A stretch of 64,000 nt of DNA, taken from positions 124,001 to 188,000 of the forward strand of contig NZ_FNIT01000004.1 in assembly GCF_900104035.1 (NCBI RefSeq). The letters run 5' to 3'. A program made the position numbers and the translations under genes. Of this stretch, positions 1 to 64,000 are shown in pieces (the first letter of the stretch is position 1; each line of letters starts with the position of its first letter). The stretch comes from Aureimonas jatrophae. Its GTDB lineage: Bacteria > Pseudomonadota > Alphaproteobacteria > Rhizobiales > Rhizobiaceae. Below the pieces are notes generated by a model. That model worked only from the letters and a program-made list of their open reading frames with translations. It searched no databases and was not told where the DNA came from.

Positions 1-2
1 GC

Positions 3-437
3 TGGCTCACCAACGGCGACACCGTGCTGCCGGTGATGATCGCGATCAACGTCTGGAAGATGTTTCCCTTCGTCGCGATCATGGTTCTGGCCGGGCTCCA
101 GTCCATCCCGAACGACCTCTACGAGGCCGCGCGCATCGACGGCGCGCGCTACTGGGAAGAGGTCTGGTACGTGATGCTGCCGCAGGTGCGCCCGGTGATC
201 GTGGCCGTCACGCTGCTTCTCGTGATCTGGGCGCTCAACCACATCACCATCATCTACGCCATCACGCGCGGCGGCCCCGCCAACCGCACGCTGATCACCC
301 CGATCCAGATCTTCCGCACTGCCTTCGAGAGCACGCAGTTCAACACGGCCGCCGCCCTGTCGGTGATGTTCTTCGCGGTCGCGATCCTGGTGGTCTTCGC
401 CTATATCCGCCTGCTCGCGGCGGGAGCGGCCCGATGA
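3..437 (+). CDS. carbohydrate ABC transporter permease, 5'-truncated (MalF/UgpA-like)
   Basis: This is the C-terminal 144 residues of an inner-membrane permease that, with the next gene, forms the channel of a binding-protein-dependent sugar importer. The reading frame is open to the left edge, so the true start lies outside the window; the GTG at position 24 is internal. The EAA loop that docks onto the ABC ATPase is visible (EAARIDGARYWEEV), followed by two or three hydrophobic segments. The stop overlaps the next start by ATGA, so the two permeases are translationally coupled. The substrate-binding protein is not visible and probably lies upstream. The family assignment is secure; the sugar is unknown. 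Confidence 0.9.
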   Translation, partial: WLTNGDTVLPVMIAINVWKMFPFVAIMVLAGLQSIPNDLYEAARIDGARYWEEVWYVMLPQVRPVIVAVTLLLVIWALNHITIIYAITRGGPANRTLITPIQIFRTAFESTQFNTAAALSVMFFAVAILVVFAYIRLLAAGAAR

Positions 438-1282
438 GCGCGGGCGCCGCGCCCAAGCGCCCCGGTCTGCCGCTGCCCCTGATCTGGCTCGGCTCGCTGG
501 TCCTTGTCCTCGTCTGCCTGTTTCCGTTCTGGTGGATGGGCCTGTCGTCGATCAAGACCTTGCGCGAGCTCTACACCGTGCCGCCGATCTGGTGGCCGGA
601 GGTGCCGAGCCTCGAGAACTACCGCAAGGTTCTCTTCGAATCGAACATCCCGCGCTACTTCCTGAACAGCCTCGTCGTCTCGGTCGGCTCGACGGGCCTG
701 GCCCTGATCCTGGCGATCTTCGCCTCCTACGGTTTTGCCCGCTTCGACTTTCGCGGCAAGCCGCTCCTCCAGTCCTTCGTGCTGATCGGCCAGCTGCTGC
801 CGACCGCCGCGATCATCGTGCCGCTCTTCATCACGCTGCGCGTGCTCGGCCTCGTGAACACCTACTGGGGCCTCATCCTCGTCTACATGATCCTGACCCT
901 GCCGCTCTCGGTCTGGATGCTGACGAGCTACTTCCGCGCCATTCCCGTGGAGCTGGAGGAGGCCGCGATCATCGACGGGGCCAGCCGGCTCGGCTGCCTG
1001 TTCCGCATCGTCCTGCCGTTGTCCGTGCCCGGCATCGTGTCGGTCCTGGTCTACGCCTTCGTGACCACCTGGAACGAGTTCATCTTCGCCCTGTGCTTCG
1101 CCACCGACGCCTCGGTGAAGACGCTGCCGATCGGGCTCGCCGAGTTCTCCACCGAGTTCAACACGGACTGGGGCGCCGTGATGGCGGCCTCGGTCATCAT
1201 GACGCTCCCGATCGCCCTCCTGTTCCTGTCCATGCAGCGCCTGTTCGTGGGCGGCATGACGGCGGGGGCGACCAAAGGATGA
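434..1282 (+). CDS. carbohydrate ABC transporter permease (MalG/UgpE-like)
   Basis: This 282-residue inner-membrane permease is the second channel subunit of the sugar ABC importer. It has a cytoplasmic N-terminus, a first membrane segment near residues 14-36, a long periplasmic loop, then five more hydrophobic segments. The EAA motif is clear (EEAAIIDGASRLGCLFRIVL, about residues 175-195). Length and layout are standard for MalG-type permeases. It starts at an ATGA overlap with the preceding permease and its own TGA overlaps a further ATG at 1279. The ATPase is encoded two genes downstream, with an aldo/keto reductase inserted between, so transport and metabolism share one operon. The substrate cannot be read from the sequence. 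Confidence 0.93.
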   Translation: MSAGAAPKRPGLPLPLIWLGSLVLVLVCLFPFWWMGLSSIKTLRELYTVPPIWWPEVPSLENYRKVLFESNIPRYFLNSLVVSVGSTGLALILAIFASYGFARFDFRGKPLLQSFVLIGQLLPTAAIIVPLFITLRVLGLVNTYWGLILVYMILTLPLSVWMLTSYFRAIPVELEEAAIIDGASRLGCLFRIVLPLSVPGIVSVLVYAFVTTWNEFIFALCFATDASVKTLPIGLAEFSTEFNTDWGAVMAASVIMTLPIALLFLSMQRLFVGGMTAGATKG

Positions 1283-1311
1283 CGCGCACGAGCCTTCCGG
1301 AAGGACATGCC

Positions 1312-2121
1312 ATGACCACGACCATTCCCGCGCTCGGCCTCGGCACCTACGGGCGCACCGGCGAGGAGGGCCTGGCCGCGCTTCTCGCCGCGCTGGAGCT
1401 CGGCTACCGCCATCTCGACACGGCGCAGAGCTACGGCACCGAGGAAAATGTCGGCGAGGCCATCCGTCGCTCCGGGCTTCCCCGCGACGAGGTCTTCGTC
1501 ACCACCAAGGTCGCCGACACGAACCTCTCCCGCGCCGACTTCGCACCGAGCGTCCGCCAGAGCCTCGACACGCTGGGACTCGACCGCGTCGATCTCCTCC
1601 TGATCCACTGGCCCTCGGAACGCGACCAGGTGCCCTTCGAGGACTACATGACCGCTCTTGGCCAAGCGAAGGCGGCGGGCCAAACGCGCCTGATCGGCGT
1701 CTCGAACTTCCCGATCGAGCATCTGAAGCGCGCGCGCGCTCTGCTGGGCGAGGATGCGCTGGCGACCAACCAGGTCGAGATCCACCCCTTCCTCCAGTCG
1801 CCCACCTTGCGAGACTTCGCGCGCTCGATCGAGCTGCCGCTGACCGCCTACCAGCCGCTCGCCAAGGGCAGCGTCGGCGAGAACGAGACCCTCCGCGAGA
1901 TCGCGGCGGGGCACGGCGTCACGCCGGCGGCGGTGGCGCTCGCCTTCCTTCTGGCGGAAGGACACATCGTGATCCCCGCCTCCGGCAGCCGCGCCAATCT
2001 CGAGGCGAACCTTCGGGCGCGCGACCTCAAGCTCCGGCCCGAGGAGATCGATGCCGTCCGGCGCCTCGACCGGGGCGAGCGCCGCATCGATCCGGAGAAG
2101 TCCCCTCGCTGGGACGACTGA
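1312..2121 (+). CDS. aldo/keto reductase (2,5-diketogluconate reductase-like)
   Basis: This is an NADPH-dependent aldo/keto reductase of 269 residues, predicted to be a cytoplasmic TIM barrel that reduces a carbonyl group on a sugar derivative. The catalytic tetrad is complete: Asp36 and Tyr41 in HLDTAQSYG, Lys66 in VTTKV and His99 in LIHWP. The C-terminal nucleotide-binding part carries [15 protein letters not shown] chose ATG 1312 because a GGAAGGA ribosome site lies just upstream; an alternative ATG at 1279 overlaps the permease stop and would add 11 residues. It sits between transporter genes, so it probably acts on the imported compound or its first product. The exact substrate is an inference that cannot be refined here. 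Confidence 0.9.
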
Positions 2122-2137
2122 AAGGGAGGGACGCATC

Positions 2138-3205
2138 ATGGGTTCGGTATCGATCCGCGAGGCGCGCAAGAGCTACGGGGCGCTGGAGGTGCTGCACGGG
2201 GTCTCGGTGGAGATCGCCGACGGCGAGTTCGTCGTCCTCGTCGGCCCCTCGGGCTGCGGAAAATCGACACTCCTGCGCATGCTCGCGGGGCTGGAATCGA
2301 TCTCGGGCGGCGAGATCGCGATCGACGGGCGCGTCGTCAACGCGCTGGCGCCGAAAGAGCGCGACATCGCCATGGTGTTTCAGTCCTACGCGCTCTACCC
2401 GCACATGACGGTGGCCGAGAACATGGGCTTCTCGCTCAAGCTCGGCCGCCGGCCGCGCGAGGAGATCCAGGATCGCGTCGGCACGGCGGCGCGCACGCTC
2501 AGTCTCGACGCGCTGCTCGACCGCCAGCCGCGCCAGCTGTCCGGCGGCCAGCGTCAGCGCGTCGCCATGGGCCGCGCCATGGTGCGGGCGCCCGCCGTGT
2601 TCCTGTTCGACGAGCCATTGTCGAACCTCGACGCCAAGCTCCGCGTCCAGATGCGCGCCGAGATCAAGCAGAACCATCAGCGCCTGCGCACCACGACCGT
2701 CTACGTCACGCACGACCAGATCGAGGCCATGACCATGGCCGACCGCATCGTCGTCATGAACGGCGGCCGCGTCGAGCAGATCGGAACGCCGCTGGAACTC
2801 TACGAGCGTCCAGCCAACCTCTTCGTCGCCGGCTTCATCGGCTCGCCCGCCATGAACCTCCTGCCCGGGCGCATCGCCGAGGGTGCGCTGACCGCCGAGG
2901 ACGGCACGCGCATCCCGCTCGGCGGCGCGGCTTCGGCGCGAGGAAGCGCCGCAATCCTCGGCGCACGGCCCGAGCATATCGTGATCGATCCCGCCGGCGT
3001 GCCAGCCGAGGTGCTGGTGGTCGAGCCGACGGGCGCCGACACGCATGTCACGCTGCGCCTCGCCGGCCAGCCCGTCGTCGGCACGTTCCGCGAGCGCATC
3101 ACGGTGCGGCCCGGCGAACGGCTGCCCGTGCGGCTCGACCCTGAGCGTCTCCATCTCTTCGACGCCGAAACGGGCCAGCGACTCGAACAGGGAGGCCGAG
3201 CCTAA
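2138..3205 (+). CDS. sugar ABC transporter ATP-binding protein (UgpC/MalK-like)
   Basis: This is the 355-residue ATPase that energises the sugar importer encoded by the two permease genes. All ABC motifs are present: Walker [10 protein letters not shown] (residues 36-44), signature LSGGQ (134-138), Walker B ending in Asp158-Glu159, a D-loop SNLDA and the H-loop in VYVTHDQ. After about residue 235 comes the regulatory TOBE/OB-fold region typical of MalK and UgpC subunits. Start ATG 2138 has AAAGGGAGGG ten bases upstream and lies 16 bases after the reductase gene. The gene ends three bases before the next start. Assignment to the CUT1 (oligosaccharide or glycerol-3-phosphate) class is well supported; the cargo is not. 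Confidence 0.94.
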
Positions 3206-3208
3206 GCC

Positions 3209-3967
3209 ATGGCCGCCATCTATCCCGATCTTCGCGATCGCACCGTTCTTGTCACCGGCGGGGCGTCGGGCATCGGCGAGGCCATCGTGCGAGCCTTCGC
3301 CGCCCAAGGCTCACGCGTCGGCTTCGTCGATCTCGACGCGGGGGCCGGCGAGCGGCTGGCGGCCGAGCTTTCGGCGGCCGGCGGGCAGATCCGATTTGCC
3401 GCCTGCGACCTTCGCGACATCGCGGCGCTTCAGCGCGCCATCGGCGAGATCCGTGCCGCGCTCGGCCCCGTCACCGTGCTCGTCAACAACGCCGCCAACG
3501 ACGAGCGCCATCCCACCCCCACCGTCACGCCGGACTATTTCGACGACCGGATCGCGGTGAACCTGCGCCACCAGTTCTTCGCGGCCCAGGCCATCCTGCC
3601 CGACATGGAGCGGGCGGGCGGCGGCTCGATCGTCTGCATGAGCTCGATCTCGTGGATGGCGGGCTTCGGCGGCATGGCGCTCTACACCGCCTCGAAGTCC
3701 GCCGTGCTCGGCCTCGTGCGCTCGCTCGCCCGCGACTACGGGCCGGCGGGCGTGCGCGTCAACGCCGTCTCGCCCGGCTGGATCATGACCGAGCGCCAGC
3801 TCGCGCTCTGGCTGACGCCCGAGGCCGACGCCATGCGCGAGGAGCGCCAGGCGCTGAAGCGCCGGCTCGTACCCGACGACATCGCCCGCCTCGTCCTGTT
3901 TCTCGCCTCCGAGGAGGCCGGCGCCATCACCGCGCAGAACCACGTCGCCGATGGCGGCTGGGTCTGA
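3209..3967 (+). CDS. SDR family oxidoreductase
   Basis: This is a classical short-chain dehydrogenase/reductase of 252 residues. The Rossmann cofactor motif TGGASGIGE begins at residue 16, the NNAA structural motif follows, and the catalytic Tyr159-x3-Lys163 pair sits in YTASKSAVLG. Asp41-Leu-Asp at the end of the second strand favours NAD over NADP. It starts four bases after the transporter ATPase gene and therefore belongs to the catabolic operon. Together with the aldo/keto reductase it probably oxidises or reduces hydroxyl and keto positions of the imported sugar or sugar acid. Family certain, substrate unknown. Confidence 0.93.
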   Translation: MAAIYPDLRDRTVLVTGGASGIGEAIVRAFAAQGSRVGFVDLDAGAGERLAAELSAAGGQIRFAACDLRDIAALQRAIGEIRAALGPVTVLVNNAANDERHPTPTVTPDYFDDRIAVNLRHQFFAAQAILPDMERAGGGSIVCMSSISWMAGFGGMALYTASKSAVLGLVRSLARDYGPAGVRVNAVSPGWIMTERQLALWLTPEADAMREERQALKRRLVPDDIARLVLFLASEEAGAITAQNHVADGGWV

Positions 3968-4006
3968 CGCCCGTTTCCTTTCTCGCCTGCCTTCGAGGTG
4001 CCTTCC

Positions 4007-4756
4007 ATGCAGTCCCCTTCCGACATCCAGCCGATCACCCGCCCGCCCCGCGCCTGGTGCGACGCGCTCGCCGCGATCGGCACGGCGACCTGCAGCAGCG
4101 AGCTCAGCCTCATGGGCATCCGCGATGCGCAGATCCATGGGCCACGACCGCTCAAGCTCGGCCGCTCGGTGGCCGGTCCCGCGCTGACGCTCCAGATGAT
4201 GCCCAAGCGCGAGGACCTCTACGGCTCCAACGAGTACGAGAACCCGGAGGTCCAGCTCCATCGCCACGTTCTCTATCCCGCCGAGGCCGGCGACATGGTG
4301 GTGGTGGACGCGCGCGGCGACATGGCGAGCGGCATCTTCGGCGAGATGATGCTGACCTTCCTCGCGGGTCGCGGCGGGTCGGGCGTGGTGGTGGACGGCT
4401 GCATCCGCGATTCCGCCAAGGCGCGCGAGCTCGACCTCGGCGTCTGGGTGAAGGGTGTGACGCCCAACTACCACGCGCAGACCAACCTCATCCCCTTCGC
4501 CGTCAACGTGCCGGTCGCCTGCGGCGGCGCGCTAGTCATGCCGGGCGACATCATCGTGGCCGACGACGACGGCGTGGTAGTGGTGCCCGTCGCCATGGCG
4601 GAGCGGCTGATCGAGGGCGCGAGCCAGCATGTCGAGTGGGAGGAGTTCGCGCGCCTTCGCCTGTCGCAGGGCGGAGACCTGCGCAAATACTATCCCCTCA
4701 CCGATGCCGTACAGGACGAGTACCAGGCCTGGCGCGCGGCCAACCAACCAGGTTGA
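4007..4756 (+). CDS. RraA family protein (HMG/CHA-type aldolase or demethylmenaquinone methyltransferase-like fold)
   Basis: The 249-residue product belongs to the RraA / class II pyruvate aldolase-like family. The conserved block GGSGVVVDGCIRDS contains the Arg-Asp pair that, in characterised HMG/CHA aldolases, binds the pyruvyl group and the divalent metal. A downstream PGDIIVADDDGVVVVP segment is also typical. In a sugar or sugar-acid operon such a protein more likely cleaves or decarboxylates an oxo-acid than regulates RNase E; that is an inference from context. ATG 4007 is preferred because GAGG lies eight bases upstream; GTG 3998 is an alternative. It lies 39 bases after the SDR gene. 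Confidence 0.85.
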   Translation: MQSPSDIQPITRPPRAWCDALAAIGTATCSSELSLMGIRDAQIHGPRPLKLGRSVAGPALTLQMMPKREDLYGSNEYENPEVQLHRHVLYPAEAGDMVVVDARGDMASGIFGEMMLTFLAGRGGSGVVVDGCIRDSAKARELDLGVWVKGVTPNYHAQTNLIPFAVNVPVACGGALVMPGDIIVADDDGVVVVPVAMAERLIEGASQHVEWEEFARLRLSQGGDLRKYYPLTDAVQDEYQAWRAANQPG

Positions 4757-4851
4757 CGGTCGCGCTTCCGAGCTGCGGTTCGGGAGCGGACCGCAGCCCG
4801 GCTCGTCGCGTCGCGATGCCGCCCCCTCCCCAACCCGCGAGATCCGCCACC

Positions 4852-5331
4852 ATGCTGAAGCCGTCGCTTGAGGAACTTCACCGGGAAGCGGACCAGTTCG
4901 ACCTCGCCCGGTTCGACTATGCCGTGGCCTGGGAGCTCGGGCTTCGGTTGCGGGATCACGCCGTGGAACAGGCTTTGCCGGTCGGCATCGAGGTGTTTCA
5001 CGGCACCGCGCCGGTCTTCCTGTCGCTCCTGCCCGGCTCCTCGCCCGACAATGTCGACTGGCTGCGGCGCAAGCGGGCCGTGGCGCTGCGCTTTCACCAG
5101 AGCTCGCTCGCCATGCGACGGTTGTGCGAGGAGAAGGGCGTCGAGTTCGCCGCGCGCTACCACCTGCCCTCGAGCGAGTTCGTCGCGAGCGGCGGCGCGG
5201 TACCGATCACGGTACGCGGCAGCGGCGTCGTCGGCGTCGCGACCGTCAGCGGCCTGCCCGATACGGAGGATCACGCCTTGGTTGTCTCCGCCTTACGGGA
5301 ACTGCGCCGGGTGCAGGGCATCGGCGACTAA
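4852..5331 (+). CDS. UPF0303 / heme-degrading-domain family protein
   Basis: This 159-residue cytoplasmic protein resembles the UPF0303 (GlcG/HbpS-like, DUF336) family. Recognisable parts are the VGIEVFHG strand, the NVDWLRRKRAVALRFHQSS helix and the C-terminal GSGVVGVATVSGLPDTEDHA stretch. The family is often found as the last gene of catabolic operons and its biochemical role is unsettled; heme binding has been described for relatives. It follows the RraA-like gene by 95 bases on the same strand and probably closes this operon. An in-frame ATG at 4816 would add 12 residues rich in proline and looks non-native. Family assignment is fairly secure, function open. Confidence 0.82.
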   Translation: MLKPSLEELHREADQFDLARFDYAVAWELGLRLRDHAVEQALPVGIEVFHGTAPVFLSLLPGSSPDNVDWLRRKRAVALRFHQSSLAMRRLCEEKGVEFAARYHLPSSEFVASGGAVPITVRGSGVVGVATVSGLPDTEDHALVVSALRELRRVQGIGD

Positions 5332-5407
5332 CGATCAGGTGACCTGACGATCCGCGTCAGCCGTGGCAACATGGCAGCCGGACACCGTTCGCTGGGGAGG
5401 AAACGGA

Positions 5408-6988
5408 ATGCGTGGGATCATCTGGGCCGCGGCGCTGGCTTTGGCGGCGGGCACCGCGCAGGCGCAGGACAAGCCGGTGGTGAACGCCGGCACGCCAGCG
5501 CCCGACTGCACCGCACGCGTGAACTACGACCGCAACGCCGACCTGCCGGGCTACCTGGATGGCGACGGCATCTGCCAGCCCTTCCTGCCGTTGAACCAGC
5601 TCATCCCGACCGGACGCGACGCCAGCTTCTACACGGCGGACTTCACGGACGCCGCGATCCGCCAGCGCTGGCAGAGCTGCAAGGCCGACGAGGCGTGTGC
5701 GGCTGCCGCCCGCAAGGGCGCGCAGGGCTTCGCCCGCGTCGAGACGCGCGAAACCGGGACGGTGGGCGCGACGGGCAAGATCGATCCCGAGGGCGACGTC
5801 GATCTCGCCGCGATCCGCCGGCCCGCCTTCTTCGGGCAGGAGCCCTACCGCGAGCCGATCGCGGCCAGCGACGCACGTGCCTATACGGTCGAGTTCACCG
5901 CGCCACGCGACACTCTCGAGCGCACCCAGCTCGGCAAGACCGGCGAGATCAAGTTGCGCGGCTGGTACATCCGGGGCGACGGTATCCGCAGTGAGGACGG
6001 CACCCGCCAGCGCGCGCTCGTCGTCATGAACAACGGCGGCGGCAACGAGATTACCGCGGTCGACGACCCGCGCTCCCAACTCGTCACGCGCGACGCGGCG
6101 AGCGGCAAGTTCACGCTGTCCGAGACGCCCGACGGCCTGACCGAGGAAGCGGGCATGCGCCACTGGCGGGGCTTTGCCGCCGCCTTCCATGCGGCTGGCT
6201 TCGACGTTCTTGTTACCGACCGGCGCGGCAACGGCATCTCGGGCGGCATGAACGGCTTCAACACGGCCGAACAGGCCAATGACATGATGCGCGAGTTCGA
6301 CCAGCTCCGCGCCGGCGAGGGTCTGCGGGCGCTGGGAGCCGAGGGCGGCACGCTGACCGGACGGGCGGCGGCCGACGCCATCCTGCAGGGCGCGGACATC
6401 ACGGCTATGCCGATCGTTCTCATGGGCTACTCGCGCGGCTCCTATGCGGTCGCCTACGCCATGCAGAAGAATTTCGTCGCCGACTGCAACCGCGACATGC
6501 CCGGTGGCACGTGCGGTCCGGCGCTCGGCCGCGCCAACATCAAAGGCGCGATCCTCTATGGTCCGAACTCGGGTGGTCTCGGCACGCGGGTCGCCGGCCA
6601 CGACATGATCGAGGCGGCGCTGCGCGAGGAGTTCACCACGACCTACTATCCCGACGGCGAGGTGGCAGCCGGCGTCGCGCGCTGGCCGGCGCTGCAGATC
6701 GTGAAGGGCACCTGGGACTACGTCGAGGGGATGGAAGGCGCGTTCGCCAGCTACCAGCGAGCGACGGGCCTGAAGGACCTGTTCGTGTTCCACGGGCCCC
6801 ATGGGCTGGCCACGCAGTCCGACGGCAACATGGCGCTGGCGGGCGACCGCATGGCGCGCTTTGCTCGCGCCGCCGCGCTCGGCCAAGGCCGCCTGGAGGG
6901 CACCACGCCGCCGGCCGACCTGCGCGACCTCGTTCTGTCCGCCCCGCCCGTCTGGGACACCAACACGGGACCCGCCCAACAACCTTAG
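5408..6988 (+). CDS. secreted alpha/beta hydrolase
   Basis: This 526-residue protein begins with a Sec signal peptide (about 19 residues, cleavage after AGTAQA). The nucleophile elbow GYSRGS places the catalytic serine at residue 342, and FDVLVTDRRGNGISGG just before it matches the strand and loop ahead of the elbow in alpha/beta hydrolases. A C-terminal FVFHGPHGLA segment can supply the catalytic histidine. The protein is much longer than a simple esterase, with about 200 residues before the hydrolase core. Start ATG 5408 follows GGGGAGGAAACGGA. It probably acts in the periplasm or outside the cell on an ester or amide; the substrate is unknown. It stands apart from the operon before it. Confidence 0.82.
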   Translation: MRGIIWAAALALAAGTAQAQDKPVVNAGTPAPDCTARVNYDRNADLPGYLDGDGICQPFLPLNQLIPTGRDASFYTADFTDAAIRQRWQSCKADEACAAAARKGAQGFARVETRETGTVGATGKIDPEGDVDLAAIRRPAFFGQEPYREPIAASDARAYTVEFTAPRDTLERTQLGKTGEIKLRGWYIRGDGIRSEDGTRQRALVVMNNGGGNEITAVDDPRSQLVTRDAASGKFTLSETPDGLTEEAGMRHWRGFAAAFHAAGFDVLVTDRRGNGISGGMNGFNTAEQANDMMREFDQLRAGEGLRALGAEGGTLTGRAAADAILQGADITAMPIVLMGYSRGSYAVAYAMQKNFVADCNRDMPGGTCGPALGRANIKGAILYGPNSGGLGTRVAGHDMIEAALREEFTTTYYPDGEVAAGVARWPALQIVKGTWDYVEGMEGAFASYQRATGLKDLFVFHGPHGLATQSDGNMALAGDRMARFARAAALGQGRLEGTTPPADLRDLVLSAPPVWDTNTGPAQQP

Positions 6989-7132
6989 ACCAAATCCGGC
7001 GACGCGCCTTCCCAGCCTGATCCGGCGCGGCGGGACACGATCAGCAGGCCTGTCGGCGCGGTGCGCTACAGGCCTCCCGTCGTCCGCACATGGTCCGTGC
7101 AGCCTTTCCCGGCGCAGGTTCGTTGCAGGAGG

Positions 7133-7768
7133 ATGTCCGACGACACTGCCACCGCCAAGACCGATCTCGTCGCCGAATGGCCCTTCCCGGTCGCGGCGAC
7201 GCTCGGCTCGGCCGTGCGCGCCAAGGGTATCGAGCAGGAGCTGCGCGCGCGTCTGCCGTTCCCCCGACGCGGCGATCTCGCGATCGAGGCAGGCCGGGTC
7301 GTCCTGCGTTTACCGAACGAGAAGGGTCCCCAGTTCGAGGGAGCGCGAGCGACCATCGACAAGGCGCTGGAGGGGATCGCCGCTCTTCCCGTCCTGCCGC
7401 GCGAGATCGAGGACATCCTGACGATAACCGGTCACGAACGCCTGAAATGGACGCGCGACGGTCGGCTCCAGAGCGCGGGCACACGCACGGTGAAGCTGCG
7501 CGGACGCGCCAAGGCGGTCACGTTTCACGTCTTCGATCCCCGCCATGTCGAGGACCTCCTGGATCGCGACCTCGTCACGATCTGGCGCGAGGAGGACCGG
7601 AAAACGGTCGCCGAGAACCGGCGGCGGGCCGCCGGCAAGGCGGCGCTGACGCGGGCCGGCAAGGGAGCCGCCAAAACCGCCGTGCGCGGGGGCGGACGCC
7701 GGGACAAGACGGCCAAGCCGTCGCTCGCCGAGTGGGATGCCTTTGCATCCGACGGCCTGCTGCGCTGA
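7133..7768 (+). CDS. hypothetical protein with basic C-terminus
   Basis: I do not recognise this 211-residue protein. It has no signal peptide or membrane segment. The N-terminal two thirds alternate predicted strands and helices (EWPFPVAATLGSAVRAKG, LTITGHERLKWTRDG), and the last 60 residues are rich in Arg, Lys and Ala (RRRAAGKAALTRAGKGAAK), which suggests nucleic-acid contact. Codon use matches its neighbours. AGGAGG directly abuts ATG 7133, which is an unusually short spacing; the frame is open upstream to 7061, so a longer N-terminus is possible. It is followed after 39 bases by an SDR gene and the two may be co-transcribed. No function can be assigned. Confidence 0.65.
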   Translation: MSDDTATAKTDLVAEWPFPVAATLGSAVRAKGIEQELRARLPFPRRGDLAIEAGRVVLRLPNEKGPQFEGARATIDKALEGIAALPVLPREIEDILTITGHERLKWTRDGRLQSAGTRTVKLRGRAKAVTFHVFDPRHVEDLLDRDLVTIWREEDRKTVAENRRRAAGKAALTRAGKGAAKTAVRGGGRRDKTAKPSLAEWDAFASDGLLR

Positions 7769-7807
7769 AACTGGGCCCGACGAATCGTCCGCCGGGAGTC
7801 GAGTGCC

Positions 7808-8509
7808 ATGACCGATCGTGTTGCCGTTGTCACCGCCGGAGGGAGCGGCATGGGCGCAGCCGTCGCGCACCGCTTGGCGGCCGACGGGTATCGGATCGCG
7901 ATCCTGTCCTCGTCGGGCCGGGGCGAGGCGCTGGCGGCCGAACTCGGCGGCCTCGGCGTGACGGGTTCGAACCAGAGCGAGGACGACCTGAAGCGGCTCG
8001 TCGAGGGCGTGATCGAGCGGTGGGGGCGGATCGACGTCCTCGTCAACAGCGCGGGCCACGGGCCCCGCGCGCCGATCACGGAGATCACCGACGAGCAATG
8101 GCATCTCGGGCTCGACGTCTATCTTCTCAACGTCGTGCGCCCGGTGCGGCTCGTGGCTCCCGTCATGCAGGCGCAGGGTGGCGGCTCCATCGTCAACATC
8201 TCCACGGCATGGGCCTTCGAGCCGAGCCCGATGTTTCCGACCTCGGCCGTGTTCCGGGCCGGGCTCGCCGCCTACACGAAGATCTTCGCCGACAGCTTCG
8301 CACCCCACGGCGTGCGCATGAACAACGTCCTGCCCGGCTGGATCGACAGTCTTCCGGCAACCGAGGAGCGGCGCGAAAGCGTGCCCATGGGCCGCTACGG
8401 CCGGGTCGAGGAAGTCGCTGCGACCGTCGCGTTCCTGGCCTCCGACGGCGCCGGCTACATCACGGGACAGAACATCCGGGTCGACGGCGGGCTGACGCGG
8501 TCGGTGTGA
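7808..8509 (+). CDS. SDR family protein with altered catalytic motif
   Basis: The 233-residue product has the short-chain dehydrogenase fold: cofactor motif TAGGSGMG near residue 10, NSAG at the fourth strand, NIST with the catalytic-serine position, and the C-terminal GQNIRVDGG signature. However, the expected Tyr-x3-Lys is missing. The aligned segment reads PTSAVFRAGLAAYTK, so Ser occupies the tyrosine position and Arg the lysine position. It may use different chemistry or may only bind ligand. Residues around the site (MFPTSAVFRAG, MNNVLPGWIDSLP) look well formed rather than decayed, so I read this as a distinct SDR subgroup and not a pseudogene. Start ATG 7808 has GGGAGTCGAG upstream. Confidence 0.85.
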   Translation: MTDRVAVVTAGGSGMGAAVAHRLAADGYRIAILSSSGRGEALAAELGGLGVTGSNQSEDDLKRLVEGVIERWGRIDVLVNSAGHGPRAPITEITDEQWHLGLDVYLLNVVRPVRLVAPVMQAQGGGSIVNISTAWAFEPSPMFPTSAVFRAGLAAYTKIFADSFAPHGVRMNNVLPGWIDSLPATEERRESVPMGRYGRVEEVAATVAFLASDGAGYITGQNIRVDGGLTRSV

Positions 8510-8582
8510 ATCGGCCTGCGGTAAACCTCCCGTTCACCATATCGGCGCATCCTTCGTTTCAGTGCAGCGAAGGAGACCGTCC

Positions 8583-8747
8583 ATGACCGACCTCGCGACG
8601 ATTGTAACCAACCCCGCCCTCCAGTCCCGCATCCGCGACGCCCTGCGCCGCTCCCCCATCCACCGGTTGGAGGAGCGGCTGCCCGGCCGCATCACCCAGC
8701 TTCTGGCCGAACTCGATCGGGCGGAGACGCGTCGGCCCCTCCATTGA
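8583..8747 (+). CDS. small hypothetical protein (54 aa)
   Basis: This short ORF encodes a 54-residue, mostly helical, charged protein (LQSRIRDALRRSPIHRLEER, LLAELDRAETRR). A good GAAGGAG ribosome site lies eight bases before ATG 8583, and third-position GC preference agrees with coding. There is no membrane segment or known motif. It stands alone between the SDR gene and a tRNA gene of the opposite strand. It could be a real small protein or chance; I favour real because of the ribosome site. No function proposed. Confidence 0.5.
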   Translation: MTDLATIVTNPALQSRIRDALRRSPIHRLEERLPGRITQLLAELDRAETRRPLH

Positions 8748-8820
8748 GCGCCCAGCCCACGGCACGCCGTCGTTGCAGATCCTTAGGCGGCATGGGCCGC
8801 GCGTGTTTCTCGGAGAACGG

Positions 8821-8897
8821 TGGTGTCCCGGAAGGGATTCGAACCCCTGACCCCAGGTTTAGGAAACCTGTGCTCTATCCAGCTGAGCTACCGGGAC
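8821..8897 (-). tRNA. tRNA-Arg (anticodon CCU)
   Basis: Read on the reverse strand, the sequence folds as a full cloverleaf. The acceptor stem is GTCCCGG/CCGGGAC with discriminator A and an encoded CCA end. The D-arm is GCTC..GAGC, the anticodon stem CAGGT/ACCTG with loop TTCCTAA, and the T-arm contains GGGGTTCGAATCCC. The anticodon CCT corresponds to forward positions 8861-8863 and decodes AGG arginine codons. The gene lies downstream of, and opposite to, the 54-residue ORF. No integration scar or partial tRNA repeat was seen nearby. Confidence 0.97.
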
Positions 8898-8946
8898 ACG
8901 TGCCTATCGGTAGCCGCATCGTGGGGCGGGTTCAAGTGCGCGCCTG

Positions 8947-9591
8947 TCAGCGTGGGTCCCCGTCCTCCTGGAAGAGGACGACGGCGCGGCCGGTGCGGCA
9001 GGTTAGTTCGACCGGCCCCGTCGCCTCGTTGGACTGCGTGAGAAGCGAGCCGAAGGGCAGCGCCACGTCCTGAAGCGGAAAGCGCGCCCCCCGGATCGTC
9101 AGCCCCGCGACGTCCGAAAAGCGCAGAACCGAGAACTGCGCGCCGCTCGCCGCCTCGAGCCGGACCGGCGCGGGCCCGAGCGGCAGGCAGCGCTCGCGCC
9201 CGTCGCTCATCGCGACCGCAAGGCCCCGCTCGTGCTCGCGCAGGAGCAGCACGAGATGGCTGAAGGCGTGGTCGCTGCGCCCGCCCATCGCCCCGATCAG
9301 CAGCACGTCGCGCGCCCCGCGCGCCCGCGCTTCGAGAAGCGCCACCTCACCGTCGGTCTCGGCCTTGTCGCGCGGCAGCGAGCGGCGCTCGACCGCCGGC
9401 CAGCCGGCCAGGTCGGCAGGCGTGGCGGAGTCGAAGTCGCCGACCCACAGTTCCGGCGCGACGCCGAGCGCCCTCGCATGGCGGATGCCCGCATCGGCCG
9501 CGATCGCGCGACGCCCGCTCACCGCCGCGCGCAACCGCGCGGTCGGCTCGATCGGCCCGGCCAGAAGGATGACGAAGCGGGTCGGGTCCAT
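8947..9591 (-). CDS. thiN: thiamin pyrophosphokinase
   Basis: This 214-residue enzyme transfers pyrophosphate from ATP to thiamin to give the cofactor TPP. Motifs typical of the family are AADAGIRHA, the metal/ATP site ELWVGDFDSA and the RDKAETDGE segment that binds nucleotide, followed by GAMGGRSDHAFSHLVLL. The C-terminal half is the beta-rich substrate domain. ATG 9591 is chosen because family members start just before the FVILLAG strand; an in-frame start at 9639 would add 16 unconserved residues. The gene diverges from the TPP riboswitch and thiBPQ importer genes, which fits salvage of external thiamin: import, then direct pyrophosphorylation. Confidence 0.92.
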   Translation of the reverse strand: MDPTRFVILLAGPIEPTARLRAAVSGRRAIAADAGIRHARALGVAPELWVGDFDSATPADLAGWPAVERRSLPRDKAETDGEVALLEARARGARDVLLIGAMGGRSDHAFSHLVLLLREHERGLAVAMSDGRERCLPLGPAPVRLEAASGAQFSVLRFSDVAGLTIRGARFPLQDVALPFGSLLTQSNEATGPVELTCRTGRAVVLFQEDGDPR

Positions 9592-9658
9592 GACGGGGCC
9601 TTTTTCTGTCGCGTCCGGTCTCTTGCCGCCTCCCGGCATCCTCCGCTAGATGGAACCT

Positions 9659-9747
9659 GTCCACACGGGGTGCCCATCCGGGCTGAGAGGCGGTTGTCCG
9701 CCAACCCGCCGAACCTGATCCGGATCGTACCGGCGGAGGGATGGGGG
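9659..9747 (+). promoter_or_regulatory. TPP riboswitch (THI element)
   Basis: The leader of thiB contains the conserved parts of a thiamin pyrophosphate aptamer in order: CGGGGTGCCC, GGGCTGAGAGG (CTGAGA at 9683-9688), a variable hairpin GGCGG...CCGCC, then GAACCTGATCCGGAT and CGGCGGAGGGATGGG. P1 can pair CCACA with TGGGG at the ends. The thiB ribosome site lies about 50 bases downstream, so control of translation initiation or of early termination are both possible. High TPP would be expected to repress the importer. Confidence 0.95.
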
Positions 9748-9808
9748 CCATCGCGACATCGATCCCGACGCGACGCCTTTCCGTCCCCTGCCCTGGAGGA
9801 GAGTGCCG

Positions 9809-10819
9809 ATGGCCCGCCGCCTTGCCGCCCTTGCTGCCGCCCTGTCGCTGGTTGCCGTCGTGCCGGCACGCGCCGAGGACAAGCCGGTACTCACCGTCTA
9901 CACCTACGAGAGCTTCACGCCCGACTGGGGTCCCGGCCCCCGGATCGAGGCGGCCTTCGAGCGGACCTGCGCGTGCGACCTGCGCTTCGTCGGGCTGGAG
10001 GACGGCGTGTCGATCCTCAACCGCCTGAAGCTCGAGGGCGCCTCGACACAGGCCGACGTCGTGCTCGGCCTCACCGCCGAACTGGTTCCCGAAGCCAAGG
10101 CGACCGGCCTTCTCGCGCCGTCGGGCGTCGATCTGTCCGCGCTGACCGTGCCGGGCGGCTTCGGCGACGACACCTTCGTGCCCTTCGATCGGCTCGATCT
10201 CGCGTTCGTCTACGATTCCGAGGCGGTGGAGGACCCCGCCACGTCGCTGGACGCGCTGGTGAACGGGGACCCGGACGAGAAGATCGCGATCCAGGATCCG
10301 AGAACCTCGACGCCGGGCCTGGCGCTCCTTCTCTGGGTGAAGGCGGTCTACGGCGACCGCGCCGAGGAGGCCTGGACGAAGCTCTCGCGGCGCATCCTCA
10401 CCGTCACGCCCGGCTGGAGCGAGAGCTACGGCCTGTTCACCAAGGGCGAGGTGCCGATCGTCCTGTCCTATACGACGTCGCCGACCTACCACGAGATCGA
10501 GGAGAAGACGGATCGCTACAAGGCGATGCGCTTTGCGGAAGGGCATTACCGGCAGGTCGAGCTCGCCGCCCGCCTCAAGGCGTCGCCGCATGCCGATCTC
10601 GCCGAAAGCTTCCTGCGCTTTCTCGTGTCGCCCGAGGTCCAGTCGATCCTCCCGGTCACCAACTGGGCGTTGCCGGTCGCCGCGACCGCCGAGCCGCTGC
10701 CGGCCGCCTTTGGCAACGTCGTGCAGCCGCCCAAGCCTCTGGAGATCCCGGCCGAGGAGGTGGCGCGCCAGCGCTCCGGCTGGACCGAGGAATGGTTGCG
10801 GGCGATGGCCCGGCGATAA
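9809..10819 (+). CDS. thiB: thiamin ABC transporter substrate-binding protein
   Basis: This 336-residue periplasmic protein binds thiamin, TMP or TPP and delivers it to ThiPQ. It starts with a signal peptide cleaved after VPARA. The mature start KPVLTVYTYESF and the conserved GLEDGVSILNRLKLEG, FDRLDLAFVYDSE and STPGLALLLWVKAVYGD blocks are characteristic of ThiB. It carries two cysteines (ACDL region), unusual but seen in relatives. GGAGGAGAG lies just ahead of ATG 9809. It is the first gene after the TPP riboswitch and the operon continues with thiP and thiQ. Confidence 0.96.
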   Translation: MARRLAALAAALSLVAVVPARAEDKPVLTVYTYESFTPDWGPGPRIEAAFERTCACDLRFVGLEDGVSILNRLKLEGASTQADVVLGLTAELVPEAKATGLLAPSGVDLSALTVPGGFGDDTFVPFDRLDLAFVYDSEAVEDPATSLDALVNGDPDEKIAIQDPRTSTPGLALLLWVKAVYGDRAEEAWTKLSRRILTVTPGWSESYGLFTKGEVPIVLSYTTSPTYHEIEEKTDRYKAMRFAEGHYRQVELAARLKASPHADLAESFLRFLVSPEVQSILPVTNWALPVAATAEPLPAAFGNVVQPPKPLEIPAEEVARQRSGWTEEWLRAMARR

Positions 10820-10824
10820 GCGCC

Positions 10825-12429
10825 GTGCTCGCTCCCGCCGACCGCCGGCTGCGTCGGGCGCTCGGCCTGGCCGGCGGGCTGGTCGCCTTCGGCTTTCTGG
10901 CCGGCGCGCTTCTGGCCGTGCCGCTCGTGACCGGACTGTGGCCCGCCGCGCCGCTTGCGCTGCTCCAGGATCCCTATCTGCGCGGCATCGTCGCTTTCAC
11001 GCTCGAACAGGCGGCGCTCTCCGCACTCCTGTCGCTGGCCCTCGGCATCCCGCTCGGCCTGGCGCTTCACCGCACGCGCCTGCCCGGTCGCGCGTTTGTG
11101 CTGCGTTTGTTTCTCGTGCCGCAAGCCCTGCCGCCGCTGGTCGGGGCGCTGGGACTTCTCGCCGTGTTCGGACGCGGCGGCTGGCTTGGCGATGCGTTCG
11201 CGCTCGCCGGCCTCCCCCGGCCGTCGATCTACGGGCTCGCCGGCATCCTGTTGGCGCACGTCTTCTTCAACGCGGCGCTCGTCGCCCGGCTGGTGTATGG
11301 CGCGCTCGGGGCCGTTCCGCACGAGAGCTGGCGCATCGCGGGGCAACTCGGCCTTTCTCCGCTGGCGGTGCTGCGTCATGTCGAGGGACCGGCCGTCCTG
11401 CGCGCGCTGCCCCAGGCCGCCTCGCTGGTGTTCGCGCTGTGCGTGACGAGCTTCACGCTGGTGCTCGTTCTGGGGGGCGGGCCGGCGGCGACGACCGTCG
11501 AGGTCGCGGTCTACCAGGCGCTGCGATACGACTTCGATCCGGGCCGGGCGCTGGCCTTGGCGCTTCTGCAGATCGGCTTGGTCGCGCTGGCGCTGGCGCC
11601 GCTTCTCATGATCGGAGGCAGCACGGCGGATCTTGGTCTCGGGCATGCGGGAGCGGCCCGCCGCTTCGACCGTCCCAGCCGTGGGCGCACGGTGTTGGAC
11701 GGGTTCGTGATCGCCCTTGGCCTGGCGCTTCTTCTGTGTCCCCTCGCCGCGCTCGTGGCGAACGGGCTGGCCGCCGATCTCGGCCGCCTCGTCGGCGACC
11801 CGGCGGTCGCACGCGCCGCCCTCACCAGCCTTCTGGTCGCGGTTCCCGCGGCGCTCCTCGGCCTTGGCCTGTCGCTCGCCCTTGCGTTGGCCGCGGCGGG
11901 CGGCGGCACGTTCGCCCGCCTTGCTGCGGGAGGCGCCTCGGCCCTCGTCCTCGTGGTGCCACCGATCGTGGTGGGTGCGGGCTGGTTTCTTCTTCTGCGC
12001 GGCACGGGCGATGTGGCACGTCTCGCGCCGGTCGTGGTCGTGGTGGCGCAGGCCGTCCTGATCCTGCCTTATGGGGTGCGCCTCTTCCTGCCCGCGATCG
12101 TGGAGGCTGACCGGCGGCACGGGCGACTGGCGCTGGGCCTCGGCCTGACCGGCTGGGCCCGGCTCCGGCATCTGGAGGGACCAGCGCTGCGGCGCCCAGC
12201 AAGCCTCGCGCTCGGCCTCGCGCTGGCGGTCTCGCTTGGAGACCTCAGTACGGTCGCCCTGTTCGGCTCCACCGATTTCACGACCCTGCCGCTCCTTCTC
12301 CTGCAGCGCATGGGCTCCTATCGCTCGGCCGACGCGGCCGGCCTCGCCCTTCTTCTGGGACTCGGCGTGCTCGCGGTGCTTCTGGCCGCCGAGGTCAGCG
12401 GGCGGCAGCGCGGGGAGACCCGCGCATGA
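10825..12429 (+). CDS. thiP: thiamin ABC transporter permease
   Basis: This 534-residue inner-membrane protein has two fused permease halves with about twelve hydrophobic segments, as expected for ThiP (usually about 535 residues). Each half has an EAA-like loop: GAVPHESWRIAGQLGLSP in the first and EADRRHGRLALGLGLTG in the second. GTG 10825, five bases after the thiB stop, gives the normal family length. ATG 10792 inside thiB is a possible alternative that would add 11 residues. The 3' end overlaps thiQ by ATGA. It forms the channel for thiamin uptake. Confidence 0.93.
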   Translation: MLAPADRRLRRALGLAGGLVAFGFLAGALLAVPLVTGLWPAAPLALLQDPYLRGIVAFTLEQAALSALLSLALGIPLGLALHRTRLPGRAFVLRLFLVPQALPPLVGALGLLAVFGRGGWLGDAFALAGLPRPSIYGLAGILLAHVFFNAALVARLVYGALGAVPHESWRIAGQLGLSPLAVLRHVEGPAVLRALPQAASLVFALCVTSFTLVLVLGGGPAATTVEVAVYQALRYDFDPGRALALALLQIGLVALALAPLLMIGGSTADLGLGHAGAARRFDRPSRGRTVLDGFVIALGLALLLCPLAALVANGLAADLGRLVGDPAVARAALTSLLVAVPAALLGLGLSLALALAAAGGGTFARLAAGGASALVLVVPPIVVGAGWFLLLRGTGDVARLAPVVVVVAQAVLILPYGVRLFLPAIVEADRRHGRLALGLGLTGWARLRHLEGPALRRPASLALGLALAVSLGDLSTVALFGSTDFTTLPLLLLQRMGSYRSADAAGLALLLGLGVLAVLLAAEVSGRQRGETRA

Positions 12430-13163
12430 ACGGTCTGCAGCTCGACGGCATCCTGTTTCACCACGACGACGCGCCCTTTCGCTTCGACCTCGACGTGCGC
12501 CGGGGCGAATGGATGGCGTTGATCGGTCCCTCGGGCGCGGGCAAGTCGACGCTGCTCGATCTCGCCGCCGGCTTCATCGCCCCCGATGCGGGGCGGATCC
12601 AGATGGCGGCCCGCGACGTGACGGACACGGGGCCTGCGGAGCGGCCGCTCTCGATCGTCTTTCAGGACGACAACCTGTTTCCCCACCTCACCGCCGAGGA
12701 GAACGTGGCGATCGGCATCGCCCCGGGCCTTCGCATCGGCCGCCGGGCACGGGAGCGGGCCCGTCAGGCGCTGGGCGAGGTCGGGCTCGGCGCGTTCGCG
12801 CAGCGCCGTCCCGCCGCCATGTCCGGTGGCGAGCGCCAGCGCGTCGGGCTAGCACGCGCCTTCCTGCGCGAGCGACCCGTCCTGCTTCTCGACGAGCCCT
12901 TCGCCGCGCTCGGCCCCGCGCTTCGCCGCCAGATGCTGGACCTTCTCGCCGCATCCCGCGCGCGCCGAGCCGATCCGCCGACCGTTCTCATGGTGACCCA
13001 CCATCCCGAGGATGCGCGCGGCGTCTGCGACCGCGTGGCGTTTCTGGAGGGCGGCGTGGTGCGGGCCGTGGGCGAGACGGATCTCATGCTGGGCGCGCAG
13101 GCCCCCACGGCCGTGCGCCGCTATCTCGGCGCCTTGACGCCCGGTGCGGAGCCGGCACCGTAA
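12426..13163 (+). CDS. thiQ: thiamin ABC transporter ATP-binding protein
   Basis: This 245-residue ATPase drives ThiBP-mediated thiamin import. Walker A is GPSGAGKST (about residues 34-42), the Q-loop VFQDDN follows, the signature is MSGGERQRVGLARA and Walker B is VLLLDEPF. The switch histidine lies in MVTHHPEDA. It overlaps thiP by four bases. A strong hairpin with a T-run follows 36 bases after the stop, so it is the last gene of the riboswitch-controlled operon. Confidence 0.95.
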   Translation: MNGLQLDGILFHHDDAPFRFDLDVRRGEWMALIGPSGAGKSTLLDLAAGFIAPDAGRIQMAARDVTDTGPAERPLSIVFQDDNLFPHLTAEENVAIGIAPGLRIGRRARERARQALGEVGLGAFAQRRPAAMSGGERQRVGLARAFLRERPVLLLDEPFAALGPALRRQMLDLLAASRARRADPPTVLMVTHHPEDARGVCDRVAFLEGGVVRAVGETDLMLGAQAPTAVRRYLGALTPGAEPAP

Positions 13164-13198
13164 TTTCGGCGGCTTTATCCACCAAGAGACGGCCGCCA

Positions 13199-13238
13199 AA
13201 CGAGATGGTCGGGTCGTCGGGGTGTCCGTCTCGTTTTT
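13199..13238 (+). terminator. rho-independent terminator after thiBPQ
   Basis: AACGAGATGG and CCGTCTCGTT form a ten-pair stem (one G-T pair) around a 17-base loop, followed immediately by TTT. It lies 36 bases downstream of the thiQ stop on the same strand and fits the end of the thiamin operon. Confidence 0.7.
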
Positions 13239-13335
13239 CCGGCCCTGTGCTCGCGTCGCCCTTTCGCGTTCGAGCGGGGGCGATTACATGAGAACGGACC
13301 CGCAACGGACGGGCGGTTCCGGGGGATCGAGGGGC

Positions 13336-14853
13336 ATGGTGGAGAGGCTGGGTGCAGGGCTGGGCGCGGCTGGTCGTCGTTGGGGCGTGATCGCCCTGAC
13401 GCTGGCCGCGCTGTCGGGCTGCACCTCGCTCGGCAGCGGGCTCGAGGAAGCGGGCGGGGAACTTCAGACCGGCTACCTGCCGGGCCAGAGCCGCACGCCG
13501 GTTTCCTTCGAGGGCGTGCAGGAGAACGATCCGCAGTCGCCGATCGGCCGCTCGCAGCATCCCAAGATCCTGGCGGCCTACGGCGGCGCCTATTCCGATC
13601 CCAAGCTCGAACTGATGCTGGCCGGGATCGTCGGCAAGCTCGGCGCGGTGTCCGACGATCCCGGCCGCGCCTACCGCATCACCGTTCTCAACTCGCCCAA
13701 CATCAACGCCTTCGCCCTGCCGGGTGGCTATCTCTACGTGACGCGCGGTCTGCTCGCGCTCGCCAACGACTCGGCCGAGGTCGCGGCGGTGCTGGCGCAC
13801 GAGATGGGCCACGTGAAGGCCAATCACGGCATCGAACGCCAGCAGCGCGAGGAGGCGGCCGAGCTCGCCGGTCGCGTGGTGCACGAGGTCCTGGCGAGCG
13901 ACACGGCGGCGCGCGCCGCATTGGCGCGCGGGCGCCTGAACCTCGCCTCGTTCTCGCGCAACCAGGAACTTCAGGCCGATGCCATGGGCATCAAGCAGAC
14001 GGGCGATGCCGGCTACGACGCCTATGCGGCGGCCCGCTTCCTGCGTACGATGGACCAGTTCTCCTCGTTCCGGAACGCGTTCCAGGCCTCCAATCCCGAC
14101 CTCGACTTCCTGGCCTCGCACCCGGCCGCGCCGCAGCGCGTCGAGCTGGCCAAGAAGCATGCCAGCGCGTTCGGACCGGAGGGCTCGGGCGCGACCGACC
14201 GCGATCGCTACCTGTCGGGTATCGACGGCATGCTGTTCGGCGACACGGCGTCGGAAGGCTACGTGCGCGGACGCGCTTTCTTCCATCCGGGCCTCGGCAT
14301 CACGTTCCAGGTGCCCGAAGGCTTCGTGATCGACAACACGGCGGAGGCCGTGCTGGCCACGGGTCCCGGCGACACGGCGGTGCGCTTCGACGGCATCGCC
14401 ATTCCGCAGACGACGACGCTGACCGATTATATCCAGAGTGGCTGGGTCGGCGGGCTCGACCGCACCTCGATCCGACCGTTCCGGATCGGCGAGCTGGAGG
14501 CGGTGTCGGCTCAGGCGGCCGGCGGCTCCTACGTCTTCAACGTCACCGTGGTGCGGGTCGGCGGGCAGGTCTACCGCTTCCTGACCGCGCTTCCCGCCGA
14601 CTCGGCGGAGCGCCTGCCGCCGATCGCCCAAAGCATCGCCAGCTCGTTCCGCCTGCTGGGCCCGGCCGAGCGCGAGCAGTTGAAGCCTCTGCGCGTGCGC
14701 ATCGTGACGGCGCGGCCGGGCGACACCGAAGCCTCGCTCGCCTCGCGCATCCAAGGCGTTGAGCGCAAGGTCGAGATGTTCCGCCTGTTGAACGACATGG
14801 ACGACCTCGGCCCCGTCAAGGCCGGCACGCGCTACAAGATCATCGCCGAATAG
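13336..14853 (+). CDS. M48 family metalloprotease, predicted lipoprotein
   Basis: This 505-residue envelope protease has a lipoprotein signal: a hydrophobic stretch ending in the lipobox LSGC, with lipidated Cys29. The zinc site HEMGH is at residues 155-159 and the third ligand lies in QELQADAMG. The domain order is signal, M48 peptidase (about 75-270), then a second domain and a C-terminal VKAGTRYKII segment resembling a LysM end. Such BepA/YfgC-like proteases act in outer-membrane quality control. I chose ATG 13336 because it puts the lipobox at the usual distance. ATG 13288 (GCGGGGG upstream) would add 16 residues before a very long n-region and cannot be excluded. Confidence 0.88.
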   Translation: MVERLGAGLGAAGRRWGVIALTLAALSGCTSLGSGLEEAGGELQTGYLPGQSRTPVSFEGVQENDPQSPIGRSQHPKILAAYGGAYSDPKLELMLAGIVGKLGAVSDDPGRAYRITVLNSPNINAFALPGGYLYVTRGLLALANDSAEVAAVLAHEMGHVKANHGIERQQREEAAELAGRVVHEVLASDTAARAALARGRLNLASFSRNQELQADAMGIKQTGDAGYDAYAAARFLRTMDQFSSFRNAFQASNPDLDFLASHPAAPQRVELAKKHASAFGPEGSGATDRDRYLSGIDGMLFGDTASEGYVRGRAFFHPGLGITFQVPEGFVIDNTAEAVLATGPGDTAVRFDGIAIPQTTTLTDYIQSGWVGGLDRTSIRPFRIGELEAVSAQAAGGSYVFNVTVVRVGGQVYRFLTALPADSAERLPPIAQSIASSFRLLGPAEREQLKPLRVRIVTARPGDTEASLASRIQGVERKVEMFRLLNDMDDLGPVKAGTRYKIIAE

Positions 14854-14874
14854 CCACGCCGTCGTCGGATCCGT

Positions 14875-15363
14875 TCACGGGATCAGGATGCGCCCCTGAG
14901 GCTCGTCGGACGACAGATCGCTGGTCTCGGGCACCTCATCTTCCCTGCCAGCCGGATTGAAGCGCAGTCGCACGACCGAGGTCGGCATGCCGCCGCCCGC
15001 ATGCGTGACGGCGAGGTCCAACCAACCGTTCGTGCGCGTCGTCAGGACCCGCACCGGCAAACGCACGAGGGGCGCTTGCAGAATGGTTCGGCACGGACCC
15101 GTCCCCTCGCAGCTGACGACCCACAGCGTGCAGCCGCCGGTGCCGCAGCTACCCGGGTCCCGATCGTAGACGACGAATTCCGGACCGCCGTCGCCGCCGA
15201 AATCGGCCGCTGCCCAGCGGTACCGTGTCACCTCCAGCGCGTCGCGCAGGTATGCGGCGAGCGGCGGAGGCGGTGCCGACCGGGCATGGACGGGAGATGC
15301 CAGGATAGCCGTCAGCGTCATCGCCGCCGCGAGACGGGAGCTTGGCCGAATGGGAAGGAGCAT
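14875..15363 (-). CDS. exported hypothetical protein
   Basis: This 162-residue protein has a signal peptide (cleavage near SPVHA) and no other membrane segment. The mature part contains ADFGGDGGPEFVVYDRDPG followed by CGTGGCTLWV, a pattern common in small periplasmic proteins with a calcium-like acidic loop and a disulfide. Four cysteines are spaced as two pairs (CGTGGC and C..GPC). It converges on the M48 protease gene with a 21-base gap. No function can be assigned; a periplasmic or surface role is inferred. Confidence 0.7.
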   Translation of the reverse strand: MLLPIRPSSRLAAAMTLTAILASPVHARSAPPPPLAAYLRDALEVTRYRWAAADFGGDGGPEFVVYDRDPGSCGTGGCTLWVVSCEGTGPCRTILQAPLVRLPVRVLTTRTNGWLDLAVTHAGGGMPTSVVRLRFNPAGREDEVPETSDLSSDEPQGRILIP

Positions 15364-16080
15364 GAGGACGCAATCTCTGGGTCGACGGGGTCCCCCGAGA
15401 TCGCATCGCCTGGTTTCACGACGATGTCTTGGCCGTCTGCTGCACGCCGTGGAACGATCCGGGTGCCGGACGCCCGATCAGGCCTCGGATGCCAACCGCA
15501 GACGGTCTCGCGCGCTGTCGGTCTGCATACGCTGCTCCTTGCGGATAATGGCGAACGCGGCCTTGCCCGTCAGGTAGACGATGCGTGGGCGCGCGACCTG
15601 GTCGGCCGCTGCCAAGCCCCTGACCAGATGCGGCATGAGGCCGAGGCCGAACCATCAGCGCGGCATGAAATGCCATCGGAGTGCCTACAGCCGCACGCTC
15701 CTAGACCGATGCCTGCACCCGTGGGCGGGATGTCATAGAGCAGCGGACCGCGTATGCATCGACCGCTGTGCGCGCATCTGCCGGCTGACGGGCGCGGAAC
15801 CTGCAGCGGGAGCGCGCCGTCGCAACGTAGTTCCGCTCGTTATTTGAACTCTCCAACGCCTGCGCGCTTCCCTTCCCGATCGATGGGTCGGGTGCGAGGG
15901 AAAAGCGCCTTCTGAATAGATCTGAGCCGCCCTGCGGCCACCGTCCGCGATCCCCTGCCAAGAGGTGAGCACGAGACGTGATGCGATACGGGCTGGCGCA
16001 CTGGAATCTTGCCGGTGAGCGGGTATCCGTCCTATCGCAGCGGTAGCAATCCGCATGATGCGCCGCGACTTGCCGATACG
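15364..16080. other. 717-base stretch without a convincing gene
   Basis: No full-length gene is visible. The reverse strand from about 15651 to 15478 has a short open frame that reads like the end of a real protein (MPHLVRGLAAADQVARPRI, then LTGKAAFAIIRKEQ, stop at 15478), but it begins right after a stop codon and has no ribosome site. It may be a gene remnant. Longer open frames on either strand (for example 15701-16093 reverse) have poor codon character and no recognisable domain. Base composition is more mixed than in flanking genes. Confidence 0.4.
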
Positions 16081-16107
16081 AAAAGGCCGCCACGAGGGCG
16101 GCCTTTT
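16081..16107 (-). terminator. rho-independent terminator of rpoH
   Basis: AAAAGGCCGCC and GGCGGCCTTTT form a perfect 11-pair stem around a five-base loop, with T-runs in both directions. It lies 24 bases after the rpoH stop, so reverse-strand termination is the obvious use. Confidence 0.85.
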
Positions 16108-16131
16108 GATATTTCTACCGATGCGAAGCGA

Positions 16132-16998
16132 TCAGGCGACGAAGGCGGCTTCGTCCGGATTGGCCTGAAGCAGGGCCACGCGCAGCTTCTCCAGCGCACG
16201 GGTCTCGATCTGGCGCACGCGCTCCTTGGAGATGCCGAGCTTGGAACCCAAGGCTTCCAGCGTCGCGCCGTCGTCCTGCAAGCGGCGCTCGCGGATGATC
16301 TTGAGTTCGCGCTCCGACAGGACGCCGAGCGCCGAGCGAAGCCACACGACGCGCCGCTCGTCGTCGATCGAGGCCGAGACCATCTCGTCGGGCAACGGGT
16401 CGTTGCAGACCAGGAAGTCCTGGCGATCGGCCGAGCCCGAGTCGTCTTCCATGAGAGGAGCGTTCAGCGACGAGTCTGGACCGGACAAACGCGAGTCCAT
16501 CAGCGCGACGTCGCCTTCGGACACCTTCAGCGCAGTTGCGATCTCGCGGTACATCTCGGTGCCGGACAGGCTCTCGGACCCTTGGCTGAGGCGGGCGCGC
16601 AGACGGCGCAGGTTGAAGAACAACGCCTTCTGGGCAGACGAGGTACCGCCACGAACGATCGACCAGTTGCGCAGGATGTAGTCCTGGATCGAGGCGCGGA
16701 TCCACCAGGTGGCGTAGGTCGAGAAGCGCACCTCCCGCTCGGGCTCGAAGCGGGCGGCGGCCTCGAGCAGACCGACGTGACCTTCCTGGATGAGGTCGTT
16801 CATGGCGAGGCCGAAGTGACGGAACTTCGAGGCCATGGAGATGACGAGGCGCATATGAGCGGAGGTGATGCGGTGCAGCGCCTCTTGGTCCTGATGCTCC
16901 TTCCACCGGACCGCCAGCTCGTACTCCTCTTCCCGCTGCAGATAGGGGGCGGCCATGGCGGCCTGGATGAGGTGACGGCGGGTGGACTGAGACTTCAT
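16132..16998 (-). CDS. rpoH: RNA polymerase sigma factor RpoH (sigma-32 family, RpoH2-like)
   Basis: This 288-residue sigma factor belongs to the RpoH group. Region 2 shows AHMRLVISMASKFRHFGL and the core-binding LIQEGHVGLLEAAARFEP; the RpoH box is QKALFFNLRRLR; region 4.2 is LGISKERVRQIETRALEKLR. Hyphomicrobiales often carry two rpoH genes, and the divergent N-terminus and EcfG-type promoter here suggest the RpoH2 (oxidative and general stress) paralogue; that subtype call is an inference. ATG 16998 has GGAAGG eight bases upstream. It is monocistronic: a terminator follows the stop and a putative stress promoter precedes the start. Confidence 0.93.
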   Translation of the reverse strand: MKSQSTRRHLIQAAMAAPYLQREEEYELAVRWKEHQDQEALHRITSAHMRLVISMASKFRHFGLAMNDLIQEGHVGLLEAAARFEPEREVRFSTYATWWIRASIQDYILRNWSIVRGGTSSAQKALFFNLRRLRARLSQGSESLSGTEMYREIATALKVSEGDVALMDSRLSGPDSSLNAPLMEDDSGSADRQDFLVCNDPLPDEMVSASIDDERRVVWLRSALGVLSERELKIIRERRLQDDGATLEALGSKLGISKERVRQIETRALEKLRVALLQANPDEAAFVA

Positions 16999-17078
16999 TG
17001 GTTCGGACCTTCCCAACGGAAAACGCGTGGATCCGAACGCCGCAGAAACGGGACCGAAACCCGGCGCTCTGTTGCGTT

Positions 17079-17103
17079 AACACTGTCCGCTGACGAAGGT
17101 TCC
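17079..17103 (-). promoter_or_regulatory. putative EcfG-type (GGAAC-N16-TGTT) promoter of rpoH
   Basis: On the reverse strand GGAAC (17103-17099) is followed by 16 bases and TGTT (17082-17079), close to the alphaproteobacterial EcfG consensus GGAAC-N16/17-CGTT. A transcript would start near 17071, about 75 bases before the rpoH ATG. In Rhizobium, rpoH2 is known to be transcribed by an EcfG-type sigma factor, which supports the call. One position of the -10 differs from consensus. Confidence 0.6.
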
Positions 17104-17220
17104 CAAAGGGGTAAACTTTTTTCGGCAAAATAGCGCGGCGTAAAAAAGTTCAAGGGGAAGAAGGAGATGCGCAGGCATGCGTCGATCTCCGACACTTGGC
17201 GTATCATTTCATCGCGCAAA

Positions 17221-17246
17221 AGAAAAGCCGCCCCGAAAGGCGGCTG
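17221..17246 (-). terminator. rho-independent terminator of carD
   Basis: AGCCGCC and GGCGGCT form a seven-pair stem with loop CCGAAA; on the reverse strand it is followed by TTTCTTTT. It lies 29 bases after the carD stop. Confidence 0.75.
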
Positions 17247-17274
17247 ATCTGGGACGTCCCGGGTTGAGAACCGC

Positions 17275-17868
17275 TTAGGCGGCCTCCTCCTGCTCGCCGG
17301 TTTCGGTGCCGTCGTCGACCTCGTCCTCTTCGAGAACCTTGGCGGTGCGCTTGGGCCCCTTGTTGAGGTTGAGCTCGATGAGGCGTACGGCCTCGGTCTC
17401 CGAAACCTCGTTCACGGCGGCGAGTTCGCGCGCCATGCGACCGAGAGCGGCCTCGTAGAGCTGGCGCTCGCTATAGCTCTGCTCCGGCTGCGATTCGGCG
17501 CGGTACAGGTCGCGCACGACCTCGGCGATCGAGATCAGGTCGCCGGAGTTGATCTTGGCATCGTATTCCTGCGCGCGGCGGCTCCACATCGTGCGCTTCA
17601 CCCGCGCCCGGCCCTGAACCACCTTGAGGGCGCGCTCCACGAAGTCGGTCTCGGAGAGCTTGCGCATGCCGACGCTCTCGGCCTTGGCCACGGGGACCTT
17701 CAGCCGCATCTTGTCTTTCTCGAAGTCGATCACGAACAGCTCGAGCGTCATGCCCGCCACGACCTGCTCCTCGATCGCCACGATCTGCCCCACGCCATGG
17801 GCGGGGTAGACGATGCTCTCGCCGGTCTTGAAGCCTTGACGCTGGGAGACCTTCTTCTGAATGCTCAT
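17275..17868 (-). CDS. carD: CarD family transcriptional regulator (CdnL-like)
   Basis: This 197-residue cytoplasmic protein binds RNA polymerase beta and stabilises open promoter complexes, as shown for CarD/CdnL proteins in other bacteria. The N-terminal RNAP-interaction domain includes GFKTGESIVYPAHGVGQIV (about residues 12-30), and the helical DNA-binding part includes RMWSRRAQEYDAKI-like sequence (TMWSRRAQEYDAKINSGDL) and SERQLYEAALGRMARELA. The C-terminal 30 residues are acidic (EEDEVDDGTETGEQEE). A sigma70-like promoter sits about 270 bases upstream, leaving a long leader, and a terminator follows. The gene order helicase-S4-fdxA-carD is typical for the order. Confidence 0.93.
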   Translation of the reverse strand: MSIQKKVSQRQGFKTGESIVYPAHGVGQIVAIEEQVVAGMTLELFVIDFEKDKMRLKVPVAKAESVGMRKLSETDFVERALKVVQGRARVKRTMWSRRAQEYDAKINSGDLISIAEVVRDLYRAESQPEQSYSERQLYEAALGRMARELAAVNEVSETEAVRLIELNLNKGPKRTAKVLEEDEVDDGTETGEQEEAA

Positions 17869-18263
17869 AACGCTAGCTGAACTCCCTGTTGTGCAGAGCC
17901 GCCGAGGCCGCTATGCACGGGGCGACCTCGAAGGGGGTCGCGGGTTGAGCAGGCCGAACGGTCCGAGCGACCGGCGGCGGCAGCCTGGCCTGACTCGGGC
18001 ACACCGCTTCCGCCACGACGCAGCCGATCCGTTTCCGAGCGGAGACGGACGAGCGATCGGAAGGCGGGAGGAGCGAACCTTTCAAGAGGCCGTGACCGCC
18101 GGGTCAAGGGTAGGTTTGGATGTCCGGCGCTCGACTGTTGCAGAAATAATACCCTGTCGAGGCGCAAAATTCAACCCAAATCGCCCGCGCCGCCCGGAGG
18201 CGACGCGAGCCGTCCACGATGAATTGCAGTTTCGGGAACGCGACGTGCGAACCCGACGCGATC
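17869..18263. other. carD leader and promoter region
   Basis: This 395-base stretch between fdxA and carD holds no gene. It contains the putative carD promoter at 18146-18174 and then about 270 bases of transcribed leader. Within the leader GCGACC and GGTCGC can pair (about 17922-17941) as a small hairpin. No other conserved element was recognised. Confidence 0.5.
18146..18174 (-). promoter_or_regulatory. putative sigma70-type promoter of carD
   Basis: On the reverse strand TTGAAT (18174-18169) and TATTAT (18151-18146) are separated by exactly 17 bases, in a locally AT-rich patch within otherwise GC-rich DNA. Both hexamers match the housekeeping consensus at most positions. Transcription would start near 18139. 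Confidence 0.6.
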
Positions 18264-18602
18264 TCAATCGCCTTGGCCGGGCTCGGGCGAGAAGAACTTC
18301 TCGAGCTTGCCCTCGACCCCGTCCATCGCCTTGGCGTCGGCCGGCGCCTCGCGCTTCACCGTGATATTGGGCCACTTATCGGCATAGTCGGCGTTGAGCT
18401 TCAGCCAGGTATCCAGCGCAGGCTCGGTATCCGGCTTGATCGCCTCGGCCGGGCACTCGGGCTCGCATACGCCGCAGTCGATACACTCGTCGGGATGGAT
18501 GACGAGCATGTTCTCGCCCTCATAGAAGCAGTCCACCGGACAAACCTCGACGCAATCCATGTACTTGCAGCGGATGCAGTTGTCGGTGACGACATAGGTC
18601 AT
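18264..18602 (-). CDS. fdxA: 7Fe-8S ferredoxin FdxA
   Basis: This 112-residue soluble electron carrier is a seven-iron ferredoxin. Cysteines 9, 17, 21, 25, 40, 43, 46 and 50 match the spacing that binds one [3Fe-4S] and one [4Fe-4S] cluster in Azotobacter-type ferredoxin I; Cys12 is an additional one, as in relatives. The N-terminus [19 protein letters not shown] is highly conserved. The C-terminal 50 residues are the usual extension. A gap of 226 bases separates it from the S4 protein gene upstream, so it may have its own promoter. Confidence 0.96.
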
Positions 18603-18828
18603 GGCGGCATTCCCGGCAGAGGCCGCCCGCGGAGCCGGCAGGCGGGAGAGAGCCGGCGGCGGGCGTCAGGAGAGGAAGGGTGGACGGGGCGCCGAGACGG
18701 CGCACCAAGGTCCGATATCGGGGGGACGTAGCGGCTTCAGGGGGGGCTGACAAGGGTCGCGCATTGCGCGGAACGGACGCGGAGGGGAACGTTCGTTCGC
18801 TCATCCGCTCGGTCGGCCGCAAGGGCGC

Positions 18829-19212
18829 TCAACCGTCCTCGCCCCAAGCTTCTTTGAAGCGTCGCGCTTCTTCGCGCTCGCGTCGCGAGGGGCGCTCGCC
18901 CGGATCGACCTGCGGTGCGGTCGGCACGGTCGGACCCGGCTCGGGCGGCGGCGTCAGGTCCTCGAAGAGGAGCGCCGCCTCCGGCGCGGGACCGCGACGC
19001 GTTCCCGGATCGAGAACCTTCAGGACGCGGATCCGCTCGGCGACCGAGATCGTCAGCACGTCGCCGGGCCGCACCAGCCGAGCGGAATGGGTGATCTTCT
19101 CGCGGTTCACCCGCACCGCGCCGGACACGGTCAGCTTCTGGGCGAGCGATCGGGACTTGCAGACGCGCGCGAAGAACAGCCACTTGTCGATGCGCTGTTC
19201 GCCTGCCGCCAT
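18829..19212 (-). CDS. RNA-binding S4 domain protein (Hsp15-like)
   Basis: This 127-residue protein has an N-terminal S4 RNA-binding domain (RIDKWLFFARVCKSRSLAQ, residues 7-25, then VSGAVRVNREK), as in the ribosome-associated heat-shock protein Hsp15. The C-terminal half is proline-rich, then charged (RREREEARRFKEAWGEDG). It starts 21 bases after the helicase stop and is almost certainly co-transcribed with it, which points to a joint role in RNA or ribosome metabolism. Family call secure; its RNA target is unknown. Confidence 0.9.
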   Translation of the reverse strand: MAAGEQRIDKWLFFARVCKSRSLAQKLTVSGAVRVNREKITHSARLVRPGDVLTISVAERIRVLKVLDPGTRRGPAPEAALLFEDLTPPPEPGPTVPTAPQVDPGERPSRREREEARRFKEAWGEDG

Positions 19213-19233
19213 GCCCGCTCCCGCGTTCGCGTC

Positions 19234-22200
19234 CTACTTGAGCTTGTCCTTGAGCGCCGCGAGCTTGGCGAAGGGCGAGTCGGGGTCGATCGCGCGCGGC
19301 TTCTCGAACCGGCGCTCCTCGAAGCGACGCTCTCCGCCCCCCTTCTCGCGATCCTTGCCGAACGAACGATCCTTGCCGCCCTGGCGCTCGCCGTTCCGAT
19401 CCTTGCCGAAGTCGCGGGTGCCGCCATCACGGTTCTTGCTACCGTTCCGGTTCGGCGCACCGCCACGCTCCTGCTGGGTTCGGTCATCCCGGCGCTCGCC
19501 GCGCGGCGGACCGCCCTGCGCGCGCCGCTCGTCGCCGCCGCGCTCGGGACGGTTGCCGTTTCCGCGCCCGAAGCGCTGACCGGCACCTCCGCGGTCTTCA
19601 CCGCCGCGGGCCTCGCGGTTCTGGCCGCCCGGGCGTCCCCGGCCTTGACCGCCGCGACGCTCGCCCCGGTCGCCGCCACGATGGGGACGCCACAGGAGCA
19701 CCATCTTCGGCGGCTCGGCCGCGACTTCAGTCTCGGCCGTCACCGCGCCGTCCACGGCGGCCGGCTCGGCCGCGACGATCTCAACCGTCGGGCTCCCGTC
19801 GTCGGGCTCGGGGGCGGACGCGGGACGCTGCTCGACCTCGTCGGCATCGGTGGGCGCGGCGTCGGACAGGATCGCGTCGACGGGTCGCGGCTCGTCGCCT
19901 TCGACGGCCTCCAGATCCCCCTCGTTCAACGCGGCGCCCGGCTCCATGGCAGGCTCCAGATCGGACACCGCCACGCCCTCGGCGGAAGCCAGGGGTTCAG
20001 CGACGTCCGCCTCGCCCGCCACCCCGTCGCTGGCCGGCTCGTCACCGCGCAGCGCCAGAAGAGCGCCCTCCTCCAGGATCGTCGCATCCGCCTCGGAGGT
20101 CGCCGCCTCGGCCGGCACGGTCGCCACGGGCTCGGCCGCGCGCACCGCCTCGGCGGCGGCCAGCGCCTCGTCCTGGCGTCGCATCGTCGCCTCGACCTCG
20201 CGCTGCTCCATCGCGTTGGAGCGGTAGCCCAGACCCTTCAGGATTTCGTCCATATCATCGGCGGTCGCGCCGAGAATCGACATCATGGCCGGCGTGACGA
20301 TGAACTCGCGGCCGTTGAAGGCGCCCTCGGGACGCTTGCCGGTGGCGGTCGGCGACCAGCCCAGAGCCGGCCGGATCAGGTCGGCCAGACGCTCCAGGAT
20401 GTCGACGCGCACGGCCCGGCGCCCGAGCAGGCGATAGCCGGCCAGCGCGTAGAAGACCGGATCGAACTCGGGATTGGCCTGAACCGAGGTGCGGCCGGTG
20501 GCCAGAAGCTGCGTCACCTCGCCGTAGCCGGAGCGCTCGCGTCCATCCTCCTTGATGCCCCACAGGAGGGTCAGAAGGGCGGCGGGCGCCGGCTTCACGA
20601 GGGCGGGAACGAAGATGTGGTAGGCGCCGAAGCGCACGCCCAAACGACGCAGCGCGGCGCGCGCGTCCTGATCGAGCGCGCGCACCTCCTCGGCGATCTC
20701 GCGGCGCTGAAGCAGGCCGTAAGCCTCGAACAAACGGAAGGCGATGCCCTTGGCGACGCCTTCCGCGCCCTGCGCTTCCTTGAGATCGACAAGCGGCTTG
20801 AGGATCGTGGAGATCTGGTAGGTGACGAAGCGATCGGCGCGCGCGGCGACCTTGTCGCGCGCAGGACCCGTCAGCTGCTCGTCGGCAAGCAGGACGACGC
20901 GAGGGCGCAGGGCGTCCTCACCGGCGATAAGGCTCGCGATCGGCGCGCCCAGCCAGCGCACATAGGCGTCGGAGCCCAGCGCCAGATCTCCGTTGGGTGC
21001 GTTCGCGAAGCGCTCAGCACGCTTCTCGTACTCGCTCGCCAACGCCTTCTGCGCCGCCGCACGCACCGTCTTGGCGTCCGGTCCGTCGCTCTTGGTGTCG
21101 GGCGTGAAGCGGAATCCCTGCAGCTCGCCCACCAGGTGACCCTCAACGAGCACCGTGCCGTCGCCGCCGATTTCAGCTTCCATGAACGCGTTCTCTCTCA
21201 GCCGCTTCATCAGGACGCTTGTCCTGCGATCTACGAAGCGTTTCGTCAACCGCTCGTGCAGGGCGTCGGAGAGACGGTCCTCGATGGCGCGGGTGTTTTC
21301 CTGCCAGTGTGTCGGATCGGCCAGCCAGCCGGGCCGGTGCGAGATATAGGTCCAGGTACGGATCTCGGCGATACGCTGCGAGAGCGTGTCGATGTCGCCC
21401 TCGACCGAGTCGGCGCGTCGCACCTGGGCCGCCATGTAGTCCTCGGCCACCGTGCCCCGGCGCACGAGGTCGGCATAGATCGAGGCGATGATCTCGGCAT
21501 GCTGGGCCGGCGCGATGCGCCGGTAGTCGGGCAGCTTGCAGGCTTCCCAGAGGAGCTCCACCGCCTTGGCGCCATGGGCCGCCCGCATGACGGCCTCGTC
21601 GCGCGACAGGAACTCCAGCGCCCGTTGATCCACCGAGGGAAGCGAGCGCGACAGCGATTCGTTCGGCGGCGCGCGGTCGAGGGACTGCTTCAGGGCGTCG
21701 ACGCTGGCGAAGTCGAGGTGCCGGTTGCGCCATTGCAGGACCCGCACGCTCTGGAACTCGTGCGCCTCCAGGTGCTCCACCAGTTCCTGGGGCATGGGAT
21801 CGACGCGGCCCGTCACGCCGAACGTGCCGTCGCGCACGTGGCGGCCGGCGCGCCCTGCAATCTGGCCCAGTTCGGCGGGCGTCAGCTGGCGGTACTGGAA
21901 GCCGTCGTATTTCCAGTCCTGGGCAAAGGCCACGTGATCGACGTCGAGGTTGAGACCCATGCCGATTGCGTCGGTCGCGACCAGGAATTCGACATCGCCG
22001 TTCTGGTAGAGTTCGACCTGCGCGTTGCGCGTGCGGGGGGACAGGGCACCCAGCACGACGGCCGCGCCCCCGCGCTGACGCCGGATCAGCTCGGCGATGG
22101 CGTAGACCTCCTCGGCCGAGAAGGCGACGATCGCCGAGCGGCGCGGCAGGCGCGTGATCTTCTTGGAGCCGGCGTAGAGGAGTTGCGACAGGCGGGGGCG

Positions 22201-22680
22201 CGTGATGCACGAGATTCCCGGCAGCATGCGCTCCAGGACGCCGCGCATCGTGGCCGAGCCGAGCAGCAGCGTCTCGTCGCGGCCGCGCGTATGCAGGATG
22301 CGGTCCGTAAAGACGTGGCCGCGCTCGAAGTCGCCGGCGAGCTGCACCTCGTCGATCGCCACGAACGAGGCGTTCGTTTCGCGCGGCATGGCTTCGACGG
22401 TGCAGACCTGGAAGCGCGCGTTGGGCGGCTTGATCTTCTCCTCGCCGGTGATCAGCGAGACGGCGCCGACCCCCACCCGGTCGACGACCTTGCCGTAAAC
22501 CTCGCGCGCCAGAAGGCGCAGCGGCAGGCCGATGACGCCGGACGGGTGCGCCACCATGCGCTCAATGGCGAGCCAGGTCTTGCCGGTATTGGTGGGGCCG
22601 AGAACCGCCGTGACGCCACGCCCGTCGGGGTGGTTGCCCGCCGGGCGGGCCGAGCGCGAGAGAAGGGGCGCATCCATCAT
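19234..22680 (-). CDS. Suv3-like DEAD/DEAH-type RNA helicase with RG-rich tail
   Basis: This 1148-residue protein is a superfamily 2 helicase like mitochondrial Suv3. Walker A is GPTNTGKT (Lys34), motif II is AIDEVQLAGD, motif III region is LLGSATM, and motif VI is QIAGRAGRHVRDG. After the two RecA-like domains (to about residue 330) comes a long helical region, then an acidic linker near residues 780-960. The last 180 residues are dominated by Arg, Gly, Asp and Lys (RGERRGGQGRGRPGG), a disordered RNA-binding tail. ATG 22680 is used; GTG 22683 is next to it. It is co-transcribed with the S4 protein. An RNA-unwinding role, possibly with a degradosome, is inferred. Confidence 0.92.
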   Translation of the reverse strand: MMDAPLLSRSARPAGNHPDGRGVTAVLGPTNTGKTWLAIERMVAHPSGVIGLPLRLLAREVYGKVVDRVGVGAVSLITGEEKIKPPNARFQVCTVEAMPRETNASFVAIDEVQLAGDFERGHVFTDRILHTRGRDETLLLGSATMRGVLERMLPGISCITRPRLSQLLYAGSKKITRLPRRSAIVAFSAEEVYAIAELIRRQRGGAAVVLGALSPRTRNAQVELYQNGDVEFLVATDAIGMGLNLDVDHVAFAQDWKYDGFQYRQLTPAELGQIAGRAGRHVRDGTFGVTGRVDPMPQELVEHLEAHEFQSVRVLQWRNRHLDFASVDALKQSLDRAPPNESLSRSLPSVDQRALEFLSRDEAVMRAAHGAKAVELLWEACKLPDYRRIAPAQHAEIIASIYADLVRRGTVAEDYMAAQVRRADSVEGDIDTLSQRIAEIRTWTYISHRPGWLADPTHWQENTRAIEDRLSDALHERLTKRFVDRRTSVLMKRLRENAFMEAEIGGDGTVLVEGHLVGELQGFRFTPDTKSDGPDAKTVRAAAQKALASEYEKRAERFANAPNGDLALGSDAYVRWLGAPIASLIAGEDALRPRVVLLADEQLTGPARDKVAARADRFVTYQISTILKPLVDLKEAQGAEGVAKGIAFRLFEAYGLLQRREIAEEVRALDQDARAALRRLGVRFGAYHIFVPALVKPAPAALLTLLWGIKEDGRERSGYGEVTQLLATGRTSVQANPEFDPVFYALAGYRLLGRRAVRVDILERLADLIRPALGWSPTATGKRPEGAFNGREFIVTPAMMSILGATADDMDEILKGLGYRSNAMEQREVEATMRRQDEALAAAEAVRAAEPVATVPAEAATSEADATILEEGALLALRGDEPASDGVAGEADVAEPLASAEGVAVSDLEPAMEPGAALNEGDLEAVEGDEPRPVDAILSDAAPTDADEVEQRPASAPEPDDGSPTVEIVAAEPAAVDGAVTAETEVAAEPPKMVLLWRPHRGGDRGERRGGQGRGRPGGQNREARGGEDRGGAGQRFGRGNGNRPERGGDERRAQGGPPRGERRDDRTQQERGGAPNRNGSKNRDGGTRDFGKDRNGERQGGKDRSFGKDREKGGGERRFEERRFEKPRAIDPDSPFAKLAALKDKLK

Positions 22681-22720
22681 CACGCGAGGTTACGTGGGAA
22701 GCCCTTCGCAAAACGCAACC

Positions 22721-22746
22721 GGGCGCGGCGACGGATCGCCGCGCCC
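22721..22746 (-). terminator. hairpin terminator after the first PepSY-like gene
   Basis: GGGCGCGGCGA and TCGCCGCGCCC form a perfect 11-pair stem with a four-base loop. It lies 25 bases after the stop of the gene at 22772-23128. The following reverse-strand sequence is only moderately T-rich (GGTTGCGTTTTG). Confidence 0.6.
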
Positions 22747-22771
22747 GTCCGCAAAGCGGTCGAGCCGCCCC

Positions 22772-23128
22772 TCAGCGTACGTCGACGATGTCGCCCGAGC
22801 GGCGGTCGATGATGACGGTCAGGTCGCGGCCCCGGCGGTCGCCGCCCTCGACGCGGATCGTGCGGCCGCGCGAGAACACATCGTCCACCTCTCGCATGCC
22901 CTGCGAACGGGCGATGCGCACGGCCTCGCGCTCGGTGATCTCGCGCCGGCGCGGCGGCGGCTCGTCGCGGAAGCGGCGCGGGCCGTCGTATCCCGGAGGG
23001 CCCCGGTCGTCGGGCAGGACCCGCACGCCGTCCGGTCCGATCTGGATGCCCTGCGCCAGGACGGGCGCGGCGGTGAGGCTGGCCAGTGCGGCGACGAGGC
23101 CGACGCGCAGCAAGGATCTGATCGTCAT
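22772..23128 (-). CDS. small periplasmic PepSY-like protein (paralogue A)
   Basis: This 118-residue exported protein has a signal peptide cleaved after APVLA. The mature protein begins GIQIGPDGVRVLPDD, has a proline- and arginine-rich linker, then a C-terminal PepSY-like unit: EREAVRIARSQGMREVDDV followed by two strands ending DRRSGDIVDVR. It is clearly related to the next gene upstream (22-36 residues at each end match closely). ATG 23128 has GGGAG upstream; 49 residues encoded before it in the open frame are unconserved. A GGAAC-type promoter candidate precedes it. Function unknown; PepSY units are thought to bind or inhibit envelope proteases. Confidence 0.8.
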   Translation of the reverse strand: MTIRSLLRVGLVAALASLTAAPVLAQGIQIGPDGVRVLPDDRGPPGYDGPRRFRDEPPPRRREITEREAVRIARSQGMREVDDVFSRGRTIRVEGGDRRGRDLTVIIDRRSGDIVDVR

Positions 23129-23183
23129 GAAAGACTCCCGTTGAACGCCCGGCCGGACAAGCCGCAGCGCCGGGTGCGCTACA

Positions 23184-23208
23184 GACGCGCGGCCCGGCGT
23201 TTGGTTCC
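23184..23208 (-). promoter_or_regulatory. putative EcfG-type promoter (GGAAC-N16-CGTC)
   Basis: On the reverse strand GGAAC (23208-23204) is followed by 16 bases and CGTC (23187-23184), one base off the CGTT consensus. The predicted transcript would start about 50 bases before ATG 23128. Confidence 0.4.
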
Positions 23209-23250
23209 CGAACCGCGCAGCCACCGGCTGGAAACGAACCGTCGGACGCG

Positions 23251-23280
23251 AAAAGGGCGGCGCCGCGAACGGCACCGCCC
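23251..23280 (-). terminator. rho-independent terminator after the second PepSY-like gene
   Basis: GGGCGGCGCC and GGCACCGCCC pair (one mismatch) around a six-base loop, with TTTT on the reverse-strand 3' side. It lies 24 bases after the stop of the gene at 23305-23643. Confidence 0.7.
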
Positions 23281-23304
23281 CGTCTTCACTCTCTGGCGAG
23301 GGGC

Positions 23305-23643
23305 TCAGCGGACCGACAAGACGTCGCCCGAGCGACGGTCGATATCGACCTGGATGTCGTCGCCCGAGCGGTCCACGCCGACGACGCGGAACGAGCGGCT
23401 GGTGCGACGCACGTCGTCGACCTCGCGCACGCCCTCGCCGCGGGCGATACGGATGGCGTCGCGCTCGCCGATCTCGCGGGCCGCGCGACGGTCGTCGCGA
23501 CGCATGTCGTCGTCGCGGCGGGCGTTGGGATCCACGAGGCGGACGCCGTCGCGGCCGATCTCGATGCCCTGGGCAAAGCTCGGCGTGGCGGTGGCGACGG
23601 CCACGAGGGCGAGGGCGGCGGCGGTGAGGCTCTTGTTGATCAT
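23305..23643 (-). CDS. small periplasmic PepSY-like protein (paralogue B)
   Basis: This 112-residue exported protein has a signal peptide cleaved after TPSFA. The mature sequence GIEIGRDGVRLVDPN parallels the neighbouring paralogue, followed by an Asp/Arg-rich linker (RRDDDMRRDDRRAAREIGE) and a PepSY-like unit ending DRRSGDVLSVR. GGAGGACCCG precedes the ATG. Each copy has its own candidate stress promoter and terminator, so they are separate transcription units that arose by tandem duplication. Function unknown; an envelope role is inferred from the signal peptide. Confidence 0.8.
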   Translation of the reverse strand: MINKSLTAAALALVAVATATPSFAQGIEIGRDGVRLVDPNARRDDDMRRDDRRAAREIGERDAIRIARGEGVREVDDVRRTSRSFRVVGVDRSGDDIQVDIDRRSGDVLSVR

Positions 23644-23700
23644 CGGGTCCTCCGGTGCTGCCAGTGGCAGCGCGTTGGTTCGGTTTCTCTTGGCCCCGTT

Positions 23701-23726
23701 AACACCCGTGCGCGCCGGAGGGTTCC
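23701..23726 (-). promoter_or_regulatory. putative EcfG-type promoter (GGAAC-N17-TGTT)
   Basis: On the reverse strand GGAAC (23726-23722) is followed by 17 bases and TGTTAAC (TGTT at 23704-23701). The -10 side is identical to that of the rpoH candidate. The predicted start lies about 50 bases before the ATG of the gene at 23305-23643. Confidence 0.55.
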
Positions 23727-23746
23727 CACGCCCGCCGCCGAACGCC

Positions 23747-24472
23747 TCAGGCGAGGTACTGACCGCCGTTGGCCGACAGGGTCGCGCCCGTGATGAAGCC
23801 CGCCTCCTCCGCCACGAGGAACAGGACGCAACGCGCGATCTCCTCGGGCTCGCCGAGGCGTCCCACCGGGATATGCGGCAGGATGCGCTCGTTCAGCACC
23901 TTCTCATCGATCGCGCGCACCATCTCGGTGCCGATATAGCCGGGCGTGATGGCGTTCACCGTGATGCCGGCGCGCGCGCCTTCCTGGGCCAGCGCCTTGG
24001 TGAAGCCGATGTCGCCGGCCTTGGCGGCGGAATAGTTGGCCTGGCCGGCCTGACCCTTCTGCCCGTTGATCGATGAGATGTTGACGACGCGCCCGTACTT
24101 TCTCGAGCGCATGCCCTCCCAGACGAGGCGCGTCATGTTGAACAGGCCCGTAAGGTTGGTGCCGATCACGGCGTTCCACTGCTCGGGCGTCATCTTGTGA
24201 AACATGGCGTCGCGCGTGATGCCGGCGTTGTTGACGAGAATGTCGACCGGCCCGACCTCGCTCTCGACCCGGGCCAGACCCGCCTCGCAGGCCGCGTAGT
24301 CCGACACGTCCCAGCGAAACACGGGAATGCCGGTCTCGGCGCGGAAGCTCTCGGCCGCCGCCTCGTTGCCGGCGTAGTTCACCGCGACGCCGTAGCCCTC
24401 CGCCTTCAGCGCGCGCGCGATCGCCGCGCCGATGCCGCGCGAGCCTCCCGTCACCACCGCGACCCTTGCCAT
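23747..24472 (-). CDS. phaB: acetoacetyl-CoA reductase
   Basis: This 241-residue NADPH-dependent SDR reduces acetoacetyl-CoA to (R)-3-hydroxybutyryl-CoA, the monomer for polyhydroxybutyrate. It shows TGGSRGIG (residues 8-15), NNAGITRDAMFHKM, the catalytic serine in NISSINGQKGQAGQ and the Tyr-x3-Lys pair in NYSAAKAG. INGQKGQAGQ and PGYIGTEMV are characteristic of PhaB rather than FabG. It lies 173 bases downstream of phaA on the same strand. Polymer synthase genes are not in the window. Confidence 0.95.
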   Translation of the reverse strand: MARVAVVTGGSRGIGAAIARALKAEGYGVAVNYAGNEAAAESFRAETGIPVFRWDVSDYAACEAGLARVESEVGPVDILVNNAGITRDAMFHKMTPEQWNAVIGTNLTGLFNMTRLVWEGMRSRKYGRVVNISSINGQKGQAGQANYSAAKAGDIGFTKALAQEGARAGITVNAITPGYIGTEMVRAIDEKVLNERILPHIPVGRLGEPEEIARCVLFLVAEEAGFITGATLSANGGQYLA

Positions 24473-24645
24473 GCCTGCTACCTCCCTCTTGTTGCAATCG
24501 TGCCGACGGGACGAGCCACGGCCGTGCGGCTGGCGCCGACGGGACCCGCGACCCGCCGCCCGGGATCAACGGACCCGGGACGACCTGTCGGTATGGTGTC
24601 GAAAATCAGGACCGCCCGCCGGCGAGCCCGCAAGTCATGGGCGCC

Positions 24646-25830
24646 TCAGAGGCGCTCGACGCACATGGCGACGCCCATGCCCCCGCCGATGCAGAGCGTG
24701 GCGAGCCCCTTGCGCGAGCCGCGGCGGCCCATCTCGAAGATCAACGTGTTGAGGCAGCGCGCGCCGCTCGCGCCGATCGGATGGCCGATCGCGATCGCGC
24801 CGCCGTTGACGTTCACGATCGCGGGATCCCAGCCCATGTCCTTGTTGACCGCGCAGGCCTGGGCCGCGAAGGCCTCGTTGGCCTCGACGAGGTCGAGGTC
24901 CTCGACGCGCCAGCCGGCCTTTTCCAAAGCGCGGCGCGAGGCGGGGATCGGTCCCGTGCCCATCACCGCGGGATCCACGCCGACGCTGGCCCAGGACACG
25001 ATGCGCACGAGCGGCTGGAGGCCCCGGCGCGACGCTTCCGCCTCGCTCATCAGGACCACGGCGGCCGCCCCGTCGTTGATGCCGCTGGCGTTGGCGGCCG
25101 TCACCGTGCCCTCCTTGTCGAAGGCGGGACGAAGCTTGGCGACCTTGTCGAGCGTCGTGCCGTGCTTGATGTACTCGTCGTCCGAGACGACGGTGTCGCC
25201 CTTGCGCCCCTTCACGGTGAAGGGGACGATCTCGTCGCGGAAGCGACCGGCCTTCTGCGCGTCCTCCGCCTTGTTCTGCGAGCGCACCGCGAACTCGTCC
25301 TGCTCGCCGCGCGTGATCTGCCACTGGCGCGAGACGTTCTCGGCCGTGTTGCCCATGTGGTAGCCGTGGAAGGCGTCGATCAGGCCATCCTTCAGCATCG
25401 TGTCGACGAGCTTCAGGTCGCCCATCTTGGTGCCCGAGCGAAGGTGCGCGGCATGGGGCGCCATGGACATGGACTCCTGTCCCCCCGCCACCACGACGCG
25501 CGCGTCGCCGCCCGCGATCTGCTGCAGGCCGAGCGCCACGGCCCGCAGGCCCGAGCCGCAAAGCTGGTTGAGGCCCCAGGCCGTCGCCTCCTTCGGGACG
25601 CCCGCCTTCATGGCGGCCTGGCGGGCCGGGTTCTGCCCCTCGCCCGCCGACAGGACCTGGCCGAGGATCACCTCGTCGACCTCCCCGGCCTCGACCCCGG
25701 CGCGGCGCAGCGCCTCGCCGACGGCAACCGCGCCGAGCTCGTGCGCCGGCACGTCGGCAAAGGCCCCGTTGAAGGCGCCGACCGGCGTGCGGGCCGCGCC
25801 CACGATCACGATGGATGGATTGGCACTCAT
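24646..25830 (-). CDS. phaA: acetyl-CoA C-acetyltransferase (beta-ketothiolase)
   Basis: This 394-residue thiolase condenses two acetyl-CoA to acetoacetyl-CoA, the first step of polyhydroxybutyrate synthesis. The acyl-accepting Cys91 lies in NQLCGSGLRA, the catalytic histidine in GHPIGASGARCLNTL and the second cysteine in GGGMGVAMCVE. Length is standard for biosynthetic thiolases. It is followed by phaB and diverges from phaR with 226 bases between, an arrangement seen in rhizobia. The shared region is the obvious place for PhaR control, though I see no certain operator. Confidence 0.96.
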   Translation of the reverse strand: MSANPSIVIVGAARTPVGAFNGAFADVPAHELGAVAVGEALRRAGVEAGEVDEVILGQVLSAGEGQNPARQAAMKAGVPKEATAWGLNQLCGSGLRAVALGLQQIAGGDARVVVAGGQESMSMAPHAAHLRSGTKMGDLKLVDTMLKDGLIDAFHGYHMGNTAENVSRQWQITRGEQDEFAVRSQNKAEDAQKAGRFRDEIVPFTVKGRKGDTVVSDDEYIKHGTTLDKVAKLRPAFDKEGTVTAANASGINDGAAAVVLMSEAEASRRGLQPLVRIVSWASVGVDPAVMGTGPIPASRRALEKAGWRVEDLDLVEANEAFAAQACAVNKDMGWDPAIVNVNGGAIAIGHPIGASGARCLNTLIFEMGRRGSRKGLATLCIGGGMGVAMCVERL

Positions 25831-26056
25831 GGACTGTCCTCGCTCTCGCCTTGTCCGCCCCGGTCCGGCGTCGCGCGCCGGTTCGCGTTAACAATTGCCC
25901 CGCCGGAGAAGAGGTTCAAGACGCCGCGATTCCGGATCGCATCGCGGCGAACCGGGGACAAGCGACGCGCGGCGTTTGGAAACATGGCGCGATTGTGCCT
26001 ATCTCTTATCCACGGGTCCTGCGAGGGGCCTGCGGCGCACGGGAGGCATCGGGCGG

Positions 26057-26653
26057 ATGGCACGCAACAACGAGACGACGATCATCAAGAAGTACGCCAA
26101 CCGTCGGCTCTACAATACCGGCACCTCGATGTACGTGACGCTCGAGAACCTTGCGGCCATGGTGAAGGGCAACGAGGATTTCGTGGTGCAGGACGCCAAG
26201 ACCGGCGAGGACATCACGCACTCGGTGCTCACGCAGATCATCTTCGAGCAGGAGAACAAGGGCGGGCAGAACCTGATGCCCATCACGTTCCTGCGACAGC
26301 TGATCCGCTTCTACGGCGACCAGATGCAGATGGTGATCCCCGCCTATCTCGAGCATTCCATGGCCGCGTTCTCGCGCGAGCAGGAGACCTTCCGCGGCGC
26401 GAACGGGGGCACGCAGTCGCCGATGGCGCTGATGGAGGCGCAGGTCCGGCGCAACACCGAGATGTTCCGCGAGGCGATGGCCGTGTTCAACCCGTTCATG
26501 GCGGGCGCGCTGGGCGGAGGCGAGACCAAGAAGCCGACCGCTCCCCCGCCAGCCGCCGCAGCGCAGCCGAGCGCCGACGATCTGTCGGCGCTGCGCGACC
26601 AGCTGGCCGAGATGCAGCGGCGCCTCGAAGCGCTGGACCGCAAGAAGGACTGA
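26057..26653 (+). CDS. phaR: polyhydroxyalkanoate synthesis repressor PhaR
   Basis: This 198-residue DNA-binding protein senses PHA granules and represses phasin and PHA genes. The N-terminal DNA-binding domain TTIIKKYANRRLYNTGTS (residues 7-24) and the following LENLAAMVKGNEDFVVQDAK are diagnostic. The PHA-accumulation domain includes GGQNLMPITFLRQLIRFYGD. The tail is Ala/Pro-rich and ends in a coiled-coil-like helix (LRDQLAEMQRRLEAL). ATG 26057 is preceded by GGGAGGCATCGGGCGG. It diverges from phaAB and is followed by a bidirectional terminator. Confidence 0.95.
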   Translation: MARNNETTIIKKYANRRLYNTGTSMYVTLENLAAMVKGNEDFVVQDAKTGEDITHSVLTQIIFEQENKGGQNLMPITFLRQLIRFYGDQMQMVIPAYLEHSMAAFSREQETFRGANGGTQSPMALMEAQVRRNTEMFREAMAVFNPFMAGALGGGETKKPTAPPPAAAAQPSADDLSALRDQLAEMQRRLEALDRKKD

Positions 26654-26674
26654 GACCCGGCACGGCCGACGAAA

Positions 26675-26698
26675 AAGGCCGGGCGCGAGCCCGGCCTT
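26675..26698. terminator. bidirectional terminator between phaR and rpmF
   Basis: AAGGCCGGGC and GCCCGGCCTT form a perfect ten-pair stem with a GCGA loop. The reverse-strand side has a TTTTT run after it. It serves the convergent rpmF (reverse) best and may also end phaR transcripts. Confidence 0.85.
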
Positions 26699-26743
26699 GC
26701 AACTGTCGGAACGCCGTTCCAGCCGCCCAGGGGCGGCTCGGGA

Positions 26744-26929
26744 TCAGGCGTTCTCCTTGACCTTCAGGATCTGGCGGCCGCGATACATGCCGCTCTTGAG
26801 GTCGATGTGGTGCGGACGGCGCAGCTCGCCCGAGTTCTTGTCCTCGATATAGGTCGGCGCGGAAAGAGCGTCGGCCGAGCGGCGCATGCCGCGCTTGGAG
26901 GGGGAGGTCTTTCGCTTGGGAACGGCCAT
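26744..26929 (-). CDS. rpmF: 50S ribosomal protein L32
   Basis: This 61-residue basic protein is ribosomal protein L32 of the large subunit. The N-terminus [17 protein letters not shown] is highly diagnostic, followed by the alphaproteobacterial form of the domain ([20 protein letters not shown]). The zinc-binding cysteines found in many L32 proteins are absent, as is usual in alphaproteobacteria. A terminator follows 45 bases after the stop. mtgA lies upstream on the same strand with a 240-base gap. Confidence 0.97.
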
Positions 26930-27169
26930 CGTTTCTTCTTTCGTTCGCGCCGGCAGCGCCAGGTTTCCTCAAAAGCCGAGGGCCGGCGGGACCGCAACTG
27001 GAATTTCGGGTTCGACCGGTCCGCGCTCCCGTACGGGACCTCGAACCGCTCCCCGCATCGGCAACGCTCGCGCCGCGCCCTGTCTTGAAGGCCGCGCTTC
27101 GTTCCGCGATCCGGGGAAATCAGCGGTGCCCATAGCAAACGCCGGCCCGAAAGGAAAGAGGGCGCGGCG

Positions 27170-27853
27170 TCAGACGCCGCTGACGCAGCCGATATAACCG
27201 CCGCTCGCCCGCGCGCGCGCCGCCACCGTGCCCGCCAGGCGCCGAAGCCCGGCACTCGGATTGGCCGGATCGCGCGTCAGGGGCGAGGGCAGCGTGACCG
27301 CGAGAAGCGCCGCCTGGTTGGCGGTGAGCTGGCTCGCGGGGCGGTTGAAGTAGTAGCGGCTCGCCGCTCCGATCCCGTAGATGCCGTTCCCCCATTCCGC
27401 GACGTTGAGATAGATCTCCATCGTGCGGGTCTTCGACCAGACGAGGTCCGCATAGGTCGCAAGCGGCAGCTCCAGCGCCTTGCGCAGGAACGAGCGTCCG
27501 TTCCAGAGGAACAGGTTCTTGACCGTTTGCATGGGAATGGTCGAGGCGCCCCTGCCCGCCTCGCCCTCGTTCACCGCCTGGTCCACCACGTTGCCCAGCG
27601 CGTCCCAGTCAACGCCGCCATGGAAGCAGTACTGCCCGTCCTCCGACATCATCACCGAGCGCACCAGCACCGGTGCGATGTCCTCGATCGGCGTCCATTC
27701 GCGCTCGAAGGGCTGGAACGTGAAGTGTTCGGCCAGCATCAGCGTCGAGATCGGCCGGATCCCCGGGATCGCATAGACCGGCACCAGCACCAGCGGGATC
27801 GCGGCCAGCACCGCCACGACCAGGAGGGCGGCGGAGACGAGACGTCGGACCAT
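27170..27853 (-). CDS. mtgA: monofunctional peptidoglycan transglycosylase
   Basis: This 227-residue inner-membrane enzyme polymerises lipid II into glycan strands. One N-terminal membrane segment (about residues 5-28) anchors a periplasmic GT51 domain. Its motifs are complete: SEDGQYCFHGGVDW with the catalytic glutamate, GASTIPMQTVKNLFLW, RKALELPLA and KTRTMEIYLNVAEWG. There is no transpeptidase domain. The gene lies upstream of rpmF in the same direction, an order conserved in this group of bacteria. It diverges from the polyprenyl synthetase gene, whose product pathway supplies the lipid carrier. Confidence 0.95.
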   Translation of the reverse strand: MVRRLVSAALLVVAVLAAIPLVLVPVYAIPGIRPISTLMLAEHFTFQPFEREWTPIEDIAPVLVRSVMMSEDGQYCFHGGVDWDALGNVVDQAVNEGEAGRGASTIPMQTVKNLFLWNGRSFLRKALELPLATYADLVWSKTRTMEIYLNVAEWGNGIYGIGAASRYYFNRPASQLTANQAALLAVTLPSPLTRDPANPSAGLRRLAGTVAARARASGGYIGCVSGV

Positions 27854-28038
27854 GGGCGAGGCGTCTTCCGGGGTTGAGGGAGAATCGGGCGGGCTCGGGC
27901 CTCGGCGAGAAGGCTAGCCGCATCGCGGTCTTAGCGCCTCCCCCGCAGCCGGAGCAACCGCCGGACTTGCGCGCGGGCGCGCGCTTGCGCCAAGAGGAGT
28001 GCGCCGACACCCTTCCCGATCCGGACCCGAAGCGCCCC

Positions 28039-28953
28039 ATGCCCAGCCAGACCGACACGCGCTTTGCCGACGAACTGTCCCAGGCCGCCGCGCGCGTCGA
28101 ACAGGCCATGGACGCCTCGCTCGGTGCCGGGAGCGCGCTTCTGGGCACGGCGCCCGACCGGCTGCTGGCGGCCATGCGCCACGGCGCGCTCGGCGGCGGC
28201 AAGCGGCTGCGGCCCTTTCTCGTGATCGAGAGCGCCGCGCTCTTCGGCGCAGCGGCTGAGCAGGCGATGCCGGTGGCGCTCGCGCTGGAATGCGTCCACT
28301 GCTACTCGCTGGTCCACGACGACCTGCCGGCCATGGACGACGACGACCTGCGGCGCGGGCAACCGACCGTGCACCGGGCCTTCGACGAGGCGACCGCAAT
28401 TCTGGCGGGCGATGCGCTCCTGACGCTCGCCTTCGGGCTCGTCGCGGACGCCCATGGCATCGCGCCGGAGCGACGCATCGCACTCGTGCGCCTCCTGTCG
28501 CACGAGGCGGGCGCCGCCGGCATGGTCGGCGGCCAGGCGCTGGATCTGGCGGCCGAGCGCCGCCCGACGCTCCCCGAAGCGGAGATCCGGCAGCTTCAGG
28601 CGATGAAGACCGGCGCCCTGATCGCCTTCGGCTGCGAGGCGGGCGCGGTGCTGGCGGGAGCGGCGCCTCGGGAGCGCACCGTGTTGCGGCGTTTCGGCGA
28701 GGCGCTGGGCCTCGCCTTCCAGCTGGCCGACGACCTTCTCGACGAGACGGCGGATGCGGCGACCCTCGGCAAGGCGGCCGGCAAGGATGCCGCGCGCGGC
28801 AAGAAGACCCTGCCCGCCCTGCATGGCCAGGACTGGACGCGGCAGGAACTGGCCCGGCTTGTCGGCGAGGCCGAGGCGATGCTGGAGCCCTTCGGCGAGC
28901 GGGCCGAGACGCTGCGCCGAGCGGCCCGCTTCGTGGCCGGGCGCGACCGCTGA
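28039..28953 (+). CDS. ispA: polyprenyl synthetase (farnesyl diphosphate synthase type)
   Basis: This 304-residue enzyme condenses isopentenyl diphosphate with an allylic diphosphate. The first aspartate-rich motif is HDDLPAMDDDDLRRG and the second is QLADDLLDETAD; GGGKRLRP binds isopentenyl diphosphate. The motif spacing is that of bacterial short-chain (C15) synthases, so IspA is the best assignment, though geranylgeranyl synthase is possible. Many relatives end in a Lys-rich DGRD motif; this one ends RFVAGRDR. ATG 28039 was chosen because conservation begins there; the open frame extends upstream to 27874 without conserved sequence. Confidence 0.88.
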   Translation: MPSQTDTRFADELSQAAARVEQAMDASLGAGSALLGTAPDRLLAAMRHGALGGGKRLRPFLVIESAALFGAAAEQAMPVALALECVHCYSLVHDDLPAMDDDDLRRGQPTVHRAFDEATAILAGDALLTLAFGLVADAHGIAPERRIALVRLLSHEAGAAGMVGGQALDLAAERRPTLPEAEIRQLQAMKTGALIAFGCEAGAVLAGAAPRERTVLRRFGEALGLAFQLADDLLDETADAATLGKAAGKDAARGKKTLPALHGQDWTRQELARLVGEAEAMLEPFGERAETLRRAARFVAGRDR

Positions 28954-28975
28954 CGCACCGCCCGCCCCGGGCCGC

Positions 28976-30178
28976 TCAGGCCGGTACGGCGGCGTTTCGC
29001 GCTGGCCACAGGTCACCCGCGTCGGGGCCGGCAGGCGGCGCGGTTTCATCCGGCGTCGAGATGACGAGACGATCGCGGCCGTCCGCCTTGGCACGATAGA
29101 GCGCGACATCGGCCAGCGCGAGTACGGCGTCCCGTCGGGAAGCAGCCCCCGCCCCGGCGAATGCCAGGCCGACGCTCGCGGTCACCCTGATCGTCTCGCC
29201 GCGCCAGTCGACCGGCGTGTCGTGCATCGCCTGACGGATGTCCCTCACGCGCGTTTCCGCCCGGCTCGCCCCTCCGGCGGGCACATAGAGCACGAACTCC
29301 TCGCCTCCGATGCGCGCCAGAATTTCGCCCCGGCCCAGGCACCGCAGGGCGATCGCGGCAAAGACGGCCAGCACGTGGTCTCCGCCCGCATGGCCGTGGC
29401 GATCGTTCACCTGTTTGAAATGGTCGAGATCGAGGACGGCGATCGCGGCCCCCGGCGCGAGATCGGCCGGGACCGAGCCCAGAAAGCCGTGCCGGTTGGG
29501 CAGGCCCGTCAGGGCGTCGGTGACGGACTGACGCCGGTGCCGTTCCTCCAGCCGTTCGCGAACGAGCGAGGCCAGAAGCGCCGCGATCGCGAAGTTCAGC
29601 ATCATGGTCGCGGCAAAGCCGAGAGCCAGCGAGCCCGGCGTGGCGAGCCCCGACAGGAGCAGCGGAACCTGCGCGCCATAGATCGCCGCGCACACGATCG
29701 CGGTTGCGGCGAGCGGACCGCGCGAGGGCAAGGGCTCGCTCCGGCGGTTCGCCAGCAGACCGAAGCCCGCCGCCAGCAAGGCCAGGGTCGCGCCCAGGTG
29801 GAAGACCGTCGCACGGATCGTGTTGTCGGCGAACACCGGCGTCAGCAGTCCCACCAGCAGGATCGCGGCCGCGATCAGAAGCAGCCATCGCCAGGCGCCG
29901 ACCCGCCGGTCGAGACGGCGCATGCCCAGAAACAGGAGCGTGTAGGCCGCGACGCCGAGACCGGGGCTCGTGTCGCGCCAGACCACAGGCGGGATCGTCC
30001 CGCTCTCGCCCAGCCCCGCGAGAAGCGCGCCCGCCGCCAGCATCAGAAAGGCCGTCGCGATCACGGCGACGCCCGACGGCCGCTCGGCGCGCAGCCAGAC
30101 GAGAAGCAGCACGCCCGCTCCCGCGAGCAGCGACGTCTTATGGAGAAGCAGGACCGTTCCGAGATCGAGCAGGGTCAT
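28976..30178 (-). CDS. membrane-anchored diguanylate cyclase (GGDEF)
   Basis: This 400-residue protein makes the second messenger c-di-GMP. About seven hydrophobic segments fill residues 1-215 and form a membrane sensor, then a GGDEF domain follows: TDALTGLPNRHGFL, LDLDHFKQVNDRHGHAGGD and the active loop IGGEEF. The inhibitory I-site RxxD five residues before GGEEF is not present (GRGE instead), so product inhibition may be weak. ATG 30178 is the best start; the 24 residues encoded before it are unconserved. It converges on the polyprenyl synthetase gene. Confidence 0.9.
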   Translation of the reverse strand: MTLLDLGTVLLLHKTSLLAGAGVLLLVWLRAERPSGVAVIATAFLMLAAGALLAGLGESGTIPPVVWRDTSPGLGVAAYTLLFLGMRRLDRRVGAWRWLLLIAAAILLVGLLTPVFADNTIRATVFHLGATLALLAAGFGLLANRRSEPLPSRGPLAATAIVCAAIYGAQVPLLLSGLATPGSLALGFAATMMLNFAIAALLASLVRERLEERHRRQSVTDALTGLPNRHGFLGSVPADLAPGAAIAVLDLDHFKQVNDRHGHAGGDHVLAVFAAIALRCLGRGEILARIGGEEFVLYVPAGGASRAETRVRDIRQAMHDTPVDWRGETIRVTASVGLAFAGAGAASRRDAVLALADVALYRAKADGRDRLVISTPDETAPPAGPDAGDLWPARNAAVPA

Positions 30179-30301
30179 GCGAGGTCCCGGATTGCACGGC
30201 ACGGCGTCGGCGGACCGGTGATTCGGCCCGGCCGACGTCGCGGCGGGCATGATGCCGAGTCGCCCTTAAGACCCGGTTCCCGTTCCTTCGTGGAGCGAAG
30301 C

Positions 30302-31149
30302 CTAGTTCCGCACCACGACGCAGCTTCCTCCGACCGAGCGGTAGCGCGCGCAGAAGCTGTCGGCCTCGCGGCGTGAGTCGGCGCCGATGCGCACGGCCGT
30401 GATACGGCGCGGGCCGGAGATGGGGCGCGAGCGCAGGAGGATCGGCGTGATGCCGCCGAGCACCTTCGGATACTGGTCCTGGAGGCGGTGGTAGATGCGC
30501 ACCGCGATCGCCTCGTTGGGATGGCCGGCCACCTGCGCGCCCCACGGACGCAGCGGTGCCGATTCGGCCAGCGCGAACACGGCGCGCGTGGGCAGGATCG
30601 GCAGACGGCGGCAGGCGCTCGCGAAGTCGAGATCCTTGACCAGCGGCGTCACGGCCGCCTCGCGCCCCGCTTCCTCGCGAAACCACGAGGCAGGCTGGGC
30701 GGTGATCGACAGGACGTAGTCCTCGGTCTCGAAAGGCAGACGCCCGCCGGACTGCATCCAGCGCTTCACGCGGTTGATGCCCCCGTTGTAGGCGGCCGCC
30801 GCCAGCCCCCAGGAGCCGAGTTCGCTCCGCAGGTCCTTGAGGTAGCCGGCCGAATGGCGCAGCGCCTCGCGCTTGTCGAGCGGGTCGCCGAGGCCCCGCT
30901 CCTTGGCGGTGTAGGGCATGAACTGGGCGATGCCGAGCGCCCCCACCGGCGAGCGTGCCCCTTCGTCGAAGCGGGACTCCTTCCAGATCAAGCGCGCGAA
31001 GAAGGCCGGCTCCATGCCGACCTCCCGCGCGTTCGCCTCGATCAGGTCGCAGATCTCCGCCACGCGCGGGTCGTTGGCACGCTCGGGCTGGGCCGCGGGC
31101 GCGGGCTGCGCGGCTGAAAGCGCGAGCAGAAGGAGCGCTAGGCGGCCCT

Positions 31150-31153
<4 letters not shown>
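30302..31153 (-). CDS. lytic transglycosylase domain protein
   Basis: This 283-residue periplasmic enzyme cleaves peptidoglycan between MurNAc and GlcNAc. It has a signal peptide cleaved near PAPAA, then an SLT domain with the catalytic Glu59 in [18 protein letters not shown], the IAQFMP motif and [14 protein letters not shown]. The C-terminal 70 residues ([31 protein letters not shown]) resemble a SPOR-type glycan-binding unit with two cysteines; that is inferred from pattern only. It starts in a four-base overlap with the ispG stop and is therefore translated from the ispG transcript. Confidence 0.88.
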
Positions 31154-32448
<1,295 letters not shown>

Positions 32449-32618
32449 GGTGCTCCGGACGTTTCGCTCGGGAGGCGGACGGCTTCGATCTACAGGGGGC
32501 GGGTGCCGATCGCAATCAAGGCGCTTCATCATGTCGCGAGCGTGACGGGCCCATGCTTGATCGGCAAGCCGGCAGTCCCTATCGCCCGGTGACGTCCCCT
32601 GCCCGGAGTTTTGAGCCC

Positions 32619-32777
32619 ATGCCGCTCGGCGCCACGCTGACCCTGTTCTCGGCCCTCGTGTTCATCGCCTACCTGCCGGTCTGGCCCTGGTCGCGCCGCT
32701 TCAGCTCCAAGCCCGCGATCGTCTGGGGCGTGATCTTCCTGGTCTGCGTGCTCCTGTGGGTGACCGTCCTGATCTAG
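32619..32777 (+). CDS. small membrane protein (52 aa)
   Basis: This 52-residue protein consists of two hydrophobic helices ([16 protein letters not shown] and [18 protein letters not shown]) joined by a basic loop SRRFSSKP, a hairpin membrane topology. GGAG lies 12 bases before ATG 32619, a little far. The stop codon overlaps the convergent MFS gene stop by four bases. Codon use is compatible with real coding. No family was recognised, and function is unknown. Confidence 0.6.
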
Positions 32778-33973
32778 TGGGCCGGCGCCCGGTCGGCGCC
32801 GCGCATCAGGCCGGCCAGCGGGAAGACGAGGGCGAGCAGCACGGCCAGCCCCAGGAAGACGGGCGGGAAGCCGAAATGCTCGGCGAACCACCCGATCGCG
32901 GACGGCGCGATCAGGATCCCGCTATAGCCGATCGTGGTAGCGATCGAGATGCCGACGCCGGGCTTGACGCCGGGCAGGTTGCCGGCCGCCGAAAAGGCCA
33001 CCGGCACGATGTTGGAGAGGCCGACGCCGAGCACCGCGAAGCCGACGAGGACCACCGGCAGGTCGGGGCCGAGGGCGATCATCAGAAGCCCGACGAGGCC
33101 GAGGCCGACCGAGATGCGCACCGTGTGCACCGCGCCCAGCCGGTCGCGGATCGGATCGCCCAGGAAGCGGAACAGCGCCATGGAACCCGACAGGGCCGCA
33201 AAGGCGAGGCCCGAGTAGGCGACCTCGGTGCCGTGGTCCTGGCGCAGGTAGATCGCGCTCCAGTCGATCGCCGCGCCTTCCGGCACCATGGCGAACAGCG
33301 CGCAAATGCCGATCGCGACCGCGCCCCAGCTGAGGATCCCGCCCCGCGCGGCGCCGCCCGTATCCGCGCCGGATGCCGCCTCGTGCGGCGCATCGCGGTC
33401 CTCCAGCATGGCGCGGCCGACGGGGATCGCGGCGAGCAGCGTCACGAGGCCGATCAGCATCATGTGGCCGGTGCTGCCGAGCGCGGCGATCAGCGGGCCG
33501 CCGACGGCCGCGCCCGCAAAGCCGCCGATCGACCAGAAGCCGTGACAGGACGACATCATGGCGCGCGGCAGCCGCCGCTCGACCGCCACCGCATTGGCGT
33601 TCATGGCGACGTCCATGCCACCCATCGACATACCGAAGAACAGGATGGCGAGCGCGGCGAGCGAAGGCGAGGGCGCGAGCGCCAGAAGCGGGAAGGCAAG
33701 CGCCAGCAGGACCTGCCCGACGACCACGGGGCGGCGCGTGCCGAAGCGCGCCGTCGCCGCCCCGACCAGCGGCATGGCGAGCACCGCGCCGATGCCGAAG
33801 GCGAGGATCAGGAGGCCGAGGCGCGACTCCGACAACCCGAGGCGATCCGCCAGGACCGGCACCTGCGGCGTCCAGTTGCCCAGGACGAAGCCGTTGGCGA
33901 GAAAGGCGCCGGAGACGGCGAGGCGCTCGCGCGGCCAGAGCGAGGCGCGCGGCGATGAGGCGAGGGAGGTCAT
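32774..33973 (-). CDS. MFS transporter
   Basis: This 399-residue protein has about twelve hydrophobic segments and is a major facilitator superfamily transporter. The loop between helices 2 and 3 carries GAATARFGTRRPVVVG, and SMGGMDVAMNANAVAVERR after helix 4 is typical of the YbjJ/FucP-like group. MSSCHGFWSIGGF is another group signature. It starts 28 bases after the DeoR-type regulator gene, so it is probably the transporter that the regulator controls. Sugar or sugar-like cargo is plausible from that link only. Confidence 0.88.
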   Translation of the reverse strand: MTSLASSPRASLWPRERLAVSGAFLANGFVLGNWTPQVPVLADRLGLSESRLGLLILAFGIGAVLAMPLVGAATARFGTRRPVVVGQVLLALAFPLLALAPSPSLAALAILFFGMSMGGMDVAMNANAVAVERRLPRAMMSSCHGFWSIGGFAGAAVGGPLIAALGSTGHMMLIGLVTLLAAIPVGRAMLEDRDAPHEAASGADTGGAARGGILSWGAVAIGICALFAMVPEGAAIDWSAIYLRQDHGTEVAYSGLAFAALSGSMALFRFLGDPIRDRLGAVHTVRISVGLGLVGLLMIALGPDLPVVLVGFAVLGVGLSNIVPVAFSAAGNLPGVKPGVGISIATTIGYSGILIAPSAIGWFAEHFGFPPVFLGLAVLLALVFPLAGLMRGADRAPAH

Positions 33974-34001
33974 AGGCGGTCCGGTCCTGTCATGCGTTTC
34001 G

Positions 34002-34826
34002 TCAGGCGGCGCGCGAGGCCGCGCGGCGAAGGCGCGGCCCCTCGACGGCGCTCGGCGCCTCGGCGCGCTCGCAGGCTATGCCGAGCGCGGCGAAGGGCTC
34101 GACCAGGGCCGCGTCGCAGTCGTGCTCCACCACGAGGCGGGCCAGACGCCGCGCCGGGGCGACCGTGAAGGAGGCGGCCGTCGTGAACTTGTCGGTGGTG
34201 GCGGCCACCCACACCTCGCCGGCCCGCTCGGCGAGGCTCCCCTTGAGCTCGGCCTCCTCCGGATGATGGGCGGTGATGCCGGCCTCGGCGTCGAGGCCGC
34301 AGGCGCCGAGGACCAGAACGGTCGGGCGTAGGCGCTCGGCCTCGCGCAGCGTCTGCGAGCCGAGGCAGGCCCCGCTCTCGCCATGGAGGCGACCACCGAG
34401 GAGGACGGTTGCGACGCCGGGCTTGTCCTGCAGCGCGCAGGCGATCGCGGGCGCGTTGGTGACGACCGTCAGCCCGCTTCCGGGCGGCAGCCGCTCGGCG
34501 ACGAGAAGGTTGGTGGAGCCGGCATCGATGAAGAGCGTCGAGCCCGGCATGACGCCGGTGACGATGCGCTCGGCGAGCCGCGTCTTGCGGGCGACCATCT
34601 GGTCGCGCCGCTCGCTCAGCGTCCCGACCTGCGGCGCGAAGGGCAGCGCCCCGCCGTAGACGCGACGGCACTCCCCGCGCGCGGCGAGCTCGCGCAGATC
34701 GCGCCGGATCGTGTCCTCCGACACGCCGAACGCGTCCGCCAGCCGGACCGCAAGTACGCGCCCGTCACGCGCCAGCCATTCGCGGATCAGCGTCTGCCGC
34801 TGGCCTGTCAGAAGAGGAGCATCCAT
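34002..34826 (-). CDS. DeoR/GlpR family transcriptional regulator
   Basis: This 274-residue repressor has an N-terminal helix-turn-helix (VLAVRLADAFGVSEDTIRRDLREL, about residues 21-44, followed by GECRRVYGGA) and a C-terminal effector domain with the phosphosugar-binding signature FIDAGSTNLLVAERL and VTNAPAIA. DeoR regulators respond to phosphorylated sugars. It precedes an MFS transporter gene in the same operon. A 17-base palindrome lies just upstream of its start and may be its own operator. ATG 34826 is chosen since 15 upstream codons overlap that palindrome. Confidence 0.9.
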   Translation of the reverse strand: MDAPLLTGQRQTLIREWLARDGRVLAVRLADAFGVSEDTIRRDLRELAARGECRRVYGGALPFAPQVGTLSERRDQMVARKTRLAERIVTGVMPGSTLFIDAGSTNLLVAERLPPGSGLTVVTNAPAIACALQDKPGVATVLLGGRLHGESGACLGSQTLREAERLRPTVLVLGACGLDAEAGITAHHPEEAELKGSLAERAGEVWVAATTDKFTTAASFTVAPARRLARLVVEHDCDAALVEPFAALGIACERAEAPSAVEGPRLRRAASRAA

Positions 34827-34842
34827 CGCACTACCAAACGTG

Positions 34843-34859
34843 CATGATCGTGCATCATG
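34843..34859. promoter_or_regulatory. palindrome upstream of the DeoR-type gene, candidate operator
   Basis: CATGAT-CGTGC-ATCATG is a perfect six-base inverted repeat with a five-base spacer. It overlaps a direct repeat CGTGCAT/CGTGCAT. It sits 17 bases before the regulator start codon, between this gene and the formate/nitrite transporter gene. The position and symmetry fit autoregulation. Confidence 0.45.
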
Positions 34860-34880
34860 TGACACGACCATGCAGACAGG

Positions 34881-35750
34881 TCAATGCCCCGCCTGTTCCG
34901 GCCGGCGCAGGTAGGCGAACCAGTAGGCAATCCCGATCAGGCCGCCGCCAACCGTGTTGCCGATCGTGACGAAGACGAGGTTGTGCACGAGCGGCCAGAA
35001 GCCGAGCGTCGCGAAGGCGGTCGGGTCCGCACCCGTGCCGGTCCAGAATTCGCTGCCCGCGGTCGCCTTCACGAGGAGGCCCATGGGCAGGATCGACATG
35101 TTGGCGACCGAGTGCTCGAATCCGGCCGCGACGAAGGCGGCGATCGGCCCCGTCAGCGCCAGGATCTTGCCGGGCACGGTGCGAGCGGCCTGCGTGACCC
35201 AGACCGCCAGGCAGACCAGCATGTTGGCGAGGATGCCGCTGGCGACGAGCTGGAGCGCGCCCTTGCCCATCTTGGTGCGCGCGGTCTCGAGCGCGGCAAG
35301 GCCCACGGCCCCCTCGCCAGGCATGTGTCCTCCGGCCACCACGAAGAGGACGGCGACGAGCAGCGCGCCGACGAGGTTGCCGCCGTAGACCACCAGCCAG
35401 AAGCGCCACATCGTGCCGCGGTCGAGCGTATGGCGCAGGCGGTGGATCACGAGCATCGTGTCGCCGGTGAAGAGTTCGGCGCCGGCCACCGTCACGAGCG
35501 TCAGCCCGACCGAGAAGCCGATGCCCGCCAGGAGATGCTGTGGTCCCGAGAACCCGTCGCCGCCCGCGCTCACCACGAGGTAGAGGATCGAGCCGAAGGC
35601 GATGAAGGCGCCCGCCAGCACCGCGAGCAGGAAGACCTCGGAGGTCGGCTTCTTGACCTTGCCGCCGAGGTAGTCGAGCGCGATGCGCGCCGCCTCGGGC
35701 GGCTTGGCGTCGGCGACGAGGACGTCGGGCTTCCCGTCGGGCATGGGCAT
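34881..35750 (-). CDS. formate/nitrite transporter family protein
   Basis: This 289-residue inner-membrane protein belongs to the FocA/NirC family of pentameric channels. Six hydrophobic segments are visible, with family motifs AGAFIAFGSILYLVV, GAELFTGDTMLV, VVYGGNLVGALLVA, ANMLVCLAVWV, GFEHSVANMSILPMG and NLVFVTIGNTVGGGL. These include the conserved histidine (EHSVANM). ATG 35750 or 35744 may be used; GGAG is better spaced for the second. Cargo could be formate, nitrite or a similar small anion. Neighbouring genes are pyc upstream and deoR downstream. Confidence 0.93.
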   Translation of the reverse strand: MPMPDGKPDVLVADAKPPEAARIALDYLGGKVKKPTSEVFLLAVLAGAFIAFGSILYLVVSAGGDGFSGPQHLLAGIGFSVGLTLVTVAGAELFTGDTMLVIHRLRHTLDRGTMWRFWLVVYGGNLVGALLVAVLFVVAGGHMPGEGAVGLAALETARTKMGKGALQLVASGILANMLVCLAVWVTQAARTVPGKILALTGPIAAFVAAGFEHSVANMSILPMGLLVKATAGSEFWTGTGADPTAFATLGFWPLVHNLVFVTIGNTVGGGLIGIAYWFAYLRRPEQAGH

Positions 35751-35830
35751 GTCTCCGGCCGTGGGCAGCGGGGATGCTGCCGTCCCGCCGCCAAATGGGC
35801 GGCGGGCGGGGACCGGGAAGGCGCCGAGCC

Positions 35831-39292
<3,462 letters not shown>

Positions 39293-39831
39293 GAGCGGTT
39301 CCCCCCTGGCGGCCGACCCGGCCGCTTGCGGGAGGAGAGCTAACTGCAACTCCGGCTCCGTTGCAATGCAGCATCGCACAGGAACGCTTCGACGCCGCGG
39401 GATCCCCTGACATCCGAGATAGCGATCGCCGCGCTAGGCGACCCCGATCCGGTATCCATGCGCATCCCATGGAAACACAGTGCGAGCGCAGGGACCGCTC
39501 GCCGCGGTGTTCGAGCTAGCGCTGCGGCGAGGTGCGATCCCTGACCTCAAGGCGTTCGCGCTGGGCTTTCAGGTCGTGGGTCCAGGTCCGGTCGGCGGTC
39601 TCCAGACCAAGGGCGGTCCGGTCGAGATCGACCAAGCGCCCTTCCCTCGCGCACCCGCATCCGGGAATGGATCGCCCGGGCCATGCGGCGCTCGACCTCG
39701 TGTCGCCCCGAGGTGGCGTGATTCCAGCGTGCGGACATGCATGGTCCAGGGACGCCCGGCGACACCAAAGGGCCCGCCGCTGTCGCGACGGGCCCAGTGA
39801 GGCAGGCAGGACGATCGGGTCGCGCTGGCCG
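39293..39831. other. intergenic stretch between eamA-type gene and pyc
   Basis: No convincing gene is seen in these 539 bases. Reverse frames over 39516-39770 contain arginine-rich ORFs that switch frame (RMRVREGR in one, GRLVDLDRTALGLETAD in another), which could be a decayed gene end but could also be chance in high-GC DNA. GGGCCCG and CGGGCCC at 39770-39776 and 39789-39795 form a hairpin about 40 bases after the stop of the EamA gene and may end its transcript. Confidence 0.4.
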
Positions 39832-40746
39832 TCAGGCCTTGGCGCTCCGGAAGGCGGACGACCAGTTGCGCCGTGGCGCCGGCTTGGCGCCGGGGACGGC
39901 GGAGACAGGCGTGCCACCGGTCAGGGTCGCCATGCCGCAGAAGCCGACCAGCGCCATGCCGGCCACCGCCAGAGGATCGGGGAACTCGCCGAACAGCACG
40001 GCGCCGAGCACCGCGGCCCAGACGATCTGGCTGTACTGGGCGGGCGCGATGCGGCTGGCCGGCGCCAACCGGGCGGCCACCACCATGGCGATGTTGCCGA
40101 TGCCCGCGCACAGGCCGCCGAACAGAAGGATCGGCCAGTCGGCAAGCGAGGGCATGGTGAAGGTCGGCACCATCAGGACGCCGTTGACGACCACCGCGCC
40201 CGTCAGAACCGCGCCGACAAGGGTCAGGCGGCGTTCGGTCGGGCCGAGCTGACGCAGGAGGATCGCGCTGGACGCGCCGCAAAAGGCGCAGACCAGCGCC
40301 GACAGATGGCCGAGCGTCAGGGCGTTGAAGCCGGGCCGCACGACCAGCAGCACGCCGGCCAGACCGCCCAGCAGCGCCAGCCAGCGCGAGGCCGTGACCA
40401 CCTCGCGCAGCACGGTTGCCGAGAGCACCGCAACGAAGACCGGCAGCAGGAAGATCAGGGCGTAGGCTTCTGCCATCGGCAGGTGGGTGAAGGCGTAGAC
40501 GGCGGTGATGCCGCCGCTCGTGCCGGTGGCCACGCGCAGCGCGACGAGGCCGGGCCGGCGGGGACGCACGATCTGCGCCCAGGTCTCGTCGCCCCGCTTG
40601 GAGAGGATGGCGGGAACGAGCGCGATCAGGGAGACGAAGAAGCCGATCTCGAAGACCGACATGTGGCTTCCGAGCAGCTTGCCGGCGGCGTCGGAGCAGG
40701 AATAGGCGAGGTAGGCCAGGAAGGCGAGCAGGATTCCGGTCTGCAT
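39832..40746 (-). CDS. EamA/DMT family transporter
   Basis: This 304-residue inner-membrane protein has ten hydrophobic segments arranged as two EamA repeats (about residues 5-137 and 150-285). The first contains AYSCSDAAGKLLG and VATGTSGGITAVYAFTHLPMAEA; the second contains CAFCGASSAILLRQLGPTE and SQIVWAAVLGAVLFGEFPD. Such proteins export metabolites or amino acids. The C-terminal 20 residues are polar. It stands alone, 449 bases from the next upstream gene region. Cargo unknown. Confidence 0.9.
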   Translation of the reverse strand: MQTGILLAFLAYLAYSCSDAAGKLLGSHMSVFEIGFFVSLIALVPAILSKRGDETWAQIVRPRRPGLVALRVATGTSGGITAVYAFTHLPMAEAYALIFLLPVFVAVLSATVLREVVTASRWLALLGGLAGVLLVVRPGFNALTLGHLSALVCAFCGASSAILLRQLGPTERRLTLVGAVLTGAVVVNGVLMVPTFTMPSLADWPILLFGGLCAGIGNIAMVVAARLAPASRIAPAQYSQIVWAAVLGAVLFGEFPDPLAVAGMALVGFCGMATLTGGTPVSAVPGAKPAPRRNWSSAFRSAKA

Positions 40747-41195
40747 GGATGCGGGCTTTTCGAACGATCAGGACAAAGCCGGCATCACGATCCGTCGATC
40801 GTTTGCTCGAAGAGCCCTTTCGGGACCCGTCGGGCGCGTATTCGCTTAAGGGGTGTCGGCGCTGCGCACACTCGCGCAAGACGGTTGATAGAGCCTTAAA
40901 ACCGCGCCGCACAATCGGGTTAACGGCTTGAATCGGATGATATTCTCTTACGGTTCGATATGCCGGCGTGATCGCTTCGCTCGGCTGACGAATTGCGGCA
41001 AATTCGCGGAAGGCGGGCGGGCGAAAATAAGAAATCGCGTACGCGGCGCGGGTGCATCAGTGGCGGCCTCGCCCGTGTTCGACGAGGCGTGCGATGGCAC
41101 CGACGCAGTATGCGTCGCGGCCCTTCTGGAACGCGTCGCGGGCGACCCTTCGGCCGCCCGCGACGTGCCAGGCCCGCGATGTCGCAGGCAGCCGG
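40747..41195. other. 449-base intergenic stretch
   Basis: This holds the upstream region of the EamA gene and the downstream region of the Gfo/Idh/MocA gene. The part at 40850-41040 is AT-richer than its surroundings and may contain the EamA promoter, but no clear -35/-10 pair was found. On the reverse strand 41180-41057 an open frame ends with DAYCVGAIARLVEHGRGRH, which resembles a natural protein end without a start. I see no terminator with a T-run. Confidence 0.4.
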
Positions 41196-42251
41196 TCAGT
41201 CCACCGGCAGCATCCGGCCCTCGCGATCCGATACGAAGCAGAGATCGAGAAGCTTCTGGACCTCGGCCGCGCGGCGGAAGCTCGGCTGGCCGTTCTCGCC
41301 CGACATGAGCGCCATGGCGAAGCGGTGCTCGTTGCGGGGCGTGACCGGGCATTCGACCGGCTTCCAGGTCGCGGTCTCGATATCGGGTCCGAGGCACACG
41401 TGGAGCGTCGAGTCGAGCTGGTTCGCCCAGATGCGCAAGCTCCCCTTCTCGCCATAGAGCGTGAGGTGCAGATCGTTGAGGTTGCCGGTGGCGTAGCGGC
41501 TCATGTGGATGACGCCGAGCGCACCGTTGTTCATCTCCACCGTCATGGCGACGCTGTCGTTGACGTCGAGCGTGTAGTTGCCGATCCGGTCGCCTTCCGC
41601 CTTGTGGTAGGTCTTCATCCGGGCCTGGAGCGCGGCGATCTCCAGCCCCGAGCCGAAGGTCGCAAAATCCAGGATGTGGATGCCGATGTCGCCGAGCACG
41701 CCCTTCGAGCCGTGCGCCGCCGACAAACGCCAGAGCCAGCGCTCCTCGGTGCGCCAGTCGCCCCAATGCCGGCCGGTGAGCCAGCTCTGGAGGTAGTTGG
41801 CGTCGATATGGCGGATCGTGCCGATCCGTCCCTCGTCCACCATGCGGCGCGCCATCTGGATGGCGTGGGCGTTGCGGTAGGTGAGGTTCACCATGTTGAC
41901 GAGACCGGCGGCCTCCGCGGCCTCGGTCATCGCCATCGCGTCGGGATGGTCGACCGCCAGCGGCTTCTCGCAGAAGACCGGCTTTCCCGCCTCGATGAGC
42001 TGCAGCGTCGTCGCCTTGTGGACGCCGTCGGGCGTGGAGTTCACGGCCGCGTCGAACGCGCCCCACGCGATCGCCTCGGCAAGGCTGCCGAAGGCGTTCG
42101 GAATGGCGTGTTCGGTCGCGAACTCGCGCGCGCGCGGCAGATGGGTGTCCACGGCGGCCACCAGCTGGCAGCCGGGAATGGCGCCGAAATGCTCGGCGTG
42201 GCGATGGGCGATGCCGCCCGTGCCCAGGATCAGGATGCGCTTCTCGCTCAT
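41196..42251 (-). CDS. Gfo/Idh/MocA family oxidoreductase (ThuB-like)
   Basis: This 351-residue NAD(P)-dependent dehydrogenase has the Rossmann motif LGTGGIAHRHAEHF at the N-terminus and the family CEKPLAVD motif with the catalytic lysine near residue 94. A C-terminal beta-sheet domain binds substrate; the DIGIHILDFATF segment supplies the conserved Asp and His. It overlaps thuA by one base. In Sinorhizobium, ThuA and ThuB (a Gfo/Idh/MocA protein) convert trehalose to 3-keto-trehalose; co-occurrence with thuA and treYZ here suggests the same, but the ThuB identity is an inference from context. Confidence 0.9.
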   Translation of the reverse strand: MSEKRILILGTGGIAHRHAEHFGAIPGCQLVAAVDTHLPRAREFATEHAIPNAFGSLAEAIAWGAFDAAVNSTPDGVHKATTLQLIEAGKPVFCEKPLAVDHPDAMAMTEAAEAAGLVNMVNLTYRNAHAIQMARRMVDEGRIGTIRHIDANYLQSWLTGRHWGDWRTEERWLWRLSAAHGSKGVLGDIGIHILDFATFGSGLEIAALQARMKTYHKAEGDRIGNYTLDVNDSVAMTVEMNNGALGVIHMSRYATGNLNDLHLTLYGEKGSLRIWANQLDSTLHVCLGPDIETATWKPVECPVTPRNEHRFAMALMSGENGQPSFRRAAEVQKLLDLCFVSDREGRMLPVD

Positions 42252-43036
42252 CAGCGGTAGCCCGCCTCGCCGGCCTTGTGGAGGGAGCGGCCCTTCTTCT
42301 CGATCCGCTCCCGTGCCTGGTCGATCGGAACGTTGGGCGCCTCGGCGACCCCCTTCCAGGGCTTGGCCGGGTTGTAGGCCCAGCGCACCGCGTTGCGCAG
42401 CACGCGCTGGATGTTGGCGTCGTGATAGATCGGGTAGGTCTCGTGGCCGGGCTCGAAGTAGAAGATGCGTCCCGCGCCGCGCTGGTAGGTGAGCCCCGAG
42501 CGGAACACCTCGCCGCCCTCGAACCACGACACGAACACAGTTTCCAGCGGCTCGGGCACGAGGAAGGGCTCGCCGTACATCTCCGAGTTCGGCAGCTCGA
42601 TGAAGCGGTCGATGCCTTGCGTGATCGGGTGGCTCGGGTTGATCACCCACAGGCGCTCGCGCTCGCCCGCCTCGCGCCAGCGAAGCGAGCAGGGCGTACC
42701 CATGAGGCGCTTGAAGATCTTCGAGAAGTGCCCGGAGTGGAGGACGAGGAGACCCATCCCCTCGTGAACGCGCTGCGCCACGCGTTCCACGATCTCGTCG
42801 GCTACCTGACCATGCGCCTTGTGACCCCACCACAGGAGCACGTCGGTCGCCTCCAGGCGCTCGGCGGTCAGGCCGTGCTCGGGCTCGGGCAGCGTCGCCG
42901 TCGCGACCTCGAGCTCGCCGTCCTCGCGCAGGCTCCGGGCGATGGTCTCGTGGATGCCGTCGGGGTAGACCTCCTTGACCACGGCGTTTTCGCTCTCGTG
43001 CAGGAACTCGTTCCAGACGGTGACGCGGATCGGCAT
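42251..43036 (-). CDS. thuA: ThuA-like trehalose utilization protein
   Basis: This 261-residue cytoplasmic protein has the class I glutamine-amidotransferase-like fold of ThuA proteins. Diagnostic stretches are [69 protein letters not shown] and [13 protein letters not shown]. ThuA is required for trehalose and related disaccharide use in rhizobia, though its exact reaction is debated. AAAGGACACGCC precedes the ATG. It lies 11 bases after treY and overlaps the Gfo/Idh/MocA gene, so it belongs to the treZ-malQ-treY operon. Confidence 0.9.
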
Positions 43037-43047
43037 GGCGTGTCCTT

Positions 43048-45756
43048 TCAGTCGGCGAGAAGCAGGGCGACGGGCAGGTCGGCGAGAAGGTCGCGCAGGA
43101 GAAGCGACGGCGCCCCGCGCACCTCCTGCAGCGTCAGGACGTTCTCGAAGCGCGCCCCGGCGATCTGCGAGGGCAGGCGGAGCGCCGTGTCGGCCCAGCG
43201 GTCGGGATCGGGCATCGGCCGCTCCGCCTTGTTGCCGAGGAGCTCATGGGCCAGGCGCGGCGCAACGGCCACCGCCACCCGCCCCTCGTCGTCGGTGCGC
43301 GCAAAGGCGACGACGTGCTGCGCCATCGGCCCGGTGACCTCGAGAGGCAGATACTTGCCCGTGGTGAAGAGGGTCGGCGCTTGTCTGCGCGCCTTGAGGG
43401 CGGCGGCCGTGAGCTTGGCCTTGACCTCGCCGTCGCGCCAGTGCGCCAGCGCCTGTTCGACCCCCTCCCCGTTCGCCATGGCGCGGGCACGCGCCTCGAA
43501 GTCGACCTTGCGGCGGTTGTCGGGGTCGACGAGGCTGAGGTCGTAGAACTCCGTGCCCTGGTAGATGTCGGGCACGCCGGGCGCCGCAAGCCGGATCAGG
43601 GTCTGCGCGAGCGAGTTGAGGGCGCCAGCCACGACGAACGGCTGCACCTCGCGCCAGAAGGCGGCGAGGAAGGACCCGGACTGGGCCGGCGAGAGCGCGG
43701 CCTCGACGAAGCTCTTCAGTGCCGCCTCGTAGTCCTCGGCCGGCGCGGTCCAGGACGTGAAGCGCTTGGCCTCGCGCACCGCCTTTTCCGCAAAGGCCTG
43801 CAGGCGCTTGGCGATGGCGGCGGCCGCCGTCTCGTCGGCGGGATCGAAGTCGGCAGGCAGAACGCCGAGCAGCGACTGGTAGAAGCCCCACTCGGTCGCC
43901 GGGTCGGGCGAGAGGCGACCGTTGCCGAGATCGACGCGGAAGCCCTTCAGGGCCTCGGCCGCACGCTCCACGATCTCGCTCCAGGCCTCTGGCGCCTCCG
44001 ACAAGGCGTAGATGCGCGCACGCGCGTCCTCGCCGCGCTTGGTGTCGTGGGTGGACAGCGCCATCAGCCCGTCGGGCTGGTCCTCCAGGCGGATCAGCAT
44101 CTGATCGTGGAAGGCCGCCGTGTCGGCGCCGTAGTGGTCCGGCTCGCCGCCGACCTCGTTCAAGGCGATCAGACGGTTGTAGCGGTAGAAGACCGTGTCC
44201 TCGACGGCCTTCGCCATGACCGCGCCGGTGGTCTGCTGGAAGCGCCGCGTGAACTTCAGGGCGCCGGTCACGTCGCGCCCGTCCTCGAAGGCGAGCTTCA
44301 GGAGGCGGCCGACGAAGGCGACGGGTTCCTGAGCCTCGACCTCACGGCCGGCCTGCGCACGTGCCACCGCCTGGTCGATCACCTCGACGTCCTTTTCCGG
44401 CACGCCGTCGACGCCGACATAGGTGCGGTAGACCGGGAGCTCGGTCGCGACCTCGACGATCGAGCGGGACAGGTCGTCGCGTCCGAAGTCGCGCGTCGAC
44501 AGGCCGCGTTCGGCGACGTTCAGGGCTTCCGTGGTCAGGACCGAGAGTTCGCCCGCAAGGTTGTGGGTGAAGATCGCGCGCTTCTGCTCGGCGATCATGG
44601 CGCGCAGGTCCTCGGTCTCGCCGACGAAGTCTTGGTAGGCGCGCGTCATCGCCTCCTCCTGGCGGCCGTCCACGAAGAGGTTGGCGACCGCCTGGATGAA
44701 CTCGTAGCCGGTGGTGCCCGCGATGTTCCACGACGTGCGCAGCCGCTCGGGGCCGGTCAGGATCTTCTCGACGTGGATGAACACGTCGCGGCGCAGCGAC
44801 TGGAAGTTCTGGTCCAGCTCGTGGAGGTAGCCCTTGGGGTCGGCGACGCCGTCCACGTGGTCGATGCGGATGCCGTCGAGCCGGCGTTCGCGCGCCAGGC
44901 GCATGATGGTCTGGTGCGACTCGCGGAAGACGCGGCGCATCTCCTGGCGAACGCCGATGAGGTCGGCGATCTCGAAGAAGCGGCGATAGGAGAGCTTCTC
45001 GCGCGCCAGGCGCCACCAGGCGAGGCGCCAGGTCTGCGCCTCGTGGAAGGCGTGGAGCGCCGCCTTGTCGGCGTTGATCGCCTCGATGCCCTTGCGCAGC
45101 GCGGCGAGGAAGGCGGGGTCGGCGACGTGCTCGGCGAAGCGCTCGCCCAGCTCCTCGCCGTCGGCCGGCACGGCCGAGGAGAAGCGGCGCACGAGCCGGT
45201 CGCGCTCCTCGTGCTCGACGAAGGCGAAGACGTGGCTGAGCGTGCGCGGATCCACCGGCAGCGTGTAGCCCGACGCCGAGAAGCGGATCTCGCGCCGCTC
45301 CTCGTCGTAGACGATGGCGAGGTCGCCGCTTTCCAGCGCCTCGCCATAGGGCTTGCCGAGCGTCGGGATCAGGATCTTCTCGGCATCCCAGGAGATGTCG
45401 AAGGTCTCGGCATGCCAGCTCTCGCGGCCCCAGCGCAGGACGTCCTCCCACCACGAGTTGCGCGGCGAGACGCCCATGTGGTTGGGCACGAAGTCGAGGA
45501 CGAGGCCGAGGTCGGCGCGGATCAGCGCGTCGCTCATCTGGTTGAAGCCGCCGTCGCCGCCCAGATCCGGCTCGAAGCGGTTGTAGTCCACGACGTCGTA
45601 GCCGTGGGTCGAACCGGCCGAGGCGGCGAAGATCGGCGAGGCGTAGAGGTGGCTCGCGCCCAGTTGCCCGAGATAGGGCACGAGGTCTTGGGCCTGCGCG
45701 AAGCCCGTCCCCTCCCGGAACTGGAGGCGGTAGGTCGCGACGAGGGGACGGCTCAT
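43048..45756 (-). CDS. treY: malto-oligosyltrehalose synthase
   Basis: This 902-residue GH13 enzyme turns the reducing-end maltose unit of a maltodextrin into a trehalosyl end. The start [14 protein letters not shown] and [21 protein letters not shown] are diagnostic for TreY. The nucleophile aspartate is in [14 protein letters not shown], the general acid region is VHVEKIL, and the third acid is in [15 protein letters not shown]. Length is slightly above the family average. It follows malQ by 31 bases. With TreZ it forms the TreYZ route from glycogen-type glucans to free trehalose, an osmotic and desiccation protectant. Confidence 0.96.
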
Positions 45757-45787
45757 GGAAACTCCGGGAAACGGAAGATGGGGAAGG

Positions 45788-47647
45788 TCAGGCGAGTTGC
45801 GGGCGTTCGTCGCGCAGTGCCCGCGCCATGGCCTGGAAGCGCTCGTCCGCGGCCAGATCCTCCAGAAGGACCTCGGAGCGGATGCGCCAGTTGGGATACT
45901 CGTCGGTCGTGCCCGGCAGGTTGGGCTGGCGTTCCGACAGGATCATGTCCTCGACCTGGACGGCAAACAGCATGGAACGGGTTCGCGCGGCGAAGCGGTG
46001 GATCGCGATGGCGAGTTCCTCGTCGAGCCGCTCGGGCAGCGGATCGCCGCCGTCGAGCAGCCCCGCCAGATGGGGCGACAGAAGGTTCTCGTGGCGCAAT
46101 GCGCCGAGCAGCGCCTTGCGGTCGCGGTCGCGCGAGGCGAGGTCGCGCGCCGTATGCGCCTCGCTCTGCCGCCCGGTCTCGGAGCGCAGCCGGATGTCGG
46201 AGCCGTGCCACCAGCCGGCGAGCGCGGCGAGGTCGTGGGTGGAGATGCAGGCGAGCGACAGTTCGGGATACTCCGTCGTCGCCTTGAAGAGCCCGTCCTC
46301 CCAACGCTCGAAGTAGAGCACCTTGTAGGACAGGATCGCCGCCTCCTCGGCCGTCTCGCGGAAGCCCTCCGGCACGGTGCCGAGGTCTTCGCCGATCACG
46401 AGGCAGTCGCGCCGCTCCGACACCTCGGCGAGCGCGTCGATCATGTCGCCGAGCGGATAGCGCACATAGCCCCCGCCAGACGAGCGCGAGGTCTCCGGGA
46501 TCCACCAGAGGCGGGCCAGCCCCATCGCGTGGTCGATGCGGATCGCGCCCGCATGGTCCATCAGGCTCTCGTAGGCGCCGACCAGCGGGGCGTAGTTCCG
46601 CTCCGCCAGCGCGTCCGGCGACAGGGGCGCCAGCCCCCAGTCCTGGCCGTCGGAGTTGAACATGTCGGGCGGCGAGCCGACGCGCGCGGCGCGCACGGTC
46701 ACCTGAGGATCCGCCCAGGTTTCCGCCCCGTCCGGCGAGACGCCGACCGCAAAATCGAGATAAAGGCCGACCGCCATGCCGGCGGCCAGGGCACGCTCCT
46801 GCGCCGCCGCCAGTTGCTGGTCGGCCAGGAACTGGAGCCACCCATGGAAGAGGACGGCGTCGACGTTCTCCCGCTCGAAGCGGCGCACCGCCTCGCCTGA
46901 GCGGTCGTGAAGCTCGGCGGGCCAATTGTGCCAGCCCGCGCCCTCGCCCGCCGCCACCCGGGCCTCGGACAGGGCCTCGAACAACGCGAAGCCCGCGAGC
47001 GCGTCCCCGCCCTTCTCCCGAAAGGCGGCGAGCGCGGGATCGCCGCGCAGGGCATCCTTCTGAACCTCGAAGAGCTCGCGGAGAAGCCGGCGCTTCAGCG
47101 TGCCGGCGGCCATGTAGTCGACGAGCTCGCCGTCCAGCCCCTCGAACAGCGCGGGCTCGGCGGCGCGCAGCGTTTCGATCGCCTCCGCGCCGCCCTCCAC
47201 CGCATCCACCGCGACGTAGAACGGGTTGATGAAGCGGCGCGTCGAGGGAGAATACGGGCTGTAGCGGCCGGGATCGGCCATAAACAAGGCGTGCATCGGG
47301 TTGACGCCGACGAAGTCCGCGCCGACCGCCGCCGCGATCTCGGCGAGGTGGCCGAGGTCGGCGAAGTCGCCCAGACCCAGCGAGCGCCGCGAGCGCAGCG
47401 CGTAGAGCTGGCACGTCACGCCCCAGCGCCGCTGCCCGCGCACGCGCTCCGGCAGGGCGCAGCGCCGGCGCGGCGCGTGCTGAAGCTCGGCAAAGCGCCC
47501 CCGCTCGCCGCTCTCGGGGTCCACCCGCAGGGCCTGGAGAAGGGCGCCTTGAGCTTCGGCGTCGATCGCCATGGGCTCGCCCATCTCGGAGCGATAGCGA
47601 ACCTGGATGCCGTGGCTCTCCGCCAGTTGCTCCAGCCGCTCACTCAT
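45788..47647 (-). CDS. malQ: 4-alpha-glucanotransferase
   Basis: This 619-residue GH77 enzyme (amylomaltase) moves glucan segments between maltodextrins. Motifs present are GVNPMHALFMADPGRYSPYS, the nucleophile aspartate in IRIDHAMGLARLWWIP, the acid in CLVIGEDLGTVPEGFR and STHDLAALAGWW. The start overlaps the treZ stop by eight bases and treY follows, so it probably lengthens short maltodextrins left by TreYZ so that they can be used again. The first 60 residues are variable, as in many MalQ proteins. Confidence 0.95.
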   Translation of the reverse strand: MSERLEQLAESHGIQVRYRSEMGEPMAIDAEAQGALLQALRVDPESGERGRFAELQHAPRRRCALPERVRGQRRWGVTCQLYALRSRRSLGLGDFADLGHLAEIAAAVGADFVGVNPMHALFMADPGRYSPYSPSTRRFINPFYVAVDAVEGGAEAIETLRAAEPALFEGLDGELVDYMAAGTLKRRLLRELFEVQKDALRGDPALAAFREKGGDALAGFALFEALSEARVAAGEGAGWHNWPAELHDRSGEAVRRFERENVDAVLFHGWLQFLADQQLAAAQERALAAGMAVGLYLDFAVGVSPDGAETWADPQVTVRAARVGSPPDMFNSDGQDWGLAPLSPDALAERNYAPLVGAYESLMDHAGAIRIDHAMGLARLWWIPETSRSSGGGYVRYPLGDMIDALAEVSERRDCLVIGEDLGTVPEGFRETAEEAAILSYKVLYFERWEDGLFKATTEYPELSLACISTHDLAALAGWWHGSDIRLRSETGRQSEAHTARDLASRDRDRKALLGALRHENLLSPHLAGLLDGGDPLPERLDEELAIAIHRFAARTRSMLFAVQVEDMILSERQPNLPGTTDEYPNWRIRSEVLLEDLAADERFQAMARALRDERPQLA

Positions 47648-49556
47648 CGCCCAGGCCCTGCACCAGGACGCGGTCCGACAGAAGCGCCAGAACCGTCCAG
47701 GACGGCATGGCGCCGTTGCCGACGTGCTCCACCACGTCCTTGTGGTTGGCGTAGACGGCCTCGGCCGAGCCGATCGCGGGATCCAGCAGTCCGTTCTCGA
47801 TCTCCCAGGGGTCGTCCGAGAGGTTGGCGAACAGGTGGTAGAAGCGGCCGGGCTGCAGTTCCCAGACCACGCAGAAGGCCCGCTCCTCCACGAGCGCCAT
47901 GCCGCAGTCGCCCTTCACCCCGTCGAGCAGCGGGAAGAGCACCTCCTGGCGGATATGGAGGAGCTTCGTCGTGACCTGAAGCCGGCGCTTGTGGATCGGC
48001 TGGAGGAGCTGCGACCAGTCGAGACGCGAAATCTCGAAGGTCATGTCGTCGTTGGGGTCGGGGAAGATCTTCTGCGCGTCCTCGTCCTCGAAGGCGGCGA
48101 AGCTCTTGAACTCGCGGCGCCGGCCCTTCGACACGGCGTTGGCGAGTTCGCCGTCGAAGTCCGTGAAGAAGCAGAAGGAGTTGCAGTCGCCGAACTCGTC
48201 GCCCTGGAACATCAGCGGGATCTGGGGCGACAAGAGCAGGATGGCCTGGAGGCAGTCGTAGGACCGGGCCGAGGCGAGCGAGCGCAGGCGGTCGCCGAAG
48301 GCCCGGTTGCCGATCTGGTCGTGGTTCTGAATGAAGTTCACGAAGGCGGTGGGCGGCAGGCTCGCCGAGGCCGTGCCGACGTCGCGCTCGCGATGGTCGG
48401 AATACTGACCCTGGAACACGAAGCCGGTGGCGAGCGCGGTCGCCATCTGCTCGGTCGAGTGCGGGTCGTAGTCGCGATAGTAGCTCTCGCGGTCGTTGGT
48501 CCCGATCACATGGGCGCAGTGGTGGAAGTCGTCGTTCCACTCGCCCGAGACGAGCGGGATCGAGCCGTCCTCGTTGCGGTCGATGTGCCAGACGATGTTG
48601 CGGTCGTCCTCGGTGGTGATGTGGACGTGGCGGTCGGTCACCACCTCGCGCACGCGGGCGGCCAGCTCCTTCACGAGCGGCGTGTCGGTCGTGTCCTTGA
48701 TGGAGTCGATCGCGTCGAGCCGCAGGCCGTCGATGCGGTACTCCTGCATCCAGTAGAGCGCGTTCTGGATCATGAACTCGCGCACCGGCGTCTCGTCATA
48801 GGCGATCGCCGCGCCCCAGGGCGTGTTGATCTCCTGGTGAAAGAACTCCGGCACGTAGGCCGGCAGGTAGTTCCCGTCCGGCCCGAAGTGGTTGTAGACC
48901 ACGTCGAGGAAGACCATGAGCCCGCGCTCGTGCGCGGCGTCCACCAGCTTCTTCAGCCCCTCCGGCCCGCCATAGGCCTGGTGCGGGGCATACAGCAGAA
49001 CCCCGTCGTAGCCCCAGCCGCGCTGGCCGCCGAACTGGGCGACCGGCATGATCTCGATCGCGGTGATGCCGCTATCGCGCAGGTGGTCGAGCTTGGCGAT
49101 CGCCGACTCGAACGTGCCCTCCGGCGTGAACGTGCCCACATGCAGCTCGTAGAAGACGCACTCGTGCCAAGGGCGTCCCTTCCAGCCGCCGGTGCGCCAG
49201 CGATAGGCGGCGGGATCGACGAGGCGCGACAGCCAGTGGACGTCGCCGCCTTGGGCGCGCGCGGCCGGATCGGGATAGGTCTTGTCGCCCTCGAAGCGGA
49301 ATCCGTAGAACTGGTCGGGCTCGGCCTGGGTCTCGACCTCCCACCAGCCGTCCTCGCCCTTTTGGAGGGGGTGGAAGCTGTCGGGCTTGGCCGCCTCGTC
49401 GCTGGCGAGCGCCAGTTCCACCGCGCCCGCGCTCGGTGCCCAGATGCGAAAGCGTGTTCCCTCCGGCCGGTAGGTCGCGCCCCAGTGCGTCTCGAAGCTG
49501 AACGTGTTCTCGGCCGGCGCATGGCCGGCGGCCGTGTCCCCGTAAGCGGTGTCCAT
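47640..49556 (-). CDS. treZ: malto-oligosyltrehalose trehalohydrolase
   Basis: This 638-residue GH13 enzyme releases trehalose from malto-oligosyltrehalose. An N-terminal beta-domain (FRIWAPSAGAVELAL) precedes the barrel. ELHVGTFTPEGTFESAI and PVAQFGGQRGWGYDGVLLYA are typical of TreZ rather than GlgX or GlgB. The nucleophile aspartate is in IDGLRLDAIDSI, the acid in VHITTEDDRN, and FIQNHDQIGNRAFGDRL holds the third acid. ATG 49556 is used; GAAGGGG lies about ten bases upstream. It is the first gene of a five-gene operon. No EcfG-type promoter was found directly upstream. Confidence 0.95.
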   Translation of the reverse strand: MDTAYGDTAAGHAPAENTFSFETHWGATYRPEGTRFRIWAPSAGAVELALASDEAAKPDSFHPLQKGEDGWWEVETQAEPDQFYGFRFEGDKTYPDPAARAQGGDVHWLSRLVDPAAYRWRTGGWKGRPWHECVFYELHVGTFTPEGTFESAIAKLDHLRDSGITAIEIMPVAQFGGQRGWGYDGVLLYAPHQAYGGPEGLKKLVDAAHERGLMVFLDVVYNHFGPDGNYLPAYVPEFFHQEINTPWGAAIAYDETPVREFMIQNALYWMQEYRIDGLRLDAIDSIKDTTDTPLVKELAARVREVVTDRHVHITTEDDRNIVWHIDRNEDGSIPLVSGEWNDDFHHCAHVIGTNDRESYYRDYDPHSTEQMATALATGFVFQGQYSDHRERDVGTASASLPPTAFVNFIQNHDQIGNRAFGDRLRSLASARSYDCLQAILLLSPQIPLMFQGDEFGDCNSFCFFTDFDGELANAVSKGRRREFKSFAAFEDEDAQKIFPDPNDDMTFEISRLDWSQLLQPIHKRRLQVTTKLLHIRQEVLFPLLDGVKGDCGMALVEERAFCVVWELQPGRFYHLFANLSDDPWEIENGLLDPAIGSAEAVYANHKDVVEHVGNGAMPSWTVLALLSDRVLVQGLGDE

Positions 49557-49708
49557 GAGTTGTCGCCCCTTCCGTCTCATTCCAAAAAGCCGAGAGACCT
49601 CCCGCACGCCGTCCCGTCCGGCGTCCGCGCGAGGCTTAACTGGAGCAGGTCACGCCGCCGGCAGGGGCGCGCGCCCGCGTTATTTCCTCAAGCGCCCAAA
49701 CGGTTTTT

Positions 49709-50827
49709 TCAGGCCGCCACGGCGCCGGGGGCGGCAGGCGTTTCCGCCGCCGTCACGGCGTTGCCGACGCGCCCGTGGACGAGATCGTGGATGAAGCCGA
49801 GCTTGCGGATCACCGTGCGCGACAGGACGAACGGGTAGAGGTCGCTGAGGCCCATGGCGCGGTTCATCGAGTTCAGCGCCTGGCTGAGCGCCAGCCAGGC
49901 GTCGGCGATCTCCTCGATCGTGGTCGCCGCGTCGTAGACCTTGAAGTCGAGCTCGGTGGTGAGGATGCCGTCGCGGTCGAGGCGCGGGTGGATCGTCATG
50001 CCGTAGGAGCCGCCGACCTCCAGCGTGTCGACGATGTGGAGATAGTGGGCCCAGGTCTCGGCGAAGTCCTCCCAGGGGTGGGAGCCGGCATAGGAGGACA
50101 CGTACTCCTCCTGCCAGCCGGGCTTGGGACCGTTGGCGTAGTGCGCCTGGAGCGCCTGGCCGTAGTCGATCCGGTCGTCGCCGAAGATCGCGCGGCACGC
50201 GTCGAGCGCTCCACCGTCGCGCACCAGCATGTCCCAGTACCAGTGGCCGACCTCGTGGCGGAAATGGCCGAGCAGCGTGCGATAGGGCTCGCCCATGGCG
50301 TTCCGCCGCGTTTCGCGCTCCACGTCGTCGGCCTCGGCGAGCGCCACGGTCACGATGCCCTCGTCATGGCCGGTCATGACCTTGACGCCGGCCGCCGGGT
50401 CGTCGGCCAGGAACTTGAAGCCGAGACCCTCGGGGTGCTCGGCGCGCGTCCACAGCGGCAGCTTGAGCCGCAGGAGCGTGTAGAACATGCGGTGCTTGGC
50501 GGCCTCCATCTTGCCCCACAGCGCCTGGTTGGCGGGGTCGGAGAGGTCGGGCACCATGAGGTTGTGCCGGTCCGCGAGGCATAGAAGGTCGGCGCTTTCG
50601 GCGGGAATCAGCCAATTGCACACGCCGTAGCGGTGGTTGTCGCAATAGCGCCAGCGATCGGCGCGCTGGCCGCCGCGCTCGACGGAGACGAAAGCGTCGC
50701 CATCCACCTCCAGCGCCAGCATGCGGTTGCCGCGCGGCTCGTAACCCAACGTATGGCCGCAGCGCTCGCAGCGGATATTGTCGAAGAACACGACCTGATC
50801 GCAGGCCGGGCAGGAGAACAGCTTCAT
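49709..50827 (-). CDS. zinc-ribbon putative metallopeptidase (COG4307-like)
   Basis: This 372-residue protein has an N-terminal zinc ribbon (CPACDQ and CERCG, residues 6-24) and a metallopeptidase-like domain with HEVGH at residues 191-195. YVSSYAGSHPWEDFAETWAHY is a further family signature, where Glu and His could be ligands. It lacks a signal peptide. Relatives occur next to transglutaminase and ATP-grasp genes, as here, where it diverges from such a cassette across 211 bases. A GGAAC-N16-AGTT element precedes it. A role as maturation or release peptidase for the cassette product is a guess based on context. Confidence 0.85.
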   Translation of the reverse strand: MKLFSCPACDQVVFFDNIRCERCGHTLGYEPRGNRMLALEVDGDAFVSVERGGQRADRWRYCDNHRYGVCNWLIPAESADLLCLADRHNLMVPDLSDPANQALWGKMEAAKHRMFYTLLRLKLPLWTRAEHPEGLGFKFLADDPAAGVKVMTGHDEGIVTVALAEADDVERETRRNAMGEPYRTLLGHFRHEVGHWYWDMLVRDGGALDACRAIFGDDRIDYGQALQAHYANGPKPGWQEEYVSSYAGSHPWEDFAETWAHYLHIVDTLEVGGSYGMTIHPRLDRDGILTTELDFKVYDAATTIEEIADAWLALSQALNSMNRAMGLSDLYPFVLSRTVIRKLGFIHDLVHGRVGNAVTAAETPAAPGAVAA

Positions 50828-50874
50828 GGCAACGCTCTTGGGTGCGGCGCGGAAAAACGGGAGATCGTTGCGCT

Positions 50875-50899
50875 AACTGTGCCGACGCTCCCAGGTTCC
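50875..50899 (-). promoter_or_regulatory. putative EcfG-type promoter (GGAAC-N16-AGTT)
   Basis: On the reverse strand GGAAC (50899-50895) is followed by 16 bases and AGTT (50878-50875). The GTT core matches; the first base differs from CGTT. Predicted transcription starts about 40 bases before the metallopeptidase ATG, in the region shared with the divergent cassette. Confidence 0.45.
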
Positions 50900-51038
50900 C
50901 GACCGCGCCACGCTTTGCCGCCGCGACGCCTGCTGCCTGTTTCGCGCGCATTCTACACCGGTGCGACGGTTGTGTGCGGCGCGGGAGCGGCTATGGTCTG
51001 GCCTCAAGTCCTCCCCTGCCCCCAGCCGATGGACACGC

Positions 51039-54000
51039 ATGCCGGTTCTCGCCGCCCTCCGCCACCTGACGCACTACCGCTACGACCGCCCCGTGCGCCT
51101 CGGACCGCAGACCGTGCGCCTGCGCCCCGCACCCCATTCGCGCACCCGCACGCCCGCCTACAGCCTCCATGTCGAGCCGGCCGGCCATTTCCTGAACTGG
51201 CAGCAGGATCCGTTCGGCAACTGGCTGGCACGGCTCGTCTTTCCCGAGCCGGTGCGCGAGCTGCGCATCGAGGTCGACCTTCTGGCCGACATGACGGTCT
51301 ACAACCCGTTCGACTTCTTCGTGGAGGACGCGGCCGAGACCTTTCCGTTCACCTACGACGCCGAGCTCGGGGCGGATCTGGCGCCGTATCTCGCCCATGA
51401 CATGGCGGAGCCGCGTCTTCAGCAGTTTCTCAAAGGGGTCGACCGGACCCCGCGCCGCAGCGTCGACTTCCTGATCGATCTCAACCGCCACGTAGCGAGC
51501 GAGATCAGCTACCTCATTCGCATGGAGCCCGGCGTTCAGACGCCTGAGGAGACGCTGGAGAAGCGTTCGGGCTCGTGCCGTGACTCCACCTGGCTCCTTG
51601 TCCAGGCGTTGCGCCACCTCGGCATCGCCGCGCGTTTCACCTCGGGCTACCTCATCCAGCTGAAACCCGATGTCGTGGCGCTGGACGGTCCGGCCGGCAC
51701 GGCGCACGACTTCTGCGACCTCCACGCTTGGGCCGAGGCCTTCCTGCCCGGTGCGGGCTGGATCGGCCTCGACCCGACCTCCGGCCTTCTCACCGGCGAG
51801 AGCCATGTGCCGCTCGCCTCCACCCCGCACTACCGCTCGGCCGCGCCGATCGCGGGCGGCGTCGAGCCGGCCGAGACGACCTTCGACTTCGCCATGGAGG
51901 TGCAGCGCCTGCGCGAGGAGCCGCGCGTCACCAAGCCCTTCTCGGACGAGAGCTGGCAGGCGCTCGACGCGATGGGCCAAAAGGTGGACGCCGACCTTCA
52001 AGCCATGGATGTGCGCCTGACCATGGGCGGCGAGCCGACCTTCGTCTCGGTGGACGACTTCGAGGCGCCCGAATGGAATGCCGACGCGACGGGCCCCGCC
52101 AAGCGCGGCCTGGCCGACACGCTCCTGCGTCGGCTCCAGCAGCGCTTCGCACCGGGCGGCTTCCTCCACCACGGCCAGGGCAAGTGGTATCCCGGCGAAA
52201 CGCTGCCGCGCTGGACCTACTCGATCTACTGGCGGCGCGACGGCGAGCCGATCTGGCGCGACCCGGCGCTGGTCGCCGGCGAGGCGCCGGGCGCGGACGC
52301 GCCGCCCGCGACGGTCGAGAAGGCGCAGCATATTCTAGAGAGTGTCGCCACGCGCCTCGGGCTCGACCCCGCCAACGCCCTGCCCGCCTTCGAGGACCCG
52401 ACCTACTTCGTGGCGCGCGAGGCCAAGCTCCCGGTCAACGTCTCGCCCGCCGACTCCCAGCTCGAGGATCCCGAGGAGCGCCAGCGTCTCGCGCGCGTCT
52501 TCGACCGGGGCCTCAGCCAGCCGGTCGGCGCGGTGCTGCCCGTGCAGCCCTGGCAGGCCGACGGACGGCGCTGGCTGTCGGAACGCTGGCGCACGCGCCG
52601 CGGCCACCTCTTTCTCGTGCCCGGCGACAGCGCGCTCGGCTATCGACTGCCGCTGTCCTCGCTGCCGCACCTGCCGCCTGCCCTTTATCCCTATACCCAC
52701 CCGGCCGACCCGCAGCAGTCCTTCCCGCCCCTGCCGCCGCGTGCCGCGCTCGGGCAGACGCAGCCGCGCATCGACACGGCCGACGCCGAACGCTGGCAGG
52801 CGCCGGCCACCGCCGCCGACACCGAGATCGCCGGCCACGTGCGCACCGCGCTCGCGGTCGAGCCGCGCGACGGCGTCCTCCACGTCTTCATGCCCCCGGT
52901 GGAACGGGTCGAGGATTACCTGGAGCTCCTGGCGGCGGTGGAGGCGGCGGCCGCCGAGCACCGGCTGCCGCTTCGCATCGAGGGCTACGCGCCGCCCTTC
53001 GACCCGCGCCTCGACGTCATCCGCGTCGCGCCCGATCCCGGCGTCGTCGAGGTCAACGTCCACCCCGCGCACAGCTGGGACGAGGCGGTCGCCATCACCA
53101 CCGGCGTCTACGAGGACGCGCGTCATTCGCGGCTCGGCACCGACAAGTTCATGGTGGACGGGCGGCACGCGGGAACCGGCGGCGGCAATCACGTCGTGCT
53201 CGGCGGCCAAACGCCCGCCGACTCGCCCTTCCTGCGCCGGCCCGACCTCCTGAAGTCGCTGATCCTCACCTGGCAGCGCCACCCCTCGCTGAGCTACCTC
53301 TTCTCGGGGCTCTTCGTCGGCCCGACGAGCCAGGCGCCGCGCGTCGACGAGGCGCGCCACGACGCGCTCTACGAGCTCGAGATCGCGATGGCGAACGTGC
53401 CGCCGCCCGGCGAGGGCGAGCCGCCCGCCCCCTGGCTGGTAGACCGCCTGTTCCGCAACCTTCTGGCCGACGTCACCGGCAACACGCACCGCTCCGAGAT
53501 CTGTATCGACAAGCTCTACTCGCCGGACGGACCGACCGGGCGGCTCGGCCTCGTCGAGTTCCGCGGCTTCGAGATGCCGCCGCACGCGCGCATGAGCCTG
53601 GCCCAGCAGCTCTTGATCCGCGCTCTCGTCGCCAAGCTCTGGCGCGAACCCGCCTCGGGCCGGCTCGCGCGCTGGGGCACGCAGCTTCACGACCGCTTCA
53701 TGCTGCCCGCCTTTGTCTGGGCCGACTTCCTCGACGTCCTCGCCGAGCTCGGTGAGGCCGGCTATTCCCTGCGGCCCGAATGGTTCGAGGCGCAGGCCGA
53801 GTTCCGCTTTCCCTTCTGCGGGCGCGTCGCGCTGGAGGGCGGCGTCTCGCTGGAACTCCATCAGGCGCTGGAGCCGTGGCACGTCATGGGCGAGACCGGG
53901 GCGATCGGCGGTACCGTGCGCTTCGTCGACTCCTCGGTGGAGCGCCTCCAAGCCAGACTCGATGGTTTCGATCCCTCGCGCCATCGCCTCGTCTGCAACG

Positions 54001-54365
54001 GCCGCACCGTGCCGCTGACGGCCACCGGCCGGGTCGGCGAGGCGGTGGGCGGCGTGCGCTTCAAGGCTTGGGCCCCGGCCTCCGGCCTCCACCCGACGAT
54101 CCCCGTCCATGCGCCGCTGACCTTCGACCTCTATGATCTTTGGAACGGGCGCTCGCTCGGCGGCTGCCGCTACCATACGGCCCATCCCGGCGGGCGGGCC
54201 TACGACACGTTCCCGGTGAACGGCTACGAGGCCGAGGCGCGGCGCCTCGCGCGCTTCGAGGAGATCGGCCATACCGCCGGCCGCTTCGCGCCCCCGCCCG
54301 AGTTGCCCGACCCGAACTTTCCGCTGACGCTGGACCTGCGCCGGCCCGCCTCCCTTGCGCTCTGA
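51039..54365 (+). CDS. transglutaminase-like / DUF2126 fusion protein
   Basis: This 1108-residue cytoplasmic protein begins with a transglutaminase N-terminal domain ([18 protein letters not shown]) and a papain-like core with Cys180 (GSCRDSTW), His229 ([11 protein letters not shown]) and Asp245 (LDPTSG). From about residue 325 onward is the DUF2126 region. Its segments [31 protein letters not shown] and [19 protein letters not shown] resemble the acid and arginine clusters of glutamine-synthetase/GCS-type ligases; that is a resemblance, not proof. Such proteins are common in proteobacteria with unknown product. ATG 51039 starts the conserved part. The next gene overlaps by 11 bases. Confidence 0.88.
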
Positions 54366-56724
54366 TCGTCTCGCCCGCGCGCCGGCCGCGGGAAACCCGC
54401 TTCTCGACGGCTATGCGCCTCCGTCCGGCGCGTTCGACGAGATGCGTGGGGCGGACGGCATGGTTCGGCCGCATTACCGCTCGCTGATCGCGGCACTGGG
54501 CGCGCTGGCGCCGGAGGAGCGCGAACGACGGCTTGGCTCGGCCGCCCAGTACCTTCGCGAAGCCGGCGTCTTCTACCGCGCAGGCGGCGAGACCGGCGAG
54601 CGGCAATGGCCGCTGGCCGTTCCGCCCTTGATCCTCGCCCCCGAGGAATGGCGGGCGCTGGAGCGGGATCTCAAGGCGCGAGCGCATTACCTGGAAGCCC
54701 TTCTGGCCGATCTCTACGGTTCGCGCCGGCTGGTGCGCGAGGGCGTCCTGCCCGGTCGGCTGCTCGGTTCCAACCCCGAGTTCCTGCGCCCGCTCGCGAA
54801 CCAGGCGCTCGGCGGCCGCCCGCTTCTCGGCTTTCTCGCGATCGACCTGCGGCGCGACGCGAACGGTCGGTGGCACGCGGTCGCGGACCGGACGCAGGCG
54901 CCGTCCGGCGCCGGCTTCGCGCTGGAGAACCGCGTCGCCACCGCGCGGGCCCTGCCGGATCTCGCCAAGGCGCACCGCCTGCGGCGCCTGGCCGGTTTCT
55001 TCACGCGCTTTCGCGATACGCTCGACGCGTTGGGCGGGCGCACCGAGGGTGGCGGGCGGCCCGGTCTCCTGACGCCCGGTCCCTCCAACGAGACCTATTT
55101 CGAGCACAGCTATCTCGCCCGCTATCTCGGACTTCAGCTTCTCGAGGGCGGCGACCTCGCCGTCCACGGCGACGAGGCGCGGGTGCGCACCGTGGAAGGG
55201 CTGCGGCCGATCTCGGTGCTCTGGCGCCGCATGGATGCGGACTGGACCGATCCTCTGGAACTCAAGTCGCGCTCGCGGCTCGGCACGCCCGGCCTCGTGC
55301 GCGCCGTTCGCGCGGGCCACGTCCACCTCGTCAACGCGCTCGGGTCGGGGCTGGCCGAGACGCCCGCCTTTGCCGCCTTCGAGGACGCGATGGCCCGTCA
55401 CCTGACCGGCGAACCGCTGGCGCTTGCCGCGCCCGAGACGCTGTGGCTCGGCGACGCGAGCGCGCGCGAGCGGTCGCAGGACGCCGGTTGGCGCATCATC
55501 GAGGGCTTTCCGGGACAGGCCGAGACGGCCGTTCGCACCTCCGGCGAGGAGCGATGGGCGGAGCTTGCCGCGCGGCGCGTTCTGCCCGCGTCCACGACGC
55601 CGGTCTTGGAGGAGGGGCGCCTCGTGCCGCGCCCGGTCACGTTGCGCGTCTTTTTGGCCCGCAGCGCGGCAGGATGGGAGGTCATGCCGGGTGGCTTTGC
55701 GCGAGCCGCCCCCCGCTCCGGCTCCGACGTCGAGGCTATCGCGGCCGGCGGGCGCTCGCTCGACGTCTGGATCGCGGCCGAGGAAGAGGAGCGCCCCGTC
55801 ACGCTTCTGGGCCAGGCGACGGGCGACTTCCAGCGGCGCCTGCCGGGATCCCTGCCCTCTCGCGCGGCCGACAACCTGTTCTGGCTCGGCCGCTCGGTGG
55901 AGCGGCTGGAGGCGGCGGTGCGTCTGTGGCGCGCCTCGCTGGTGGCCGATGCGCCGTCCGGCGCGCTGGCCGCCGCGCGCGCCGCGCTTCTGGCGCGCTC
56001 GGGCGTGGGCGCGGCCGACGAGGACGCGGCGCTCGGTCTTCGTCACCTCGCACGGGGCGCCTACGACATCGCCTCGCGCATTCGCGACCGCTTTTCGCCG
56101 GACGGCTGGCGCGTGCTTCACGAGATCGTGGAGGTTCTCGACGAGGCGGTGGCCGGGTCGAAGGGGCGCGACGACGACGTACTCGCCGATCGCCTGCTGA
56201 CGCGCCTTGCCGGCTTCTCGGGTCTCGTCGGCGAGAACATGGTGCGCCTGTCGGGCTGGCGCTTCCTCCAGTGCGGACGCCGCCTGGAGCGTGGGATGCT
56301 GGCGGCGGAGGTGGGAGCGGCCTTTCTGGCGGTCGAGGACGAGGGCGTGCTCGACGCGCTGCTCGACTACGCCGACAGCCGCATGACCTATCGGCGCCGG
56401 TTCTCGGTGGAGCTGTCCGCGCCCAGCGTCCTTGACCTCGTGGCGCTCGATCCGCTCAACCCGCGCTCGGTCGCCTATCAGGTCGAGGCCCTGCGCGAGC
56501 TTCTGGCCCAGATGCCGGGCAACCGACCCGGCGAGAGCCTCGATCCGCCCTCGCGCCGCGCTGCGCGCCTCAAGGTCCGTCTCGAAACGGCGCTGCCGGC
56601 CGAGGTGAACGCGGCCTGGCTCGCACGCATCGCCCGCGACCTCGCCGACATCTCCGACCTTCTGACGGAGCGCTTCTTTGCCGCCGAGCCGGAGGGCGCG
56701 ATCGAGCGCTGGGAGGCCGAATGA
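54355..56724 (+). CDS. circularly permuted ATP-grasp / alpha-E domain fusion
   Basis: This 789-residue protein fuses two parts that are often separate genes. The N-terminal circularly permuted ATP-grasp enzyme (to about residue 475) has [29 protein letters not shown]-site elements [19 protein letters not shown] and LHSRSR-like basic residues ([14 protein letters not shown]). The C-terminal alpha-E domain (about 500-789) is all-helical and starts [24 protein letters not shown]-grasp enzymes of this type are predicted to form peptide bonds. TTG 54355, overlapping the preceding stop, is the only start upstream of the conserved N-terminus. It is translationally coupled to both neighbours. Confidence 0.87.
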
Positions 56725-57617
56725 CGGTGCGCTACCGCATCCACCTCCATATCGGCTACGGCTATCGCGGCCAGGTCAAGGACGCCCGCCATGTCCTGCG
56801 CGTCACACCGCGCGAGAATGCGGGCCAGCGCGCCGAGAGCGTGCGCATCGACATCGCACCGCGTCCCGCCGAGATCGAGACAGAGCCCGACTTCTTCGGC
56901 AACGCCACCGACCACCTTCTGATCCGCGAACCGCACGCCGCGCTCGCGGTCGACGCCCGCCTCGTGGTGGCGGTCGACCGGCCTGCCCCCGATCTCGCAG
57001 CGACGCCCGACCTTTCCACCCTGCGCTCGGCGGCCGCGGCCTCGTGCGAGAGCGAGGGCGACGGACCGATCCACTTCCTGGGTGCCGGACGCCTCGTCGA
57101 GCCCGCGCCGGCCGTGGGGCGCTATCTCGCGCAAGCGCTGGACGCGGCCCGGCCGGCCGGCGAGACGATGCTGGAGATTTCGCGCCGCATCCGGACCGAG
57201 TTCCGATTCGCACCGGGGGTCTCCACCGTCTCGACCCGCGTCGAGGAAACCTTCGAGCGCCGAGCCGGGGTGTGCCAGGATTTCGCCCATCTTCTGATCG
57301 CGGGCCTGCGCGCCCTGGATATTCCGGCCCGTTACGCCAGCGGCTTCCTGCGCACCCTTCCACCGCCCGGCAAGCCGCGGCTGGCGGGCGCCGACGCCAT
57401 GCATGCGTGGGTCGAGGTCTGGCTCGGCGAGAAGGCCGGCTGGATCGGCTTCGATCCGACCAACGCCTGCCTCGCGCTGGAGGATCACGTGCTCGTCGCG
57501 GTGGGGCGCGACTATGCCGACGTCGCGCCGATCGACGGCGTCCTGATGACGTCCGGCCCGCAGCGCACGCGCCACAGCGTCGACATGGTGGCGCTCGAGG
57601 AGACGGTCGCGGCGTGA
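56721..57617 (+). CDS. transglutaminase-like family protein
   Basis: This 298-residue protein has an N-terminal beta-domain and a papain-like transglutaminase core. The catalytic triad is Cys185 (GVCQDFAHLLIAGLRAL), His228 (MHAWVEVWLG) and Asp245 (GFDPTN). There is no signal peptide, so it acts in the cytoplasm, most likely as a peptidase or amide-bond-forming enzyme on a small peptide. It overlaps the ATP-grasp/alpha-E gene by ATGA and closes the three-gene cassette. It shares domain type with the N-terminus of the first gene but is clearly divergent, so two distinct thiol enzymes are encoded. Confidence 0.9.
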   Translation: MTVRYRIHLHIGYGYRGQVKDARHVLRVTPRENAGQRAESVRIDIAPRPAEIETEPDFFGNATDHLLIREPHAALAVDARLVVAVDRPAPDLAATPDLSTLRSAAAASCESEGDGPIHFLGAGRLVEPAPAVGRYLAQALDAARPAGETMLEISRRIRTEFRFAPGVSTVSTRVEETFERRAGVCQDFAHLLIAGLRALDIPARYASGFLRTLPPPGKPRLAGADAMHAWVEVWLGEKAGWIGFDPTNACLALEDHVLVAVGRDYADVAPIDGVLMTSGPQRTRHSVDMVALEETVAA

Positions 57618-57721
57618 GGATGCAAGGAAACGTTCACCCTGAATCGTCATGCTGGCGATCGAAAGGGAACATTTCCCATTTCCCGCGCATGCTGCGGGCC
57701 TGACGAAGCAGGATCTGATTC

Positions 57722-58876
57722 ATGTCGGGCGAGGTACCGATCCTTTATTTCCTGATCGTGGGGACGGCCATGGTCGCGGGGGCGCTCACCTTATGGGAGC
57801 GCCATGCCACGACGACGCACCGCGCGCCGCTCGCCTGGTGGGCCACCGGCTATTTCATGATCGCCGCCGGCTGCATCCTGCGCATCGTGCCGAACGTCCC
57901 GCACGAGATCGTCATCGGCCTCTCCAACGTTCTGGTGACCTGGGGCTACGGAGCCGTCATCGCCGGTCAGTACCGCTTTCTCGGTCGGGCGCTGCCGCTT
58001 GTTCTGCCGGTCGGCCTCCTGATCGCGACCATTCTGTGGGTCGCGTTCGGTCAGTATCAATCGATGAACGACCGGATCGTGATGACATCGCTCGCCTCGG
58101 GCTCGATCTGCTGGATCGGCTGCGCGATCCTGGCGCGGTCCTGGCGGGAAGCGGACACCGCCCTGCGCGCCCAGCGCCTGGCCTCGGTCCTGATGGCGAT
58201 CCATGCCGGCTTCTTCTTCGTGCGAGCGGGATCGACGCTCTTCAGCAGCGATGCGGTCGCGCGCTGGGGACCGGACGTGACCATCACGATGTTCGAAGGC
58301 ATCTTGTGGTCCTTCGCCGGTCCCGCGACGCTTCTGACCATGGTGCGCGAGCAGCGCGAGAATCGGCACGAGGCCGCGTCCAGCACCGACTTCCTGACCG
58401 GCCTCGACAACCGCCGCGCCTTCTTCGGAAAGGGCGAGGCGATCGTGTCCGGCGATCAGGCCGGCGCCCTTCTCGTCTTCGACCTCGACCACTTCAAGCG
58501 CATCAACGACACGTTCGGGCATGGCATCGGCGACGAGATGCTGCAGCTCTTCAGCCGCATCGCCCAGCGGGAGATGCGCGGCGTCGACGTTCTGGCCCGG
58601 CTGGGCGGCGAGGAGTTCGCGGCGCTCCTGCCCGGTCTGGACGCGAGCGAGGCAGAAGCGGTGGCACGGCGCGTGGCGCGCTCGCTCGAGGCCACAGCGC
58701 TCGACCGGCCCGGCGCGGCGCCGGTCCGGGCCACGGTGAGCGTCGGCGTCGCGATGTTCGACCCCCGCGAGCCGGCGGTCCTGGCTGCGATTCTGGCCGC
58801 CGCCGACCGGGCGCTCTACCGGGCCAAGCGCGAGGGGCGGAACCGCATCGAGCGCGCGGTTCCCCTGGCCGCCTGA
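57722..58876 (+). CDS. membrane-anchored diguanylate cyclase (GGDEF) with I-site
   Basis: This 384-residue protein makes c-di-GMP. About six or seven hydrophobic segments occupy residues 1-205, then the GGDEF domain follows with TDFLTGLDNRRAFF, FDLDHFKRINDTFGHGIGD and the active loop LGGEEF. The inhibitory site RGVD lies exactly five residues before GGEEF, so feedback control by c-di-GMP is expected. AAGCAGGA precedes ATG 57722. It follows the transglutaminase gene by 104 bases and converges on an aldo/keto reductase gene. The sensed signal is unknown. Confidence 0.92.
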   Translation: MSGEVPILYFLIVGTAMVAGALTLWERHATTTHRAPLAWWATGYFMIAAGCILRIVPNVPHEIVIGLSNVLVTWGYGAVIAGQYRFLGRALPLVLPVGLLIATILWVAFGQYQSMNDRIVMTSLASGSICWIGCAILARSWREADTALRAQRLASVLMAIHAGFFFVRAGSTLFSSDAVARWGPDVTITMFEGILWSFAGPATLLTMVREQRENRHEAASSTDFLTGLDNRRAFFGKGEAIVSGDQAGALLVFDLDHFKRINDTFGHGIGDEMLQLFSRIAQREMRGVDVLARLGGEEFAALLPGLDASEAEAVARRVARSLEATALDRPGAAPVRATVSVGVAMFDPREPAVLAAILAAADRALYRAKREGRNRIERAVPLAA

Positions 58877-58892
58877 CGAAGGTTCCGCTGTC

Positions 58893-59840
58893 TCAGGCGC
58901 TGGCCTCGTCGAGGCGGCGCATGTCGTCTTCCGTCAGCGAGATCCGGGCGGAGCGAGCCAGGCTTTCCAGCTGATCCACGCTGGTCGCGCTGGCGATCGG
59001 CGCGGTGACGCCGGGCTTGTGCATGATCCAGGCGAGCGCAACCTCGGCCGGCCGGGCCTTGTGGCGTCCCGCCACCTCGTCCAACGCGTCGAGGACGCGA
59101 AGTCCCCTGGCGTCGAGATACTTGGCGAGCCCGCCCCCGCGCTGGCTCTTGGACAGATCGTCCTGGCTCCGGTACTTGCCGGACAGGAAGCCCGAGGCGA
59201 GGCTGTAATAGGTGATGACCCCGATCTCCTGCGTGCGGCAGAGATCGAGAAGCGGCCCCTCCAGGCTCGAGCGGGCGACGAGGTTGTATTCGGGCTGCAG
59301 CACGTCGTAGCGCGGCAGCCCGTTGCGCTCGGCGGCCGCCAGCGATGCCTTGAGCTGATCGGCCGAGAAGTTCGAGCAGCCGATCGCCGCGATCTTTCCC
59401 TCGTCCTTCAACCGGGCAAAGGCCCCCAGCGTCTCCTCGTGCGGCGTGGCGTCGTCGGGCCAGTGCGAGAGGTAGAGATCGATGCGGTCGATCCCGAGCC
59501 GCGCAAGCGACTTCTCGGCCGCGCGTGGGATATAGTCGCCCCGCAGCGTCTTGCCCTCGCCCACGTCCGAGCCGACCTTGGTGATGATGACGACCCGGTC
59601 GCGCTTGGCCGGATCGCGCTTCAGCCAGCGGCCGATGATCGTCTCCGACTCACCGCCCTGGTTGCCGGGCGCCCAGGCCGAGTAGACGTCGGCCGTGTCG
59701 ATGGCATTGAAGCCGTGGTCGACGAACGCGTCGAGCAGGCGGAACGAGGTCGCCTCGTCCGCCGTCCACCCGAAGACGTTGCCGCCGAAGACGAGTGGCA
59801 TGATGGAAAGGCCTGTGCGGCCGAGAGCACGGGACTGCAT
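58893..59840 (-). CDS. aldo/keto reductase
   Basis: This 315-residue NADPH-dependent reductase resembles the YajO/AKR11-13 group. The catalytic Asp and Tyr are in NAIDTADVYSAW, the lysine in VVIITKVGSD and the histidine in LYLSHWPDD. The C-terminal cofactor site reads PIASATSVDQLESL. It starts 12 bases after the glgB stop on the same strand and is therefore probably the last gene of the glgB transcript. Substrate unknown; a stress-related carbonyl-detoxifying role is possible. Confidence 0.92.
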   Translation of the reverse strand: MQSRALGRTGLSIMPLVFGGNVFGWTADEATSFRLLDAFVDHGFNAIDTADVYSAWAPGNQGGESETIIGRWLKRDPAKRDRVVIITKVGSDVGEGKTLRGDYIPRAAEKSLARLGIDRIDLYLSHWPDDATPHEETLGAFARLKDEGKIAAIGCSNFSADQLKASLAAAERNGLPRYDVLQPEYNLVARSSLEGPLLDLCRTQEIGVITYYSLASGFLSGKYRSQDDLSKSQRGGGLAKYLDARGLRVLDALDEVAGRHKARPAEVALAWIMHKPGVTAPIASATSVDQLESLARSARISLTEDDMRRLDEASA

Positions 59841-59852
59841 GCGGGAAACTCC

Positions 59853-62075
59853 TTAGGCCACGCGAGGCGCTTCGCCGGGCACGAGCACGATGGTCGAAAG
59901 CGGTGGCAGCGACAGCGACAGCGAGAAGGGCCGGCCGTTGGCGTGGACCTCCTCAGCCTGCGCGCCGCCCATGTTGCCGACGTTGGAGCCGCCGTAGATC
60001 TCGGCGTCCGTGTTCATCGCCTCGGCCCAGAAGCCGCCGTGCGGCACGCCGATGCGGTAGCCGTGGTGGACGTTGGGCGTGAAGTTGCAGACCACGAGCG
60101 CCGTGCCGCCGTTCCGGTCCTTGCGCAGGTAGGCCAGGACCGACTGCTCGACGTTCGACGTGTCGACCCACTCGAAGCCATGCGGGTCGCAGTCGTTCTC
60201 GTGAAGCGCCGGCAGGCCGCGATAGAGCGTATTGAGGTCGCGCACGAGGCGCTGGACGCCGGAATGCTCACGGTGTTCGAGAAGGTGCCAGTCGAGCGAC
60301 TGGTCGTGGTTCCATTCCGCCGACTGGCCGAACTCGCCGCCCATGAACAGGAGCTTCTTGCCCGGGTGGGTCCACATGAAGCCATAGTAGGCGCGCAGGT
60401 TCGCGAACTTCTGCCACCAGTCGCCCGGCATCTTGCCGAGGATCGAGCCCTTTCCGTAGACGACCTCGTCGTGGGAGAGCGGCAGGACGAAGTTCTCGGA
60501 ATACGCATACACCATGCCGAAGGTCATGTGGTGCATGTGGTACTTCCGGTTGATCGGATCCTCCTGCATGAAGTGCAGCGTGTCGTGCATCCAGCCCATG
60601 TTCCACTTGAAGTGGAAGCCGAGACCCCCGGCATAGGTTGGGCGCGACACGTTCGGGAAGGAGGTCGACTCCTCGGCATGGGTCGTGGCGTTGGGGTAAA
60701 GGCCGCCGACCTTCTCGTTGGTCTCCTTCAGGAAGGCCATGGCCTCGAGGTTCTCGCGCCCCCCATAGATGTTGGGCTCCCATTCGCCGTGGTTGCGCGA
60801 GTAGTCGAGGTAGAGCATCGAGGCCACCGCATCGACGCGCAAACCGTCGACGTGGAACTGGTCGAGCCAGTAGAGGCCGTTGGCGACCAGGAAGTTCTTC
60901 ACCTCGGTCCGCCCGTAGTCGTAGATCAGCGTGTTCCAGTCCTTGTGGAAGCCACGACGCGGGTCGGCATGCTCGTAGAGGGCGGTGCCGTCGAAGCGTC
61001 CGAGTCCATGGACGTCGGTCGGGAAGTGGCCGGGCACCCAGTCGAGCAGCACGCCGATATCGGCCTGGTGCAGGGCGTCGACGAGGCGTGCGAAGCCCGC
61101 CGGATCGCCGAAGCGCGCGGTGGGCGCGAAGAGGCCGATCGGCTGGTAGCCCCAGGAGCCGTAGAACGGGTGCTCGGAGACCGGCATGAACTCGACATGC
61201 GTGAAACCCATCTCCTGGATGTAGGGGACGAGCTCGCGCGCCAACGCGTCGTAGTCGAGGAAGGTGTCGCCGTCGCCGCGCCGCCAGGAGCCCAGATGCA
61301 CCTCGTAGATCGAGACCGGCTTGGAGGCATCCTGCCAGTCGGACGGCTTGGCCTGAAAGGCGCTGTCGCGCCACTCGTGCTGGACGAGGCCATCGACGAT
61401 CGAGGCGGTGGAAGGGGCGAGCTCCTGCCGGAAGCCCACGGGATCGGCCTTGAGCGGCAGGATCTCGCCATGCGCGCCGATGATCTCGTACTTGTAGACC
61501 TCGCCGCGCTTCAGCCCCGGGATGAAGATCTCGAAGACGCCGGCCTCGATGCGCTTGCGGCAGACGTGCCGACGCCCGTCCCAGGCGTTGAAGTTGCCGA
61601 CCACCGACACGCGCCGGGCATTGGGAGCCCAGACCGCGAAGCTGACGCCCTCCACCCCGTCCATCATGGCGGGATGGGCGCCGAACTTCTCATAGAGCCG
61701 GTAATGCGTGCCCTCCGCCATGAGGTAGGCGTCGAAGTCGGAGATCACGGTGCCGAAGCGGTAGGTATCCTCCTCCTGCCAGCTATCGCCGCCGTGGCGG
61801 AACAGGAAGCGGTAGGCCGGGGCGTCGTGGGCAAGCGTGCCCGTGAAAAGGCCGGGCACGTCCCCGGCCTCCATGCGGCCGAGCGAGCGGCCGCGCTCGT
61901 CCACGAGTTCCGCCGCCTCGGCACCCGGCCGGTAGGCGCGCACCGTCCAGCCCTCGGCATGGCGGTGGCGCCCGAGCACCGAGAACGGGTTCTCGTGCCG
62001 ACCGGCGGCGAGCGCGCGGGCCTCGTCGCCGTGGAGCCGGTGGTCGACGCGCGCGGTGGCTCGGGTCTCGCTCAT
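59853..62075 (-). CDS. glgB: 1,4-alpha-glucan branching enzyme
   Basis: This 740-residue GH13 enzyme introduces alpha-1,6 branches into glycogen. An N-terminal carbohydrate-binding module (residues 25-115, [12 protein letters not shown]) precedes the second ([19 protein letters not shown]) and the catalytic barrel. The nucleophile aspartate is in [17 protein letters not shown], the acid in [14 protein letters not shown] and the third acid in [14 protein letters not shown]. It overlaps the TreS-maltokinase gene by ATGA. Together with that fusion, and a GlgE that would be expected just outside the window, it would make alpha-glucan from trehalose. Confidence 0.96.
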
Positions 62076-64000
62076 GAAAGGACCTGTCGCTTCTGGAGGA
62101 GGGAGACGATGCCGCGCAGGGGAATCGAGAGCCAGGCAGGACGCATGGCCGCCTCGTAGCGCAGCTCATAGAAGGCTTTCTGGAGGAGGAAGAGATCGAG
62201 CAGGCGCTGGTTCCCCTCGTCGGAGAGGTCCACCCCGCTGGCCGCCTGCCAGGCGTCCAGGAAGGTTGCGACCGTCGCGTCGCGCCAGCTCTCGGCCATC
62301 TCGCGGATACGCTCCAGCGTCGCCTCGTCGGCCGGGCCGACCCGGTCGCGCGCCGCGAACGCCGCGTAGTCGTAGGAGCGCATCATGCCCGCGACATCGC
62401 GCAGCGGCGAGGTCTTGGCGCGCCGCTCCTCGAGCGAGCGACCCGGCTCGCCCTCGAAGTCGAGGATCACGATGTCGTTGAGCGACACCAGGAGCTGGCC
62501 GAGGTGGTAGTCGCCGTGGATGCGGGTGCGCAGCCCGGCGGCCGAAAGGTCGGCGAAGCCGGCAAACCAGCGGTCGATCGCCTCGCGCGCGTCCACGAGG
62601 CGGCGGACCTCCTCGCCCGTCGCGCCCTCGACCGGGAGGTTGGCAAGGATATCCAGAACCTCGTGCGCCTCGCCTTGCGCCTCGCGCACCAGCACGGCGA
62701 CCGAGGCGGCATCGAACGGTTCGGGATCGAAGGCCGGATCGCCCGTGCGCGTGGCGAGCGCCGCGTGCATCTCGCCGGTCCGCCGCCCGATCGTCTCGCC
62801 GGGGTCAAACTGGAGGATGAGCGGCATCTCGCCCTCGCTTCCCTCGTCCGTCGCCTCCGCCGTCGCTTCCGTGCCGTAGGCGTTGTCGCGCAGGTAGCGC
62901 GAGAGCGATTCCGTCACGCGGGTCCAGGCATCGCCCTGGTTGACGATGCGCTCGAACAGGGCGGCCACCGCCGCGCGGGTCCCGTCGGCACGCTCCAGCT
63001 CCATCGAGGCCAGAAGCGCCGGCGCAGCGGTGAAGTCGGTGCGCTCGGTCAGGAAGCGCGTCACCTCCAGTTCCGGCTGGTCGCCGTCGCGCAGGCGACG
63101 GTAGAACTTGAGAATGCCCGCGCTTCCCACCGCGATCGACGTGTTGGATTGCTCGCCCGACAGGGGCGAGATCTCGTCGACCCCGACCGCCGCCGCGGCT
63201 TGCAGCGTTTCGGCGCGCGCGCTCGAGCCCTCGATGCGCAGACGCTGCTCGCCCAGTTCGATCGTCTCGCCCTTGGCCATCAGCTGTACCATGAGGTGGA
63301 CGAAGCTCGCGTCGCGCGCGGCATCGATCACCGCGCCGACCTGTGCTCCCAAGCGGATCTTGGCCAGCGTGAAGGGCAGCGTCGGCGCGTTGGCGTGGAG
63401 ATGTTCCTCGCCCCACTTGGCGGCCAGCGGCAGGAAGTAGCGCTGGTCGCCCGCATCCGTGCGCACCACCGCCTCGCCCAGGAGGTGCTGGCGGGAGCCC
63501 AGCGAAGGCTGGCCCACGATGGCGTAGGTCGCGCCGCTGGGCCGGTCGGTGCGGCCCGCGAACCAGCGCTGGCGCCCGACGAAGCCCGGCAGGACGTTCT
63601 CGATCTCGCGCCGGTTGCGGCCGGGGATCGTTTCCTTGAGGTCGCCCGTGATGACGAGGGTCTGGAACTCGGGCTGCGGCTCGGGCGTGGTCGAGGCGCG
63701 CACCGTGTCCTCGCTGCCGAGCGCGAACCAGTAGAAGCCGTAGGCCGGCATCGACAGGTTGTAGGGCGTCGTTCCGACCTTCGGAAAGGGCGACAGGCCC
63801 AGCATCTCGACCGGCACCGAGCCCGCATAGGCGGAGAGGTCCAGCTCCACGGCCTGGGCTGAGCCCGACAAGTTCGCCACGCACAGGATGCGGTCGCCCT
63901 CGTGCTCGCGCAGGTAGGCGAGGATCTTGCGGTTCGAGGGGTAGAGGAACGAGATCGTGCCGCGCCCGAAGGCCTGACGCGTGCCGCGCACCTGGACGAG
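62072..64000 (-). CDS. treS: trehalose synthase-maltokinase fusion, 5'-truncated by window edge
   Basis: The visible 642 residues are the C-terminal part of a fused TreS-maltokinase. The frame is open to position 64000 and reads [20 protein letters not shown], the end of the TreS GH13 barrel, followed by its beta-sandwich. From about visible residue 130 the maltokinase part follows: [13 protein letters not shown] at its start and the phosphotransfer motif [10 protein letters not shown] with DFEGEPGR near the end. TreS interconverts trehalose and maltose; the kinase makes maltose-1-phosphate, the donor for GlgE. The internal GTG at 63991 is not the start. It overlaps glgB by four bases. Confidence 0.93.

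Follow-up and report, generated by a model that had tools for sequence, protein, structure and literature searches.

A transglutaminase–DUF2126 cassette of Aureimonas jatrophae with an apparent pseudo-ATP-grasp subunit and a proposed partner locus on a second contig

A system composed of a circularly permuted (CP) ATP-grasp protein, a GS-like ligase, an alpha-E protein, a transglutaminase, and Anbu, a peptidase of the NTN fold, is said to have been predicted by Iyer, Abhiman, Burroughs and Aravind in 2009, with peptide ligation reportedly predicted as its function. The combination of CP-ATP-grasp, alpha-E, transglutaminase, and Anbu is treated in PMC5666114 and PMC6376114, both of which cite the 2009 work, and in their passages on the Anbu operon (P. 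putida PP_2685–2688; Yersinia bercovieri) four adjacent genes are described, with neither DUF2126 nor a fusion among them. For Y. bercovieri, the corresponding passages of PMC6376114 report that no peptidase activity of Anbu and no specific interaction of the operon proteins were detected. A further cluster, B. cenocepacia I35_5080–5083, encodes DUF404/407 (ATP-grasp), DUF403 (alpha-E), a transglutaminase-like protein, and a 'large protein containing transglutaminase-like domain', all four of which are shared with the system analyzed here; under nitrogen limitation it depends on NtrC/sigma-54, mutation of ntrC lowering its expression 6- to 9.4-fold, and the relevant section of PMC5491218 counts it among the common sigma-54/NtrC targets. 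According to the expression values in PMC7801951, nitrogen limitation raises P. putida PP_2686–2688 11- to 37-fold in three strains and still 14- to 20-fold in an rpoN (sigma-54) mutant, PP_2685 (Anbu) rising only 1.1-, 4.8-, and 1.5-fold. Induction by nitrogen limitation is thus on record for relatives of the system (PMC5491218, PMC7801951, PMC8050072, in the parts that concern it).

We analyzed a window of 64,000 nucleotides from A. jatrophae (contig NZ_FNIT01000004.1), in which an earlier note had singled out a divergent cassette of four genes with the following layout.

49709..50827, minus strand: zinc-ribbon metallopeptidase (PF10005 + PF15887; Pfam), hereafter designated Mx
50828..51038, no strand: intergenic stretch between the divergent genes that presumably holds the promoters; it spans 211 bp when ATG 51039 is taken as the DUF2126 start
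51039..54365 (longest start 50961), plus strand: transglutaminase domain (about residues 1–293) fused to a DUF2126 amidoligase-like region (about 294–1108)
54355..56724, plus strand: circularly permuted ATP-grasp fold without catalytic residues (about 26–474) fused to alpha-E (about 500–775)
56721..57617, plus strand: second transglutaminase-like enzyme, Bact_transglu_N + Transglut_core (Pfam)

The positions, the forward overlaps of 11 and 4 bases, and the divergent orientation of Mx were confirmed, and Pfam matches in all four genes agreed with the domain content assigned in the note: PF10005 (Zn_ribbon_DZR_6, E 3.9e-27) and PF15887 (Peptidase_Mx, 2.2e-101) in Mx, Bact_transglu_N, Transglut_core, and DUF2126 (PF09899, 1307 bits) in the 50961–54365 frame, and CP_ATPgrasp_2 (PF14403, 8.2e-104) with Alpha-E (PF04168, 1.6e-52) in the fusion. 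For the DUF2126 gene, ATG 51039 is more likely to be the start than GTG 50961, because, of 80 homologous loci, 52 match the long form from residue 25–29 onward and 28 from an earlier residue. A Kyte–Doolittle scan, which reads hydropathy only, found no hydrophobic N-terminus or membrane segment, consistent with the claimed lack of an export signal.

This genome divides the system over two places: the cassette supplies one half, and the other lies on another contig (C13), which carries a standalone CP-ATP-grasp with intact motifs, a standalone alpha-E (PF04168), and Anbu (PF00227, E 1.6e-7), the last being absent from the cassette. The C13 locus gave no transglutaminase match and therefore holds three of the four Anbu-operon genes rather than the complete adjacent set; the two transglutaminase genes of the cassette are the sole Bact_transglu_N genes of the genome. 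Compared with the 2009 system, as it is described in the citing papers, the permuted ATP-grasp, alpha-E (here both in the fusion and standalone on C13), transglutaminase, and NTN-fold peptidase are common to both, and DUF2126 is a candidate for the GS-like ligase, whereas here the parts are split over two contigs, the ATP-grasp of the cassette lacks the catalytic residues that the C13 copy keeps, and Mx is attached. The B. cenocepacia genes form one cluster under NtrC/sigma-54 (PMC5491218, in the section on these genes), in contrast to the two loci without a visible sigma-54 site found here. To call the cassette the most likely undescribed system in the window, as the note did, was hence too strong, given that a prediction of the system dates from 2009 and that it has both a literature (PMC5666114 and PMC6376114, in the passages on the operon) and published nitrogen induction in relatives. 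The portions of the literature searched turned up no product.

Among 200 genomes, sorted by eye, standalone alpha-E was present in all 63 that carry DUF2126 (hypergeometric probability 2e-21, computed from the 112 genomes in which any alpha-E occurs and without regard to phylogeny), and standalone ATP-grasp and alpha-E lay within the same ~14–20 kb in 18 of 30 DUF2126 loci hand-chosen from the set. A Synechococcus elongatus genome used as a control also gave matches to both DUF2126 and alpha-E. Anbu was found in 35 of the 63 genomes by one protein query, with misses possible, and was rejected as an obligate DUF2126 partner; Mx was found in 19. Co-occurrence of the four cassette families, proposed as a check in the note, was accordingly strong for three and partial for Mx. 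Mx adjoins DUF2126 divergently in 21/21 genomes of the genus and also in Caballeronia, and it recurs next to the system in several, distant lineages. The picture of a conserved, apparently cytoplasmic cassette of a widespread system was upheld, in which a metallopeptidase and a ligase-like DUF2126 protein are inherited across lineages together with two enzymes of the transglutaminase type.

The Mx protein has an N-terminal ribbon, C-x2-C...C-x2-C, followed by HFRHEVGH and WEDFAETWAHYLH motifs, and displays the features of Peptidase_Mx, namely the zinc motif HEVGH and a distal Glu in WEDFAETWAH. The Glu of HExxH is kept in 22 of 23 aligned sequences (locus L034 has HVVGH) and Glu257 in all 23. 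Both papain-like enzymes retain the Cys-His-Asp triads expected of them: Cys180, His229, and Asp245 of the DUF2126 protein (numbered from ATG 51039) in 111/111 sequences, and, in the second enzyme (numbered from ATG 56721), Cys185 and His228 in 97/97 and Asp245 in 96/97, with one gap, the window copies included. The DUF2126 region, a putative amidoligase by its Pfam label, is strongly conserved across the aligned homologues. The AlphaFold2 model of the DUF2126 protein (mean pLDDT 73.9, pTM 0.66) gave, outside the transglutaminase part, weak Foldseek matches (E 0.07 or worse), among them GmaS (gamma-glutamylmethylamide synthetase; E 0.07), the best-ranked GS-type structure, and YbdK (E 0.14), and profile–profile comparison (hhalign) with GS/GCS sets was not significant on shallow alignments. 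DUF2126 may act as a ligase.

The fused ATP-grasp departs from this conservation. The E-x-N-x-R motif, a Lys residue, and a Gly-rich loop are the Mg2+/ATP residues of ATP-grasp enzymes, and the copy in the window is devoid of the Glu, Asn, and Arg of the motif, the Lys, and the loop. Among 99 fused proteins, comprising the window copy and those of 98 of the 106 loci with a match (the shortened fused copies L063, L077, and L103 and the standalone proteins L051, L117, L120, L143, and L144 having been dropped), the Asn and the glycine loop were retained in none, the Glu and the Arg in one each, and the Lys in five, whereas the standalone paralogues (20 homologues and the C13 copy) kept each of these elements in 21/21. 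Two fused copies outside the 99, those of L229 and L230, likewise had no E-x-N motif and no glycine loop by pattern search, one Arg near the R position being retained in L230. Fused and standalone ATP-grasp domains are separated by a single split on the tree (support 100/100), and the dN/dS of 0.17 over 495 codons indicates purifying selection. The permuted fold itself is preserved, matching that of 3N6X, a putative glutathionylspermidine synthase of Methylobacillus flagellatus (Foldseek E 2.8e-24, 29% identity), in which the EDNxR and KEVxGSGGYG motifs, missing from the window fusion, are intact. Judged from these alignments, the fused ATP-grasp appears to be a pseudoenzyme that selection maintains; the permuted ATP-grasp named in the note holds as a fold but not functionally, and the persistence of catalytic residues that the note had asked about holds for both transglutaminases, Mx, and the conserved DUF2126, and fails for the fused ATP-grasp, in which stray single residues are left. 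The alpha-E half gave no Foldseek match beyond those of the ATP-grasp half (best others E 0.12 or worse), and therefore no function is read from its fold.

In B. arboris (L229), the gene order is standalone ATP-grasp, alpha-E, a weak transglutaminase match, DUF2126, fusion, and transglutaminase, and by this order, rather than by sequence comparison, the B. cenocepacia cluster may be equated with the DUF2126 operon. Rv2566–Rv2569c of M. tuberculosis are presumably the same four genes. By analogy with the relatives in which induction is published, nitrogen control may extend to A. jatrophae. Sigma-54-type sites numbered 51 in the window against 53 expected, no better than chance at the cassette, and 16 against 15.3 at C13, without excess; a sigma-54 promoter at the cassette has no support, the match at 50827 having a broken -12 element. 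With at most one mismatch, such sites preceded DUF2126 in 2 of 109 loci (0.54 expected); upstream of the standalone ATP-grasp, three of the six usable loci had one (0.08 expected), and these three are related. Loci without the gene (L149 for DUF2126, L131 and L135 for standalone ATP-grasp) were left out of the counts. Two published leads were set aside: a passage on HvyA, a transglutaminase homologue, in a Caulobacter NtrC study, in which family membership is not demonstrated, and, in a Bradyrhizobium RpoN study, a protein that has an ATP-grasp domain and a sigma-54-type site but is not tied to the family.

The reading that we prefer, tentatively and at somewhat under even chances, is a larger cytoplasmic system for amide ligation and recycling that acts under nitrogen limitation, in which the cassette forms the DUF2126 module and C13 carries the core. 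Its basis computed here is the gene content, the co-occurrence, the loss of ATP-grasp residues, the purifying selection, the intact triads, and the sole two Bact_transglu_N genes. Under nitrogen limitation, the intact C13 ATP-grasp and the GS-like DUF2126 would spend ATP on making the amide bonds of a small peptide or conjugate, while the fusion, presumably devoid of canonical ATP binding, may act as a pseudoenzyme that provides a scaffold or binds the substrate. The amide would then be transferred or hydrolyzed by the two papain-like enzymes, and Anbu and/or the zinc peptidase would break the product down or trim it, releasing its nitrogen for reuse; the ligated substrate and the direction of flux are presumptive in this scheme. 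In its favor, exactly two Bact_transglu_N genes occur in 16 of 21 genomes of the genus. Counting against it, the other five have three, the third being located elsewhere; so do the chance-level sigma-54-type sites at the cassette and C13, the persistence of P. putida induction in the rpoN mutant and the small rise of PP_2685, the occurrence of Anbu and Mx in no more than 35 and 19 of the 63 DUF2126 genomes, the weak structural and non-significant profile matches of DUF2126, and the negative results on Anbu activity and protein interaction in Y. bercovieri.

Alternatively, the system might scavenge nitrogen by amide catabolism of the GmaS or PuuA type, building no product: the ligases would gamma-glutamylate or activate an amine or amide, from which the papain-like enzymes and peptidases release ammonia or glutamate. 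The B. cenocepacia NtrC regulon, in the account of PMC5491218 that covers it, also holds urease and urea and amino-acid transporters, and GmaS tops the GS-type matches of the DUF2126 protein, but that weak match is simply to a GS fold and points to no substrate. Moreover, in a comparison of the 77 long loci that covered the 45 largest neighbor clusters, the majority of them unannotated, and ORFs from 90–100 aa upward, no cluster other than the three cassette genes was present in more than 18 loci; transporters and genes of amine catabolism thus do not accompany the system throughout. We consider scavenging rather unlikely. A bolder form of the preferred reading, speculative and less probable still, is a conjugation machine induced by nitrogen limitation, in which the standalone ATP-grasp and DUF2126 would be the true ligases and would work with a conserved pseudo-ATP-grasp::alpha-E subunit that presents the substrate or scaffolds the complex, and the transglutaminases, Anbu, and the Mx zincin would recycle the conjugate; such a machine would be the bacterial equivalent of tagging systems built from a ligase, a pseudo-ligase, and a protease.

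Tagging of cellular proteins with a peptide under stress and its removal by Anbu or Mx, the 2009 hypothesis according to the citing papers, seems improbable: two ligase-type folds and peptidases of unrelated folds do meet in one system, but we know of no tag gene or tagged protein for it. The hypothesis is described in PMC6376114, where Anbu showed no peptidase activity. Finally, an osmolyte- or desiccation-related dipeptide pathway tied to trehalose and glycogen genes is very improbable. In its favor, treY and malQ, both read by eye, and treZ (TIGR02402) lie at 43048–49607 co-directionally with Mx, glgB lies at 59853–62075, and a phosphorylase–glgB pair lies downstream in Rhizobium-type loci. 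In three Aurantimonas loci and in Mangrovicella, Mx has MalQ and TreZ matches on its flank; GlgB follows at a distance in all but one of these loci, the exception being L034, whose sequence stops short of that point. Against it, the 40 loci L113–L152 gave no TreZ, MalQ, or GlgB match, and a general link was rejected because it was seen only in part of Hyphomicrobiales.

Returning to amide ligation and recycling, the recurrence of Mx beside the system in distant lineages makes it a further candidate for removal of the product, and the tie of the DUF2126 operon to nitrogen limitation, drawn from gene order only, gives a condition under which a product may be sought. Identification of the domain that probably can still use ATP separates the protein worth assaying from the one better handled as its partner, and a machine whose fused ligase-like subunit appears dead in every copy examined should be tested differently. 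Collectively, these findings turn a gene-neighborhood prediction into a few questions that experiments can address directly.

Pfam bore out the domain assignments that the earlier note had made for all four genes of the cassette, which lie where it had placed them, with overlaps of 11 and 4 bases between the forward genes:

49709–50827, minus strand: zinc ribbon and Peptidase_Mx (hereafter designated Mx)
51039–54365, plus strand: Bact_transglu_N and Transglut_core (TG1), followed by DUF2126
54355–56724, plus strand: CP_ATPgrasp_2 and Alpha-E (the fusion)
56721–57617, plus strand: a second protein with Bact_transglu_N and Transglut_core (TG2)

A hydrophobic leader was absent in a Kyte-Doolittle scan, in agreement with the claim that no member has a signal peptide, and none of the four proteins matched NCBIfam at E 0.001. 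Because the alignment to the long form of the DUF2126 protein begins at residue 25–29 in 52 of 80 homologous loci (earlier in the other 28), ATG 51039, corresponding to Met27 of the long form, is the likely start.

The ATP-grasp fold of the fusion is the right one, as judged by the matches of its structural model (mean pLDDT 86.2, pTM 0.85) to 3N6X (E 2.8e-24) and human glutathione synthetase 2HGS (E 3.1e-10). The motifs LEDNxRTPSG and VVKEVxGSGGYG occur in the standalone protein and in 3N6X; in the window fusion, the sequence is [10 protein letters not shown] and the loop is lost. We aligned 99 fused proteins (98 and that of the window) with 21 standalone ones (20 and the genome's own) at the Glu, Asn, Arg, Lys and glycine loop, which we take to be the Mg2+/ATP residues of ATP-grasp enzymes. 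All of these are retained in 21/21 standalone proteins; the fused ones retain Asn and the glycine loop in 0/99 and Glu and Arg in 1/99 each, and an aligned Lys is found in 5/99, its column lying within a poorly alignable stretch. In a tree, one branch (100/100) separates 41 fused from 21 standalone rows, the homologous loci L139 and L149 having long branches (L149 very long). The fused ATP-grasp is therefore probably not a canonical ligase, judging from its sequence. The replacements are themselves conserved (Asn to Arg in 91 and Arg to Gln in 88 of the 99), and the fused region is under purifying selection, with a dN/dS of 0.17 relative to the nearest congener (495 codons) and 0.12–0.26 in three other pairs, as compared with 0.07–0.17 for DUF2126. 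Thus, the protein is being maintained, and a pseudoenzyme is the simplest reading of it; alternatively, the altered site may serve a different ligand or reaction.

The expectation that homologues keep their catalytic residues failed in this ATP-grasp half but held for both transglutaminases, whose Cys-His-Asp triads were intact as claimed (TG1, 111/111; TG2, Cys and His 97/97, Asp 96/97 with one gap), and for Mx, which has the Glu of HExxH in 22/23 and the distal Glu in 23/23 sequences. The exception, from Aurantimonas marianensis (L034:8736-9803), reads HVVGH; either this copy has naturally lost its catalytic Glu, or the sequence contains an error.

The predicted co-occurrence of the four families likewise stood in part. 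A search with the DUF2126 protein gave 591 confirmed loci; among the best 80, some of them on contigs that stop inside the cassette, the fusion (at least 740 residues matched) was found in 66 and TG2 (at least 270) in 67, but Mx (at least 300) in only 7. Within the genus, DUF2126, the neighbouring fusion and a divergent Mx at 120–225 bp were present in 21/21 genomes. Among 200 genomes of the phylum, Mx occurred in 29, of which 28 had alpha-E and 19 DUF2126, and it lay within 10 kb of either in 10/29 (coordinates compared by eye). It is divergent to DUF2126 in the window, Aurantimonas and a Caballeronia plasmid, and adjoins standalone alpha-E/Anbu in L143 and L144. Mx is a recurrent but optional partner. 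In Mangrovicella endophytica (L038:13357-14705), DUF2126 and Mx are present, the fusion and TG2 are unmatched on the stretch, and a GGDEF match follows DUF2126; such a match is also adjacent in Aurantimonas endophytica (L035), and in the window a GGDEF diguanylate cyclase gene (57722–58876) lies directly downstream of the cassette.

In the DUF2126 protein, 264 alignment columns were identical in at least 110 of 111 sequences, the near-invariant positions including E332, a GQGKWYPGE block, E671-V-N673, H718, R768, N815-T-H-R818 and E840-x-R842. The N-terminus of its AlphaFold2 model (mean pLDDT 73.9) matches transglutaminases. Among the 50 matches listed, those of GS/GCS type were GmaS (9qur, 7cqn) and YbdK (1r8g), at E 0.07 or worse; the remainder were other papain-like or transferase folds, a few flagellar-doublet chains and one Cascade chain. 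With hhalign, no significant similarity was obtained to GS or GCS2 sets drawn from relatives. A ligase function for DUF2126 is plausible and agrees with Pfam's label.

The genome encodes a second alpha-E on another contig (C13), together with a standalone CP-ATP-grasp and an Anbu-type proteasome-like protein. Anbu operons also include a transglutaminase (PMC6376114); the C13 stretch gave no match to one, and both of the genome's Bact_transglu_N genes lie in the cassette (exactly two in 16/21 genomes of the genus, three in 5/21). Among the 200 genomes, DUF2126 was found in 63 and alpha-E in 112; co-occurrence probabilities used all 112 and ignored phylogeny. Standalone alpha-E, called by eye on score and frame length, was present in 63/63 DUF2126 genomes (partial matches in two, G107 and G117), and Anbu in 35/63. 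The standalone ATP-grasp/alpha-E pair lay on the same stretch in 18 of 30 DUF2126 loci, hand-picked from the 63 with wide flanks and mostly one per genus. These results lead us to regard the DUF2126 cassette as an add-on to the standalone ATP-grasp/alpha-E system. Three DUF2126 loci (L117, L118, L120) have no adjoining fusion, L117 and L120 having the standalone pair and Anbu close by instead; at L149:5956-11692 (G126), the fusion adjoins the standalone pair, and DUF2126 was not matched in that genome.

Related clusters respond to nitrogen. In Burkholderia cenocepacia H111, I35_5080 (DUF404, DUF407), 5081 (DUF403), 5082 (transglutaminase-like) and 5083 ('large protein containing transglutaminase-like domain') were 6- to 9.4-fold down in an ntrC mutant and counted among common sigma-54/NtrC targets (PMC5491218). 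The order in B. arboris by tblastn is standalone ATP-grasp, alpha-E, transglutaminase (weak match, 26%), DUF2126, fusion and transglutaminase; therefore, by gene order rather than its sequence, I35_5083 is very probably the DUF2126 protein. In Pseudomonas putida, nitrogen limitation raised PP_2686–2688 11- to 37-fold in wild-type, relA/spoT and rpoN strains, and PP_2685 only 1.1- to 4.8-fold (PMC7801951); strict sigma-54 control is disfavoured there, because induction persists without rpoN. PP_2685 and PP_2688 were also higher on nitrate than on ammonium (PMC8050072). When one mismatch was allowed, sigma-54-type sites preceded the standalone ATP-grasp in 3/6 usable loci (against 0.08 expected; the three are related, and 15 of 21 loci were unusable) and DUF2126 in 2/109 (0.54 expected); when two were allowed, the counts were 4/6 (0.48) and 11/109 (4.6). 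None above chance was found in the window or C13. Directly downstream of the Mx gene, after a 101 bp gap and co-directional with it, lie treZ (TIGR02402), malQ and treY (the latter two read by eye; 43048–49607), and glgB lies at 59853–62075; P. putida treY and the Anbu operon share one nitrogen-sensitive table (PMC8050072).

The cassette had been called the most likely undescribed system in the window; this overstated its novelty, since systems of this kind had already been predicted. In the literature searched, with most subscription papers outside its reach, no paper was found for the word DUF2126 or for an inactive or degenerate ATP-grasp, and no product of the system was named. Amide scavenging, the chief rival explanation, seems to us rather unlikely, and protein tagging more doubtful still. 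Our leading reading, held tentatively and with slightly less than even confidence, is a system of amide/peptide ligation and recycling under nitrogen limitation; its ATP-using members would be DUF2126 and the standalone ATP-grasp, and the fusion would act as their pseudoenzyme partner.
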